Positions 1-64,000 of a DNA stretch of 64,000 nucleotides are shown here, in pieces. A program made the translations under genes and the position numbers. The notes beneath the pieces were generated by a model that had not been told where the DNA came from, ran no database searches, and worked only from the letters and a program-made list of their open reading frames with translations. The DNA is taken from contig JAPKEJ010000005.1 of assembly GCA_028822155.1 (NCBI GenBank), positions 21,596 to 85,595 on the forward strand, read 5' to 3'. The number at the start of each line of letters is the position of its first letter. Within the stretch, counting starts at the first letter, position 1. The DNA is from Porticoccaceae bacterium. Lineage in GTDB: Bacteria; Pseudomonadota; Gammaproteobacteria; Pseudomonadales; Porticoccaceae.

Positions 1-891
1 TTGAGCGACCCACGCGTGGTAGAAGTCCCACGATTACTTTGGTGGCTAATCCTCAACTTAGTTATTTTGCGCATTCGTCCGCGGCGTTCGGCCAAGCTCT
101 ACCGCAGTGTCTGGACTGATAAAGGGTCTCCATTACTGGTTAACACCCAAGCCCAAGTTGATGGGGTCCGGAAAATTTTGGCCGAAAAGCACGGCAAGGA
201 AATACCTGTTGTTTTGGGTATGCGTTATGGCAACCCATCAATTGAGTCTGCGATAAACGAGCTCAGTGTACAAAATGTGCGCAACATTACGGTCCTGCCG
301 CTTTACCCCCAATATTCTGGGGCCACGACAGGCTCCACCTTTGATGCCATTGCTGACGTTTTCAAACGCACGCGCTGGGTACCCGAGCTACATTTTATAG
401 GCGGTTATCACCAGTCAGATGCATTTATTACTGCCCTATGCTCGAGTATTAGCCGGCATATCGACACCCACGGTCAACCGGATAAACTGATATTTTCATA
501 TCATGGGACCCCTGAAAGGTATCTCAAAAAAGGTGATCCATACCATTGCCTATGCCACCAAACTACCCGTATGGTTGCTGAGAAAATGAACTTGGTCGAT
601 GATTACATTATGACCACGTTCCAATCGCGCTTCGGCCGCGAACCTTGGTTGCAGCCCTACACTGATAAAACATTAAAGTCACTGCCAGATCAAGGTGTCA
701 ACCACGTGGCTGTCATATGCCCCGGCTTTTCTTCTGATTGCCTAGAAACTATTGAGGAGATCAATATTGAAGCGCGTGAAATTTTCTCGAATGCAGGAGG
801 AAAGGAGTTTCATTATATTCCCTGCCTTAATGATGATTTAGAACATGTGGAAGCCCTGGCCCAGATCGTTGATAAATATCTCAGCATTTAG
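1..891 (+). CDS. hemH: Ferrochelatase, 5' end truncated by the window edge (the initial TTG is probably an internal Leu codon of FLSDPRVVE)
   Basis: Protein contains SDPRVVEVPRLLWWLILN, PLYPQYSGATTGSTFD, SYHGTPERYLKKGDPYHCLC and CPGFSSDCLETIEEI, typical of ferrochelatase. Confidence 0.96.
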   Translation: MSDPRVVEVPRLLWWLILNLVILRIRPRRSAKLYRSVWTDKGSPLLVNTQAQVDGVRKILAEKHGKEIPVVLGMRYGNPSIESAINELSVQNVRNITVLPLYPQYSGATTGSTFDAIADVFKRTRWVPELHFIGGYHQSDAFITALCSSISRHIDTHGQPDKLIFSYHGTPERYLKKGDPYHCLCHQTTRMVAEKMNLVDDYIMTTFQSRFGREPWLQPYTDKTLKSLPDQGVNHVAVICPGFSSDCLETIEEINIEAREIFSNAGGKEFHYIPCLNDDLEHVEALAQIVDKYLSI

Positions 892-1076
892 ATTGCGACC
901 CTGTACGTAGGGGTCCAAAATCCTTTTTCTATTGTCATTAATACACTGAAAGCTGGCTGCCACGGAAAATCAGGAATTATATTTACGCTAGACGTATAAT
1001 GTTAAAAACAAAGACACCTAATTTTCCTAATGAAGCACTGTGTAGAAAATTGAAAAATATTAATATCAAAACCTAT

Positions 1077-2315
1077 ATGGAAACCGTCGGATTAGCCGCT
1101 CTGGAGTCGTCAAGAGCCATAGCCCGCGCCAGTACGGAGACCAAAAATAAAGCTCTAGCGTCTATAGCAGCGCGCCTTAGTGATGAGCGACAAAACCTGT
1201 TGTCGGCTAATCATACCGACATGGAAAATGGTCTTGCCAGCGGCCTAGATTCCTCTTTATTAGACCGCCTTGAACTTAACGACGAGCGTATTGACGCTAT
1301 GATCGAAGGTTTACATCAAGTTGCGGCGCTTCCCGATCCTGTTGGCGAAATGACTGACCTAGGAATGCGGCCTAGCGGGATTAGGCTGGGAAAAATGCGC
1401 ACGCCTATCGGTGTGATTGGCATCATTTATGAATCACGACCCAATGTCACTATCGATGCTTCGAGCCTATGCCTAAAATCTGGGAATGCCACCATCTTGC
1501 GCGGCGGAAGTGAGGCTATTCAATCTAATCAAGCTATTGCCAGCTGCATTAAAAAAGGCCTAGATGATGCTGGGTTACCACAATCGGTAGTCCAGGTTAT
1601 CAATACCCCTGATCGCGAAGCAGTAGCAGAGTTAATTACCATGACCGATTATGTTGATGTGATTATTCCTCGGGGTGGTAAAGGGCTTATTAAGAGATTA
1701 ATCACTGACGCCCAAGTACCTATGATTAAACATTTAGATGGCAACTGTCATGTGTTCATTGACGATCACGCCGACTTAAAAAAGGCTATGGATATTGCCA
1801 TTAATGCCAAAACACATCGCTATGGCGTATGCAATGCTATGGAATCGCTGGTTATTGCAAAGTCTGTCGCTGAGAAAATATTACCTGAGCTCGCAGCGCT
1901 ATATACCGAAAAACAAGTAGAATTACGAGGCTGTGAAAAAGCACGAGCTATTGTAACCACTATAAATGAGGCTAGCGAAGAGGACTGGGGCGAAGAATTT
2001 TTGGCACCAATTTTGGCGATTAAAATCGTAGATGGAATCAATGAGGCCATAGATCATATTAATCACTACAGCTCTAAGCATACCGAATCTATAGTTACTG
2101 AAGACGATGAGAATAGTCGCAGGTTTTTGACTGAAATTGATTCAAGCTCCGTGATGATTAACGCCTCGACACGATTTGCTGACGGCTTCGAATATGGTTT
2201 AGGCGCTGAAATCGGTATATCTACAGATAAAATTCATACTCGAGGGCCTGTTGGTCTAGAAGGTCTTACCTGTCAGAAATGGGTGGTGTTTGGCGATGGA
2301 CAAATCCGGCAATAG
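1077..2315 (+). CDS. proA: Glutamate-5-semialdehyde dehydrogenase (gamma-glutamyl phosphate reductase); the ORF opens at 999 but the true start is probably about 1050-1077
   Basis: [33 protein letters not shown] and [27 protein letters not shown] motifs; the ATG at 999 overlaps a TATAAT hexamer (995-1000). Confidence 0.95.
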
Positions 2316-2316
2316 T

Positions 2317-2952
2317 ATGGCAGTAGCTATATTTGGCGGGACCTTTGACCCTATTCATAATGGTCACTTAACTATTGCTAGCGAACTGGCACAGTTACTC
2401 GATGTTGGTGAAGTAAGAATGATACCATGCGCCTATCCACCTCATCGTGGTGAGCCAAATGTGTTAACTGAACATCGACTCGCAATGTTGTCAGCAGCCG
2501 TAAATGATAATAACTCGCCACTGATCATTGACGATATTGAATTACGCCGATCAGCACCCAGTTATAGTATCGATACTGTTAAACTACTGCGTAAGGAAAT
2601 TGGCGCCGATATTCCTTTATTTATGTGTATTGGCATGGATGCACTAAGTAAAATAGATAGCTGGCATCAATGGGATCAGATTTTAGATTTTTGCCACATT
2701 GCCGTTTCGTCACGACCCGGTTATAAACTGCCAGAAGTGGGTTCTCTATGTGAATGGATTACTCGTCATCGCAGCGACGATTTGAGTGAAATAAAAAAGA
2801 AACCAAGTGGACATGTCTATTTGTGCGACCTGTCCATGTTAGATATTTCATCGACTAACATTAGAGAAAAGATAGGCAAGGGGGATAATACAGCCCTTAT
2901 GATGCCTGACTCTGTAATTAGCTATATCCAAAAAAACTGTTTATATGAGTAG
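2317..2952 (+). CDS. nadD: Nicotinate-nucleotide adenylyltransferase
   Basis: GGTFDPIHNGHL motif and SSTNIREKI; start at 2317 just after the proA stop. Confidence 0.95.
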   Translation: MAVAIFGGTFDPIHNGHLTIASELAQLLDVGEVRMIPCAYPPHRGEPNVLTEHRLAMLSAAVNDNNSPLIIDDIELRRSAPSYSIDTVKLLRKEIGADIPLFMCIGMDALSKIDSWHQWDQILDFCHIAVSSRPGYKLPEVGSLCEWITRHRSDDLSEIKKKPSGHVYLCDLSMLDISSTNIREKIGKGDNTALMMPDSVISYIQKNCLYE

Positions 2953-2961
2953 CCCTGTACT

Positions 2962-3351
2962 ATGAAAAAAGATCTCCACGAAATAATTATTACTGCTCTT
3001 GAAGACATTAAAGCTCAAGATATTGTAAGCATTGACGTCAAAGAGTTAACTGGCATCATGGACACCATGGTAGTCGCGAGCGGCAACTCTAGTCGCCAAG
3101 TAAAATCTCTAGCAAACAATGTTGTGGTCGATGCCAAAAAGGCTGGCTTCACTGTAATTGGGATGGAGGGTGACGACGTTTCAGAATGGATATTGGTCGA
3201 TTTCGGCGATGTCATTGTGCATGTCATGTTGCCCACCACTCGGGCGTTTTATGATTTAGAGAAATTATGGTCTTTACGGCCAGATGATCGTCCTCTAAAT
3301 GCAGATGCCGAGGCGATAATGCTTGGCTCGCCGCCCTTAGGTCAAGGTTAA
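2962..3351 (+). CDS. rsfS: Ribosomal silencing factor RsfS
   Basis: RsfS/DUF143 family sequence (MDTMVVASGNSSRQVKSLANNV, WILVDFGDVIVHVM), conserved position after nadD. Confidence 0.95.
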   Translation: MKKDLHEIIITALEDIKAQDIVSIDVKELTGIMDTMVVASGNSSRQVKSLANNVVVDAKKAGFTVIGMEGDDVSEWILVDFGDVIVHVMLPTTRAFYDLEKLWSLRPDDRPLNADAEAIMLGSPPLGQG

Positions 3352-3352
3352 T

Positions 3353-3823
3353 TTGAAACTCCGCATCCTTGCTGTCGGCACGCGAATGCCTGCGTGGGTA
3401 GAGTCAGGATGTATTCAATATAGTAAGCGTATGCCTCCTGAGCTGCGTGTCCAAACCGTTGAAATAGCGCTTGGGCCTAGAGGCAAAAGCCAGTCATCGG
3501 GCAAGGCAACTGAAATTGAAGGCCAATCAATTTTAAAAGCCCTAGTAGATAAGGATTTTGTCGTCGCTCTTGATGTGTTGGGTAAAACTATGAGCACCGA
3601 AACATTAGCTAGTAACTTAGCCAACTGGCAAATGAATGGTCGAGATGTTAACTTACTGATTGGTGGCCCGGATGGTCTCTCGCCTGATTGCTTAGCCAGG
3701 GCTAATATGCGCTGGTCTCTATCGGATTTAACCCTTCCCCACCCTCTAGTGCGCATTGTACTAATGGAACAGCTTTATAGGGCATGGACGATTAATGCTA
3801 ATCACCCATACCATCGTAATTAG
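3353..3823 (+). CDS. rlmH: 23S rRNA (pseudouridine1915-N3)-methyltransferase RlmH (TTG start)
   Basis: SPOUT family: LLIGGPDGLSPDCLARA, LPHPLVRIVLMEQLYRAWTINANHPYHR. Confidence 0.95.
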   Translation: MKLRILAVGTRMPAWVESGCIQYSKRMPPELRVQTVEIALGPRGKSQSSGKATEIEGQSILKALVDKDFVVALDVLGKTMSTETLASNLANWQMNGRDVNLLIGGPDGLSPDCLARANMRWSLSDLTLPHPLVRIVLMEQLYRAWTINANHPYHRN

Positions 3824-3841
3824 GTGTTTGGATAAACAATC

Positions 3842-5764
3842 ATGATGCATAAGGAAGCTTTCTCAGACCCTGCTCGCGAAAGAAGAATATTTGCTAGGCG
3901 GCTTATATTTTCCACGTTTTCTATGATACTAATGGGACTGGTCATCATTAGTAGATACTTTGATTTGCAGGTCAATCAGTTTCAAGATTATGCAACAGAC
4001 TCTGACAATAACCGCGTTCACGTGCGCCCTGCACCGCCCACTCGAGGTATTATCTATGATCGTAATGGGGAGATTATTGCTGACAATAGACCCACCTCCA
4101 ATCTCGCCATTATTCGAGAGCGCGCAGGAGATCTAGATCAGTTGATTCAAAAAATCGGCTTATTAATCACCCTTTCCGATAACGATATTAAGCGCTTTTA
4201 CACTCGTTTAAAAAGACAAAAGCCCTTTGAGCCTACCCCACTAAAGTTTAATCTAACTGAAAAAGAACAGGCCATTTTAGCGGTAAATCAACATATCTTG
4301 GGCGGTACTAAAATAAGCGCCAGATTGACTCGATTTTACCCCAAGCATGACCTTTTCACTCATGTGGTCGGCTATGTTGGCCGGATTAATGAGCGTGAAA
4401 GCGACACAATTAATACTATTAATTACAGCGGCACCGACTCTATTGGGAAAACTGGTATAGAAAAATTTTACGAGAACTCTCTACTTGGTGATGTGGGCAG
4501 CGACCAAGTAGAAACCAATGCCAGGGGTCGAGTGATGCGGATTCTTGATCAAGTCAGTCCTGCCGCAGGTAGTGATCTCCAGCTACATCTTGATAGCCAA
4601 TTACAACAGGTAGCCTATGAGGCATTTTCGGGAAAACGTGGATCGCTTGTGGCAATAGAAATCGACACAGGTGGTGTTCTCGCGATGGTTAGTGCACCAA
4701 GCTATGATGCTAATCCGTTCGTCTCGGGGATCAGCCAAAAAGATTATGATGCTCTTATCAACTCTCCAGATAAACCGATGTTTAACCGTTCCATTAGGGG
4801 TCAATACCCCCCAGGTTCAACTATTAAACCTTTATTTGGATTGATCGGCCTTCAAAGTCGCAGTATTACTACTACGACTAAGATAGAAGATCCTGGCTAT
4901 TTTCTTATGGAGGGCATTGAGCGTCCTTGGCGTGACCATAATTCAGAACGTGGCGGCCATGGTAAGGGTGTCGATTTAGCAAAGGCAATCATCGAATCCT
5001 GTGACGTGTTCTTTTATACAATGGGCGTAAAGATCGGCATCGACACGTTGGCCGCCAACAGCCAATCATTTGGCTTGGGCCAAAAAACTAATATCGATTT
5101 ACCAGGAGAACGTGCCGGTATAATGCCCTCCAGAATATGGAAGAAACGGGCTCGTGGCGCATCATGGTTTGATGGCGACACTATTAACGTGAGTATTGGC
5201 CAAGGGTTTATGCTTACCACACCATTGCAACTTGCTGTTATGACGGCTCGTATCGCCTCACGTGGCGACCTGATTCAACCGCAAATAGTTAAATCCATCG
5301 ATGGTGTTGCAAACCCTAGGATTCAAATTGCCGAAAACCCTAATATTAGTGCGGAATATTGGGACTACATCCACGATTCAATGCGTGATGTTGTGCACTC
5401 GACTAGAGGGACTGCAAGACGCATTAGTAAGAATTTAACCTACACCATGGCCGCTAAAACTGGCACAGCCCAAGTCATCAGCATTAAAGCTACTGACGAG
5501 TATGATCGATCAAAAATTAGTGAGCGACAGTGGGATCATGCGTTGTTCGTCGCTTTCGCTCCGGCTAAAGATCCAAAGATAGCCATCGCCTTAATTGTTG
5601 AAAATGGCGAGCATGGTAGTTCTGCAGCTGCTCCTATCGCAAGAACCGTGATGGACGCCTATATCAAATCTACAACCATGGGAAATGACAGTCAGGACCT
5701 AGCAGCAACCAACGCCTCTTACTTAAAATCTTCGCGAGGTGCTAACACTTATGCAGAACAGTGA
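3842..5764 (+). CDS. mrdA: Penicillin-binding protein 2 (peptidoglycan transpeptidase)
   Basis: RGIIYDRNGEIIADN, YPPGSTIKP (SxxK) and KTGTAQV motifs; adjacent to rodA. Confidence 0.96.
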   Translation: MMHKEAFSDPARERRIFARRLIFSTFSMILMGLVIISRYFDLQVNQFQDYATDSDNNRVHVRPAPPTRGIIYDRNGEIIADNRPTSNLAIIRERAGDLDQLIQKIGLLITLSDNDIKRFYTRLKRQKPFEPTPLKFNLTEKEQAILAVNQHILGGTKISARLTRFYPKHDLFTHVVGYVGRINERESDTINTINYSGTDSIGKTGIEKFYENSLLGDVGSDQVETNARGRVMRILDQVSPAAGSDLQLHLDSQLQQVAYEAFSGKRGSLVAIEIDTGGVLAMVSAPSYDANPFVSGISQKDYDALINSPDKPMFNRSIRGQYPPGSTIKPLFGLIGLQSRSITTTTKIEDPGYFLMEGIERPWRDHNSERGGHGKGVDLAKAIIESCDVFFYTMGVKIGIDTLAANSQSFGLGQKTNIDLPGERAGIMPSRIWKKRARGASWFDGDTINVSIGQGFMLTTPLQLAVMTARIASRGDLIQPQIVKSIDGVANPRIQIAENPNISAEYWDYIHDSMRDVVHSTRGTARRISKNLTYTMAAKTGTAQVISIKATDEYDRSKISERQWDHALFVAFAPAKDPKIAIALIVENGEHGSSAAAPIARTVMDAYIKSTTMGNDSQDLAATNASYLKSSRGANTYAEQ

Positions 5765-6890
5765 TTTTGTCAGAAGAATGCAAAGCCCCGGTGGTGATCG
5801 AAAAAAGAGTGGGTCGATGCACATCGATTTCCCATTATTAGTATTACTGTGTGCGTTGTGTGTATTTGGATTAATGGTGCTATACAGTGCCGGCGGTCAA
5901 GACCTGTTCTACATAAAGCGTCAGGCAACTTTTATGGTTGTTGGTTTTTTCGTTATGTTTGCGGTGGCCCAATTTGAGGTTCGCTATTGGGAAAAGTGGG
6001 CGTTTGTATTTTATGGCCTAGGTCTATTCTTGCTCGTTGCCGTATTGCTCTTTGGCGTTGGCGCAAAGGGCGCGCAGCGATGGCTAGATATTGGTTTTAC
6101 CCGATTACAGCCCGCAGAATTCATGAAGGTAGGAGTGCCTTTAATGTTAGCGGCCTATCTTAGTAAACGCTTCATTCCCCCAACCTTAAAACATATTAGC
6201 TGGGGGATGGTTATGATATTACTTCCAGCCGCACTAATTATGAGGCAACCTGACTTAGGAACCGCGCTGTTAGTCTTCGTGTCCGGATTTCTTACTCTAT
6301 TTTTAGCAGGCTTAGGAGTGCGCTATTTAGTATTTACCTTTTTAACCAGCATTGCTGCTATTCCCATTATGTGGAATTTCGTCCTTCGCGATTATCAAAA
6401 GCAAAGAATACTGACACTGCTAACTCCTGAACAAGACAAACTGGGTAGCGGGTGGAATATCGTTCAATCTAAAACGGCTATAGGCTCGGGTGGTCTAAAT
6501 GGTAAGGGCTGGACAGAAGGTACTCAATCACAATTAAACTTTCTCCCAGAGAGCCACACTGACTTTATCATAGCGGTCCTAGCGGAGGAATTTGGCTTAA
6601 TTGGTATCCTTACTCTCCTTGCGCTATATGCGTTACTCATTGCTAGATGTTCATTTATAGCACTTAATGCTCAGTCGCAATTTGGTCGATTACTCGCCGG
6701 CAGCTTAGGCCTACTATTTTTTATCTATGTTTTCGTGAATATGGGCATGGTATCGGGTATATTGCCTGTAGTAGGCGCCCCACTGCCAATGATCAGCTAC
6801 GGTGGCACCGCTCTTTTAACGCTGTTTATTGGTTTTGGCTTGCTCATGGCTATCAGTACCGAGCCTAACCGCATGAGGAAAAATTTTTGA
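5751..6890 (+). CDS. rodA: Rod shape-determining protein RodA (SEDS glycosyltransferase)
   Basis: SEDS motifs (RQPDLGTALLV, LPESHTDFIIAVLAEEFG, PLPMISYGGTALLT); overlaps the mrdA 3' end. Confidence 0.95.
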   Translation: MQNSDFVRRMQSPGGDRKKSGSMHIDFPLLVLLCALCVFGLMVLYSAGGQDLFYIKRQATFMVVGFFVMFAVAQFEVRYWEKWAFVFYGLGLFLLVAVLLFGVGAKGAQRWLDIGFTRLQPAEFMKVGVPLMLAAYLSKRFIPPTLKHISWGMVMILLPAALIMRQPDLGTALLVFVSGFLTLFLAGLGVRYLVFTFLTSIAAIPIMWNFVLRDYQKQRILTLLTPEQDKLGSGWNIVQSKTAIGSGGLNGKGWTEGTQSQLNFLPESHTDFIIAVLAEEFGLIGILTLLALYALLIARCSFIALNAQSQFGRLLAGSLGLLFFIYVFVNMGMVSGILPVVGAPLPMISYGGTALLTLFIGFGLLMAISTEPNRMRKNF

Positions 6891-7909
6891 AAAAAAGTCT
6901 TAAATTGTTGATTCTAGGTATGCTTTTGTCTGCACCTGCAACGGTCTTAGCCGACTATTCAAATCACCCTGAAGCCTCTGAATTTATAACGACCATGGTT
7001 GATGAACACCAATTCGAACAATCCCAAGTTGAGGAATGGCTGGGAAGCGCTGTGCACCAAAAAAGTATTGTAAAAGCGATGAGTAGACCCGCCGAAAAAG
7101 CAAAACCATGGCATGAATACCGTAAGATTTTTGTTACCGACAAAAGAGTTTCTAGAGGTGTTCAATTTTGGCAAGAAAATAACAAAACTCTAGAGCGGGC
7201 CGAAAAAGAATTTGGCGTTGATCCAGCTATTATCGTTAGTATTATCGGAGTTGAGACCAACTACGGGCGTAATGTAGGAAGCTATAGAGTCATTGACGCA
7301 CTAACAACCTTGGCTTTTGACTACTACACATATACTGAGAAACGAGAATCTAGGAAGATTTTCTTTACCACTCAGCTTGAACATTTATTACTGCTCGCTC
7401 GCGAGCAAGGAAAAGATCCCTTAGCACTCAAAGGGTCTTACGCTGGAGCAATGGGCTGGGGACAGTTCATGCCTAATAGCTATCGCAACTATGCGGTGGA
7501 TTACGACGGGGATGAGTTCGCTGACATCTGGACTAACCCCACCGATGCTATAGGGAGTGTGGCTAATTACTTTAACAAGCATGGTTGGAAATCAGGATTA
7601 CCCGTTGCCACGCGGGCGCATATTGAAGACGCCCCCGATTCAGCTAAGTTTAACAAAATGAAGCGTCCCAAAACGACGATTGCCGAATTTATTGCACAGG
7701 GCTATACACCCACTGACCGGCTGGCTAATGATCTCACTGCATTTCCGTTACGTTTTGAAGCAAAATATGGTCAAGAATATTGGCTGGGCCTGCACAATTT
7801 TTATGTTATTGGCCGCTACAATCCTAGGGCAAAGTATGCCATGGCCGTTCATCAATTGAGCCAGCAAATTAGAACCAGCCGCTGTGAATCAAAAAACGAC
7901 TGTTCATAA
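6887..7909 (+). CDS. mltB: Lytic murein transglycosylase B; signal peptide without an obvious lipobox
   Basis: VSIIGVETNYGRNVGSYRVIDALTTLAFDY, YAGAMGWGQFMPNSYRNYAVDYDGD. Confidence 0.93.
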   Translation: MKKSLKLLILGMLLSAPATVLADYSNHPEASEFITTMVDEHQFEQSQVEEWLGSAVHQKSIVKAMSRPAEKAKPWHEYRKIFVTDKRVSRGVQFWQENNKTLERAEKEFGVDPAIIVSIIGVETNYGRNVGSYRVIDALTTLAFDYYTYTEKRESRKIFFTTQLEHLLLLAREQGKDPLALKGSYAGAMGWGQFMPNSYRNYAVDYDGDEFADIWTNPTDAIGSVANYFNKHGWKSGLPVATRAHIEDAPDSAKFNKMKRPKTTIAEFIAQGYTPTDRLANDLTAFPLRFEAKYGQEYWLGLHNFYVIGRYNPRAKYAMAVHQLSQQIRTSRCESKNDCS

Positions 7910-8042
7910 CTTTTTTGTCCTCAGCGGTTATCTTAGAAAATTTTTGCATTAACCGCTACAAATAACCTTTTCAGGTGCCCATCACTGACCGTGGAGTGCT
8001 AAACTTACCGCTTACTTTTATTGACAACATGGTGTTCTAGCT

Positions 8043-9218
8043 ATGGCTAAGAAATGGCTCTTATCTGCTCTATTAATCGCAATCGTGATCTCTCTGGTTT
8101 CTCCCGCTTACAGCCAAATACTGAGGCCAGCTGAACCAGAAATTGCCGCTAAAGCATGGATATTAATTGACGCGACTACCGGCAAGGTATTGCTAGAAAG
8201 AAATGCAGACGAACAATTACCCCCAGCCAGTCTCGCCAAAATGATGACCACCTATATTGTATCTAACGAGATCGCTGCACAACGGCTTAACGAAGAAACT
8301 GAGGTCCTCATTAGCGACAATGCTTGGATTCTAGGTGGCGCTAAAACTGATGGCTCAACTATGTTCCTCAGTCCACGCACCAAAGTATCGGTGCTTGATC
8401 TCATGCACGGCGTTATCATCCAGTCTGGCAACGATGCTGCTATCGCCTTAGCCGAACATGTTGCCGGCAGCGAATATGCCTTTGCCGATATGATGAATCA
8501 GCAAGCAGAGATATTAGGAATGCGTAATACCGAGTATTTAAACGCGACTGGACTCCCGGCAGAGGGAATGGTTACTTCAGCACGTGATTTAGGGATAATT
8601 GCAAGCGCTATTATTCGCGATCATCCAGAGTACTATAAGATTTATGCTAAAAAATACTTCGAACATAACAATATCAATCAACCAAACCGTAACCGCCTAT
8701 TGTGGCGTGATAATAGCGTTGACGGTTTAAAGACTGGCCACACTCGTGAAGCTGGTTATTGCTTGGTTTCGTCCGCCAAACGTCGAGGAATGCGCCTTAT
8801 TGCAGTGGTTATGGGCGCCAACAACGACGAATCTAGAGCGCGAGAATCACAAAAATTGTTGTCATATGGATTCCGCTACTATGATACAAAAGTAGTCTAC
8901 TCAGCCGGTGACATACTAAAAACGGGCGCCAAGGTCTGGTACGGAGAAGAAGAATTTTTAAATCTGACCATTGCTGAAGATGTGACTCTAACCGTTCCTC
9001 GGGGTTCTGAAAAAAATCTAAAAGCCAATATTTTAGTCAGCGGCTTGATCAAAGCTCCAATATCAGCAGGCCAAGAACTCGGGCAACTGCAAGTTAGCTT
9101 GGATGGAGAAGCCCTAGTTGACATCCCATTGGTCGCAGAAAAAAGCATTCCAAAGTCAGGTATCTTTTCGCAACTGTTTGACTGGATAATTCTTTTATTC
9201 ACTCAATTGCTGTCGTGA
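8043..9218 (+). CDS. dacA: D-alanyl-D-alanine carboxypeptidase (PBP5/6 family)
   Basis: PASLAKMMTTYI (SxxK), SGNDAAIALAEH (SxN), DGLKTGHTREAGYC (KTG). Confidence 0.95.
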   Translation: MAKKWLLSALLIAIVISLVSPAYSQILRPAEPEIAAKAWILIDATTGKVLLERNADEQLPPASLAKMMTTYIVSNEIAAQRLNEETEVLISDNAWILGGAKTDGSTMFLSPRTKVSVLDLMHGVIIQSGNDAAIALAEHVAGSEYAFADMMNQQAEILGMRNTEYLNATGLPAEGMVTSARDLGIIASAIIRDHPEYYKIYAKKYFEHNNINQPNRNRLLWRDNSVDGLKTGHTREAGYCLVSSAKRRGMRLIAVVMGANNDESRARESQKLLSYGFRYYDTKVVYSAGDILKTGAKVWYGEEEFLNLTIAEDVTLTVPRGSEKNLKANILVSGLIKAPISAGQELGQLQVSLDGEALVDIPLVAEKSIPKSGIFSQLFDWIILLFTQLLS

Positions 9219-9222
9219 GAGC

Positions 9223-9498
9223 ATGTCCATGACTAAACAAGAACCGCCAAAGATCGAGTTCCCTTGTGACTACCCAATTAAAGTTTTAGGGCAAGCGCAT
9301 ACTAGCTTTAACGAACACGTGCTTACTGTAATGGACAGTCATGCTCCGGGGTTTGACCGTCAGAAGATTACTATTAGAGATAGTAGTAAAGGTAGCTGGC
9401 AAGCGATGACCGTTGTTATAACGGCCACTGGGAAACCTCAGTTAGAAAGTATATTTGCGGCATTGAAAAAAAGCCCGCGAGTTAAGATGGTGTTATAA
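9223..9498 (+). CDS. ybeD: YbeD/DUF493 family protein
   Basis: IEFPCDYPIKVLG ... ESIFAALKKSPRVKMVL; conserved between dacA and lipB. Confidence 0.9.
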   Translation: MSMTKQEPPKIEFPCDYPIKVLGQAHTSFNEHVLTVMDSHAPGFDRQKITIRDSSKGSWQAMTVVITATGKPQLESIFAALKKSPRVKMVL

Positions 9499-9500
9499 AA

Positions 9501-10166
9501 ATGGTACCTGAAACGCCTTTGATTATTCGCCATTTAGGTATTCAGCAATACAAGCACACCTTTAATACGATGAAAAAATTCAACGAACAGCGCAACGTGG
9601 CAACCGCAGATGAAATATGGTTTGTCGAACATTATCCTGTTTTCACTCAAGGCCAGGCTGGCAAAGAAGAGTATATCTTGGTCCCCGGCGACATACCTGT
9701 CGTAAAAAGCGACCGTGGTGGCCATGTAACTTATCATGGTCCCGGACAAATCACCGCTTATCTGCTTATTGACTTACGCCGCTTAAGTCTCGGTGTTCGA
9801 CAGTTGGTTAGTCTCATTGAGAAAGCTGTGGTCGACACTCTAAAGTGCTGGGATATTTCAGCCTCTCCTCGACGTGAAGCTCCAGGCGTTTATGTCGACA
9901 ATGGGGAAAAGATTGCCTCTTTAGGATTGCGTATCCGGAAAGGTTGTAGCTATCACGGCCTCAACTTCAATATTAATATGGACATGAGTCCTTGGCAGCG
10001 CATTAACCCCTGCGGTCTGGGTGTTGTTATGACACAGGTTGCTGATTTAGTGGATCCTGCTCCCGACATTAAAGTAGTAACCGGAAAATTAGCGGAATAT
10101 TTAACTACTGGACTCGGTTATAATAACTCCTCTGCAAGACAATACTTACCTAACGGTAGCGATTAA
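9501..10166 (+). CDS. lipB: Octanoyl-[acyl-carrier-protein]:protein N-octanoyltransferase
   Basis: SDRGGHVTYHGPGQITAYLLIDLRR, GEKIASLGLRI, YHGLNFNI. Confidence 0.96.
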   Translation: MVPETPLIIRHLGIQQYKHTFNTMKKFNEQRNVATADEIWFVEHYPVFTQGQAGKEEYILVPGDIPVVKSDRGGHVTYHGPGQITAYLLIDLRRLSLGVRQLVSLIEKAVVDTLKCWDISASPRREAPGVYVDNGEKIASLGLRIRKGCSYHGLNFNINMDMSPWQRINPCGLGVVMTQVADLVDPAPDIKVVTGKLAEYLTTGLGYNNSSARQYLPNGSD

Positions 10167-10181
10167 GGAAGAAGCCTAGCC

Positions 10182-11159
10182 ATGTCATTTGACACAATAC
10201 CGCCACAACGCACGCGACGATTACAGAAGGGCGAAAAGCTCCGCAGTGCGGACAAGGTTGAGCGAATTCCGGTAAAAGTGATCCCGACAAATCAGATTCA
10301 GCGCAAGCCAGAATGGATGCGCATCCGTCTTACTGCATCCCCTAAAGTTCAGGAAATTAAAAATATTTTAAGACGCCATAAAATGGCCACAGTGTGCGAA
10401 GAAGCAGCTTGCCCAAATCTTCATGAGTGCTTTAGCGGCGGTACAGCGACATTTATGATCATGGGTGAAATATGCACCCGACGTTGCCCATTTTGCGATG
10501 TAGGCCACGGTAAGCCCAACGATCTTGATGCTGACGAACCTAAGAACTTAGCTGCTGCTATTCAAGAGATGAGCTTAAAGTATGTGGTGATTACTTCGGT
10601 GGATCGAGATGATCTTCGTGATGGTGGTGCTCAACATTTTGCAGATTGTATCCGTGAGGCTAAATTGTTATCTCCTGGCTTACAGGTAGAGGTGTTGGTC
10701 CCTGATTTTCGTGGTCGTATGGCTCCAGCGTTGGAAATACTCTCCGCAACCCCGCCGGATGTTTTTAACCATAATATGGAGACTGTGTCCCGGCTATACC
10801 GAGAAGCTCGCCCAGGGGCAAACTATGCTTGGTCGCTTAAACTTCTAAAAGAATACAAGGCACTAAATCCACATATTCAAACCAAGTCAGGCCTGATGGT
10901 AGGTCTAGGTGAAACCAAAGATGAGCTTTTAAGAACATTGGATGACCTGCGTGAGCACGATGTTGACATGCTTACAGTTGGCCAATATTTGCAACCATCG
11001 ATCAGTCATCTGCCTATAGATCGTTTTGTTCACCCTGATGAGTTCGCGGAATATACGGCTTACGCTAATAGTATTGGATTTAAACAGGCCGCCTGCGGTC
11101 CTCTAGTCCGCTCTAGCTATCATGCTGACAAGCAAGCGAGAGGCGAGGACGTTAGTTAG
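10182..11159 (+). CDS. lipA: Lipoyl synthase (radical SAM)
   Basis: [39 protein letters not shown] with both Cys motifs. Confidence 0.97.
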
Positions 11160-11219
11160 TTTACATGACCACTTGAAAGCCAGTATTGTGTCTGACTAAA
11201 AGCACTCTGATAGACCTAG

Positions 11220-11543
11220 TTACTCGTCTGACCAAACTTCACGAACCGGCTCACCAAAATCATCATAAATAAGCTTTTTTGTTCGCCGTTTGTGAGTCTT
11301 GGCTACTTTTGGGGAAGTCTTTTTGGCTTTCCGACTATCTAAGGCCAAGACAACGTCATTAATGTAAGTTCTAGTTTTTGGCGGTTCGCTGCTTACGAAA
11401 GCTGATCGACCTCGCGGCTTATCCGCTGGTTCCCCTGTGTCCCCAGCAACATGTTTTTTGATTTCGCCACCCAGCGATAAGAACTCCTCCGTCTTGCGAC
11501 GTAGCTCTCTGCGAATAGCGTTTTTACTAGATCCTGAAGTCAC
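11220..11543 (-). CDS. Conserved-looking hypothetical basic protein (107 aa), function unknown
   Basis: Complete ORF filling the lipA-dinB gap, Lys/Arg rich; no family recognised. Confidence 0.6.
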   Translation of the reverse strand: MTSGSSKNAIRRELRRKTEEFLSLGGEIKKHVAGDTGEPADKPRGRSAFVSSEPPKTRTYINDVVLALDSRKAKKTSPKVAKTHKRRTKKLIYDDFGEPVREVWSDE

Positions 11544-11626
11544 AATTATTTTTCAAGGTAAAATCGACTTTTCAGTCTAACAAAATGCGCTATCTTTTCA
11601 CACAAGCAAAGGGATAAACCCGTCAT

Positions 11627-12688
11627 TTAATCAAATAAGTCGAGTTGTAAGGCTAAATCTTGCTGACTAGTGTCAATGAACCGCACCCCCAAACCAATCA
11701 ATCTTACCGGCCGATTGCCGCGCTCCCAAGCCTGATAAAACAAATCTTCAAAACTTTCCACAGGTAAGCCTTTGGTCATCTGACGCTCAACCGTGGTGCT
11801 TGTGAAATCATTAAATTTCACCTTAATAAATTGCTTAGTTACTAAATAATCACTGTCGACTCGGCGCAGGCGGCTGCGTAATTCAAGGAGTAGGTCGGCA
11901 ATTTTTGGAACGCAAACCGACTGACTGGGCAAATCATCAGTGTAAGTATGCTCAACGCTAAGGGACTTGCGGCGGTTATTAGCGTTAACTTGGCGATTAT
12001 CCTTGCCAAAACTTAAATCGTGAAGACGTTTACCAAAGGTACCAAATTTATCCACCAATTCGATGAGAGATTTCTGCTGTAAATCACCACAGGTTTTAAT
12101 CCCCAGCCGCTCAAGTTTTTCATTAGTGACCTTGCCTACACCGAATATTCGCTTAACCGCCAGTGTTTTCACAAAACCGTCAACATTGTCAGGCGTAATA
12201 ACAAATTGCCCGTTGGGTTTATTTAAGTCACTGGCTACTTTCGCCAAAAATTTATTAGGTGCAACGCCTGCCGAGGCAGTAACCCCGACTTCCTCAAAAA
12301 TCAATTTCCGTATTTGCTCAGCAATTAAAGTCGCACTGCCTTGAAAATCACTGCAATCAGTAACGTCCAGATAAGCCTCATCTAGTGATAAGGGTTCAAC
12401 TTTATCCGTAAATCGGTAAAAGATTTGGCGTATTTGTTGGGCGGCTTCACGGTACTTAGCCATGGTCCCTGGAATGACCACAAGATCAGGGCATAACCGA
12501 AGGGCATGCGCTGTGGGCATCGCCGACCTCACACCAAACCGCCGCGCTTTATAATTGCAGGTCGCTACCACCCCGCGTCGATCCGATTTCCCACCTACGG
12601 CCACTGACAAATGCTGCAGCGATGGGTCGTCGCGCATCTCGATAGCAGCGTAAAAACAGTCACAGTCACAGTGAATGATTTTCTTCAA
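11627..12688 (-). CDS. dinB: DNA polymerase IV (Y-family)
   Basis: IIHCDCDCFYAAIEMRD, PLSLDEAYLDVT, ASAGVAPNKFLAKVASDLNKPNGQ. Confidence 0.96.
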   Translation of the reverse strand: MKKIIHCDCDCFYAAIEMRDDPSLQHLSVAVGGKSDRRGVVATCNYKARRFGVRSAMPTAHALRLCPDLVVIPGTMAKYREAAQQIRQIFYRFTDKVEPLSLDEAYLDVTDCSDFQGSATLIAEQIRKLIFEEVGVTASAGVAPNKFLAKVASDLNKPNGQFVITPDNVDGFVKTLAVKRIFGVGKVTNEKLERLGIKTCGDLQQKSLIELVDKFGTFGKRLHDLSFGKDNRQVNANNRRKSLSVEHTYTDDLPSQSVCVPKIADLLLELRSRLRRVDSDYLVTKQFIKVKFNDFTSTTVERQMTKGLPVESFEDLFYQAWERGNRPVRLIGLGVRFIDTSQQDLALQLDLFD

Positions 12689-12752
12689 TTACATGGCCTT
12701 TGTTATCTTTCCCCACCATTAAAAAACATGACAAGAGCCCCTGTATGGTTGG

Positions 12753-15700
12753 TCAGGAAGCTTCATCTTCAAACTGATGATCGGCAACACGAAAACCGAA
12801 ACGTTTTGACACAATACCGGGTATTAGGAGCATTGCAGGGGTTAACAATAGGGTCAGAATCGTGGAAAAAGCAAGTCCATTGACAATCGCACTTGCCAAC
12901 GGCTGCCACCAAGAGGCAACCATGCCACCAATAGTGTAGGTGCGATTGACGATATCGATGCTAACACCGTTAGCAAGCGGCAGTAATCCAACAATAGTCG
13001 TCACCGTTGTAAGCATGACTGGTCTGAATCGTGATTTTGCTGCTGCCAAAACTGCTTCTGACGAGGTCAATAAGCTATTGTTTCGTCGCAGGTAGTTATA
13101 GGTATCAATCAAAACGATATTGTTATTAACCACTATACCTGCCAGAGCAACTATACCAACACCGGTCAGAACCGTACTAAAGGGGGCTTGAGAAGCTATT
13201 AGGCCAAGTAAGACGCCCGCGGTCGACAGCACGACAGAGAAAAGAATAAGCCCTGCCTGGTAGAAACTATTAAACTGCATGACTAGCATGATCAGCATTA
13301 AAGACATGGCCAATGAGAATGCTGTCGACAAAAAGGCTGCTGCGTTGGCCTGTTCCTCATTTGCACCACGGAAACGTATTTTTACTGACGAACCAAAATT
13401 TTGCTGATCTATCCAGGCGCCAATTTCCCTAGTTTGATTGTCAGCCAAATATCCATCTTTTGAATTCCCTAGAATCAGTACCGTTTCGAGCATGTCGTAT
13501 CGTTGAATGGCATCGACTCTAGGTTTAGCTACTCGTTGACTGAAGCTACTTATGGAGACAGGCCCATTGGGAGTGTTGACTCTTAGGTTATCTATAGTCG
13601 CTAGCTGTCGATCCTGTTTCGGGTAACGTAATCTAATCTCAACTTCACCGTCTGCATCATCTGGCCGAAACTCACCAATTATGATGCCGCCGGTAACCAT
13701 CTGCACCATATTACCTACATCGGCAACATTCACGCCCAGCATGGCAGCTCGAGCTCGATCGACTTCAACCTCCCACTGAATACCGGCTAATGGCAGAGTG
13801 TCTTGCAGATTTCTAATTCCCTCAACGTTGCCGTCAATCCACTGCCTTATTTGTGAAACGGCTTTATATAAAGCCTGACGATCTGTTGACGAAACCTGAA
13901 TCTGAATGTCTTTACCTGTAGGCGGCCCAGTCTCCATCTCCTGTCCTGTGGCATAAATACCTGGCAAGCCCCTCACCCGCTCTCTAATTTCCGCAAACAC
14001 CACATCACTACCTTTTTCTCGCTGCTCCCTAGGGAAGAGCTCTACTAAAAAGGAGCTTATTTGATCGCGACTCACATCTGTACCATACACAGTAGAACTG
14101 TCGTTACTGCTATAGCCATATAGGTTATTTACACCTTCAATCTCTGAGACAATTTCATGCACCTTGAGCGTAATTTCTCTCTGTTCATCAATAGATAAAT
14201 TTCCCTGGGCCCGCACCTCTAGCATGCCGTATTGGCTCTCTATTTGAGCAAAGAAATCTTGTCCCCCGTTAAACTTTCCATATGCAAAAAAGATCCCAAC
14301 GATCACTAGCATTGTTACCATGATAAATTTAATCGGAGACTTAATAATTGGATTTAGGGCCTTCAAATAAATATCTATTAAAGGCTGAAAAAAGGTTTTT
14401 GCCGATTCTTCTGATTGATGATCTTCGGGGAGCGTCTTCCCTTTACCACGACGTCGAGCAAGTGCAATACCCAAAGTAGGCGCAAAAATTAGCGCGTACA
14501 TTAAAGACCAACCCAAAACGGCAAAGACCGTTATGGGTAAATAAGACATAAAGTCACCAGAAACTCCTGGCCAGAATAGTAGGGGTAAAAATGCGGCTAA
14601 AGTAGTACCTGTAGAGGCTATCACCGGAACCGCCATACGTTGCACCGCTGAAATATATGCATCCCGAGTAGAAAGCCCAGCTGCTGCCTTGGTACTAGCA
14701 AATTCCACCACTACAATAGCACCATCAATCAACATTCCCAGCGACAGCAATAGACCAAACATCACCATAAAATTGAAGCTGTAGCCTAACGAATTGACGA
14801 CAATTAGTGCACCCAAGAGACAAAATGGAATGCCGAATCCCACTAACAAACCAGACTTGACACCTAAAGTAGCGACCACCAATATCAGCACTAAACACAT
14901 TGCTGTAATAATATTGCCCTGCAGCTCACTAATCATGTCATTGGTCATCACAGAACTGTCAAAGGTATAACCTATCTCCATCTCAGCGGAAAAAAGATTC
15001 CGCGACTGCGTCACAGTTTCTCGAACTGCTTCCACGGTCCTAATTTCATTAGCGGTAATACGCTTTCGTACATCAAGGGCAATTGTTTTTTTACCATTAA
15101 GCAGGCTGTAGCCGCTAGGATCTTTAAAGGTACGGCGAACATCGGCTACATCACCTAGAGTTACAGCACCATCTGAGTTATTGCGGATAGGTAACGTGCG
15201 AATATCGGCTGCCGTTTCGATCAACGCGGGCACCTTAATGCCAAACCTGCCCTGGGCAGCGTCCATCTCTCCCGCCGGAATCAATAAGTTATTGACCCTT
15301 ACCGCTTGGACGATCTCGTCAATTCTTAAGCCATATTGCTCTAGCCGAGAGGGGTCTATAACGACATCGACAACCTCGTCACGATGCCCTGATATACCAG
15401 CGGTTAAGACATTAGGTAGCATTTCCAACTGCCGCTGATAATATTTTGCGGCTGAATATAACTCTCGCTCCGTTACATTTTCTCCAGAAAAAGTAATAAT
15501 AATTGTCGGCTCAGGACTGGGGCTGAGCTCGTTAACAATCGGTTCTTTTGTATCTAAAGGGAACTCGGCTTTCGCCCGATCTACGGCCTCACGTACATCA
15601 GCTACCGCGTTTTTAATATCTTCACTAGATTCAAATTCCGCGGTAACAATCACCATACTTTCTCGAGCGGTAGCTTTAATTTCCTCTATTCCATCCAGTG

Positions 15701-15917
15701 TTTTTAACTCCTTTTCTATAGGCCTTATAAGTAATCTAGCACCGTCTTCAGGGGAAATTCCATCATGCCGAACCATTACCATAACCACAGGCAATGTCAC
15801 GTTAGGAGTCATTTCAACTGGCATAGATACACGCGACATAAATCCTGCGACAACGATTAGCAGCATAATAGAGAGCGTTGCTCTAGTGTGATTCACTATA
15901 AGTTTAAGAAAATTCAT
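12753..15917 (-). CDS. RND-superfamily efflux permease (AcrB/HAE-like)
   Basis: 1054 aa; PVEMTPNVTLPVVMV, GMLIDGAIVVVEF, ALAGIVVNNNIVLIDTYN, RFRPVMLTTVTTIVGLLPLA. Confidence 0.95.
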   Translation of the reverse strand: MNFLKLIVNHTRATLSIMLLIVVAGFMSRVSMPVEMTPNVTLPVVMVMVRHDGISPEDGARLLIRPIEKELKTLDGIEEIKATARESMVIVTAEFESSEDIKNAVADVREAVDRAKAEFPLDTKEPIVNELSPSPEPTIIITFSGENVTERELYSAAKYYQRQLEMLPNVLTAGISGHRDEVVDVVIDPSRLEQYGLRIDEIVQAVRVNNLLIPAGEMDAAQGRFGIKVPALIETAADIRTLPIRNNSDGAVTLGDVADVRRTFKDPSGYSLLNGKKTIALDVRKRITANEIRTVEAVRETVTQSRNLFSAEMEIGYTFDSSVMTNDMISELQGNIITAMCLVLILVVATLGVKSGLLVGFGIPFCLLGALIVVNSLGYSFNFMVMFGLLLSLGMLIDGAIVVVEFASTKAAAGLSTRDAYISAVQRMAVPVIASTGTTLAAFLPLLFWPGVSGDFMSYLPITVFAVLGWSLMYALIFAPTLGIALARRRGKGKTLPEDHQSEESAKTFFQPLIDIYLKALNPIIKSPIKFIMVTMLVIVGIFFAYGKFNGGQDFFAQIESQYGMLEVRAQGNLSIDEQREITLKVHEIVSEIEGVNNLYGYSSNDSSTVYGTDVSRDQISSFLVELFPREQREKGSDVVFAEIRERVRGLPGIYATGQEMETGPPTGKDIQIQVSSTDRQALYKAVSQIRQWIDGNVEGIRNLQDTLPLAGIQWEVEVDRARAAMLGVNVADVGNMVQMVTGGIIIGEFRPDDADGEVEIRLRYPKQDRQLATIDNLRVNTPNGPVSISSFSQRVAKPRVDAIQRYDMLETVLILGNSKDGYLADNQTREIGAWIDQQNFGSSVKIRFRGANEEQANAAAFLSTAFSLAMSLMLIMLVMQFNSFYQAGLILFSVVLSTAGVLLGLIASQAPFSTVLTGVGIVALAGIVVNNNIVLIDTYNYLRRNNSLLTSSEAVLAAAKSRFRPVMLTTVTTIVGLLPLANGVSIDIVNRTYTIGGMVASWWQPLASAIVNGLAFSTILTLLLTPAMLLIPGIVSKRFGFRVADHQFEDEAS

Positions 15918-15937
15918 TAAATTGAGATTCCGCTCTA

Positions 15938-17023
15938 TCAGTTAGCTTCGGCAACGACAAAAGAAGGATCAACACTTTCGCCGTCAATAATATAATTTTG
16001 GCCTACTGTAATCACTGAGACGTCAGAGGGTAATCCTGAGACCCAAATCCCGTCCCTTGATTCGCCCAAGCTGGAGACTTTTACCGAACCAACTAAATTC
16101 CCTTTCAGTAATACTCGCACCACGGTCTGGCCAAGATCATTAAGTAAAACACTGCTGGCAGGGATTAAATGCGCATTGACTCCATTAAGAAGTATATCTA
16201 GGCGTGCCGAAAGACCAGCCCTTATTGACCGATCAATATTACTGGCAGTCGCCTCTAAACGATAGTTGCGGGTCGTCTGGTTCGCTTCATAAGCTAAATA
16301 GACTACCGTGGCGGAGACTGCTTGGTTATCACCCAAGGTGGCTAATGCGGAACTACCTATATCAATTCTGTTAATGTCATGCTCACTGACGAGCGCAGTT
16401 ATCTTTATAGGATGCAGTTCAACAACAGAGGCGCATAAGCTACCCACAACAACATAGTCTCCTACCTCTACGGGCCTATTTTCGACAATCCCAGCAAATG
16501 GTGCCGTCACCTGTAGGTTATTCACATTAAGCTGCGCGCGCTTAAGGTTAGCCCTGGCTGTTGCTAGCCTTGCCTTAGCCTGCGAAATCGCCAAGTCAGA
16601 CTGATAACCACCTGTTTTAAGCTTTAAGGCCCCTCGGTAGGCTATCTCCGATTGTTCGAGATTTGCCTTGGTTTGATCTAAACGCAAGTATCGGTCCTCT
16701 GCGTTTATTTGGCATATCGCATCGCCCTCATTGACTGAAGCACCCTCCGCTACCAACACCTTGGAAATCTGACCGGCAACCTGCGCTAAGACATTAACAG
16801 TTCTATTTGACTCAGTGTGGGCCCTCAGTGTTAGTTTAGGTTTGAATAACTGCTTAGAATATTGAGCCACCTGAACGACAGTCAGTGGCGCTGAAGGTAA
16901 CTGCTGAACCTCGGCCGACTTCGGGAAGGTCAAGAACCCACTCCCAAACCAAACTGAAAGAAAGACGATAAAGATGACTGCTAGCCGAACATTGTTATTC
17001 AAGATAATCCCTTTTCTAATCAA
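15938..17023 (-). CDS. RND efflux periplasmic adaptor (membrane fusion protein)
   Basis: HlyD/MFP family (GQISKVLVAEGASVNEGDAICQI, VTAPFAGIVENRPVEVGDYVVVG); immediately upstream of the RND permease. Confidence 0.92.
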   Translation of the reverse strand: MIRKGIILNNNVRLAVIFIVFLSVWFGSGFLTFPKSAEVQQLPSAPLTVVQVAQYSKQLFKPKLTLRAHTESNRTVNVLAQVAGQISKVLVAEGASVNEGDAICQINAEDRYLRLDQTKANLEQSEIAYRGALKLKTGGYQSDLAISQAKARLATARANLKRAQLNVNNLQVTAPFAGIVENRPVEVGDYVVVGSLCASVVELHPIKITALVSEHDINRIDIGSSALATLGDNQAVSATVVYLAYEANQTTRNYRLEATASNIDRSIRAGLSARLDILLNGVNAHLIPASSVLLNDLGQTVVRVLLKGNLVGSVKVSSLGESRDGIWVSGLPSDVSVITVGQNYIIDGESVDPSFVVAEAN

Positions 17024-17537
17024 ATAAAGTAAGTGGTGCTTAAACTAAGTCAAATCACCATTACTTTAATGTTGGGGTAAAACGCTCAAAATCAAGGTTC
17101 TCCCAGTAAGCCACCTAACCTTTCTACGATACTATTATCTGTGTCGCTGTCGATCTATACAAGGATAGCTATCGACTAGCTAGTTTCGCTGCCCCGTACT
17201 TTTATCTACTAAACGATAAATTGCATCAGCTTCTTTACGAAGGCCATTGAAATTCAGTTTAAATAATACAATCAAGGCAGACTTTAAATAACCCCGCTGA
17301 CAAAAAAATTAGGCTACTTATAGATACAATTCTATATGATTCTTTCTTAGTCAATGATGATCGTACAATCTTTTTAGCCGCCTATTGAATGAACTTAACT
17401 CTATCCTCTTTTTACTTTCCTCCTTTGAGGGTTAATTACGCTAATTTTTACTGCTCGAACTCAATATTGCTATGAAAAATAGGTATTTTTTTATATTTTT
17501 TTGATAGAATGCGCGTTCCAAAATAAAGGGGTTTTAC

Positions 17538-19595
17538 ATGAATAGTCCACTACTTCCACCGCTGTTGGGCCTTTTTGGCATGATCGCAGCATTTATTGTT
17601 TACTTGTTGGTGATGAAATATCCCGATGGTGAAGACAAGGTCAAAAAAATCGGCGACCAAATTCATAGCGGCGCACTTGCTTTTATGAAGACAGAATATA
17701 AATACCTACTCGTTTTTATTAGCGTTCTTGTTGTACTTGCATACTTATTTTTAGATCTCCAAACAGCTATTGCTGTTGTAGTTGGCGCAGCATGCTCCTC
17801 GCTAGCGGGCTTTATTGGAATGTATGCAGCCACTAAGGCAAATGTCCGGACTGCTACAGCTGCTCAGCAGGATGGCGCTGCTGCCGCTCTATCAGTATCT
17901 TTTTATGGTGGTTCAGTCATGGGCCTATGTGTCGCTTCGCTCGGCTTAATAGGTTTAGGTGGTTTGTATTATTTTTATGCTGCTGGCGGTAATCCTCAAG
18001 TTCATGCCTTAGAAGGCTTTGGCATGGGCGCCTCAGTGGTCGCTTTATTCTCTAGAGTGGGTGGCGGAATCTTTACTAAAAGTGCTGATGTTGGCGCTGA
18101 TTTAGTAGGCAAGATCGAGGCTGGAATTCCAGAAGACGACCCAAGAAACCCAGGAGTGATCGCTGATAATGTAGGCGATAACGTGGGCGATGTCGCCGGT
18201 ATGGGTTCTGATATTTTTGAATCTTATTGTGGAGCGATGATCGCTTCAATCGCTATTGCATACACTATGTACATGGCAAATAAAGGCATTGATTCAGATG
18301 CTGTAGCAACTGCACTCAACTTGATGTCTCTTCCATTAGGACTTTCTTCTATTGGCTTAATAGCCTCTATCGTAGGAATTTTTATCGTCAAGCTTCAATC
18401 ATCTAAGGCCCCTGCTAGCGCTCTTAGATCTGGAACTTTACTGGCACCTGTCATCTTTATAGTTATGGCTCACTTTTTAATTCAATCTATGGGACTAGAT
18501 ATTGCTGTTTTATGGTGTGTTGTTTCTGGGGCTGTAGGTGGCGTATTAATCGGATTAATAACTGAATATTATACTGGTGGAAAGCCCGTGCAAGAGATTG
18601 CCGAGTCGGGTGAAACCGGAGCGGCGACAGTATTGATTTCAGGGTTATCTGTTGGAATGCAATCAGTTGTTATTCCAATTCTCATTCTTGCGACCATTGT
18701 TCTCGTGTCTACTACAATAGCTGGCGGTGCAAGTATGCCTGCCGTCTACGGCGTTGGTATTGCTGCAGTTGGAATGCTCTCCACTGTTGGCATTACAATG
18801 GCAATTGATGCTTATGGTCCAGTTGCTGACAACGCTGGCGGCATCGCTGAGATGGCTGGGATGGGAAAGGAAGTACGTGACATCACTGACTCTCTTGATG
18901 AACTAGGCAATACAACTGCCGCTATTGGAAAAGGCTTTGCAATTGGCGCGGCAGCGCTAGCAGCACTAGCGATAATATCTGCGTATTCAGCGCAACTTAC
19001 GATTGCTCATGGAACCGATTTCACTTTGTCTCTAACCGACCCTAGGGTTCTTGCAGGAATGTTTATAGGTATCTGTATTCCATTTTTAATATCATCTATA
19101 ACTATGAAAGCAGTGGGTGACGCCGCCTTTGAAATGATTAATGAGATCAGAAGGCAATTTAAAGAAATCCCGGGACTCATGGAAGGTACTGCTGATCCAG
19201 ACTCTGAAAAATGTGTTGAGATTGCAACCGAAGCGGCCCTAAAGAAAATGATGCTACCCGGCGTTATTGCAGTTGCTATGCCAGCCGTAGTTGGATTTGG
19301 TTTGGGCGCAATAGCCTTAGGAGGCATGCTAGCTGGAGGCCTTTTGGGCTGTGTAGCAATGGCCCTATTTATGGCTAATGCCGGTGGTGCTTGGGACAAT
19401 GCTAAGAAGTATGTCGAAAAAGGCAACCTAGGCGGCAAGGGGTCAGATACCCATGCAGCCGTTGTTGTGGGCGATACCGTTGGAGATCCATTTAAGGATA
19501 CCTCAGGGCCTGCGATGAATATTTTAATTAATGTGATGGCTATGGTGAGTCTTGTTATCTCATCGCTACTTACTCCTACCGGAATTTTCTTTTAA
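17538..19595 (+). CDS. hppA: Membrane-bound ion-translocating pyrophosphatase (K+-dependent subtype signature)
   Basis: [45 protein letters not shown] and [14 protein letters not shown]. Confidence 0.96.
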
Positions 19596-19741
19596 GTATC
19601 TGTTAATCCGACTAATCCGGAGAGGTATCTCTTCTCTGGGTTAGTTTCTTAAAAGACCCTAGGAACGACCGCGTAGGTTATAACTATAGTCTGGGGGATA
19701 TTAAAATCCGATTAGGCTTGGCCATAATCTTAGTTTGTACG

Positions 19742-19785
19742 CTAATACTAAAAACCCCAGCAGATGCTGGGGTTTTTAGTATTAG
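19742..19785. terminator. Bidirectional intrinsic terminator between convergent hppA and rpoS
   Basis: Perfect 21-bp inverted repeat CTAATACTAAAAACCCCAGCA-GA-TGCTGGGGTTTTTAGTATTAG with A/T tracts on both sides. Confidence 0.93.
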
Positions 19786-19794
19786 TACTTTATC

Positions 19795-20724
19795 TTAATG
19801 GTTTATCAAGTCTTCAAATAAGTCGCTGCTATCTAGATCGTGCTGACGCAAAATATCCCGCAACCTTCTCAAACCATCCACCTGAATCTGTCTAACCCGC
19901 TCTCTAGTCAAACCTATTTCCAACCCAATCTGCTCCAAAGTTGCTTCTTGGTGGTGCATTAAACCGAATCGTCTTATTAATACCTCTTTCTGCTTTAAAG
20001 GTAATTGCTCTAACCATCCAACCAAGACCGATGATAAATCATCGGTCTCTACACTGCCCTGAGGGCCTAATCCACTCCGATCAGGAACAGTATCAACAAG
20101 AGACCTCTCTTGGTCCCCAACCGGCGCATCAAAGGACGACGTCCGCTCACTCAGGCTCAATATTTTGAGCACATCCTTAATGGGTTTATTAACCTCTTTC
20201 GCTATTTCCTCAGCCGTTGGATTATGATCCATTTTTTGTGCTAATTTACGCGATGCGCGCAAATAGACATTTAATTCTTTAATAACGTGCACAGGTAACC
20301 TAACCGTGCGTGTTTGGTTCATGATAGCTCGCTCAATCGTTTGGCGAATCCACCAGGTAGCATAGGTTGAAAAGCGATAACCCAACTCGGGATCAAACTT
20401 TTCGACAGCGCGCATTAAACCTAAGTTTCCCTCCTCAATTAGGTCGAGTAGTTCCAGACCACGATTAAGATATCGACGCGATATTTTAACGACTAAGCGC
20501 AGATTACTCTCAATCATTCTATGACGCGATACCGCGCAACCCTTATTTAATTTACGGGTATAGGCCACCTCTTCGGCAGCAGTTAATAAAGGGGAGTAAC
20601 CAATTTCTTTTAGGTAGATAGTCGTCGCATCGATGGCACGACGAGCTGGGATTTCATTTGAATTAACCTTCGGATCTTTAATAGCCTGTATTTTAGGCCC
20701 ACCCAGAAGTACATCCTCGACCAT
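19795..20724 (-). CDS. rpoS: RNA polymerase sigma factor RpoS
   Basis: Sigma-70 motifs ([54 protein letters not shown]) and location downstream of nlpD. Confidence 0.95.
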
Positions 20725-20816
20725 TTTATTTGCAACTCCTTTGCAATTTATTTTTAATTAACAGCAACCCTCCGTGTCGCCAACCCTATTCTTATTTTTA
20801 CGCCAACAGGTCTACA

Positions 20817-21680
20817 TTATTTTATATATTTCAACGGATTGACTGGATCCCCATCTTTCCTTATTTCAAAGTACATCATTCCATCAAGGCCAAGCTTTGA
20901 AATTTCATCCTTATGCTGAACAGATTGTCCTACTTTAACTAGTAGTTTTTCATTATTAGCATACGCGCTTAACAACATATCACTATGCTTTATGATAATC
21001 AACTTCCCATAGCCACGCAGGCCTGAGCCTGCATAGACAATATTACCTGGGGCTGCGGCATGGACAGTCGAACCAGCAGCTGATTTAACCTTGATTCCCT
21101 TTTGTAATTTTGCGGGACTAAAGCTCTCTATAACCTTTCCTTTTGCTGGCCATTTCCACTCTAAATTTTTACTATAAATGGGGGCTTTTACTTTCGTTTG
21201 ACTGGCTGAAGCAAGTTTTTTAGATGTCTGAACTGATTGACCCTGAGCGATTGTGAGCGTATTGGTATCTAGGCTAATAATTTGACCAGGCTGCAATAAA
21301 AATGGCGAGTCCAACTGATTAGCCCGAGCAAGGGACTGCACTTCAACATCATATTTACTGGCAATTGAAAATAAAGTATCTCCTTTGGCGACCCTATGCT
21401 GTTTAAGCGAACTATCAACAGACCTAGGATTGCCAGCAATCAAGGTTAAAGTTTGACCGGGACTGATAAGGTAGGATCGATCAAGATTATTGGCCTGAGC
21501 GAGCATGTCTACCTTTAAGTCGTAACGCCAAGCAATAGAGTAGAGTGTTTCTCCTACTTCGACCTGATGAGTTTTTATTCTAATACTCGGCGGTTGGGCG
21601 CGATTAATAACCGATGCAGGCGAACTAGCGCACCCAGCAATAATCAGTAAAAGCGATAATAATAAGGTAACGTTTGTCAA
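20817..21680 (-). CDS. nlpD: NlpD-like lipoprotein with two LysM repeats and a degenerate LytM/M23 domain
   Basis: Lipobox LLIIAGC; VEVGETLYSIAWRYDL and VAKGDTLFSIASKYDV LysM repeats; C-terminal M23-like domain. Confidence 0.92.
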   Translation of the reverse strand: MTNVTLLLSLLLIIAGCASSPASVINRAQPPSIRIKTHQVEVGETLYSIAWRYDLKVDMLAQANNLDRSYLISPGQTLTLIAGNPRSVDSSLKQHRVAKGDTLFSIASKYDVEVQSLARANQLDSPFLLQPGQIISLDTNTLTIAQGQSVQTSKKLASASQTKVKAPIYSKNLEWKWPAKGKVIESFSPAKLQKGIKVKSAAGSTVHAAAPGNIVYAGSGLRGYGKLIIIKHSDMLLSAYANNEKLLVKVGQSVQHKDEISKLGLDGMMYFEIRKDGDPVNPLKYIK

Positions 21681-21690
21681 AACAATATCC

Positions 21691-22617
21691 TTAACTAGCA
21701 GGATCAGATTTAATTTTACCTGCGTATTCCAAAACTAACACGAGAGCCAGACCTAGGAAAAATGTCGCCAGGCAAATCAATGTTTGTGGATCTTGGCCAG
21801 CAATGGCGGCAAACTGATACGGCAACAGGTTACTGGTGGATTGAACTATACCATCGGTCGAATCAACAACCTGTTTCCATGGCCAAATTACATTAAGACT
21901 ACCCACTAGAAAACCGCACATGACCGCAATTACTCGGTCTTGAAAATAAGCTAGCAGCCAAGAAAGTAATCGGCTAAACAGCATTAGGCCAATAATACCG
22001 CCACTTGCAAAGGCTATTAAAATATCAATCTGGAAGTTAGCAATAGCTCTAATGAAAACAGGGTACAGCCCTAATAGAACAAGGATAAATGATCCTGAAA
22101 TACCCGGTAAAATCATCGCACAAAGCGCTATGGATCCTGCGAAAAACATAGTAGTAAGGTTTCCCTCTAAGACCATCGGGGGGGCGTTTGAAATGCCGAA
22201 GGCAATAGCGCAGCCGATAAGGAAGCAAACCTTTTCTAAACCCCTAGATAGCGGATGTAAGCGCAAGAGATAGATCACCGAACCGACGATCAATCCAGTA
22301 AAAAATGCCCATAGAGGCAAGGGGTATGCCTCCAGTAGGTAATGCATAACTCGCGCGAGAGAAAACAGGCTAGTAAGTATGCCTCCAAGTAGCACAGTGA
22401 TGAATGTGCCATTAATATGTTCCCATGCGGCCAATACGCCTTGATGCCTGAGAACACTAAAAGTTCGCAAATTAATGGACTTAATAGTGTCAATTAACTC
22501 CGAATAGATACCGGAAATAAACGCAATTGTGCCACCAGACACACCGGGTACAACATCCGCCGCACCCATAGCTAAACCTTTAAAGAACAACACAATATGG
22601 TGACGCCAGTTATTCAT
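21691..22617 (-). CDS. DUF368 family membrane protein (family linked to undecaprenyl phosphate translocation)
   Basis: FFKGLAMGAADVVPGVSGGTIAFISGIY and ILPGISGSFILVLLGLY signatures; likely start at 22617 (MNNWRHH). Confidence 0.9.
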   Translation of the reverse strand: MNNWRHHIVLFFKGLAMGAADVVPGVSGGTIAFISGIYSELIDTIKSINLRTFSVLRHQGVLAAWEHINGTFITVLLGGILTSLFSLARVMHYLLEAYPLPLWAFFTGLIVGSVIYLLRLHPLSRGLEKVCFLIGCAIAFGISNAPPMVLEGNLTTMFFAGSIALCAMILPGISGSFILVLLGLYPVFIRAIANFQIDILIAFASGGIIGLMLFSRLLSWLLAYFQDRVIAVMCGFLVGSLNVIWPWKQVVDSTDGIVQSTSNLLPYQFAAIAGQDPQTLICLATFFLGLALVLVLEYAGKIKSDPAS

Positions 22618-22627
22618 AGCACATCCT

Positions 22628-23305
22628 TTATTGACTGCGAGCCAAACCACTTAGGAGAGGAACGAACTTTACCTTTTCAACAACCTCTTCATCAAAGTCA
22701 TCCGAATCACCAAGCCGCCTAACAACTCGTAAATCCTGAGTATCACCAATGCCAACAGGAATGACTAATACGCCATCCGGAGCGAGCTGCTCTAGTAATC
22801 CGCGAGGAATCGATTGAGGCGCGGCCGTAGTAATAATGCCATTATAAAGCGCGTGTTTTTCCCAACCAAAACAGCCATCAGAAAGATCTGCCGTAATATT
22901 ACTAAGTCGGAGCTTTCTAAACCGCTCCTTGGCTTTTTTTAATAATGGTTCAATTCGCTCAACGGTATAAACCTCATCAACTAATTGAGCCAAAATAGTA
23001 GCTTGATAGCCTGAACCGGTGCCGACTTCCAGAACTTTTTTAAGTCGACCTGCGGAAACTAAAATCTCCGTCATTCTGGCGACAATGTAGGGCTGAGACA
23101 ATGTTTGTGAAAACCCAATCGGTAAAGCAGTGTCCTCATAGGCACGGTGGGCCAACGCTTCGTCTAAAAATATATGTCGAGGCGTTATGCGCATGACATC
23201 CAAAACTTGCTGATCTGTAATGCCCTGCTCAATCAATCGATTAATTAAGCGTTCTCGGGTTCTCTGAGAGGTCATTCCAATACCCGCTAATTCAATCGAA
23301 TTCAC
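22628..23305 (-). CDS. pcm: Protein-L-isoaspartate O-methyltransferase
   Basis: GIGMTSQRTRERLI, LPIGFSQTLSQPYIVARMTE, VLEVGTGSGYQATILAQL. Confidence 0.95.
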   Translation of the reverse strand: MNSIELAGIGMTSQRTRERLINRLIEQGITDQQVLDVMRITPRHIFLDEALAHRAYEDTALPIGFSQTLSQPYIVARMTEILVSAGRLKKVLEVGTGSGYQATILAQLVDEVYTVERIEPLLKKAKERFRKLRLSNITADLSDGCFGWEKHALYNGIITTAAPQSIPRGLLEQLAPDGVLVIPVGIGDTQDLRVVRRLGDSDDFDEEVVEKVKFVPLLSGLARSQ

Positions 23306-23383
23306 CCATTTCTCCTACACTAAAACTCACCGAGTGCGGCCACACAATAGCTGCAGCCTCGTCACTAATCTTTTGCCAATATA

Positions 23384-24349
23384 TCATACGGGGGGTTCAG
23401 TTGGGCGGTATAATTCAGCGATTTCTCTCAATAAGACCGTCGCGTAACAACCTTTGGGCAGACTAAATTGTAACTTTAATTGATCCCTTTCAATCCAGTC
23501 GCTTACTATGTTTTCGGGTCGCACCAAAACACTTCGACGCTGCTGAGTTAAACCCGCGTGTTCAAGCGCATAACACCAATTCTCCCACGGCGCTAAAACC
23601 TGACTTTCAATTTCACCAATCACACCGCCAACCGATGATCGTCCTCGCCCCCACAAAGGTCCGGTGTCACCGCCTTCTGCAGTCAGGTACAGCTGATTTT
23701 CGTTGATCCGTTTTTCAACGACGAGGTTAAATAGCCAGGAACGAGCTGCAGACAGATATAAACCAGTGCCATGCCGATTCCCTTTTAGCTTGTCCGCACT
23801 GATTAATGCTTGAGCCTCACCAAGATTATTGCCTTGGTGACCGAACCGTTGCTCACCAAAATAATTAGGCATCCCGCATTTTTGTATTACATGTAAGCGG
23901 TCTTGCAGCGCTGTCGCGTCCGCCGAGAAATTACGCAGAATAATCTGGAATTTATTACCCTGGTGCATCCCTCTTCGCAGTTTCTTAGTATGCCTAGCCG
24001 CGCTTACGATCTGGAAATCGTCATGCTTCAAACAGCCTAAATCTAGATCGCGTCCTGGTAGATATAAACTGAACCATTGACTGGTCACGGCGTACCGATC
24101 TTTGAGTCCACAGAAACCAACATCATTGCGCTTTACGCCAGCTAGTTGCGCGAGTAATCCTGCCACCCAAGAGGTATTTTGATCTCGCTTGCTGATGAGT
24201 AGCCATAAATGCTCACCCTCACCGGAGGGTTTAAGATCCATGATTTCATCGACTATAAAATCCTCTGGCCGACTTCGAAATAAGGCCGACGCTAATGGCT
24301 TACCGTGCAGATAAGGGAGTCTATTGAAATTAAAATTATTAGTTTTAAT
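23384..24349 (-). CDS. truD: tRNA pseudouridine(13) synthase TruD; the conserved frame extends upstream of the first ATG (24241) and lacks ATG/GTG/TTG, so it probably starts at ATT (24347-24349) or another non-canonical codon
   Basis: GVKRNDVGFCGLKDRYAVTSQWFS catalytic region; hand translation upstream of 24241 gives LIKTNNFNFNRLPYLHGKPLASALFRSRPEDFIVDEI, matching the TruD N-terminus; in-frame TGA at 24355-24353. Confidence 0.88.
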   Translation of the reverse strand: MKTNNFNFNRLPYLHGKPLASALFRSRPEDFIVDEIMDLKPSGEGEHLWLLISKRDQNTSWVAGLLAQLAGVKRNDVGFCGLKDRYAVTSQWFSLYLPGRDLDLGCLKHDDFQIVSAARHTKKLRRGMHQGNKFQIILRNFSADATALQDRLHVIQKCGMPNYFGEQRFGHQGNNLGEAQALISADKLKGNRHGTGLYLSAARSWLFNLVVEKRINENQLYLTAEGGDTGPLWGRGRSSVGGVIGEIESQVLAPWENWCYALEHAGLTQQRRSVLVRPENIVSDWIERDQLKLQFSLPKGCYATVLLREIAELYRPTEPPV

Positions 24350-24370
24350 AAGTCACTATCGCCCGTAAAA

Positions 24371-24850
24371 TCAAGCGCCTGAGGGCATTAAGAGAGCCGT
24401 AGCATAGCAGGCTATACCTTCTTCACGTCCAATAAAACCGAGCTTTTCAGTAGTGGTCGCTTTGATGTTTATTTGTCCATTATCACAACCTAAAATAGTC
24501 GAAATGTTTAATTTCATTGCTTCTAAATATGGCGCCATTTTAGGAGTCTGAGCCACAATCGTAAGATCCGCGTTACCCAAGGAGTAACCTTGCACTGACA
24601 TCATTTCAACAACCACACTCAATAATTCTAGGCTATCACTACCACGATATTGCTCATCCGTATCTGGAAAATGATGGCCAATATCACCCAGACCAAGGCC
24701 GCCAAGAAGGGCGTCAATCAAGGCATGAACAAGCACATCACCATCTGAATGAGCTTTAAATGCTCGATCAAAAGGAATGCTCACACCACCCAAAATTAAT
24801 CCAGTACCCGATCCAAAGGCGTGTACATCATAACCCTGCCCTATACGCAT
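24371..24850 (-). CDS. ispF: 2-C-methyl-D-erythritol 2,4-cyclodiphosphate synthase
   Basis: RIGQGYDVHAFG, AHSDGDVLVHALIDALLGGLGLGDIGHHFPDTD, INIKATTTEKLGFIGREEGIA. Confidence 0.97.
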   Translation of the reverse strand: MRIGQGYDVHAFGSGTGLILGGVSIPFDRAFKAHSDGDVLVHALIDALLGGLGLGDIGHHFPDTDEQYRGSDSLELLSVVVEMMSVQGYSLGNADLTIVAQTPKMAPYLEAMKLNISTILGCDNGQINIKATTTEKLGFIGREEGIACYATALLMPSGA

Positions 24851-25560
24851 GACTGTCTCTCCTGATCTTGCAAAATTGCTTCAGCGATCATTAGGTCTTC
24901 TCGGCGAGTAATTTTTATATTGTCCTGCCGACCTTCAATGACGACCGCCTGATTACCTGTGTGTTCAATCGCCGAGGCCTCATCAGTGGGCTCTAAATTA
25001 TTATCGAGCATATTTTGAATAGCTTCTCTCAATAGTCCGACTCTAAACATTTGTGGTGTTTGCGCTATCCTGTACTGAGTTCTATCAACGGTTTTAGTGA
25101 CGATATTGTCACTAGTCACCAACTTTAAGGTTTCATTAATTGGTGCCGCAAGAAATCCACCGACAGGATGCTCTCGTAGGTCATCAATCAGCTTATTAAT
25201 ATCCATGCTGGTTATACAGGGTCTTGCCATATCATGGACCAAAACCCAGTCATCAGGATCAGCATCCTGCTGTATGGCCACCAAACCATTTAATACAGAT
25301 CGGGCACGTGTTTCACCCCCAGGGATCAGCTGCACTTTGGGGTCACTGGTTGCCCGCACCCTAGACCAATATCCTGAACTGGGGTCGCAGGGTGCGACGA
25401 TACGCTTAATTGAATTAATACCTATGAGTCGGGACAGAGTATGCTGTGCTACTAACTCCCCATGAAGTTGATGAAACTGTTTTGGAATATCTGCTGAAAA
25501 TCGCCGCCCAACTCCTGCCGCGGGAACAATAGCCCAATAATTTGGCGAAGGTGTGATCAT
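24841..25560 (-). CDS. ispD: 2-C-methyl-D-erythritol 4-phosphate cytidylyltransferase
   Basis: IVPAAGVGRRF, PKQFHQL, WVLVHDMARPC, TDEASAIE; overlaps ispF. Confidence 0.96.
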   Translation of the reverse strand: MITPSPNYWAIVPAAGVGRRFSADIPKQFHQLHGELVAQHTLSRLIGINSIKRIVAPCDPSSGYWSRVRATSDPKVQLIPGGETRARSVLNGLVAIQQDADPDDWVLVHDMARPCITSMDINKLIDDLREHPVGGFLAAPINETLKLVTSDNIVTKTVDRTQYRIAQTPQMFRVGLLREAIQNMLDNNLEPTDEASAIEHTGNQAVVIEGRQDNIKITRREDLMIAEAILQDQERQSCV

Positions 25561-25877
25561 GGTGAAGCAACCTCTTTAACATTACTCTGTTTCGGGGCGA
25601 TAGCCTCTTGATCCGTCACTAAATAAAATACTTCGCCGCCCTTTATCATTCCCAGATCTTTTCGTGCTTTTGCCTCAATTGAATCAAGGTTTGTTTTTAA
25701 ACTTTCAACCTCTTTGGCTATGAACGCATTACGATCTCTCAGCTGCAGATTAACTCGCCTTTGGTCTTCCAGCTGTTTGTCCAATTCAGCTTTGTGCGCC
25801 AGACTTCCTTCGCCCACCCATAATCGAGTTTGCAAACCCAACAAAAGAATCAAGAGTACTATCAGTAACCAACGCAT
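25557..25877 (-). CDS. ftsB: Cell division protein FtsB
   Basis: Short membrane-anchored coiled coil (MRWLLIVLLILLLGLQTRLWVGEGSL ... KDLGMIKGGEVFYLV) between ispD and eno. Confidence 0.93.
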   Translation of the reverse strand: MRWLLIVLLILLLGLQTRLWVGEGSLAHKAELDKQLEDQRRVNLQLRDRNAFIAKEVESLKTNLDSIEAKARKDLGMIKGGEVFYLVTDQEAIAPKQSNVKEVASP

Positions 25878-25918
25878 ATTGACATTCTATTCTATTCGGC
25901 TACGGCCAAGTTAGAGGC

Positions 25919-27259
<1,341 letters not shown>

Positions 27260-27310
27260 TTAAATGATTTTTGGCATCTTTGCAGTTGCCTGCTGATGAT
27301 CAACAAACGT

Positions 27311-29833
<2,523 letters not shown>

Positions 29834-29931
29834 CTAGAAAGATATCTTACGAGGTCGATTGGCCGCGAAATTGGCCGATGCCCATCCAAGTTAAGATGGT
29901 GTAATAGATTAACAGAAAGGTAATTGGTATT

Positions 29932-31284
29932 CTACAAAGAGTTGGCATGCCAATGGATTTTAATACTCTTCTCACTTGGCTTCGCCTGCCATCCGTCGCA
30001 GACCCAAAAATTACCTACAGCAACAAGCTGCTTATCAATAAAAAATAGAGGTGTTCGATCACGCCACCAGGGTTCTACGTTAAATTCTTGTAGCAATTTT
30101 TTAAGACTATTGGAGTGCCCTCTACCCGCCGGTTTGCAGCGTTCGCCGCCTTTCCTAGTGGTAACAGTTAGCGTTACTACCAGCTCTGCTCGGAGACCAT
30201 CGCCAACAGTTTGCTCAGCAGCTAAATGACTGCCGTCTGACAAACTAACTGGATTGTCGACTTTCCAAATTAAATCTTTTTGTTGGCTGACAGGGGAATC
30301 AATCTCATTCGAAACGTTGAGTAAATATAACCGATCTCGAAACCGACGATATTGGCCATTACCTAAAGATACCTTAGGCACACTGTCCTGCCGAGCGTGT
30401 ATCAATGCTACCAGCACCTCATTAATAACTTTAGCTCCAGGGGAATCAAGCCCTTTAAGCTGCGGCCAATAACGTAATATGTTCTTTTGTTTGAGTGGCG
30501 TAAGATTATCAAATAACGGAATAGATAAGGACCAACCCGCTCTTTCCTCTGCTGGCTGAAGCGTTGCGAGAGTTTCAATGGCAATAGCTTCTGCTAACTC
30601 GTGACTTTCAGCACTTAACTCTGCCACGGCACGGAGGCGCTGTCGATAATCTGGCCATTGATGCGCAAGCACTGGAATCAGTTGATTACGCAAATAGTTG
30701 CGCTCAAAAGCATCGACGTCATTGCTCTCATCTTCAACCCATTCAAGATTTTTGTTATGGGCATAAGTGATTAGTGATGATTTAGGCCAATTCAATAAAG
30801 GGCGAATTAAGCGCCCTTGCCCAACTTTTCTAGTCACAGGCATGCCGGACATACCTTTGGCCCCTGAACCTCGCATAAGTCTATATAACAGGGTTTCGGC
30901 CTGATCATCGCTATGGTGCCCAAGAAGTAAAATGCCGTCCGGATTTAACAAGTTCTCAAAAACTTGATATCTACTCTGACGAGCCGCGTCCTCCAAACCT
31001 TTTCCACTGGCAACAACCCTTACCGCCTCGCTATGAAGGGCAATATTCCGACTATTACAGAAATCTTCGACATGGGCCTGCCATGTATTGGCCTTAGGTG
31101 ACAAACCATGATTAATATGGACCGCACAAAGACGCTCAACAGGAATAGTTTCTGTCAGAAGTTCTAATAATACCGTTGAATCCAACCCACCACTAAACCC
31201 CACCAAGATCTGTGGTGCCTTCTGGAGCTCATCCATTATTGGCCCAACAACCAGGTCAGACCTTAATAACTGCATTTTTGTCAC
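29932..31284 (-). CDS. tilS: tRNA(Ile)-lysidine synthase
   Basis: LVGFSGGLDSTVLLELL (SGGxDS), HHSDDQAETLLYRLMRGSGAKGMSGM. Confidence 0.95.
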   Translation of the reverse strand: MTKMQLLRSDLVVGPIMDELQKAPQILVGFSGGLDSTVLLELLTETIPVERLCAVHINHGLSPKANTWQAHVEDFCNSRNIALHSEAVRVVASGKGLEDAARQSRYQVFENLLNPDGILLLGHHSDDQAETLLYRLMRGSGAKGMSGMPVTRKVGQGRLIRPLLNWPKSSLITYAHNKNLEWVEDESNDVDAFERNYLRNQLIPVLAHQWPDYRQRLRAVAELSAESHELAEAIAIETLATLQPAEERAGWSLSIPLFDNLTPLKQKNILRYWPQLKGLDSPGAKVINEVLVALIHARQDSVPKVSLGNGQYRRFRDRLYLLNVSNEIDSPVSQQKDLIWKVDNPVSLSDGSHLAAEQTVGDGLRAELVVTLTVTTRKGGERCKPAGRGHSNSLKKLLQEFNVEPWWRDRTPLFFIDKQLVAVGNFWVCDGWQAKPSEKSIKIHWHANSL

Positions 31285-31544
31285 TAGCCTTGGTCCTGTT
31301 CGGCAGCTAACTGCTGTTGCTGGTAGCGGTTAAGTTGATGTCGAGTTAAAAGAGTGCAGTTTTCGGTGACAGGGTCAAAAGTAATCACAATATCACCGCC
31401 ATTTAGCTGGCGACGAACCTGACTAATTTTATTTTCAAGGTTAACCTCCTGATTACCATAATCGGTACCCTCACGAAGAATATACTCTTCAATCACAGAT
31501 GTAAGAGTGCCCTCTGGAAGGCGTTCAGGCGGTATTTCAATCAT
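31284..31544 (-). CDS. YheU/UPF0270 family protein
   Basis: IPPERLPEGTLTSVIEEYILREGTDYG...VRRQLNGGDIVITFD matches the UPF0270 pattern. Confidence 0.85.
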   Translation of the reverse strand: MIEIPPERLPEGTLTSVIEEYILREGTDYGNQEVNLENKISQVRRQLNGGDIVITFDPVTENCTLLTRHQLNRYQQQQLAAEQDQG

Positions 31545-32362
31545 TCTTTGGGTTTCCTAAATCTTAGAGTCATACGGTCACTCTCACCAATCGTCAAATA
31601 CTTCTCACGATCTTGCTCCCCTAATGCAAGACTGGGCGGTAGAGTCCAGACACCTTCTAAATGATCTGCTGTATCCTTGGGATTAGCATTAATTTCCGAA
31701 GACTGCTCAAATATAAAGCCCGCCCGGCGACCTAACTCGACAACAAAATCTTGGGTCATATAACCGCTTTTTTGCATTGTCTTTCTATCAGTCCCCGCAG
31801 GCGCACGATGTTCTACAACACCTAAAATACCGCCAGGTTTTAATGTTTTGAAAAATAAAGCAAATGATGTAGCTTCGCTAGCAGTACCTAGCCAATTATG
31901 GACATTTCTAAAAGTAACCACCGCATCCGCACTACTGTCCCCGGTGTTTAAAATTTGGTTAGTCGCATCGAAAATCCGCATTTTGACATTGCCATAGAGT
32001 ACCGAGTTTTTTGCAATTTTCGCGGCAAACTTACTTTGAGAATTGCGGTAATAAGCGCGCTCTGCATTGGGGTCGTAGTGAGCAGCAAAAAGTGTACCGG
32101 TTAAGTACTCGGCCAAAATCTCTGTATACCACCCTCCTCCCGGTGAAATTTCAACCACACTCATCTCTGATGTAATACCAAAGAAATTCAATGTTTCGGT
32201 AGGGTGACGAAACTGGTCTCGCGAGGCATCTCGCTCTGCATAAGCTGTCATTGGGCTCACTAACATAAAAGTCAATACTATGGTCTTTAAAAATAACCTG
32301 ACCTTTGACTGCAATCCACTACGTTTATATGCTCTTAAAATCTCTATTATTAGGCTCATCAA
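31541..32362 (-). CDS. Predicted class I SAM-methyltransferase-like protein with N-terminal signal sequence (COG4798-like)
   Basis: VVEISPGGGWYTEILAEYL, DAVVTFRNVHNWLG, PGGILGVVEHRAP; hydrophobic segment LKTIVLTFMLVSPMTAYAE. Confidence 0.85.
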   Translation of the reverse strand: MMSLIIEILRAYKRSGLQSKVRLFLKTIVLTFMLVSPMTAYAERDASRDQFRHPTETLNFFGITSEMSVVEISPGGGWYTEILAEYLTGTLFAAHYDPNAERAYYRNSQSKFAAKIAKNSVLYGNVKMRIFDATNQILNTGDSSADAVVTFRNVHNWLGTASEATSFALFFKTLKPGGILGVVEHRAPAGTDRKTMQKSGYMTQDFVVELGRRAGFIFEQSSEINANPKDTADHLEGVWTLPPSLALGEQDREKYLTIGESDRMTLRFRKPKE

Positions 32363-32685
32363 ACCACTCCTTTTAAATGTTTTATTCTAGTTTCCATCCC
32401 TACTATGATCACTATAACAGTGCCGGTTAATAGTGCCATAACAAACAACTCCACTAAGTATTAGAAAGGCTTCATTTTGACAGCTACAACGTTTAAGGCG
32501 GCCGACAAAAACCTTTAGCAGAGACTTAGCTAGCCTGCTCGAGAACTTATCGGACGATCTTATGGTTTAAACAGGAAAACTGTTAGCTACAACTTTAATG
32601 GCCAACATATTTAATAACCTCACCGCGCTCCCTAATTAATGTAAAATCGCACTCAAGGACAATTCTATTATCCAAAAGAGCCACC

Positions 32686-33150
32686 ATGCTTGATATCGTT
32701 CTCTATCAACCTGAAATTCCACCTAATACGGGTAATATTATTCGTCTCTGTGCGAACACGGGTTTTCGCCTGCATCTTATCGAGCCCTTGGGGTTTGAGG
32801 TAGATGATAAACGTTTGCGACGGGCCGGGCTAGATTATCGTGAGTTTCAAACCCTTCAGATTCATCCTGATTGGCCATCATACCTAAGCACAGTAAATCC
32901 CAAAAATATTTACGCTTTAAGCACAAAAGGAACTGTTAACTATTCGTCTGTAGCTTACCAGCCAAATGACACTCTGCTATTCGGCCCCGAAACAAGAGGC
33001 ATCCCAGATGACATAAGGGCCTCGGTAGGAATAAATAATGTACTACGTTTGCCTATGTACTCTTCGAGTCGAAGTCTAAATTTATCCAACACCGTGGCCA
33101 TTGTGACCTATGAAGCATGGAGGCAGCTAGGGTTCGATGGCAGCAATTAA
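32686..33150 (+). CDS. trmL: tRNA (cytidine(34)-2'-O)-methyltransferase (SPOUT)
   Basis: [72 protein letters not shown]. Confidence 0.95.
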
Positions 33151-33275
33151 ACTGCAATTGATTTAATAATTTTCTAATCATTAAACTACTAGTATCATAG
33201 ACAACGTACTACGCCATTCAACAGTAAATTAATTAACCAAAACCCTACCGATATGCACCGCGAGACAGACTACAG

Positions 33276-33809
33276 ATGACAATAAAAATTGGTTTATTTT
33301 ACGGAAGCACAACTTGTTATACCGAGATGGCGGGAGAAAAAATTCGCGACGCCATAAATCAAAGTTATGGTTCAGATGTAGTCAGTATCCATGATATTTC
33401 ATTAGACTCGATCCAACGCATGACTGAATACCAATATTTAATTCTGGGTATTCCCACATGGGACTTTGGTGAACTGCAAGAAGACTGGGAAGAAATCTGG
33501 GATGATCTCGACAAGATTGATCTCAGTGGTATATCTGTCGCTCTTTATGGACTTGGGGATCAAATAGGTTATCCCAAATGGTTCCAGGACGCGTTAGGAT
33601 TTTTATGGGCAAAAGTAATTGCTCAAGGCGCCAGTACAGTAGGATCATGGCCCAATGAGGGGTTTCGTTTTGAGGAATCAAAAGCCCTGACAGCTGACGA
33701 AAAATATTTCGTTGGGCTACCGCTAGACGATGAGAATCAGCTGGAACTCAGTGATAGCTACATAAGCCAATGGTGTCAACAGATAATGCATGAGTTTGGT
33801 CTTAAATAG
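33276..33809 (+). CDS. fldB: Long-chain flavodoxin (FldB-like)
   Basis: IGLFYGSTTCYTEMAGEKI, LILGIPTWDFGELQEDWEE, ALYGLGDQIGYPKWFQDALG. Confidence 0.9.
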   Translation: MTIKIGLFYGSTTCYTEMAGEKIRDAINQSYGSDVVSIHDISLDSIQRMTEYQYLILGIPTWDFGELQEDWEEIWDDLDKIDLSGISVALYGLGDQIGYPKWFQDALGFLWAKVIAQGASTVGSWPNEGFRFEESKALTADEKYFVGLPLDDENQLELSDSYISQWCQQIMHEFGLK

Positions 33810-35860
33810 TGTCTATTATTACTGCCGACATCGAGTGGCGACAAGGGTTGCCCTACTGCCCTCTCTTCCAAGAATTTTACATTTCACCCTCTGACGAGGC
33901 AGGTTCACATGAGTCTGAATTTCTCCAGAAAAGTGATTTAAAGCAAGTTTGGCAAAGCCTAAACCAAGACTGCCCCTCATTCACTATCGCTGAAACTGGC
34001 TTTGGCGCAGGGCTCAACTTTCTTTCTTGCTCTGATTTATGGCTAGATGTCGCTCCCCAAAGTAGCGTACTCGAGTTTTTTTCTGCTGAACTATTTCCGA
34101 TTAACAAAGTCGAGTTAGCAAAAATATTATCTCTGCGCCCTCATGCGTATACTTTATCCAGCGAGTTAATCGAAAATTACCCAGTACCAGTGGCCGGCAT
34201 TCATAGCCTCGAATTATTTCAGGGTCGGATAAGACTGCATCTTATGTTTGGTGATGCTAATGAGATGTTTAGCTCAATTAGCCAAAGCGCCAACCAAGAG
34301 CAAGCTTATTACAACAGGCACCCAGTAGACCTCTGGTTTTTAGATGGCTTCGAACCCGCTAATAACCCAGCTATGTGGAGTCCTCAGTTGATGACGACTA
34401 TCGCCTCTCTATCTGATAAAAATACCACTGCACTGACGGGTAACATTGATAACAAAACAATCTCAACAATATCCGATAACCTCCAGTCGGCTGGATTTTT
34501 AGTTCAGCCAATTGAAGTTAATGATCTACAAAAATCAACATTAAAAGCGTTATTTGTCAGTGAACAATCTCAGCCGTTTAAGCTTAATAATACATCCGGT
34601 GCAATCCAGTGGCATCTAGATAAGTTAGTTCGCCCACCCTCAGCCAGAGATCAGGAAGTCACCATCATTGGCGCAGGCATCGCAGGCTGCACCACTGCTG
34701 TGGCCTTAACTAAACGAGGTTTTAAGGTAAAGATATTAGATCGGCACACTTTGGCCGGTCAAGGTGGTTCGGGCAATAGTCAGGCGATTGTCTACCCAAA
34801 GCTATCGCTCCGAGATGATGTTCTGCCGCGCATTAATCTTCGCGCGCTAATGTTTGCAAGCCGCTACTATGCGCCGTTTTGGAAGCGTGGCCTAGGACAG
34901 CAGTGCGGGGTTATCTCTCTACCTGAAAATCCTAAAATTGCTGAAGACTTTATACAAATTAGTCATCGTTTTTCAGATTGTGAAGATTTTGTTCAACTTT
35001 TGAAAAATGATCAACTCTGCTATCACAGTGGTATTTCGCTAGAGTCCTCGATAGGTTTGTTTTTCCCGCAATTAGGCTGGTTGCCGCCTGCGATAATTTG
35101 TCAGCAGCTTCTCGAGGATTACAAAATACCATTGATTAATGCTGATATTGACCATTTTGAACACCAGCTGTCTGACAATAGATGGCATCTGTTTGATACC
35201 TCAGGAAAGCTAGCTCATAGGACTGATATTTTGGTAGTAGCTACAGCATATGGCTGTGAGAAGTTTGAGCAAACTAAAGCACTACCAGTTACTCAACTCA
35301 GAGGCCAAATTAGCAAGTTGCCTGCTGGGGCTAAAACAAAGTCTTTAAAAACCATAATCTGTGGTGATGGCTATATTACCCCTGCCCTAGATAACTATCA
35401 CAGCTGCGGAGCGACTTATAATAAAGGGATTTTTTCAACTGATTTACGCGCTGAAGATCATGAGATGAATATAGCACAAATGCGGCATACAGACTCGGGG
35501 CTTGACGATGCGTTAGAAAACCTTAATGTCACAAATATGCAAGGTAGAGCGAACTTTCGCTGTACCACTAAAGATTACTTACCCATCGTTGGGGCAGTAC
35601 CTGATTTTTCATCAATGATTGAAGACTTTGGTTTTTTGCGGCGCGACGCACGAGAAAACTCGATGATAAAGGGTACTTATTTGCCCAACTTATACATTAA
35701 CTGCGGTATGGGTTCTAGAGGACTTAGCTATGCCCCTTTTACCGCTGAGCTTTTGGCCTCTCAAATAAGCCAGCAAATACCTTCTTTGGAAAGAGAGCTG
35801 ATTCAAGGAATGCATCCTGCAAGGTTCTTAATTCGCGACCTAAAAAAGAAACGCCTCTAA
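33809..35860 (+). CDS. mnmC: Bifunctional tRNA 5-(aminomethyl/methylaminomethyl)uridine biosynthesis protein MnmC (GTG start overlapping the flavodoxin TAG)
   Basis: ETGFGAGLNFL methyltransferase domain, VTIIGAGIAGCTTAVALTKRGFKVKILDRH FAD domain, YINCGMGSRGLSYAPF. Confidence 0.95.
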   Translation: MSIITADIEWRQGLPYCPLFQEFYISPSDEAGSHESEFLQKSDLKQVWQSLNQDCPSFTIAETGFGAGLNFLSCSDLWLDVAPQSSVLEFFSAELFPINKVELAKILSLRPHAYTLSSELIENYPVPVAGIHSLELFQGRIRLHLMFGDANEMFSSISQSANQEQAYYNRHPVDLWFLDGFEPANNPAMWSPQLMTTIASLSDKNTTALTGNIDNKTISTISDNLQSAGFLVQPIEVNDLQKSTLKALFVSEQSQPFKLNNTSGAIQWHLDKLVRPPSARDQEVTIIGAGIAGCTTAVALTKRGFKVKILDRHTLAGQGGSGNSQAIVYPKLSLRDDVLPRINLRALMFASRYYAPFWKRGLGQQCGVISLPENPKIAEDFIQISHRFSDCEDFVQLLKNDQLCYHSGISLESSIGLFFPQLGWLPPAIICQQLLEDYKIPLINADIDHFEHQLSDNRWHLFDTSGKLAHRTDILVVATAYGCEKFEQTKALPVTQLRGQISKLPAGAKTKSLKTIICGDGYITPALDNYHSCGATYNKGIFSTDLRAEDHEMNIAQMRHTDSGLDDALENLNVTNMQGRANFRCTTKDYLPIVGAVPDFSSMIEDFGFLRRDARENSMIKGTYLPNLYINCGMGSRGLSYAPFTAELLASQISQQIPSLERELIQGMHPARFLIRDLKKKRL

Positions 35861-35951
35861 CCAAATAGGGTAGTTAACTAAGCCGCTGACCTAATGTAGA
35901 TTGGTGAGCGTATATTTAAACGTATTAACCAAAAAAATTGAGAACGGAATT

Positions 35952-38114
35952 ATGTTAAATTTAAAAATTCAATCAACTACTGGAGTGATTTTATTAGCCG
36001 GCATTTTGTTCTGCGCTGGCTGCACAGAAGATCCATCAGTAGACTCTAAAGGTATATCTCAAAATACAGACAACTCTCTAATAAAGGCGTGGAGTGGCCT
36101 CCATAATGGCGTCCCAAGCTTTGATCAAATGTCACTAGGAGACTTGAAACCGGCTTTGAACCAAGCAATGGCCTTAAATTTAATAGAGATAGAAAATATT
36201 GCTGCTCAATCAGCTGCCCCAAATTTCGACAATACAATAGTCGCTCTTGAGCGTACAGGCAAAGTTCTCGATAGGGTTTTTACCTATTACGGAATATGGT
36301 CATCGAACTTATCTTCCCCTGAGTTTCGGGACATTGAACAGGAAATGGCTCCCATAATGAGCGCCTTCTTTTCGAAAATTAGTCAAAACCAAGCTCTTTT
36401 CGAGCGAGTTAAAGTAGTTTACGAAAACTTAGATTCAAGCAAACTTAGAGCAGATCAGAAGCGTCTAGTTAAGCTTACTTATCTTGGTTTTTCTCGCAAT
36501 GGGGCCACGCTTTCCATAATAGATAAAAAGCGCTATACAGAAATTAACCAACGTCTAGCGGCACTTCATACTCAATTTGGCAACAATGTGCTGATTGATG
36601 AAGAAAACTATGTGGTCTTTGTTAGTGAATCCCAACTTGGTGGGTTACCCGCTTCTCTGGTAAATGCTGCCGCTGCCGCTGCGAAAGAATTAGGCAAACC
36701 CGAGATGTATGCTATCACCAACACTCGATCATCAATGGCGCCTTTCCTAACCTTTTCCGAGCAACGTTCACTGCGTCAGCAAGTCTGGAGTAACTACTAT
36801 AGTCGTGGTGACAATGACGACCAATATGACAACAATGAAATTATTGCAGAAATCTTAAATTTGCGACACGAACGTGTTGGACTATTAGGCTATGACAACT
36901 ATGCTCAGTGGCGGTTGGAAGATAGGATGGCTAAAAACCCTGAAAACGCCATGGCGCTTTTAGCCGCCGTATGGCCTTCCGCGATTGCTCGAGTGGCCGA
37001 AGAAGTCGCTGACATGCAAGCTATTGCCGACGCCGAGAATGCCGGTATAAAAATCGAACCATGGGATTATCGCTACTATGCCGAGAAGGTTAGAAAAGAT
37101 CGTTATGATCTGGACTCAGACGAAGTTAAACAGTATCTGCAGCTAGATAAACTCAATCAGGCAATGTTTTTTGTCGCCGGCGAACTATTTAATTTTACCT
37201 TCACGCCCGTCGCAGAAAGTAGTGTTCCTGTATTTCATCCCGATGTGAAAGTGTGGGAGGTAACCGATAAGACCAGCGGAAGCCATGTTGGGTTATGGTA
37301 TCTGGATCCTTTTGCGCGCAAAGGTAAACGTTCTGGCGCCTGGGCCACCTCCTATCGCAGCCACACGACCTTTGAGGGCAATAAAACCGTTCTAAGCTCA
37401 AATAATTCTAATTTTGTTAAGGCTCCGGTCGGTCAACCTGTTCTGATTTCGTGGGATGATGCCACCACTTTCTTTCACGAATTTGGCCATGCACTTCACT
37501 CCCTATCTTCCAGCGTTGAGTATCCCAGTCAAAATGGCGGCGTCCGTGACTACACTGAGTTTCAATCTCAGTTGCTCGAAAGATGGTTGATGACTGACGA
37601 AGTGATAAACAACTATCTCGTTCATCACCAAACTGGTGAGGCCATCCCAAAAGCCCTAGTGGAAAAAGTTAAAGCGGCCGCGACCTTTAACCAAGGGTTT
37701 GCAACAACCGAATATCTGGCCAGCGCAATTATGGATTTAAAGTTTCATACCACTGACCCAACTGGCATAGACCCTGATTTGTTTGAACGTAAAACGTTAG
37801 CTGAATTAAACATGCCCAAAGAATTGGTTATGCGTCACCGCAGTCCACATTTTGGTCACGTATTTTCCGGAGAAGGTTACTCAGCTGGCTATTATGGCTA
37901 TATGTGGGCGGATGTACTCACCTCGGATGCTGCAGAAGCCTTTGCCGAAGCCCCTGGAGGATTTTACGACCCAGACGTCGCAGCTAACCTAGTCCAGCAT
38001 CTCTTTACACCCAGGAATTCTGTTGACCCAAGCGAAGCCTATCGATCGTTTCGCGGCCGCGATGCAGATATCAAACCCCTGATGCGTGATCGAGGATTCC
38101 CGATTACTAATTGA
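35952..38114 (+). CDS. M3-family metallopeptidase (peptidyl-dipeptidase Dcp-like), predicted lipoprotein
   Basis: TTFFHEFGHALHSL zinc motif, GVRDYTEFQSQLLERW; lipobox ILFCAGC; likely start 35952 rather than 35901. Confidence 0.93.
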   Translation: MLNLKIQSTTGVILLAGILFCAGCTEDPSVDSKGISQNTDNSLIKAWSGLHNGVPSFDQMSLGDLKPALNQAMALNLIEIENIAAQSAAPNFDNTIVALERTGKVLDRVFTYYGIWSSNLSSPEFRDIEQEMAPIMSAFFSKISQNQALFERVKVVYENLDSSKLRADQKRLVKLTYLGFSRNGATLSIIDKKRYTEINQRLAALHTQFGNNVLIDEENYVVFVSESQLGGLPASLVNAAAAAAKELGKPEMYAITNTRSSMAPFLTFSEQRSLRQQVWSNYYSRGDNDDQYDNNEIIAEILNLRHERVGLLGYDNYAQWRLEDRMAKNPENAMALLAAVWPSAIARVAEEVADMQAIADAENAGIKIEPWDYRYYAEKVRKDRYDLDSDEVKQYLQLDKLNQAMFFVAGELFNFTFTPVAESSVPVFHPDVKVWEVTDKTSGSHVGLWYLDPFARKGKRSGAWATSYRSHTTFEGNKTVLSSNNSNFVKAPVGQPVLISWDDATTFFHEFGHALHSLSSSVEYPSQNGGVRDYTEFQSQLLERWLMTDEVINNYLVHHQTGEAIPKALVEKVKAAATFNQGFATTEYLASAIMDLKFHTTDPTGIDPDLFERKTLAELNMPKELVMRHRSPHFGHVFSGEGYSAGYYGYMWADVLTSDAAEAFAEAPGGFYDPDVAANLVQHLFTPRNSVDPSEAYRSFRGRDADIKPLMRDRGFPITN

Positions 38115-38115
38115 G

Positions 38116-38167
38116 CTTAGGTCAATTTTGTGGCGACGCGATCTGATTTCGTCGCCACAAGCCTAAG
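38116..38167. terminator. Putative bidirectional terminator/stem-loop between the convergent M3 peptidase gene and hemY
   Basis: 11-bp inverted repeat TTGTGGCGACG/CGTCGCCACAA (38128-38138/38150-38160) nested in CTTAGG/CCTAAG; no strong U tract. Confidence 0.55.
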
Positions 38168-38171
38168 GGTA

Positions 38172-39383
38172 TTACTTTGCCTGGACACCCACACTAACCC
38201 GCAATCCGTGTCTATACATAAGATTACTTTCAGCCTGATCGCCCATTTCCGCAAAGACATCAGCTAATCTTAAATAGGTGGCAGCATTTGGTTGTAGCCT
38301 GAGAGCAACCGAAAAATAATCTCGGGCTTTCCCCCAAAATCGTAGTTGGCAACAAATACTCCCTAGAGCAACTAACAAAACGGCGTCTTCAGGATGATCC
38401 AATAGCCACTTTTCTGCCGCTAACAACTGTTTCTCTGGCGCAGAGGTCTCCAGCTGCCCAAACCGTTCAACTAGCTCAGGATGCCAATGTTTGTTAATCG
38501 TTTTGACCATAAGTAACTGCACTCTATCGGTGTCATTCACTTGCTGCAAAGCATCAAAATAACCACAAATTAACTCCGCATCATTACGTAATCGTTTGGG
38601 TATAAGCTCCCAAAGATCCCCCGCCTGGTCTTTTTTCTCCTGAAGAGTAAAGTCAGGATTTGGGGTGAAATTAGATAATAAATTAGCGTACACATCCTGC
38701 TCCAAAGCCTTCATATTAGAGGGATTTATGGCCTTATAATAATTTAAATCATGCAGAAGCTTTTGCAGGGAGGACCAGTCCCCCATTAAATAATAGGTGT
38801 CAGAAAGCAAGCGGAGAACACCGCGATCCCCTGGTTTTCTAGCTGCAATGGGCTGTAATAACTGAACCGCTTCTTCGAGCTGTTCATTCAGAATAAGCAT
38901 TTCAGCCAAAGTCTTATCGGCAAGTGCTTTAGCCTTTGGATGACTCACCTTAAGTTGTTCTAGTAATATACGAGCCTGATCAATTTGATTATTTTCTGCT
39001 GCTGCTCGGGCCGCAAACAGCAAGTTAACGTCAGGCATCGAAGATCTGCCCGCTCCAGATAACAGCATTTCTGAGGCTTGCTTCCAGTCATGATCAGCAA
39101 ACAGAATCAATCCTTGAGCTGTTTTGTTTCCATGCTGCTTACTACGCCTCAACACCCACCATTGACGTAAACCTCCAGCGTCACTAAGCCACTTAAACAG
39201 TAACAACAACCAAGCGCCTAGAGCTGTCACCGCTAGATAGAGCAAAATACCAACCCAAATGGTCATCTCAATAGTAGTGTTATTAAAACTCAGTAAAATA
39301 TAACCGCTATCGCTTTGCATCACCCAGATACTCGCTGCACCAAGCAGCAAGGCCACAATCAGGGCAACCAATAACCTTCTCAC
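38172..39383 (-). CDS. hemY: HemY-like TPR membrane protein
   Basis: N-terminal membrane segments, TPR-like C-terminus (YFSVALRLQPNAATYLRLADVFAEMGDQAESNLMYRHGL), next to hemX-hemD-hemC. Confidence 0.9.
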   Translation of the reverse strand: MRRLLVALIVALLLGAASIWVMQSDSGYILLSFNNTTIEMTIWVGILLYLAVTALGAWLLLLFKWLSDAGGLRQWWVLRRSKQHGNKTAQGLILFADHDWKQASEMLLSGAGRSSMPDVNLLFAARAAAENNQIDQARILLEQLKVSHPKAKALADKTLAEMLILNEQLEEAVQLLQPIAARKPGDRGVLRLLSDTYYLMGDWSSLQKLLHDLNYYKAINPSNMKALEQDVYANLLSNFTPNPDFTLQEKKDQAGDLWELIPKRLRNDAELICGYFDALQQVNDTDRVQLLMVKTINKHWHPELVERFGQLETSAPEKQLLAAEKWLLDHPEDAVLLVALGSICCQLRFWGKARDYFSVALRLQPNAATYLRLADVFAEMGDQAESNLMYRHGLRVSVGVQAK

Positions 39384-40579
39384 GGCTGACTTCCCTCATC
39401 CTTTAACACTGTCTGATCATCGGCGCTGTCTAATAAGCGGTTTTGCCTCGTAATGATTAAACTTTCCAGAGCATTCGTTGACCGATCAATACTAGGCAAC
39501 TGCTGCACAACATTTAAGTTGCTAAGCTTGATTATGCGTCCTTGTAATTCTTTTGATCCGGCATTAAGTTGGAAATAAGTATCCATCCATTGCTGAGCAT
39601 TTTGTAGGCTAATGGCGTACACCGCTGACTCTTCTCGAAGCGCAGCGTTAGCAGCCTGCTGTAACAATAACCGTAGGTTACTGCGCACGATAGATTCTTC
39701 AGAAGATGATAGTATTGACTGAATCGGAATATCTCTGTCTGTCACCTTAACTAGGCCGCTGAAGCCTTCTATAAAGTCGTCAAGCAATGACATCCACGAT
39801 GAATTTTTATCGGCGGAAGCTGCGTCTGGGTAAACCCCCAGCAATTCTGCTCCATCGACTCCTGAAGTCTCTGCTGGAATAACTAAATCAAGTAAATCAA
39901 GCTGGCTAATCTGATTAGCCAAGGCATTAATCTCTAGCACAATACCCTCCACATCGACTGCACCTGCTAATCTAAGCGCCATCATATCTTCAGCAACAGC
40001 AGCCCGTGCTGATAGTAAATCTGACTGCTCTAGGTTACTTAACAGCTCGTCCACCTGAGCAAGCAGTGCCAGAGGATTCTTGGTGCTTCGTTCTGTTTGT
40101 AATCGCTGGTTGGCTAGGCGCGCCAAGTATGCAGCTTCGGCCAAATACCAGTCGCTGCGTGTCGTGGAACCTAACTCAGCAAGTCGTGCGCCCTGGCCAT
40201 TAACCTGTATTTGCAGATCATCCAGTCGCTTGGACAGTGCTTTGATATAATCTGACTGAATGTCTAAAAGGGAATCGCTATCGGTGAAGTAGTGGTTTGA
40301 CTGCTCTAGGTGATCATTAAAGTCGATACCCAGACGCGCAGATTCTTGCTGTTGCGATTGTTGTTGCTGCCATTCACTCCAACCGAGCCATCCGGCACCA
40401 ACCAAAATAGACAACAACACTACTGCTGCGGCCCATTTTAGTAATGGAAAACCTTGGTTTATTTTAATGGGCGCAACGGTTCCAGTTTTGGGCGTCTTCA
40501 CGGGTTTATCGTCTGCCTTAATTTTGGATTTAGGCTCTGGCTTATCACTTGCCTTAGATTGCTTAGTTGTTTCTGTCAC
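39380..40579 (-). CDS. hemX: HemX-like (putative uroporphyrinogen-III C-methyltransferase family) membrane protein
   Basis: Single TM after a Lys/Pro-rich N-terminus; DWYLAEAAYLARLANQRLQTERS; position between hemD and hemY. Confidence 0.9.
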   Translation of the reverse strand: MTETTKQSKASDKPEPKSKIKADDKPVKTPKTGTVAPIKINQGFPLLKWAAAVVLLSILVGAGWLGWSEWQQQQSQQQESARLGIDFNDHLEQSNHYFTDSDSLLDIQSDYIKALSKRLDDLQIQVNGQGARLAELGSTTRSDWYLAEAAYLARLANQRLQTERSTKNPLALLAQVDELLSNLEQSDLLSARAAVAEDMMALRLAGAVDVEGIVLEINALANQISQLDLLDLVIPAETSGVDGAELLGVYPDAASADKNSSWMSLLDDFIEGFSGLVKVTDRDIPIQSILSSSEESIVRSNLRLLLQQAANAALREESAVYAISLQNAQQWMDTYFQLNAGSKELQGRIIKLSNLNVVQQLPSIDRSTNALESLIITRQNRLLDSADDQTVLKDEGSQP

Positions 40580-40650
40580 CCTTTACCCCTTCCAAACGTC
40601 ACCAAAGCGTATCTTAAAATACGCACTACTCTGTATTTAATACAGATAGT

Positions 40651-41412
40651 TTAAAATACTTTTTGCAAAGCACCATACATTGATTCTGGCATCGCGCTAT
40701 CTGCCACTGTGATAGAACTATAACCTAGACTCTTTGCTATCTCAGCCACACGATCACTTGGTACCACAACAGGTAAATCCCTAACCTTTTCAACCCCACT
40801 AAGCCCGCCAATGGGCCCTATAGCCTCGAGTAACTCTGCGCTGTGGACTACCAAACAATCTACTTCTGTTAGTTGCTGACGTGTCACTTCAACCTGTTTT
40901 TGATCAACAACCCGTCGGTATAGATCACAATACTCTACCGTAGCACCTCGAGAATGCAAAGCCTGCTTAAGAGTTTCACGCCCCTGTCCTCCACGAAAAA
41001 TAATCACGGACTTATTATCCAAATTTTGCAGCTCAGATAAAGCCAGCAAGCCCTCACTAGTGATCTGGCTTCTAGGGTAGTTTGCAGAATGAGTATAGTC
41101 ACCAACCACCTGGGCAGTTTGTCCGCCAAGTGCAAAATATTTCATACCTGTTGGTAGCATTGGCCAATACTGATCCAACCATGTTATTCCTATCTTCGCG
41201 GCATTAACGCTAATAAAAATAGCTATATCAAATTGATCAAAAGCTAGTATCTGTTGTTTAACTTTCTGGCAGTCAATCATCGGCTCTATAGTCATAATTG
41301 GAGTATGAATGACACTTGCTGAACCCTCCTCAAGCAGGAGCAAAAAGTCGTCCTGCTGTCGGAGAGGCCGCACCACTAGAACTCGCTTATTAAACAAGCG
41401 GCTAGCTTTCAT
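40651..41412 (-). CDS. hemD: Uroporphyrinogen-III synthase (likely start at 41412, [16 protein letters not shown])
   Basis: [42 protein letters not shown]; downstream of hemC. Confidence 0.92.
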
Positions 41413-42334
41413 AGACCTCGGCCAATATTTTCCCTGCCCCCTGAGACAGCAAATCTTCTGCAACTTGGATACCAAGCTCTTCGGGATTATCTCTATGTCC
41501 TTGAGCCTGTGCTCGCAAAATATGGCTGCCGCTGACACTACCCACTAAACCTCTCAAACTGAGGGTTGTAAGATCATGATCAAGTTCAGCAAAACAAGCT
41601 ATAGGAACCTGACAACCTCCCTGTAAGTGTCGATTAGTGGCTCGTTCTGCTAATACGCAGATCGCAGAATCGATATGGTTTAACGGGGCTAACAATCTCT
41701 GGGTCCGGCTATCATCACTACGGCACTCAATACCCACCGCGCCTTGACCTCCAGCGGGAAGAGAAATACTAGAGGCTATTTTTTGAGTAATTCGATGACC
41801 CATATTGAGACGTATGAGACCAGCACTAGCCAAAATAATCGCGTCGTACTCCCCTGCATCCAATTTAGCCAACCTAGTATTAACATTGCCACGTAATTCT
41901 CTCACCTGGAGATGAGGAAATGCAGAGCGAACCTGACATTGGCGGCGCAGGCTAGAGGTGCCAATAATACTATTACTAGGCATCTGCGCCAAACTATCGA
42001 AGCCATTAGAAACGAAGGCATCGGATGGGTCTTCCCGCTCGCAGATGACCTCCAATCCCAGACCTTGAGGAAACTCCATAGGCACATCTTTCATTGAATG
42101 CACCGCAATATCCGCAATATCCTCGAGCATGGCTATTTCTAATTCTTTAACGAACAGACCTTTTCCTCCGACTTTGGCCAACGGCGTATCGAGCAACTTA
42201 TCTCCGCGCGTCGTTATTGCCACCAACTCAATCTGAAGGCCAGGATGATGTCTCTGCAATTCGCTCTTAACAAACTCCGCCTGCCAGAGGGCCAGAGGGC
42301 TTTTTCGCGTTGCTATTCGAAGGATACCTGTCAC
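41402..42334 (-). CDS. hemC: Porphobilinogen deaminase (hydroxymethylbilane synthase)
   Basis: [56 protein letters not shown]. Confidence 0.97.
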
Positions 42335-42536
42335 TTAAATGGCCTACATAAATCAAGTAGCCGTTATTATCGACGATTTATCAGCTTTTGTCAGAGATCA
42401 ATAGAAATTAGATTATCAGAATCCACTTAACCTCTGGCTAAGCCAATTTTCATATGGATAACCCAAGTTTTAACTTATTAGTCCAATGTTTGGCTATAAT
42501 TGTGTCCTTACAGTTTACAACTAGGCAATAGTAGTT

Positions 42537-43964
42537 ATGAGTAAATCAAAAAACGGTTCGCCAGATAAACCTGATAGCGCAAAAACCAACCAAGCATGGG
42601 GCGGTCGGTTTAACGAACCTGTGGACGATTTTGTGGCACGCTTTACTGCTTCGGTAAATTTCGATCAGCGTCTTTATCGTCATGATATTCAAGGGTCCAT
42701 TGCTCATGCGTCTATGCTAGCTGAGGTTGAGGTGCTAACCATCACCGAGGCAAGTGAGATCATCAGCGGACTTCAAGCTATTGCAAAAGATATTGAAAGC
42801 GGCAACTTTGACTGGTCAATCACTCTTGAAGATGTACATATGAACATTGAAGCGGCACTGACCGCGAGAATCGGCAGCGTTGGCAAGAAACTCCATACCG
42901 GCCGGTCTAGAAATGATCAAGTAGCGACCGATATACGTCTTTGGTTGAGAGATGAAATTGACGGAATTTACGTTCTTTTAAGTGCCTTGCAAAAGGGCAT
43001 GATTGAGCTTGCCTCAACTGAAAGTGACACCATTATGCCCGGGTTTACTCACTTACAAACTGCTCAGCCTGTCACGTTTGGCCACCACGTCTTAGCCTGG
43101 AACGAAATGCTGGAACGTGATTTTGGGCGTCTGCAGGATTGTCGTAAACGACTCAATCAGTGCCCATTGGGTGCTGCTGCGTTGGCTGGTACTACCTACC
43201 CTATTGATAGAGACTACACTGCAGCACAACTCGCTTTTGATAAGGCCACTGAAAACTCACTCGACTCCGTCAGTGACCGAGACTTCGCCATCGAATTTTG
43301 TGCTTTCGCCAGCATACTGCTAACCCACATGTCACGCATGTCAGAGGAGCTCATTCTTTGGACCTCCGCGCAATTTCAATTTATTGAACTACCCGACCGT
43401 TTTTGCACCGGCTCATCTATTATGCCGCAAAAGAAAAACCCGGATGTACCTGAATTAGTGCGCGGTAAAACCGGTAGAGTAAACGGCCATCTGATAGCGC
43501 TGCTAACGCTAATGAAGTCACAGCCTCTGGCTTACAACAAAGACAACCAAGAAGACAAAGAACCTTTATTCGATACAGTAGATACTGTTCGCGACTGCCT
43601 GCGCGCATTTTCTGATATGGTGCCTGCCATTCAAGCCAATAAAGTCGCTATGTACGAGGCAGCAAAACGCGGATTCTCCACTGCTACTGACCTGGCTGAT
43701 TATCTCGTGGGCAAAGGCATTGCTTTTCGCGATGCTCATGAGATTGTGGGTAAGTCTGTCGCTTATGGTATTGCCGAAAATAAAGATTTGTCAGATATGA
43801 CAATTGACGAGTTACGCGTCTTCTCAGAGTGTATTGAAAATGACGTTTTCGACGTGCTAACTCTGGAGGGATCTGTTGCGGCGCGAGACCATATTGGCGG
43901 TACCGCACCACAGCAAGTTAAAGCTGCAGCCTTGAGAGCACTTAAAAAAGTAACGGATCGCTAG
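42537..43964 (+). CDS. argH: Argininosuccinate lyase
   Basis: [71 protein letters not shown]. Confidence 0.98.
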
Positions 43965-44297
43965 TTAGAAATCAAACTGGATTGATTCAGATGACTGCAC
44001 CTGACAGACATCAGTAAGCATGGCTGAAAGTAGCTCGCCACTGACAGTGTTGCGCCATTTTATTTCGTTATTAAATTCCTTTAACTTAAAGTGAAATCCA
44101 CCAGATTGCGCTGCCAGCCAGATTTCCGCCATAGAAGGTTGTCTAGATAAGATAATCTGAGATCCGTTCAGGTCACAAGTTAGAGTGAGCATGCCTCCAC
44201 TATTTTCATAATCAATATCAACACCGCTTTCATCGATAGTTTCTTCAATGTCAAACATTAGGTCATCAACGATTTGAGTAAATTCTGCTTCATTCAT
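43965..44297 (-). CDS. cyaY: Iron-sulfur cluster assembly protein CyaY (frataxin)
   Basis: MNEAEFTQIVDDLMFDIEETID ... QIILSRQPSMAEIWLAAQSGGFHF; likely start 44297 rather than 44327. Confidence 0.93.
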   Translation of the reverse strand: MNEAEFTQIVDDLMFDIEETIDESGVDIDYENSGGMLTLTCDLNGSQIILSRQPSMAEIWLAAQSGGFHFKLKEFNNEIKWRNTVSGELLSAMLTDVCQVQSSESIQFDF

Positions 44298-44405
44298 TGT
44301 GCTCAATCCAGTCTGTTTTTGTTCCAAAAGTTAGATCGCCAGTATAATTGTTTGGGTGTAATCCGCCAGTGCCGTTATACTTAACCGCTTTAATAGGGGC
44401 TTTTA

Positions 44406-44546
44406 ATGAACTACACCCGCACTGCATATCTATTTTTAACGCTAATGCTGGTATCTATTGGTGGATGTGGCAATACCGGTGACCTGTATCTTCCCGAAGA
44501 TTCATTGGAAACATACACATCAGACAACCAACAAACAGAATCCTGA
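44406..44546 (+). CDS. lptM: Small LptM/YifL-like lipoprotein (46 aa), absent from the supplied ORF track
   Basis: Hand translation MNYTRTAYLFLTLMLVSIGGCGNTGDLYLPEDSLETYTSDNQQTES; lipobox SIGGC followed by a CGxxGxLYLP motif; directly upstream of lysA. Confidence 0.88.
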   Translation: MNYTRTAYLFLTLMLVSIGGCGNTGDLYLPEDSLETYTSDNQQTES

Positions 44547-44552
44547 GTCACT

Positions 44553-45809
44553 ATGCACAGTACTATTAGCCGTAATAATGGCGATCTTTTTATGGAAAAT
44601 ATCGCCCTCAATGATATCGCTAACCAATTCGGCACCCCTTGCTATGTATATAGCAAAAGAGCTATTGAACTCAATTACAATGCCTACGCAGCAGCACTAG
44701 GTGACTACCCGAATTTGATTTGCTACGCCGTAAAATCGAACTCAAATATTGCCGTATTGCAAACCCTTGCCGCCTTAGGTGCCGGTTTCGATATAGTGTC
44801 AATCGGTGAGCTAGAGCGAGTATTGATGGCTGGTGGGGATCCGAAAAAAGTCGTATTTTCTGGCCTTGCGAAAACCGCAGACGAAATGAGCCGGGCTTTG
44901 GAAGCAGGCATTCACTGCTTTAATGTTGAATCGGAGTCAGAACTGGTGCTGCTTAATGCCACAGCCGCCCGTCTATCGATTAATGCGCCTGTTTCTATTC
45001 GCGTTAATCCAGACGTGGATGCCAAGACGCATCCCTACATTTCTACTGGATTAAAAGAAGATAAATTTGGCATTGATATAGATCTAGCATTGGGAGTCTA
45101 TGAACGTGCGGCTCAGATGGACAATATCGACCTAATAGGTGTCGACTGCCATATCGGTTCTCAGTTAACTGAAGTGAAGCCATTTATTGATGCTATGGTT
45201 CGGTTGTTAATTCTTGTTGATCAGTTGGCTGAGGAGGATATACCGCTAGCGCACATAGACATTGGTGGTGGTCTTGGTGTCCGCTATCAAGATGAGCAAA
45301 CTCTGTCAGTGGGCGACTATATGACTGAGTTACTTCCACTATTGGCACAACGAGATGAAACTCTCATCTTGGAACCGGGTCGTTCAATAACGGCAAATGC
45401 CGGGATTCTCCTTACCCATGTGCAATACCTTAAGTCTAATGATCACAAAAATTTTGCCATTGTTAATGCCGCGATGAATGATATGTTGCGTCCATCCCTC
45501 TACCAAGCCTGGATGGATATCCAATCAATTTCAACTCACCCTGATCAGCAGGAAAAGATTTATGACGTAGTAGGTCCTGTGTGTGAAAGCGGTGACTTTT
45601 TAGGTAAAGATCGCCCATTATCGATTAGTGAAGGTGATTGTCTCTGTCTTTTTTCTGCCGGATCTTACGGCTTTGTCATGAGTTCTAACTATAATAGTCG
45701 TCCTCGGGTAGCAGAAATTATGGTTGACGGTGAACAGGTACACCTTATCCGTCAGCGCGAAACGCTGAAAGACTTGGTTAGAGGAGAGCAACTTTTGCCG
45801 GCCAGTTGA
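44553..45809 (+). CDS. lysA: Diaminopimelate decarboxylase
   Basis: FGTPCYVYSKRAIE, CYAVKSNSNIAVLQTLAALGAGFDIVS, GPVCESGDFLGKDR. Confidence 0.97.
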   Translation: MHSTISRNNGDLFMENIALNDIANQFGTPCYVYSKRAIELNYNAYAAALGDYPNLICYAVKSNSNIAVLQTLAALGAGFDIVSIGELERVLMAGGDPKKVVFSGLAKTADEMSRALEAGIHCFNVESESELVLLNATAARLSINAPVSIRVNPDVDAKTHPYISTGLKEDKFGIDIDLALGVYERAAQMDNIDLIGVDCHIGSQLTEVKPFIDAMVRLLILVDQLAEEDIPLAHIDIGGGLGVRYQDEQTLSVGDYMTELLPLLAQRDETLILEPGRSITANAGILLTHVQYLKSNDHKNFAIVNAAMNDMLRPSLYQAWMDIQSISTHPDQQEKIYDVVGPVCESGDFLGKDRPLSISEGDCLCLFSAGSYGFVMSSNYNSRPRVAEIMVDGEQVHLIRQRETLKDLVRGEQLLPAS

Positions 45810-45841
45810 CCGTCAATTTGCTAAAAGAGAATATTATGCTG

Positions 45842-46666
45842 ATGAAGTTCACTAAGATGCACGGTCTCGGCAATGACTTCGTCGTCATTGATGCTGTCAC
45901 CCAAAATGTGCGCGTCACAGCGTCGATGGCCCGGCGTCTTGCAGACAGACATTTAGGTATTGGCTGTGATCAGGTGCTTGTTGTTGAGCCGCCTTCAGAT
46001 AAGACCCTAGACTTCGACTATAAAATATTTAATAGCGATGGTGGAGAAGTTGAACAGTGCGGTAATGGTGCTCGATGCTTGGCGCGCTTTATTAGGGATC
46101 GTAATTTGTCAGGTAAAAACACGATTCAAGTCAAAACTATGAATCGCATTATCTCGCTAACCATTAATAAAGATAAGTTGGTTTCAGTTGATATGGGTAT
46201 CCCTGCTTTAGAGCCGAGTGATGTGCCCATCGTCGAGAGCACAAAATTGACCACCTACGCTATTAATATTAATAACGAGCAATTCGATATTTCTGCGATT
46301 TCCATGGGTAATCCTCATGCGGTTCTTTTTGTAGATAATGTTGAGAGTGCGCCTGTTAGTAAGATTGGCCAAGAGTTACAAAGTCATGCCCAGTTTCCAA
46401 AGCAAGTCAATGTAGGGTTTGCTCAAGTCATGAATCGTCAGCATTTAAAGCTTCGTGTTTATGAACGTGGGGCAGGTGAGACGCGCGCCTGTGGCACAGG
46501 CGCCTGCGCAGCAGCAGTCGCTGCAATCCAACAAGACTTAGCAGACTCTCCTTTACGTATTGCGTTAACCGGTGGTGATCTTCAGATAAACTGGCCAGGA
46601 GAGGGCCTGCCCCTTATTATGACCGGGCCGGCCGTTACTAGCTATCATGGGCGAATTAAAATATGA
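45842..46666 (+). CDS. dapF: Diaminopimelate epimerase (start at 45836 or 45842)
   Basis: KFTKMHGLGNDFVVIDAV, NSDGGEVEQCGNGARCLARF, RGAGETRACGTGACAAAVAA. Confidence 0.97.
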   Translation: MKFTKMHGLGNDFVVIDAVTQNVRVTASMARRLADRHLGIGCDQVLVVEPPSDKTLDFDYKIFNSDGGEVEQCGNGARCLARFIRDRNLSGKNTIQVKTMNRIISLTINKDKLVSVDMGIPALEPSDVPIVESTKLTTYAININNEQFDISAISMGNPHAVLFVDNVESAPVSKIGQELQSHAQFPKQVNVGFAQVMNRQHLKLRVYERGAGETRACGTGACAAAVAAIQQDLADSPLRIALTGGDLQINWPGEGLPLIMTGPAVTSYHGRIKI

Positions 46667-47361
46667 GTACCGACAAACCAACCGACATAAATGTTAAGCA
46701 GGTACGTGGTTACCTTCGAGATCATCCGACTTTCTTTGATGAAAATCCAGATATCCTTGAAACCATGATCGTGCCACACAAGCCTGAGGGTGCAATATCC
46801 CTCATCGAACGACAGCTAGCTGTATTACGCAACCGTAACAGTGATATGCAAGAGCAACTGGACAGCCTGTACAGTACTGCTCAGGAAAACGAGCTCATGT
46901 TTGAGAAAACCAATCGTTTAGTGTCGGGCTTACTCGACGCCAATAATCTCGGCTCATTAGTCGAGTCTTTATATGACAGTCTTAGTAAAGATTATGGTAT
47001 TGAAGCCTATAGCCTGACCCTTTTCGGTGATGAAGTGAACGTACCTAAAAGTATGGCTCAAATCTCAAGCTCGGATGAAGCCCATAAGGGTGTCGCTTCG
47101 ATCTTATCCTCCCCTAGGGCGCTCTGCGGTAAATTAGGTAGTTCTGAAATGAACTTTCTATTCGGCGATCATCAAAATACCTTAGCCTCTGCGGCCGCAG
47201 TGGTTGTGGGTCATGATCACAAGTTGGGTATTTTAGCGATTGGTAACAGTGACCCCTATTTTTATCAAAATGACATGGGTACAATATTTCTAGATTATAT
47301 TGCCGACGTACTCAGCCGTTTACTCCCTCAGCACTTGCGGCCCATAAAGAAAAAGAAATAA
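46663..47361 (+). CDS. DUF484 family protein
   Basis: VRGYLRDHPTFFDENPDILETMIVPHKPEGAISLIERQLAVLRNRN; conserved downstream of dapF. Confidence 0.93.
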   Translation: MSTDKPTDINVKQVRGYLRDHPTFFDENPDILETMIVPHKPEGAISLIERQLAVLRNRNSDMQEQLDSLYSTAQENELMFEKTNRLVSGLLDANNLGSLVESLYDSLSKDYGIEAYSLTLFGDEVNVPKSMAQISSSDEAHKGVASILSSPRALCGKLGSSEMNFLFGDHQNTLASAAAVVVGHDHKLGILAIGNSDPYFYQNDMGTIFLDYIADVLSRLLPQHLRPIKKKK

Positions 47362-49842
47362 TCAGCCTTTTTTGGGGCTTTTATTTTTCACAGTTTTCTT
47401 ACCGTAGATATTCTCAGAAGAGCCTGCCTTGGTTTTTTTAATCTTGGATTTAGGCTTTTTAGCTGATGCCTGATTACCGCGCTCATTTGAAGACTTGCGC
47501 CGTCCTTTTTTCTTTTTGCCATGTTCGGCAGCCAGTTCATTGGCCTTAGCAGAGACTTTGGGGGTTTTTGTGTTTTTTCGTTTTCCTAGAGGTTTAGCGC
47601 CCTCGCTTCCAACTTCAACTAATTCAAAGTCGATCTTTCTCTCTTCTAAATTAACCCGAACTAATCGAACACTAAGCTTTTGTCCCAGACGGAATATCCG
47701 TCCTGTTCGCTCACCAACCATCCGGTGATGCGCCGCCTCGTGATGATAGTAATCCTTCGGCAGTCCTGTCACATGAATTAATCCCTCGACATAAAGGTCA
47801 TCTAGCATCACGAATAAACCAAATCCGGTTACTGCGCTAACAACTCCGGTATATTGTTCGCCAACCCTCTCCATTAAATATTCACATTTAAGCCAATTAA
47901 CCACGTCCCTAGTGGCCTCATCCGCGCGACGTTCAGTGACCGACAGATGCTCTCCCACCTGATCTAACCGCTCAGTGGCATAAGGGTAGATAATCGCCTG
48001 ATCTAGAGGCTTAGCTCCCGCAACACAGTGAACATTAGGTCGTTTTTTCGGACTGCGTATTAAATAGCGAATAGCTCTATGTACTAATAAATCAGCATAG
48101 CGTCTAATCGGCGAAGTAAAGTGAGTATAGGCCTCAAACGCTAAACCAAAGTGACCTAAATTGTCAGGCTGGTAAACCGCCTGACTCATAGACCGCAATA
48201 ACACCGACTGAATAACCGATGCATCATCACGACCTTTAGCCGAGCGAAGCACTCGTTGATAGTCTTCTGGCTGCGGGTCCTCTCCACCCCCTAAACCAAT
48301 ACCTAACTCAGCTAAGAAGTCCCGTACTGACTTCAGCCGATCTTCACTGGGGCCCTCATGCACCCTATAAAGGGCTGGGATATCGACTTTTTCAAGAAAC
48401 TTTGCCGAGCATACATTGGCACAAAGCATACATTCTTCGATTAGACGATGGGCCGCAGTGCGTTCAACCGGAATAATCTGGCTAATTTTTCGTTGGCCAT
48501 CGAATAAAATTCGAGTTTCTTGGGAATCAAAATCTATGGCGCCGCGCTTGGCTCTGCGTGCATGGAGAATTCGATATAAGTCATGTAAGGCATCTATCTG
48601 CGGGGTAATAGATGCAAACTGTTTCCTAATACCAGAATCTTCAGTGCTTCCTTGCTCTGCAATAATCTGTGCAACCTGGGTATAGGTCATTCGCGCATGC
48701 GAATACATGACCGCTTCAGAAAACTGGTATCCCGTAATATCGCCTTGGGCATTTATCTGCATCTCACACACCATGCACAATCGGTCTTCCGCGGGATTGA
48801 GCGAACATAGACCATTGGATAGCTTCTCTGGCAACATGGGTACGACATGATTGGGGAAATACACTGAATTACCCCGTTCGGACGCCTCTAAGTCAAGCGC
48901 CGACCCGACACTTACATAATGAGATACATCTGCGATGGCAACCATTAATCTCCAGCCGCCACCAGACTGTGGCTCACAGAATACAGCATCATCAAAATCT
49001 CGGGCATCTTCCCCATCAATGGTTATTAGTGGCGTCGCTCTTAAATCGACCCGAGCGTTGGTGTCTGTAACCCGGTCAGGAATTTTGGCTGTTTGGGCAA
49101 TAACTTCGTTGTTCCACTGATAGGGTATGCCGTAATTACGGATTGACATCTCCACTTCGAGACCGGGATCAAGGTGCTCGCCGAGCACCTCATTAATCGA
49201 CCCTACAGGTAGGTTTTTACGAGATGGCGGCTCTATAATGTCAACCACAACAATTTGACCCGGTTTAGCACCCTTAAGCTTATCCGCAGGAACCATGATG
49301 TCTTGGCTTATTCGCGGGTTATCCGCGCGCACAAAATGAATGCCGCTTTCATTAAAGTAGCGACCTACTAGCTGCAAGGTGTTTCTCTCTACCACGTCGA
49401 CTAAACTGCCCTCAGGGCGGCCACGTCGATCCCAACCAGCGATTCTCACCAACACAATATCGCCATCAAATACGCGACGCATCTGGGTACTAGAAAGATA
49501 AATATCTTCGCCACCACCCTGAGTCGGCTTAACAAAGCCATACCCTTCTGGATGTCCAATAACTCTACCCTTAACCAAGTTAAGCTTATCGAGGGTTCCG
49601 TAACCATCTCGGCGGTTTCTAGCCACCTGGCCATCACGTTCCATTGCTCTCAAACGCCGGCGCATTGCTTCAACTTGCTCTTCATCTTTAAGATTCAAAG
49701 CCAAACAAATTTCTTGATGGGTCAGTGGACCAACACTTTCGCTGAGGTACTCAATGATAAATTCTCGACTAGGAATAGGCTTTTCATATTTATCAGCCTC
49801 TCTCATAGCAAATGGATCGGGATTGTTGGGTTTTTTTCGCAT
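47362..49842 (-). CDS. rnr: Ribonuclease R with Lys-rich C-terminal tail
   Basis: DGEDARDFDDAVFCE, LPEKLSNGLCSLNPAEDRL, HFTSPIRRYADLLVHRAI and S1 domain. Confidence 0.97.
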   Translation of the reverse strand: MRKKPNNPDPFAMREADKYEKPIPSREFIIEYLSESVGPLTHQEICLALNLKDEEQVEAMRRRLRAMERDGQVARNRRDGYGTLDKLNLVKGRVIGHPEGYGFVKPTQGGGEDIYLSSTQMRRVFDGDIVLVRIAGWDRRGRPEGSLVDVVERNTLQLVGRYFNESGIHFVRADNPRISQDIMVPADKLKGAKPGQIVVVDIIEPPSRKNLPVGSINEVLGEHLDPGLEVEMSIRNYGIPYQWNNEVIAQTAKIPDRVTDTNARVDLRATPLITIDGEDARDFDDAVFCEPQSGGGWRLMVAIADVSHYVSVGSALDLEASERGNSVYFPNHVVPMLPEKLSNGLCSLNPAEDRLCMVCEMQINAQGDITGYQFSEAVMYSHARMTYTQVAQIIAEQGSTEDSGIRKQFASITPQIDALHDLYRILHARRAKRGAIDFDSQETRILFDGQRKISQIIPVERTAAHRLIEECMLCANVCSAKFLEKVDIPALYRVHEGPSEDRLKSVRDFLAELGIGLGGGEDPQPEDYQRVLRSAKGRDDASVIQSVLLRSMSQAVYQPDNLGHFGLAFEAYTHFTSPIRRYADLLVHRAIRYLIRSPKKRPNVHCVAGAKPLDQAIIYPYATERLDQVGEHLSVTERRADEATRDVVNWLKCEYLMERVGEQYTGVVSAVTGFGLFVMLDDLYVEGLIHVTGLPKDYYHHEAAHHRMVGERTGRIFRLGQKLSVRLVRVNLEERKIDFELVEVGSEGAKPLGKRKNTKTPKVSAKANELAAEHGKKKKGRRKSSNERGNQASAKKPKSKIKKTKAGSSENIYGKKTVKNKSPKKG

Positions 49843-49870
49843 ATTTTTTAGTCGAACGTAGGGTGAAAAT

Positions 49871-50010
49871 GAACGATAGGAGATTACGTTAGCCTAACCG
49901 CACTCCATCTGCAGTTAGTCTATGCTTTAACCGTCTGCGAGTAAAAGGAATTATGTTGAGTATGTTGGTAATTTGCTAAGGAATAGGGCTCATAAAGCAT
50001 AGTATCGTTC
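49871..50010. other. Composite inverted-repeat element upstream of rnr (candidate structured 5' UTR or small RNA)
   Basis: GAACGATA (49871-49878) and CTATGCTTTA (49920-49929) are both complementary to the contiguous TAAAGCATAGTATCGTTC (49993-50010). Confidence 0.4.
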
Positions 50011-50059
50011 ATACAATAAGCATGAGGTCAGTATGTATTTTCCATAAATATTCACATAC

Positions 50060-50090
50060 AAAAAAGGCGACCTTACCAGTCGCCTTTTTT
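50060..50090 (-). terminator. Intrinsic terminator downstream of rplS
   Basis: AAAAAAGGCGAC-CTTACCA-GTCGCCTTTTTT, 12-bp stem with 7-nt loop. Confidence 0.93.
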
Positions 50091-50109
50091 GTTAGAAAAC
50101 CATCAGGGT

Positions 50110-50466
50110 CTAACCTAATTTTTCCTTAATACGTGCAGATCGACCTGAACGCTCACGCAAGTAGTATAGCTTGGCTCTACGAACCGCTCCTCGGCGTTTA
50201 ACTTCAATGCTGTCTACCAAGGGGCTATAGGTTTGGAAAGTACGCTCCACACCAATACCATTAGATATTTTACGCACAGTGAAGGCTGAATTGAGCTGGC
50301 GATTACGCTTAGCCAGAACTACACCCTCAAAGGCCTGAAGACGTTCACGCGCACCCTCTTTCACTTTCACCTGAACAACCACGGTGTCACCGGGGCTAAA
50401 GTCAGGAATTGTTTTACCCATCTGCTCTTTTTCAATCGCAGCGATAATGGACGTTTTGTTAGTCAT
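50110..50466 (-). CDS. rplS: 50S ribosomal protein L19 (likely start 50466)
   Basis: [49 protein letters not shown]. Confidence 0.97.
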
Positions 50467-50538
50467 TTCTTGCTCCTCAATTTTCATTGGTTGGTGGTAT
50501 ACCACCTGATTTAGAGCTCTGTACAGAGAGGATGGACA

Positions 50539-51294
50539 TTATCCTTTGCCATCATCTGCCAGCGCAGCACTCACTTCCTTGAGTAATGCCTGTTGCTCTT
50601 TAGTAAGCTCCAGGCGATCCAGTAATTCGGGTCTTCTTTGTTGAGTCCGCACTAACGATTGCTGCAGTCTCCAACGTCTAATCTTTTCATGGTCACCTGA
50701 GAGTAAAACCTCCGGGACTCTTTCCCCCTCGTAAAACTCAGGGCGGGTAAAATGCGGGCAATCTAACAAGCCCTGGGCAAACGAATCTTGGTCTGCCGAA
50801 TCTTGATGTCCAAGCGCTCCCGGGATTTTCCGAATCAGCGCATCCAACAAAACCATTGCTGGTAACTCTCCACCACTGAGAACATAGTCTCCAATAGACC
50901 ATTCCTCATCAATCTCAAGCTCAAAAAGACGCTCGTCTATGCCCTCATACCTACCGGCGATTAAAATCAAATTTTGCTGCTCAGCAAATTGATTGACCGC
51001 CTGCTGGTCTAAAACCTTGCCTTGGGGTGATAAATAAATCACCGATGCCGCCCCATCCATCCACTGTTTAGCTTCTGCAATGGCCCTTCGCAGAGGCTCA
51101 ACCAGCATCACCATGCCTGGGCCACCACCGTAAGGTCGATCATCAACTGTTTGATGTCGGTCCTCAGTAAAATCTCTCGGGTTAAAGCTAGCAACCTCTA
51201 TTAACCCGTTTTTGACGGCACGCCCGCTTATCCCATAAGCAGTAACCGCTTCAAACATTTCTGGAAACAGGGTAATTAATGCAATTTTCATCAA
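50539..51294 (-). CDS. trmD: tRNA (guanine(37)-N1)-methyltransferase
   Basis: [66 protein letters not shown]. Confidence 0.97.
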
Positions 51295-51319
51295 TCTTAC
51301 CTCTGTTAAAGGTATAGAC

Positions 51320-51862
51320 TTAAAACTGCGGATCCCAGATTACGTTGATCCTTTTAGCCTCTAAGTCCACGTCCCTCACAAACTGCTTGGTATAGGGAAT
51401 GGCTCGTTCTTCGCGATCAATAGCAGCGCTATCCCCTTTCACCATTAACACGTCATTGGCACCGGTCTCCATAAGAGACTTTACTACCCCGAGACTGTAT
51501 TGTTGATTTTCAAAGTAGCTAACAACTGACAGTCCCACTAACTGGTGCCAATAAAATTCTGCGCTGTCTAAGCTAGGTAGAAGCTCTTGCTCTATTAAGA
51601 TGTCCTGATTGCACCATGCTTTGGCCACATCACGGTCATCAACATCTTTCAGATGCGCCACAAGACCATCAGCGTGACGTTTCCAATCATCTACATCTAA
51701 CTTCTGCAACCCCTGATCAGTATCAATCCACCAGGGCTGATAATCTAATAAGGCTTCCACCGGATCAGTGTATGAGAATATTTTCACCCATCCTCGCACA
51801 CCAAAAACAGTTGTTATGCGACCCACAACCAGCATTTCTGACGCTTTTTTGCTGCTAGTCAT
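51320..51862 (-). CDS. rimM: Ribosome maturation factor RimM
   Basis: [34 protein letters not shown]; between rpsP and trmD. Confidence 0.95.
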
Positions 51863-51879
51863 AGAGACACCTGCACTTA

Positions 51880-52131
51880 TTAAGCTGCTTGTTTAGCGGC
51901 CTCTTTAAGAAGCGCTGAAACGCGATCACTAACCTGAGCACCTTGCCCCTGCCAGTAACTAGCCCGCTCCAGATCAACGCGTAAACGTTCCTCTGCACCA
52001 CGGGCAATCGGGTTAAAAAAGCCAATACGCTCAATGTAACGAGCATCACGAGCTTTTCGTGAATCAGAAACCGTAATATGATAAAAGGGGCGTTTTTTTG
52101 CGCCGCCACGAGCCAATCTAATTGTAACCAT
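51880..52131 (-). CDS. rpsP: 30S ribosomal protein S16
   Basis: [41 protein letters not shown]. Confidence 0.97.
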
Positions 52132-52322
52132 TTACTAAAATCCTGTGTTCGAGTGGCATTATCGCCAATCTCGATGCTTTTACGGGAGAATCTTTTACCT
52201 ACAGACTCTCCTGAAAGGCGCGGTATGGTACGTCAAAAGAGTTTAAAATGAAACTAGTTTTAGGTAAAAATTTACCTTTAGTTGTCTAGCCACTTAGCTT
52301 CAAGAAACCTCTTCGAGGCCAC

Positions 52323-53711
52323 TCAAAATCGAGGGAACCCTCCAGGTGGATTACCCTCTCCTGACCCCATCATTCCGCTCATGCCGCGCATCATATTTTG
52401 CATGCCTTTACCTTTCATTTTCTTCATCATCTTGCCCATCTGCTTATGTTGCTTAAGCAGTCGATTAAGATCCTGAATACTAGTCCCAGAGCCCATGGTT
52501 ATGCGTCGCTTACGAGAACCATTGAGGATATCAGGGTTACTGCGCTCTTTAGGCGTCATTGAGTCAATAATGCATTCCATGCGCTCAAACTGATTAGACG
52601 CATTCGCCTGCTGCGCCATTTGCGCCATATTCCCCATGCCCGGCAGTTTGTCCATTAGCCCTGCCATACCGCCCATGTTTTTCATTTGTTGCAGCTGATC
52701 ACGCAAGTCTTCCAAATCAAATCGCTTACCCTTTATCACTTTCTCGGCAAGTTTTTCGGCTTTTTTCTTATCAACTTTTCGTTCGACATCTTCAATTAAC
52801 GAAAGTACATCGCCCATACCCAGAATTCGCGATGCAATACGCTCAGGGTGAAAAGGCTCTAAAGCATCTGTTTTTTCTCCGACGCCAAGAAACTTAATAG
52901 GCTTACCGGTAATATGCCTAACAGACAGCGCCGCACCACCGCGGGCATCACCATCAACTTTTGTTAGGATAATACCTGTGAGCGGCAACGCTTCATTAAA
53001 GGCCTTGGCTGTATTAACAGCATCCTGTCCAATCATGGCATCAATCACAAACAGGGTTTCCACTGGCTTAGCAACCTCGTGGATCTCTTTAATCTCTGAC
53101 ATCATCTCGCCATCGATATGCAACCGACCTGCAGTATCAACAATTAATACATCAACAAATTGAGTTTTCGCCTCAGCGATAGCAGCCTTAACGATAGCCA
53201 CCGGTTTCTGATCTGGCTGGCTTGGAAAGAACTCTGCACTCACCTCTGCGGCCAGCATTTTAAGCTGCTCGATCGCCGCAGGACGATAGACGTCGGCAGA
53301 AACCACCATGACTTTCTTCTTCTCTCTCTCTTTTAAGTAGCGAGACAACTTTGCGACCGATGTTGTTTTACCCGCGCCCTGTAAACCAGCCAGTAAGATC
53401 ACTGCTGGTGGTTGGGCGGCTAAATCAAGGGACTCATTACTCTCCCCCATCACACTTTCAAGTTCATTTTGCACAATTTTTAGAAATTGCTGCCCTGGGT
53501 TAAGGCTACTATTAACTTCTTGCCCTAGGGCTCTATCCTTTACGTGGCCCACAAAATCTTTGACCACCGGCAGCGCAACGTCTGCCTCTAAAAGAGCCAT
53601 GCGCACTTCACGCAAAGTTTCTTGTATGTTTTTTTCGCTAAGACTAGCCTTACCAGATATCTTTTTTAGACTTTGAGCGAGACGATCACTTAAATTTTCA
53701 AACATGGCCAT
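52323..53711 (-). CDS. ffh: Signal recognition particle protein Ffh
   Basis: LLAGLQGAGKTTSVAKLSRYL, DTAGRLHID, Met-rich C-terminal domain. Confidence 0.97.
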   Translation of the reverse strand: MAMFENLSDRLAQSLKKISGKASLSEKNIQETLREVRMALLEADVALPVVKDFVGHVKDRALGQEVNSSLNPGQQFLKIVQNELESVMGESNESLDLAAQPPAVILLAGLQGAGKTTSVAKLSRYLKEREKKKVMVVSADVYRPAAIEQLKMLAAEVSAEFFPSQPDQKPVAIVKAAIAEAKTQFVDVLIVDTAGRLHIDGEMMSEIKEIHEVAKPVETLFVIDAMIGQDAVNTAKAFNEALPLTGIILTKVDGDARGGAALSVRHITGKPIKFLGVGEKTDALEPFHPERIASRILGMGDVLSLIEDVERKVDKKKAEKLAEKVIKGKRFDLEDLRDQLQQMKNMGGMAGLMDKLPGMGNMAQMAQQANASNQFERMECIIDSMTPKERSNPDILNGSRKRRITMGSGTSIQDLNRLLKQHKQMGKMMKKMKGKGMQNMMRGMSGMMGSGEGNPPGGFPRF

Positions 53712-53828
53712 GCAAATATTCCTTAACGATTCTTCTTAGGTGGATATTATAGCAATAATTAACCATCGCCCTTCACCCTATGCGTCGAATATGCCACACT
53801 CTAGCAACATTTTTCGCGAATTCTAACT

Positions 53829-54623
53829 ATGCTTGCATCCGTCAGTGGCTTTACCGCAGTAGCAATTTATTTAGGAGGATTTATCTATCTCCTGAGACAA
53901 CTGCTCAAAAGTCCAAATTTTAATCCCTCGCTGTTGAACGTAATGGCCGCAGCAGCCATAGCAATGCATGGCTTCTCTGCCGCGCGTTTACTATTTGTTG
54001 CTGATGGCCTAGATTTAAGTTTATTGAAAATCGTCACATTAACTTTCTTGGTTATTAACCTAGTAGTGTTCATTAGTGGCCAAAAGAAAGCTCTTCACAC
54101 TATGTACCTGCTTTTATTTCCAATTTCTGCGATTAGCCTAGTCGCAGCCCTGTCTACGCCAAGTACCAAGGTGGCCGAGGTTATGTCGCCCTATATCCAA
54201 GGACACATATTAATATCCATACTGGCCTATAGCTTTTTAGCTATCGCAGCCCTCCAAGCCATCCTCACCGGCTATCAAAACTGGCAACTAAAGCACAAGC
54301 AGCAAAATTTTCTTATGCGAGCGTTTCCACCGCTGCAAACTATGGAAAAATTCTTATTTGATCTTATTTGGGCGGGGCAGATTTTTCTAAGCCTGTCTCT
54401 TATCAGTGGTTTCCTATACTACGAAGACCTATTTGACCAAAAGCTTATCCATAAAGTCACCTTAAGCTTGATCGCATGGAGTGTATACGCTGTTTTGTTA
54501 TGGGGTCGTCATAATCGAGGCTGGCGTGGAAATAAGGCTATCAGCTGGAGCTTGGTCGGTTTTATTGCAATTTTGATGGGCTATATCGGCAGCAAAATAG
54601 TATTAGAGTTCATATTAGTTTGA
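53829..54623 (+). CDS. ypjD: CcsA-like/YpjD cytochrome c assembly family inner-membrane protein
   Basis: Multi-TM protein; HILISILAYSFLAIAALQAIL, HKVTLSLIAWSVYAVLLWGRHNRGWRG; divergent from ffh. Confidence 0.9.
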   Translation: MLASVSGFTAVAIYLGGFIYLLRQLLKSPNFNPSLLNVMAAAAIAMHGFSAARLLFVADGLDLSLLKIVTLTFLVINLVVFISGQKKALHTMYLLLFPISAISLVAALSTPSTKVAEVMSPYIQGHILISILAYSFLAIAALQAILTGYQNWQLKHKQQNFLMRAFPPLQTMEKFLFDLIWAGQIFLSLSLISGFLYYEDLFDQKLIHKVTLSLIAWSVYAVLLWGRHNRGWRGNKAISWSLVGFIAILMGYIGSKIVLEFILV

Positions 54624-54713
54624 GCTTAATGGCCAATCTAAATCAAAAGCTGGTTGCCAAAACTAAAAAAGTAATTCAACATAACCGACCCTAATGTTAA
54701 TGGATACCAATAC

Positions 54714-55991
54714 TTGGACGGTTCATACCCCCTAGCCTTGTGGGCAGCACTAATAATTCTGCTACTTATATCGGCTTTTTTCTCCGGATCAGAAACCGGG
54801 ATGATGTCTCTAAATCGCTATAGGCTTAGACACCAAAGGAAAAAAAGCGCAGGTGCCCGTAGAGCGGCAAAATTGCTGGCAAAACCAGATAAACTGATTG
54901 GCCTAATATTAATAGGCAATAACTCAGTAAATATTCTCGCTGCGATCATCGCTAACATGCTAGCTATCCATTACGTTGGCAAAGCGGCAGCTCCATGGGT
55001 GGCAACGGCATCCTTGACTATCTTAGTGCTGGTTTTCTCAGAGGTCACCCCAAAAACTATTGCTGCGCAGAACCCAGAATGGTTTGCCTTTAAAGCGAGT
55101 CACATCCTTAAGCCTCTTCTACAGTTGTTCTCCCCACTTGTCTGGATGGTGAATACTCTAACTAATGGAATGGTGTCGCTACTGGGCTTCGATCCAAACA
55201 AGGATCGGGATGATGGACTAGACTCAGAGGAACTCAAGTCATTAGTCGACATCTCAGGCCATAAGCTGTCAGCCAGCCACCAAGAGATGCTAAGGGGAAT
55301 CCTAGACCTCGAAAATGTTACTGTCGAAGACATAATGATACCTCGTAACGAAGTAAAGGGCTTAGATCTAGAAGAAAGTATCGATGATCTAATGACTTCA
55401 ATCCTTGATTCAGAATACACACGGCAACCCATCTATGAAGGTGATATCAATAATATAATCGGTATCTTCCATGGCCGAAAAGCTAATCACCTTTTGCGAT
55501 CAAAAAATGTAACCCATAGCACTATTAAACGTTTTGCTGAGGAAGCCTACTTTATTCCCGAAAGCACGACACTGACCAAGCAGCTACTTAATTTCAGGCA
55601 AACTAAGAATCGATTTGCTGTAGTCGTAGACGAATATGGCGAAGTGCAGGGTCTGGTAACCCTCGAAGATATTCTCGAGGAAATCGTCGGAGACTTCACT
55701 ACTAATACCGCCGATGAGGTGGAGGAAGTCGTCGCTAAAAACGATGGGAGTTATGAAATTAATGGTGCCGCCACCGTTCGAGAGATAAACAAAGCCACTG
55801 GCTGGACTCTACCCACTGATGGGCCAAAAACGTTAAATGGTTTAGCCTTGGAACAATTAGAAAGTATTCCTGATGGCAATGTCAGTTTTTTGGTCGAGGG
55901 TTATCGGTTTGAAACCGAACAAATTAATGGCACGATGATCAAAAAGATCAGGGTAACTCGCATGCGTCAGAAAAAAATACCTGAGGACTAA
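54714..55991 (+). CDS. CNNM/DUF21-CBS domain membrane protein (CorB/YfjD-like; TTG start)
   Basis: ISAFFSGSETGMMSLNRYRLRHQ, VTVEDIMIPRNEVKGLD, FAVVVDEYGEVQGLVTLEDILEEIVGDF. Confidence 0.94.
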   Translation: MDGSYPLALWAALIILLLISAFFSGSETGMMSLNRYRLRHQRKKSAGARRAAKLLAKPDKLIGLILIGNNSVNILAAIIANMLAIHYVGKAAAPWVATASLTILVLVFSEVTPKTIAAQNPEWFAFKASHILKPLLQLFSPLVWMVNTLTNGMVSLLGFDPNKDRDDGLDSEELKSLVDISGHKLSASHQEMLRGILDLENVTVEDIMIPRNEVKGLDLEESIDDLMTSILDSEYTRQPIYEGDINNIIGIFHGRKANHLLRSKNVTHSTIKRFAEEAYFIPESTTLTKQLLNFRQTKNRFAVVVDEYGEVQGLVTLEDILEEIVGDFTTNTADEVEEVVAKNDGSYEINGAATVREINKATGWTLPTDGPKTLNGLALEQLESIPDGNVSFLVEGYRFETEQINGTMIKKIRVTRMRQKKIPED

Positions 55992-55996
55992 ACCGG

Positions 55997-56170
55997 TTAT
56001 TTTTTACCGCTGCGTTCATTGCACAACAACAAGACATACCTTTTTTGTTCTGCGCCCAGATAGCTCCACCCGCGAATCTCTTCAATTGTTCTGAAGCAAC
56101 CTGTACAAACATCATCATCGTTAAGCGCGCAGATAGACACGCATGGAGAAACGATAGGTGGCTCTAACAT
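55997..56170 (-). CDS. DUF1289 family Cys-rich small protein (57 aa), absent from the supplied ORF track
   Basis: Hand translation MLEPPIVSPCVSICALNDDDVCTGCFRTIEEIRGWSYLGAEQKRYVLLLCNERSGKK; SPCVxxCxLxxxxxCxGCxRTxxEI pattern; ATG overlaps the upstream gene's TGA (TGATG). Confidence 0.9.
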   Translation of the reverse strand: MLEPPIVSPCVSICALNDDDVCTGCFRTIEEIRGWSYLGAEQKRYVLLLCNERSGKK

Positions 56171-56694
56171 CAACGCTCAACCTTTATTAAATCAGTGCCC
56201 ATCTTCTCAGCTTTTTGCACATATATTTGAGCTCCAGCAAGCATATGTATCCGCATATTCTCTTCGGTTTGGCGGATAATCTTACCCGGCGAACCAACCA
56301 CCATAGAGCCGTCGGGAATAACAGCACCCGCCTTAACTAGGGCATTTGCCGCTATCAAACAGTCACTACCCACCACTGCTCCGTCAAGAATAACAGCCTG
56401 AATGCCAATGAGGGTCCGGTCTCCTATTTCTTTGCAGTGCACCATTGCCTGATGCCCGACGGTGACATCTTCCCCAATTTTCAACGGTTGACCGGGGTCA
56501 GCATGCAACACTGCACCATCCTGAATATTGCTGCGTTTACCTACTTCGATATAATCGCAATCGCCCCTAATCACAGCGTTAAACCATACACTGGACTGTT
56601 CTTTTAAAATAACTTTGCCCATCACATCGGCGCTTTCCGCTACAAATGCTGACTCATGAATGTCTGGAGTGTCCTCACCAATGCGATAAATCAT
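56170..56694 (-). CDS. Gamma-carbonic anhydrase family protein (YrdA-like, left-handed beta helix)
   Basis: FVAESADVMGKVILKEQSSVWFNAVIRGDCDYIEVGKRSNIQDGAVLH, VTVGHQAMVHCKEIGDRTLIGI. Confidence 0.94.
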   Translation of the reverse strand: MIYRIGEDTPDIHESAFVAESADVMGKVILKEQSSVWFNAVIRGDCDYIEVGKRSNIQDGAVLHADPGQPLKIGEDVTVGHQAMVHCKEIGDRTLIGIQAVILDGAVVGSDCLIAANALVKAGAVIPDGSMVVGSPGKIIRQTEENMRIHMLAGAQIYVQKAEKMGTDLIKVER

Positions 56695-57356
56695 TGTTTT
56701 TCTCTCTTTCGTAATTCATCCACTTTTTCAAAGGTCGGATAATCTAAATCAATAGACGCGCCTAAGGTGTCGTTAAGCATATCTGTAATCACTTTTAAGG
56801 TGAAGCCCCAAATTTTGTAGCTCTCATACTGAATAAAGGGAAAGCGTATTACTGCTCCGCCGTCAGAGTTATCTATTTTCATATCAAAATACTGATACTG
56901 GGTAATATCCATAAATAGCCTTAAAGGCACATCAAAAATAGCCGCAATTTCACCGGGTTCCGGGGTCAGAGTCAACTTACCCTTCGCAATCACTACATAA
57001 GGAGTTACATGGACATCGCGGCGTTTTGGTGATGCCGTGGGTAAGGTCGCCACGGGCTCGACTGAGTTGCAATCCAGCCCGACTTCTTCATAAGCCTCAC
57101 GCAACGCGGTCTGTAACAGATCACTATCTGTTTTATCCCACATGCCCCCAGGGAATGCCACCTCCCCACTATGACTATTTAGGTGCAATGCTCTTTGGGT
57201 TAGGACTACTTGAGGATTATTAATATCACCATGCAAAATAACCAAAACAGCAGCCGTTGTTTTAGCTTTATTGGGTCTAGGTTCCAACCTTTTTAATGGA
57301 AATTTGACTAACTTGTTTGCAATAGAGGTAAGCATTTGTGCATTATACGCAGTCAA
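56691..57356 (-). CDS. CoA pyrophosphatase-type Nudix hydrolase
   Basis: LVILHGDINNPQVVLTQRALHLNSHSGEVAFPGGMWDKTDSDLLQTALREAYEEVGLD. Confidence 0.92.
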   Translation of the reverse strand: MTAYNAQMLTSIANKLVKFPLKRLEPRPNKAKTTAAVLVILHGDINNPQVVLTQRALHLNSHSGEVAFPGGMWDKTDSDLLQTALREAYEEVGLDCNSVEPVATLPTASPKRRDVHVTPYVVIAKGKLTLTPEPGEIAAIFDVPLRLFMDITQYQYFDMKIDNSDGGAVIRFPFIQYESYKIWGFTLKVITDMLNDTLGASIDLDYPTFEKVDELRKREKQ

Positions 57357-57376
57357 ACTATATTACTGAGTGTTTC

Positions 57377-57934
57377 ATGAATTTTTGTTCTAATTGCAGT
57401 AAGGCAGTCATCCAGAAAATACCCGAAGGAGACAATCGTCTGCGCCATGTATGTGAGTCTTGTGAGACTATTCATTACCAGAACCCTCGTGTTATAACTG
57501 GTATTTTACCCATCTACAAAGATCAAATCCTGCTTTGTAAGCGTTCTATTGAGCCTAGGGTGGGCTATTGGACACTTCCCGCTGGGTATCTAGAGAATGG
57601 TGAGTCCACACTTGAAGGGGCCATGCGAGAGTGCTTCGAGGAATCCTTAGCTAACGTCGTTAACCCTAATCTTTACGCTATTTATGATATCCCACAGATC
57701 CATCAAGTTTATGTTTTTTATCGCGCGGAGCTCGAGAAGCCGATATTTGGGCCCACCTCTGAGTCCTCCGAGGTGGCATTATTTGATGCGGCTGACATTC
57801 CTTGGAATGAACTTGCATTCCCAATGGTCGAAGCCACTCTAGACCATTATTTAGAGGATCGTGAAACAGGCGAGTTCACTGTTATACGCGAGGATATCAG
57901 ACGCCCTTGGAAGAGCCGTCACAATCCTTCTTAG
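57377..57934 (+). CDS. Nudix hydrolase with N-terminal zinc ribbon (likely start 57377)
   Basis: MNFCSNCSKAV...CESCETIHYQNPRVI and GYLENGESTLEGAMRECFEES. Confidence 0.92.
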   Translation: MNFCSNCSKAVIQKIPEGDNRLRHVCESCETIHYQNPRVITGILPIYKDQILLCKRSIEPRVGYWTLPAGYLENGESTLEGAMRECFEESLANVVNPNLYAIYDIPQIHQVYVFYRAELEKPIFGPTSESSEVALFDAADIPWNELAFPMVEATLDHYLEDRETGEFTVIREDIRRPWKSRHNPS

Positions 57935-58859
57935 CTAATATAGTATCAGTCAATGATTGAAAAAAAGTATGCCTCTCCATCGGCATTTTCTTTTCACCAC
58001 GCCTTTGCTCATTAGGACCCAGCCCGAACTCTAGCAGTTTCTTTTTCCGAGCATACAATCGTGTGCCAAGCATGCCGTCCCAAATAGACAATACACTGCC
58101 CAAATTCGAATTGCTGTTTCCAACACTATGATGAAGTTGATGCTGAGCCGGACTAATAAAAATCTTTTCGAACCGACCAAATGAAATCCAAATATGTGAA
58201 TGCCGTAGATTCGCAGCCGCAAAATTAAACAAAAAGCCAAACATATCAACACCCAGAATTTGCAGACCAGTAAGCCTTTGCGAGAATAGCCAGACAAAAA
58301 CGCCACTGACTAACCCAAATACGATTAGACTGCGGGCAAAGTAAAGAATATGCTCAATAGGATGCACTCTAAATAAGGTCAACGGAGTTAAAATAGTCGC
58401 ACTGTGGTGAGTCCTATGAAAAAACCACAGTGAGTCGAACCTATGCATACAAAAATGCAGACAGAAACGGCTCAAATCTTCGATAATAAAGAATACCGTA
58501 CTGAACAGTAAGCCAATCCAAAACCAGCCAAGCTCAAACTGAGGGGCATCTCCGAAGGTATCTTGAAAGAATGCGCCCACTAAGATAGTAGCTGCCAAAT
58601 GACTACCAAATAGCGGCATCAGTAAGGATATTTTTACGATGCTATTGATGAGCATTAAATAGACATCAAATATACTTGATCGTGCAAACCAATAACGTCG
58701 ATCAAATAATTTTTTAACCTGCCCTGCAGGATCAAATCGTCCCTCTTGGATAGAGACCGCCAGAGAGGCCACAACCAGCGCACTGAGTAGATATAGCCAA
58801 TAGACGCGCTTACCCGCATCCATAAAAAAATCAGCAGGGGCTGTTAACACCTCAAGCAC
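57897..58859 (-). CDS. Fatty acid hydroxylase/sterol desaturase superfamily membrane di-iron protein
   Basis: Multi-TM protein with His boxes HFCMH, HRTHH and HQLHH. Confidence 0.92.
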   Translation of the reverse strand: MLEVLTAPADFFMDAGKRVYWLYLLSALVVASLAVSIQEGRFDPAGQVKKLFDRRYWFARSSIFDVYLMLINSIVKISLLMPLFGSHLAATILVGAFFQDTFGDAPQFELGWFWIGLLFSTVFFIIEDLSRFCLHFCMHRFDSLWFFHRTHHSATILTPLTLFRVHPIEHILYFARSLIVFGLVSGVFVWLFSQRLTGLQILGVDMFGFLFNFAAANLRHSHIWISFGRFEKIFISPAQHQLHHSVGNSNSNLGSVLSIWDGMLGTRLYARKKKLLEFGLGPNEQRRGEKKMPMERHTFFQSLTDTILAKKDCDGSSKGV

Positions 58860-58874
58860 AGTAGTACCCCATAG

Positions 58875-61049
58875 TTACCAAAGCCTATAGGTAAGTTGCC
58901 CAAGGACCATTCGCGGCAGATTCGGTCGAGCTGCATAAGGTCGATGAGACACGATAGCAGACTCATTAGTAAGGTTGCGAACCATTAGCTTAAGGTTAAG
59001 TTTATCACTGACGAACCAAGTTCCAGAGACATCTAGCACCGCAAGACTCTCTGTCTGCTCGCCAGGAATTAGGTCACCAGTGCCGGGTGTCTCTCGCATC
59101 TCATGTTGATATTTAAGCGCTATATTGACTGACCATCGATCACTCTCTAAACCCACTTGCCAGCGGCCGACATGCTCAGGGATGTAAGGAAGCTGATCCC
59201 CTCTCCTTACTAATCCCCACTGTGAGAAGCTTGAAAAGAATTCATCCTGCCAAGCTGATTCGGTGTAGGTATAGTTAAATTGGGTGGTTAAATTTAATGA
59301 TTCTTTGAGAGGAATTTGGATTTGAGAATTTATCTCTACTCCAGCAATTTCCACAGCGCCCCCATTAAACTCTTGGCCAACCTCGCAATCCGAATCAGAG
59401 GCACGACAGCGACCAAGAAAATTACTATAGTCACTAAAGAATCCTATCACCTCAGCTGAAATATCATCAGTTGCATATCTCAGCCCATACTCTAAGTTGA
59501 CGGTCTCTTCTGGTTCTGCACCGTTTGACCCAGGACCCGCAGGAGAATACCCCGCATGTAGACCTGCCAGGAGACCTAGAGAATCGCTCAATTGCCAATG
59601 AATACCAATGCCTGGCGTAGTCACTTTCTGGCTATTGGTATTTTGTACATCAGACAAATAATTATCTACGCTTCCGTCAATATCCTCATGCCGCAAACCT
59701 AGCGTTAGAGTCCAGTCAGACCATATTATTTGGTCGGATATGTATAATGCTAGAGCCTCTGTTCTTGCATAATTATTAGTCTTTAAACCCCTGTCGATAT
59801 CGTCCGAAATCAAAACGCCAGAGCTCATTAAGAAACTCCGCCTATAGTGATTGCGACGAACATCATCTTCATGTAATCGAAAACCCAATTTGATTTGGTT
59901 ATCTAGACCCAGCCAATTAGCGCTCTTGAGCAGTTCAAACTGGATTCCTTGGGAACTATAAGCGCGATCATTTTCTGTAACATCAATAGACAAATCTTTG
60001 TTTTCTGAAACACTCGAATCAAGAGCACCTGTCAAAACATAATATTCACTCAAATATTGATTTGGTGCTCTTAGGACATCCTGAGGCTTCGGGCCATCAA
60101 TGAAGCCGTCAAACTTATTCCAAGAACGATCAAACTCATTAAAATAAACTTTAGTATTAAGCGCAGCACTGCTACTTAAGGTAACAGTATGGTTAAGATG
60201 GAATTGTCTATGCTCAGACTGAAATCGATCTAATTGAGAGGCGCTGTACCGTCGTTCTGGTGTATTTTCAAAGTCTAAATCAGTCAATCCCAAATAAGTT
60301 TCATCAGAATCTTCATCCGCAAAACCTAGCTTTAGAGTCAACACTTGGGGTAGCGAAGTATCAAATTCCCAGCGAACTTTAACGTTGAAATCATTGCGGA
60401 CAAAGCCGCTATCGCCACCACCGTCAATCTTTTTGAACCCGTCACTGGAATACCGCAAAGCATCAATCAAGACTCCAGCATCACCTATCATAATACCTAG
60501 GCTAGCATTTAATTTTAGGTATAGATCAGTACCAGTGGCAAAGTCTAGTTCTGCATGGCTATTCATTTCAACGGGCCGCGTAACAAGATTGACAGCACCG
60601 CCAACTGTATGGGGCCCATACTGGATTGCCGCCGGTCCTTTTAGGACCTCTAACGCACTTATTCTTGATGCATTAGTAATATAATAAGCGGCTGGGGCCG
60701 AATATGGTGCGGGCGCAATGAGAACACCATCTTCCATCAATGTAATCTTTTGACTTCGATCCGAGGTAGCACCTCGAATACCGATATTAGGCCTTAATCC
60801 ATAGCCATCTTCCTCGCGAACATATACGCCAGGTATGCTACTGACGATTTGATTCAAGTCACTATAGGCATGCTGCTGCAATTCTTCTTTGCTAATCTGT
60901 ACCCCAGAGCCTGGGAGCTTTAACTTCGAAGCCTTACTACCAATAATCAAAACTTCTTTAATCATCGGACTATCAAAGTCATCAGCCACTGCCATACTTA
61001 CTTGGCAGAGTACTATAAAGGTGATCAATGCTCTTAAGGATTTAGTCAT
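58875..61049 (-). CDS. TonB-dependent outer-membrane receptor, FecA-like, without an N-terminal signalling domain
   Basis: Plug motifs GVYVREEDGYGLRPNIGIRGATSDRSQKITLMEDGVLIAPAPYSAPAAYYITNASRISALEVLKGPAAIQYGPHTVGGAVNLVTRP; C-terminal LTYRLW. Confidence 0.95.
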   Translation of the reverse strand: MTKSLRALITFIVLCQVSMAVADDFDSPMIKEVLIIGSKASKLKLPGSGVQISKEELQQHAYSDLNQIVSSIPGVYVREEDGYGLRPNIGIRGATSDRSQKITLMEDGVLIAPAPYSAPAAYYITNASRISALEVLKGPAAIQYGPHTVGGAVNLVTRPVEMNSHAELDFATGTDLYLKLNASLGIMIGDAGVLIDALRYSSDGFKKIDGGGDSGFVRNDFNVKVRWEFDTSLPQVLTLKLGFADEDSDETYLGLTDLDFENTPERRYSASQLDRFQSEHRQFHLNHTVTLSSSAALNTKVYFNEFDRSWNKFDGFIDGPKPQDVLRAPNQYLSEYYVLTGALDSSVSENKDLSIDVTENDRAYSSQGIQFELLKSANWLGLDNQIKLGFRLHEDDVRRNHYRRSFLMSSGVLISDDIDRGLKTNNYARTEALALYISDQIIWSDWTLTLGLRHEDIDGSVDNYLSDVQNTNSQKVTTPGIGIHWQLSDSLGLLAGLHAGYSPAGPGSNGAEPEETVNLEYGLRYATDDISAEVIGFFSDYSNFLGRCRASDSDCEVGQEFNGGAVEIAGVEINSQIQIPLKESLNLTTQFNYTYTESAWQDEFFSSFSQWGLVRRGDQLPYIPEHVGRWQVGLESDRWSVNIALKYQHEMRETPGTGDLIPGEQTESLAVLDVSGTWFVSDKLNLKLMVRNLTNESAIVSHRPYAARPNLPRMVLGQLTYRLW

Positions 61050-62313
61050 TATCAGATTGCACTCTTCCAGGTATCGCTACTCCAACAATAGTAACAAATT
61101 CTATTTTCAAGTCATCGGTCACTTTCTTGATTAAACCAGCAACAGAGCATGCCGAATAGCTACTCTGACTATCTGGATTCGCAAAAGCATTTATGCAATC
61201 AGTGTCTGTTCCTGCAGATTCAAGCTTTCCTATCTGATCAACCAGAGAGTCCGTCGATCCATTGATCCGTTCATTAACATCCGCCAACTGAGTTTGGAAA
61301 CGCTGAGTAATATCAGCGAACCCCTCATCGACAATCAAGTCATCAAAGCCCAGCCCTTCGCCACCATTAAAAATGGTTAAAAACTCATTGGCATTAATCT
61401 CAAGGTTACGCAATGATGTTTCACTGTAAGGCGACTCTATTAGCTCAGAACAGGTAAGAGAAGTACATTTATCATCAATGCCAAGAGGTATTGTTAGTTT
61501 CTGTGATTTACTAAAAGTCTCGATATAAAATAATGCATCGGTCATCAACTGGAAATTATCGCCGAGCTGAGTAGGATCTAAAAAAGCATCCCTAAAAGAC
61601 TCAGCCTCAGACGTCCAAGAATCATGTATTAAGGTCGATGCCACGGCAATATCTTCTGATAGCATTAGAGAAAGAGAACATCGCTGCGTCTTGCGCGCAG
61701 AATCACTTAATTCATTCCAGCCAGAAGTTGTTTGAACCTGGCTAGCGCAGCTATGATTTAAGTTCTCATTGAATAATAAGTACTCTATTGCACCCACACC
61801 TCTCTGATTAAATGCACGATTTACGACGTTATAGTCATCGTCGTTAGCCAGAATAACAGCTTGATCAATACCGCAGGTTGCAGTGGTACCGTTAATATAT
61901 GAATGCACTCTATTATGTAGTGATTCTTCATTGATTTGCGCAGGTCCAAAAATATGCATTTCTGTTTTTTGAACCTCATCCATCAATGATCGCCAGCCTA
62001 CTTTAGCATCAGCTTTTGCTAATGCTTCGGCATCAGTGCCAATAGCGCTACAATAAGTGGCCAATACTCCTGAATCCTTAGCAAAAGCATGGGCAGAATC
62101 AGCTGTATTCTTGTAATTGGGAATCACAATAGTATCCACAATATTCGTCATTAACGCGCTTCGATCAAATTCTGTTGTAGACTCATCACTTACTGAATCA
62201 TCACTCGTCGAGTCCTGATTAATAACTAATGCCGATGTATCTCGCGAGTCATCTACACAGCCAGCGGCTAAGGCTGCTAGCAGACAAACGATCAACGGGT
62301 TGAAACGAGCCAT
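61042..62313 (-). CDS. Imelysin-like (M75/IrpA-type) lipoprotein with a modified GxHxxE motif
   Basis: Lipobox LAAGC; VGWRSLMDEVQKTEMHIFGPA, QRGVGAIEYLLFNEN; ATG of the receptor gene overlaps its stop. Confidence 0.85.
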   Translation of the reverse strand: MARFNPLIVCLLAALAAGCVDDSRDTSALVINQDSTSDDSVSDESTTEFDRSALMTNIVDTIVIPNYKNTADSAHAFAKDSGVLATYCSAIGTDAEALAKADAKVGWRSLMDEVQKTEMHIFGPAQINEESLHNRVHSYINGTTATCGIDQAVILANDDDYNVVNRAFNQRGVGAIEYLLFNENLNHSCASQVQTTSGWNELSDSARKTQRCSLSLMLSEDIAVASTLIHDSWTSEAESFRDAFLDPTQLGDNFQLMTDALFYIETFSKSQKLTIPLGIDDKCTSLTCSELIESPYSETSLRNLEINANEFLTIFNGGEGLGFDDLIVDEGFADITQRFQTQLADVNERINGSTDSLVDQIGKLESAGTDTDCINAFANPDSQSSYSACSVAGLIKKVTDDLKIEFVTIVGVAIPGRVQSDND

Positions 62314-62332
62314 TTTTTCTTCTCCAATAAAA

Positions 62333-62354
62333 GGGGCTAACCGAAGCTAGCCCC
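62333..62354 (-). terminator. Terminator-like hairpin between the DUF4856 gene and the imelysin gene
   Basis: Minus strand GGGGCTAGC-TTCG-GTTAGCCCC followed by TTTTATT. Confidence 0.75.
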
Positions 62355-62402
62355 TATAACTTTCACGTTATCTGCCCACCCTAATCGGGGGCATGTTGTT
62401 GA

Positions 62403-64000
62403 TTACCAACCAGCAACATTTTCCGCATCAAAACCATAGGCAGACTGAAGCGTATCCCTAGCAGCAGCAAGTTTAGCAGTATACGCAGTAATTGAGGCAG
62501 TTGTATCAGTCGCAACGACACCAGCCTGACTTCCGTCCGCTAACATAGGCGCATCGCCCAAGTCGGCGAGCATAGTTTTTAAATCCGTCAATGAAACTGA
62601 AGTTACTGCTTCGTCACGGAATGGCGAGAATGGACTAAACTGCAGGCCAAGAGCAAAGCCTTTCATTTCGGACCAATGTTTGCCCAAATCAGTGAAATTG
62701 CCTACATCAGCAAACTTACCATCAGTAAACTCAGACATGTCAGAGGTAACGTCATTGATGTAATGGACCACAGTCGCAGCGATACATTTCTCCCATGTCA
62801 GTGCAGCTGTTTTTATGTGTGCGGCCAATGCTGATTCTTCATCACCAGTCATAGCGCCGACATTAGCCGCATTACTGATAATCTCTCGGCCAGCCAAAAA
62901 TGCATTCATAGCCTCAGTAGAAAGATCGGTTGGATTTGTATTGCCTGCAGTACCTGCATCACGTTTAGCACAGTTTTGAGAATTACCAAAATTAAACTCA
63001 CTACGCGGGTCGATTAAACCATTACCATTAGTATCGTGATAGCCATTTGACCATCCTTCTCTGCCACTTTTCGCGCGAGCTTCTAGGTCGGTATAGGCGT
63101 TGTTATCACGCGCCGCACCATAATAACCGAAGGCCTCATCAAAGTTGTGCTCGCCTGCGGAATAATTTTTGGTACCTTCTTGCTCCTGAATCTCTGTTGC
63201 AAAGGAAGCTTGGAAATAGTCATTAGTCCCTTGTGAGAACGCTACCGCACCAAGTAGAAATTTTTGCAACAGCTGACGGATGTTGCGGCCGTGAGCATCG
63301 TAGTGAACACTCGTCACACTGGCCTCTCCGCTAACTGTTGCTACTATGACAGAAGTTCCATCCGTAGCCTGTGATGCCAACTGCGCAATCCATGAATCGA
63401 CAAGATCAATTGGACGTGAACCTACCGCAAGATCAGTTCCGAAAAACTCATCTCCAATCAACTTCGATGTCTCTCCACCGCCTTCTCCATTGCCACCTGC
63501 GATCTTGCCGTCGAGGTTTTTCCCACCAGACACAGCGCCATATGTTGCTGCATCATCAACATCGCCGCCATCTGCTGCGCCATTCTTTAGCATGAACCCC
63601 GTTAGCGCAGTATCAGCACCATCGCCATTCATATAAAAATCAAGATCTGTAAGATACTCCGCCTCAGTCTTTCCTTGCTCGCTCATGGCGCTCATATAAT
63701 CTACCATTCCCGAAATCAGGAGCTGACGTGCTGATTGTCCTGTATAACTTACTGAGTTTGAGTCCGCAGTGTAAACAGAGTTTTTGAACTCATATACTAT
63801 TGGCATTGGATCACACACATCGCCGGAGTTATCAGCATCAGTATCAGCCTGGTCCGTATTTTCGACCGCTGGGCAATTATCACCATTATCACCAATACCA
63901 TCACCATCAGAATCTGTTGTTTCATTTGGATCATCAGGGAAGGCATCAGCATTGTTACCAACGCCATCTCCGTCAGAATCTGTTGTTTCATTTGGATCAT
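62403..64000 (-). CDS. DUF4856-like surface protein with N-terminal thrombospondin type 3 (calcium-binding) repeats; 5' end beyond the window
   Basis: The frame continues upstream of the ORF-track start (63818): DPNETTDSDGDGVGNNADAFPDDPNETTDSDGDGIGDNGDNCPAVENTDQADTDADNSGDVCDPMPIVYEF... Confidence 0.85.
   Translation of the reverse strand, partial: DPNETTDSDGDGVGNNADAFPDDPNETTDSDGDGIGDNGDNCPAVENTDQADTDADNSGDVCDPMPIVYEFKNSVYTADSNSVSYTGQSARQLLISGMVDYMSAMSEQGKTEAEYLTDLDFYMNGDGADTALTGFMLKNGAADGGDVDDAATYGAVSGGKNLDGKIAGGNGEGGGETSKLIGDEFFGTDLAVGSRPIDLVDSWIAQLASQATDGTSVIVATVSGEASVTSVHYDAHGRNIRQLLQKFLLGAVAFSQGTNDYFQASFATEIQEQEGTKNYSAGEHNFDEAFGYYGAARDNNAYTDLEARAKSGREGWSNGYHDTNGNGLIDPRSEFNFGNSQNCAKRDAGTAGNTNPTDLSTEAMNAFLAGREIISNAANVGAMTGDEESALAAHIKTAALTWEKCIAATVVHYINDVTSDMSEFTDGKFADVGNFTDLGKHWSEMKGFALGLQFSPFSPFRDEAVTSVSLTDLKTMLADLGDAPMLADGSQAGVVATDTTASITAYTAKLAAARDTLQSAYGFDAENVAGW
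63907..64000 (-). repeat. Tandem 66-bp (22-aa) thrombospondin type 3 coding repeat, continuing past the window edge
   Basis: 28-nt identical segment TCAGAATCTGTTGTTTCATTTGGATCAT at 63907-63934 and 63973-64000. Confidence 0.85.

Follow-up and report, generated by a model that had tools for sequence, protein, structure and literature searches.

Where does translation of truD begin, if its reading frame offers neither ATG, GTG nor TTG ahead of the conserved N-terminus? The question is raised by a locus in the window, a stretch of 64,000 nucleotides from the genome of a Porticoccaceae bacterium of the SAR92 clade. The genome, a draft of 108 contigs, carries a single truD copy. Comparison with related genomes makes it very probable that truD of this genus starts at AUU or AUC, in the window at the AUU 24349-24347.

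The truD reading frame

The window carries ispF followed by truD, both on the minus strand and in the same frame (Table 1). The ispF gene ends with the TGA at 24373-24371, and the truD frame is closed upstream by a TAG (24358-24356) and a TGA (24355-24353). After this TGA the frame reads CTT ATT AAA ACT AAT AAT TTT AAT TTC. Window sequence and translation confirmed the observation of the earlier note that no ATG, GTG or TTG occurs in the truD frame between this TGA and ATG 24241. Domain content, the N-terminal motif PEDF.V.E and the motif GLKD classify the product as TruD.

Table 1. Features of the ispF-truD region (positions in the window)
Feature	Position	Strand	Remark
truD, tRNA pseudouridine(13) synthase	23384..24349	-	321 residues from ATT, stop codon in range
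Inferred truD start codon ATT	24347..24349	-	no other ATT/ATC precedes the conserved N-terminus in the open frame
36 codons lost if the start were ATG 24241	24242..24349	-	conserved N-terminus with PEDF.V.E
First canonical in-frame codon ATG, rejected as start	24239..24241	-	inside conserved fold
In-frame TGA closing the truD frame upstream	24353..24355	-	
GGGCGA, weak Shine-Dalgarno-like purine stretch of the inferred start	24359..24364	-	position profile, 41 genomes
ispF, upstream cistron	24371..24850	-	Pfam PF02542, 220.6 bits

Conservation of the start site in the SAR92 clade

The comparison drew on the truD genes of 50 species genomes of the genus and of more than 50 further members of the family and order. 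At the codon that aligns to the window ATT, 41 of the 50 same-genus species had ATC or ATT (24 ATC, 17 ATT), which supports the ATT 21 nt past the ispF stop as the start candidate that the earlier note had proposed. The conservation of the ATT, suggested there as a check, held for an isoleucine codon and not for the triplet itself: AUU and AUC interchange, and some subclades have canonical starts. A refutation by homologues with a normal ATG at this position, likewise considered before, is excluded: most homologues have ATT or ATC there. ATA never occurred at the aligned codon across the 41 genomes, and it accounts for 23 % of the isoleucine codons in the window genes and for 26 % within the truD genes. 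Thirty-five of the 41 species lacked any ATG, GTG or TTG upstream in the open frame. The first canonical codon downstream was unconserved and stood, depending on the relative, at codon 10, 13, 18, 22, 31, 36, 49 or 54.

A Shine-Dalgarno-like element accompanied the conserved isoleucine codon. GGA, GAG or AGG ended 7-10 nt before it in 34 of the 41 genomes, compared to 40 of 425 internal in-frame ATT/ATC codons; the 41 genomes are related, so that these start and Shine-Dalgarno counts do not represent independent events. Position -11 was G in 32 genomes and A in the remaining nine, and position -10 was a purine in 40 of the 41. The window has -11 G and -10 A, as its relatives do. The gap between the ispF stop and the truD start ranged from 2 to 74 nt; many species have 2-4 nt, others 17-74 nt, and the window has 21 nt. 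Since the spacing holds across this range, the element tracks the truD start and not ispF. The weakest Shine-Dalgarno match (-2.2 to -2.9 kcal/mol) was seen in the window's own five-species clade, where the element is GGGCGA or GAGCGA with GGG/GAG 12 nt from the start; the duplex energy of the window's GGGCGA was -2.9 kcal/mol. In 36 of the 41 truD genes the RNA of the start region was less structured than internal windows. Lack of a canonical start, conservation and the Shine-Dalgarno element would together place truD among the genes with a conserved non-canonical start, of the kind of infC, pcnB and sigR.

Among the other readings, initiation at a different near-cognate codon (CTT, CTG, TTA), or in a minority of species at a canonical codon overlapping ispF, survives best, yet we consider it improbable. 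An in-frame ATG, GTG or TTG is present upstream in six of the 41 species, overlapping the end of ispF in five of these six. In the window CTT stands just before the ATT, and several species have two tandem isoleucine codons at the start site. However, conservation and the 9-nt spacing to GGA/GAG are limited to the isoleucine codon; the codon preceding it varies (CTT, TTT, CTC, TCT, TAT, GCA and others).

Translation of the upstream codons

The ORF caller chose ATG 24241, and translation from this internal codon would yield a TruD shortened by the 36 N-terminal residues. The protein profiles argue against such a start. With the upstream part the Pfam PF01142 score of the truD product was 191 bits, without it 167.8 bits. 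The TIGR00094 score rose from 155.5 to 177.6 bits, and the cut-off of 172.2 bits was exceeded only with the upstream residues. The extended product aligns to E. coli TruD (1sb7) from its residue 7 onwards. Across 31 aligned TruD sequences, which extend to Planctomycetota and Campylobacterota, F31, V33 and E35 of the motif PEDF.V.E, all located before ATG 24241, were invariant, as were G81, K83 and D84; the window TruD has the GLKD active-site motif. A structure model of the extended protein had a mean pLDDT of 90.8, with two predicted strands (E20-23 and E31-37, pLDDT about 93-94) in the upstream part.

The substitution pattern was that of coding sequence. Between the window and a 94%-identical relative the 36 upstream codons differed by 3, 0 and 7 changes at the first, second and third codon position, with a dN of 0.024 against a dS of 0.46. 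Among five close relatives the dN of these codons was 0.01-0.07 and the dS about 0.1-1.25; second-position changes were absent from every close-relative pair. Of the 52 window genes conserved in the relative G007, truD was the only one with codon-periodic substitutions upstream of the first canonical start. Six other window genes with a long open frame before the first canonical codon exhibited no codon periodicity in their substitutions; one of them is the untranslated leader of rpsP. Judged by these substitutions, the 36 codons upstream of ATG 24241 are translated and under purifying selection. Motif, dN/dS and profile scores thus bear out the earlier reading of the upstream frame as the conserved TruD N-terminus. 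Given also the unconserved position of the first canonical codon among relatives, codon 10 to 54, an internal start appears very unlikely.

Equally unlikely is the loss of the start in the course of decay of truD into a pseudogene. Decay does occur in these bacteria: a frameshift disrupts truD in G016, the G114 copy is degenerate, and no truD match was obtained for several family members (G036-G038, G088, G122). The gene therefore seems dispensable. Against decay as the origin of the start-less frames, nearly all genus members have full-length frames in which dN/dS is about 0.1 and the GLKD active-site region is conserved.

Relation to ispF and sequence quality

TruD could also arise fused to IspF, through stop-codon readthrough or ribosomal frameshifting, as both genes share one frame in the window and lie only 2-4 nt apart in many relatives. 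We consider this highly improbable. Three in-frame stops (TGA, TAG, TGA) separate the genes in the window. Across species the ispF end and the PEDF motif are 83 to 200 nt apart (276 nt in one), a distance that falls into all three frames, and no common slippery site was seen. The least probable reading, a normal start concealed by an assembly or sequencing error, which the earlier note had held to be the main alternative and for which a single indel near 24350 in the draft genome would suffice, is practically ruled out by start-less ATT/ATC frames in separately assembled genomes of 41 of the 50 species, among them the single-contig genomes G017 and G022, and by the coding type of the N-terminal substitutions.

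A GTG in another frame (24357-24355, GTG ACT TAT TAA) was considered as an indel-hidden start and rejected. It occurs only in the loci L001 and L002 and is GTT in L003.

Canonical starts and evolution of the start codon

Nine members of the genus use or may use canonical starts. They form two subclades, one with the candidates TTG, GTG or ATG (L010, L012, L013, L038, L040, L041, L047) and one with the candidate ATG (L043, L045). In the sister genus g27 truD starts with ATG or TTG, and the readable truD genes at order level have canonical candidates. A similar state was found in six species of the genus g23 (L142, L216, L219, L220, L221, L223), in which ATT/ATC-containing truD starts behind AAGGTA-type Shine-Dalgarno sites replace ATG AAC AGC CGA CAG TTT; other g23 members have ATG. 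A possible single AUU/AUC case is L227 in the genus g18. Seven changes were needed to explain the AUU/AUC state on a tree of 99 TruD proteins; its distribution is far from random, and the count does not distinguish gains from losses.

Two minor observations concern the N-terminus and more distant relatives. Short repeats, of DSQ type and TEPS type, are inserted near the start in two subclades (L018, L019, L120, L122, L123, L124; L010, L013, L038). Thiodiazotropha and related gammaproteobacteria (L054-L073) have GTG or TTG as the candidate truD start, with an almost constant position (-28 codons), so that truD may tend towards weak starts more broadly.

Proposed mode of initiation

The reading frame, its missing canonical start, the purifying selection on the N-terminus and the conservation across the genus of AUU/AUC and of the place of the Shine-Dalgarno element were read directly from the genomes. 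Initiation very probably takes place at the AUU/AUC itself. The ordinary formyl-methionyl initiator tRNA would read this codon with a third-base mismatch, and the Shine-Dalgarno-like GGA/GAG about 9 nt upstream would position the ribosome. With the ispF stop just 2-4 nt ahead of it in many species, ribosomes finishing ispF may well re-initiate there at truD, and translation of truD would then be coupled to that of ispF. In E. coli re-initiation also drops with extra IF3 (PMC2268962).

Extrapolation from infC, pcnB and sigR, and from the AUU/AUA starts of S. aureus, makes it somewhat likely that the output of TruD is low and IF3-sensitive. Because IF3 discriminates against AUU and AUC codons, TruD would be made at a low level, and a shortage of IF3 would raise this level in the same way as for infC. 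That truD and infC form an IF3-responsive gene set in the SAR92 clade, which ties tRNA pseudouridylation to the initiation machinery and arose more than once in Porticoccaceae, is a tentative idea that we regard as rather unlikely.

Comparison with known non-canonical starts

Conserved non-canonical starts are already known, but the list is short, and truD is new among them in the open-access literature searched, where no report of truD with such a start was found. A survey of genes favouring non-AUG starts is attributed to Gvozdjak and Samanta (cited in PMC9845219). The closest parallel is infC, which starts with AUU in E. coli and with ATC in Streptomyces (PMC5472188) and shares with truD an IF3-discriminated AUU/AUC start behind a Shine-Dalgarno site. 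In contrast to infC, truD does not encode IF3, which leaves no autoregulatory loop, and its start varies between AUU and AUC inside a single genus. For E. coli pcnB the AUU start is cited as limiting expression (Binns and Masters 2002, as cited in PMC13009471); like truD it is an RNA-metabolism gene, thought to be held low by its start codon, but pcnB of the present genus starts with ATG or GTG. A genus-wide non-canonical start is also known from sigR of Streptomyces, with GTC conserved in 32 of 34 species and repressed by IF3 (PMC5472188). A third-base exchange, GTC to GTT, occurs in a minority. Codon and gene differ from truD, the Shine-Dalgarno sequence of sigR is extensive (AGGAGGTG), and the sigR start has been proven experimentally, whereas that of truD derives from comparison. 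In S. aureus, ccpN (AUA) and cvfC1 (AUU) have conserved non-canonical starts with about 10% of the AUG output in poor medium (PMC13009471). They resemble truD in their weak starts behind Shine-Dalgarno sites; however, they depend on extended start-proximal Shine-Dalgarno sequences, and that of the window truD is weak.

The list of bacterial genes with a known AUU or AUC start is very short, and such starts escape standard gene callers. In an abundant marine group the annotation of TruD is thus prone to omit the N-terminus. About 100 related truD genes form a natural series, in which the start is AUU, AUC, UUG, GUG or AUG and has switched several times, and for which infC serves as internal control. 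This series makes the question of why a gene retains a weak start directly testable.

infC and genome scan

In every readable infC locus of the genus the gene begins with ATT (GGAGTAAAGCTTATTAAAAAA), and its GGA-to-start spacing equals that of truD. In these readable loci (within L156-L177, including L165, G000:C2:5152-5658) GGAG stands upstream of the ATT; therefore the IF3 autocontrol is probably kept in SAR92. A codon-usage scan for start-less genes over about 390 kb of G017 was powerless: it missed truD itself and gave only 1.2 bits for infC. Near a contig end of the same genome (G017:C1:2206705-2210401, L299) a cluster of coding-like frames without an early canonical start was observed, possibly frameshifted or decaying genes.
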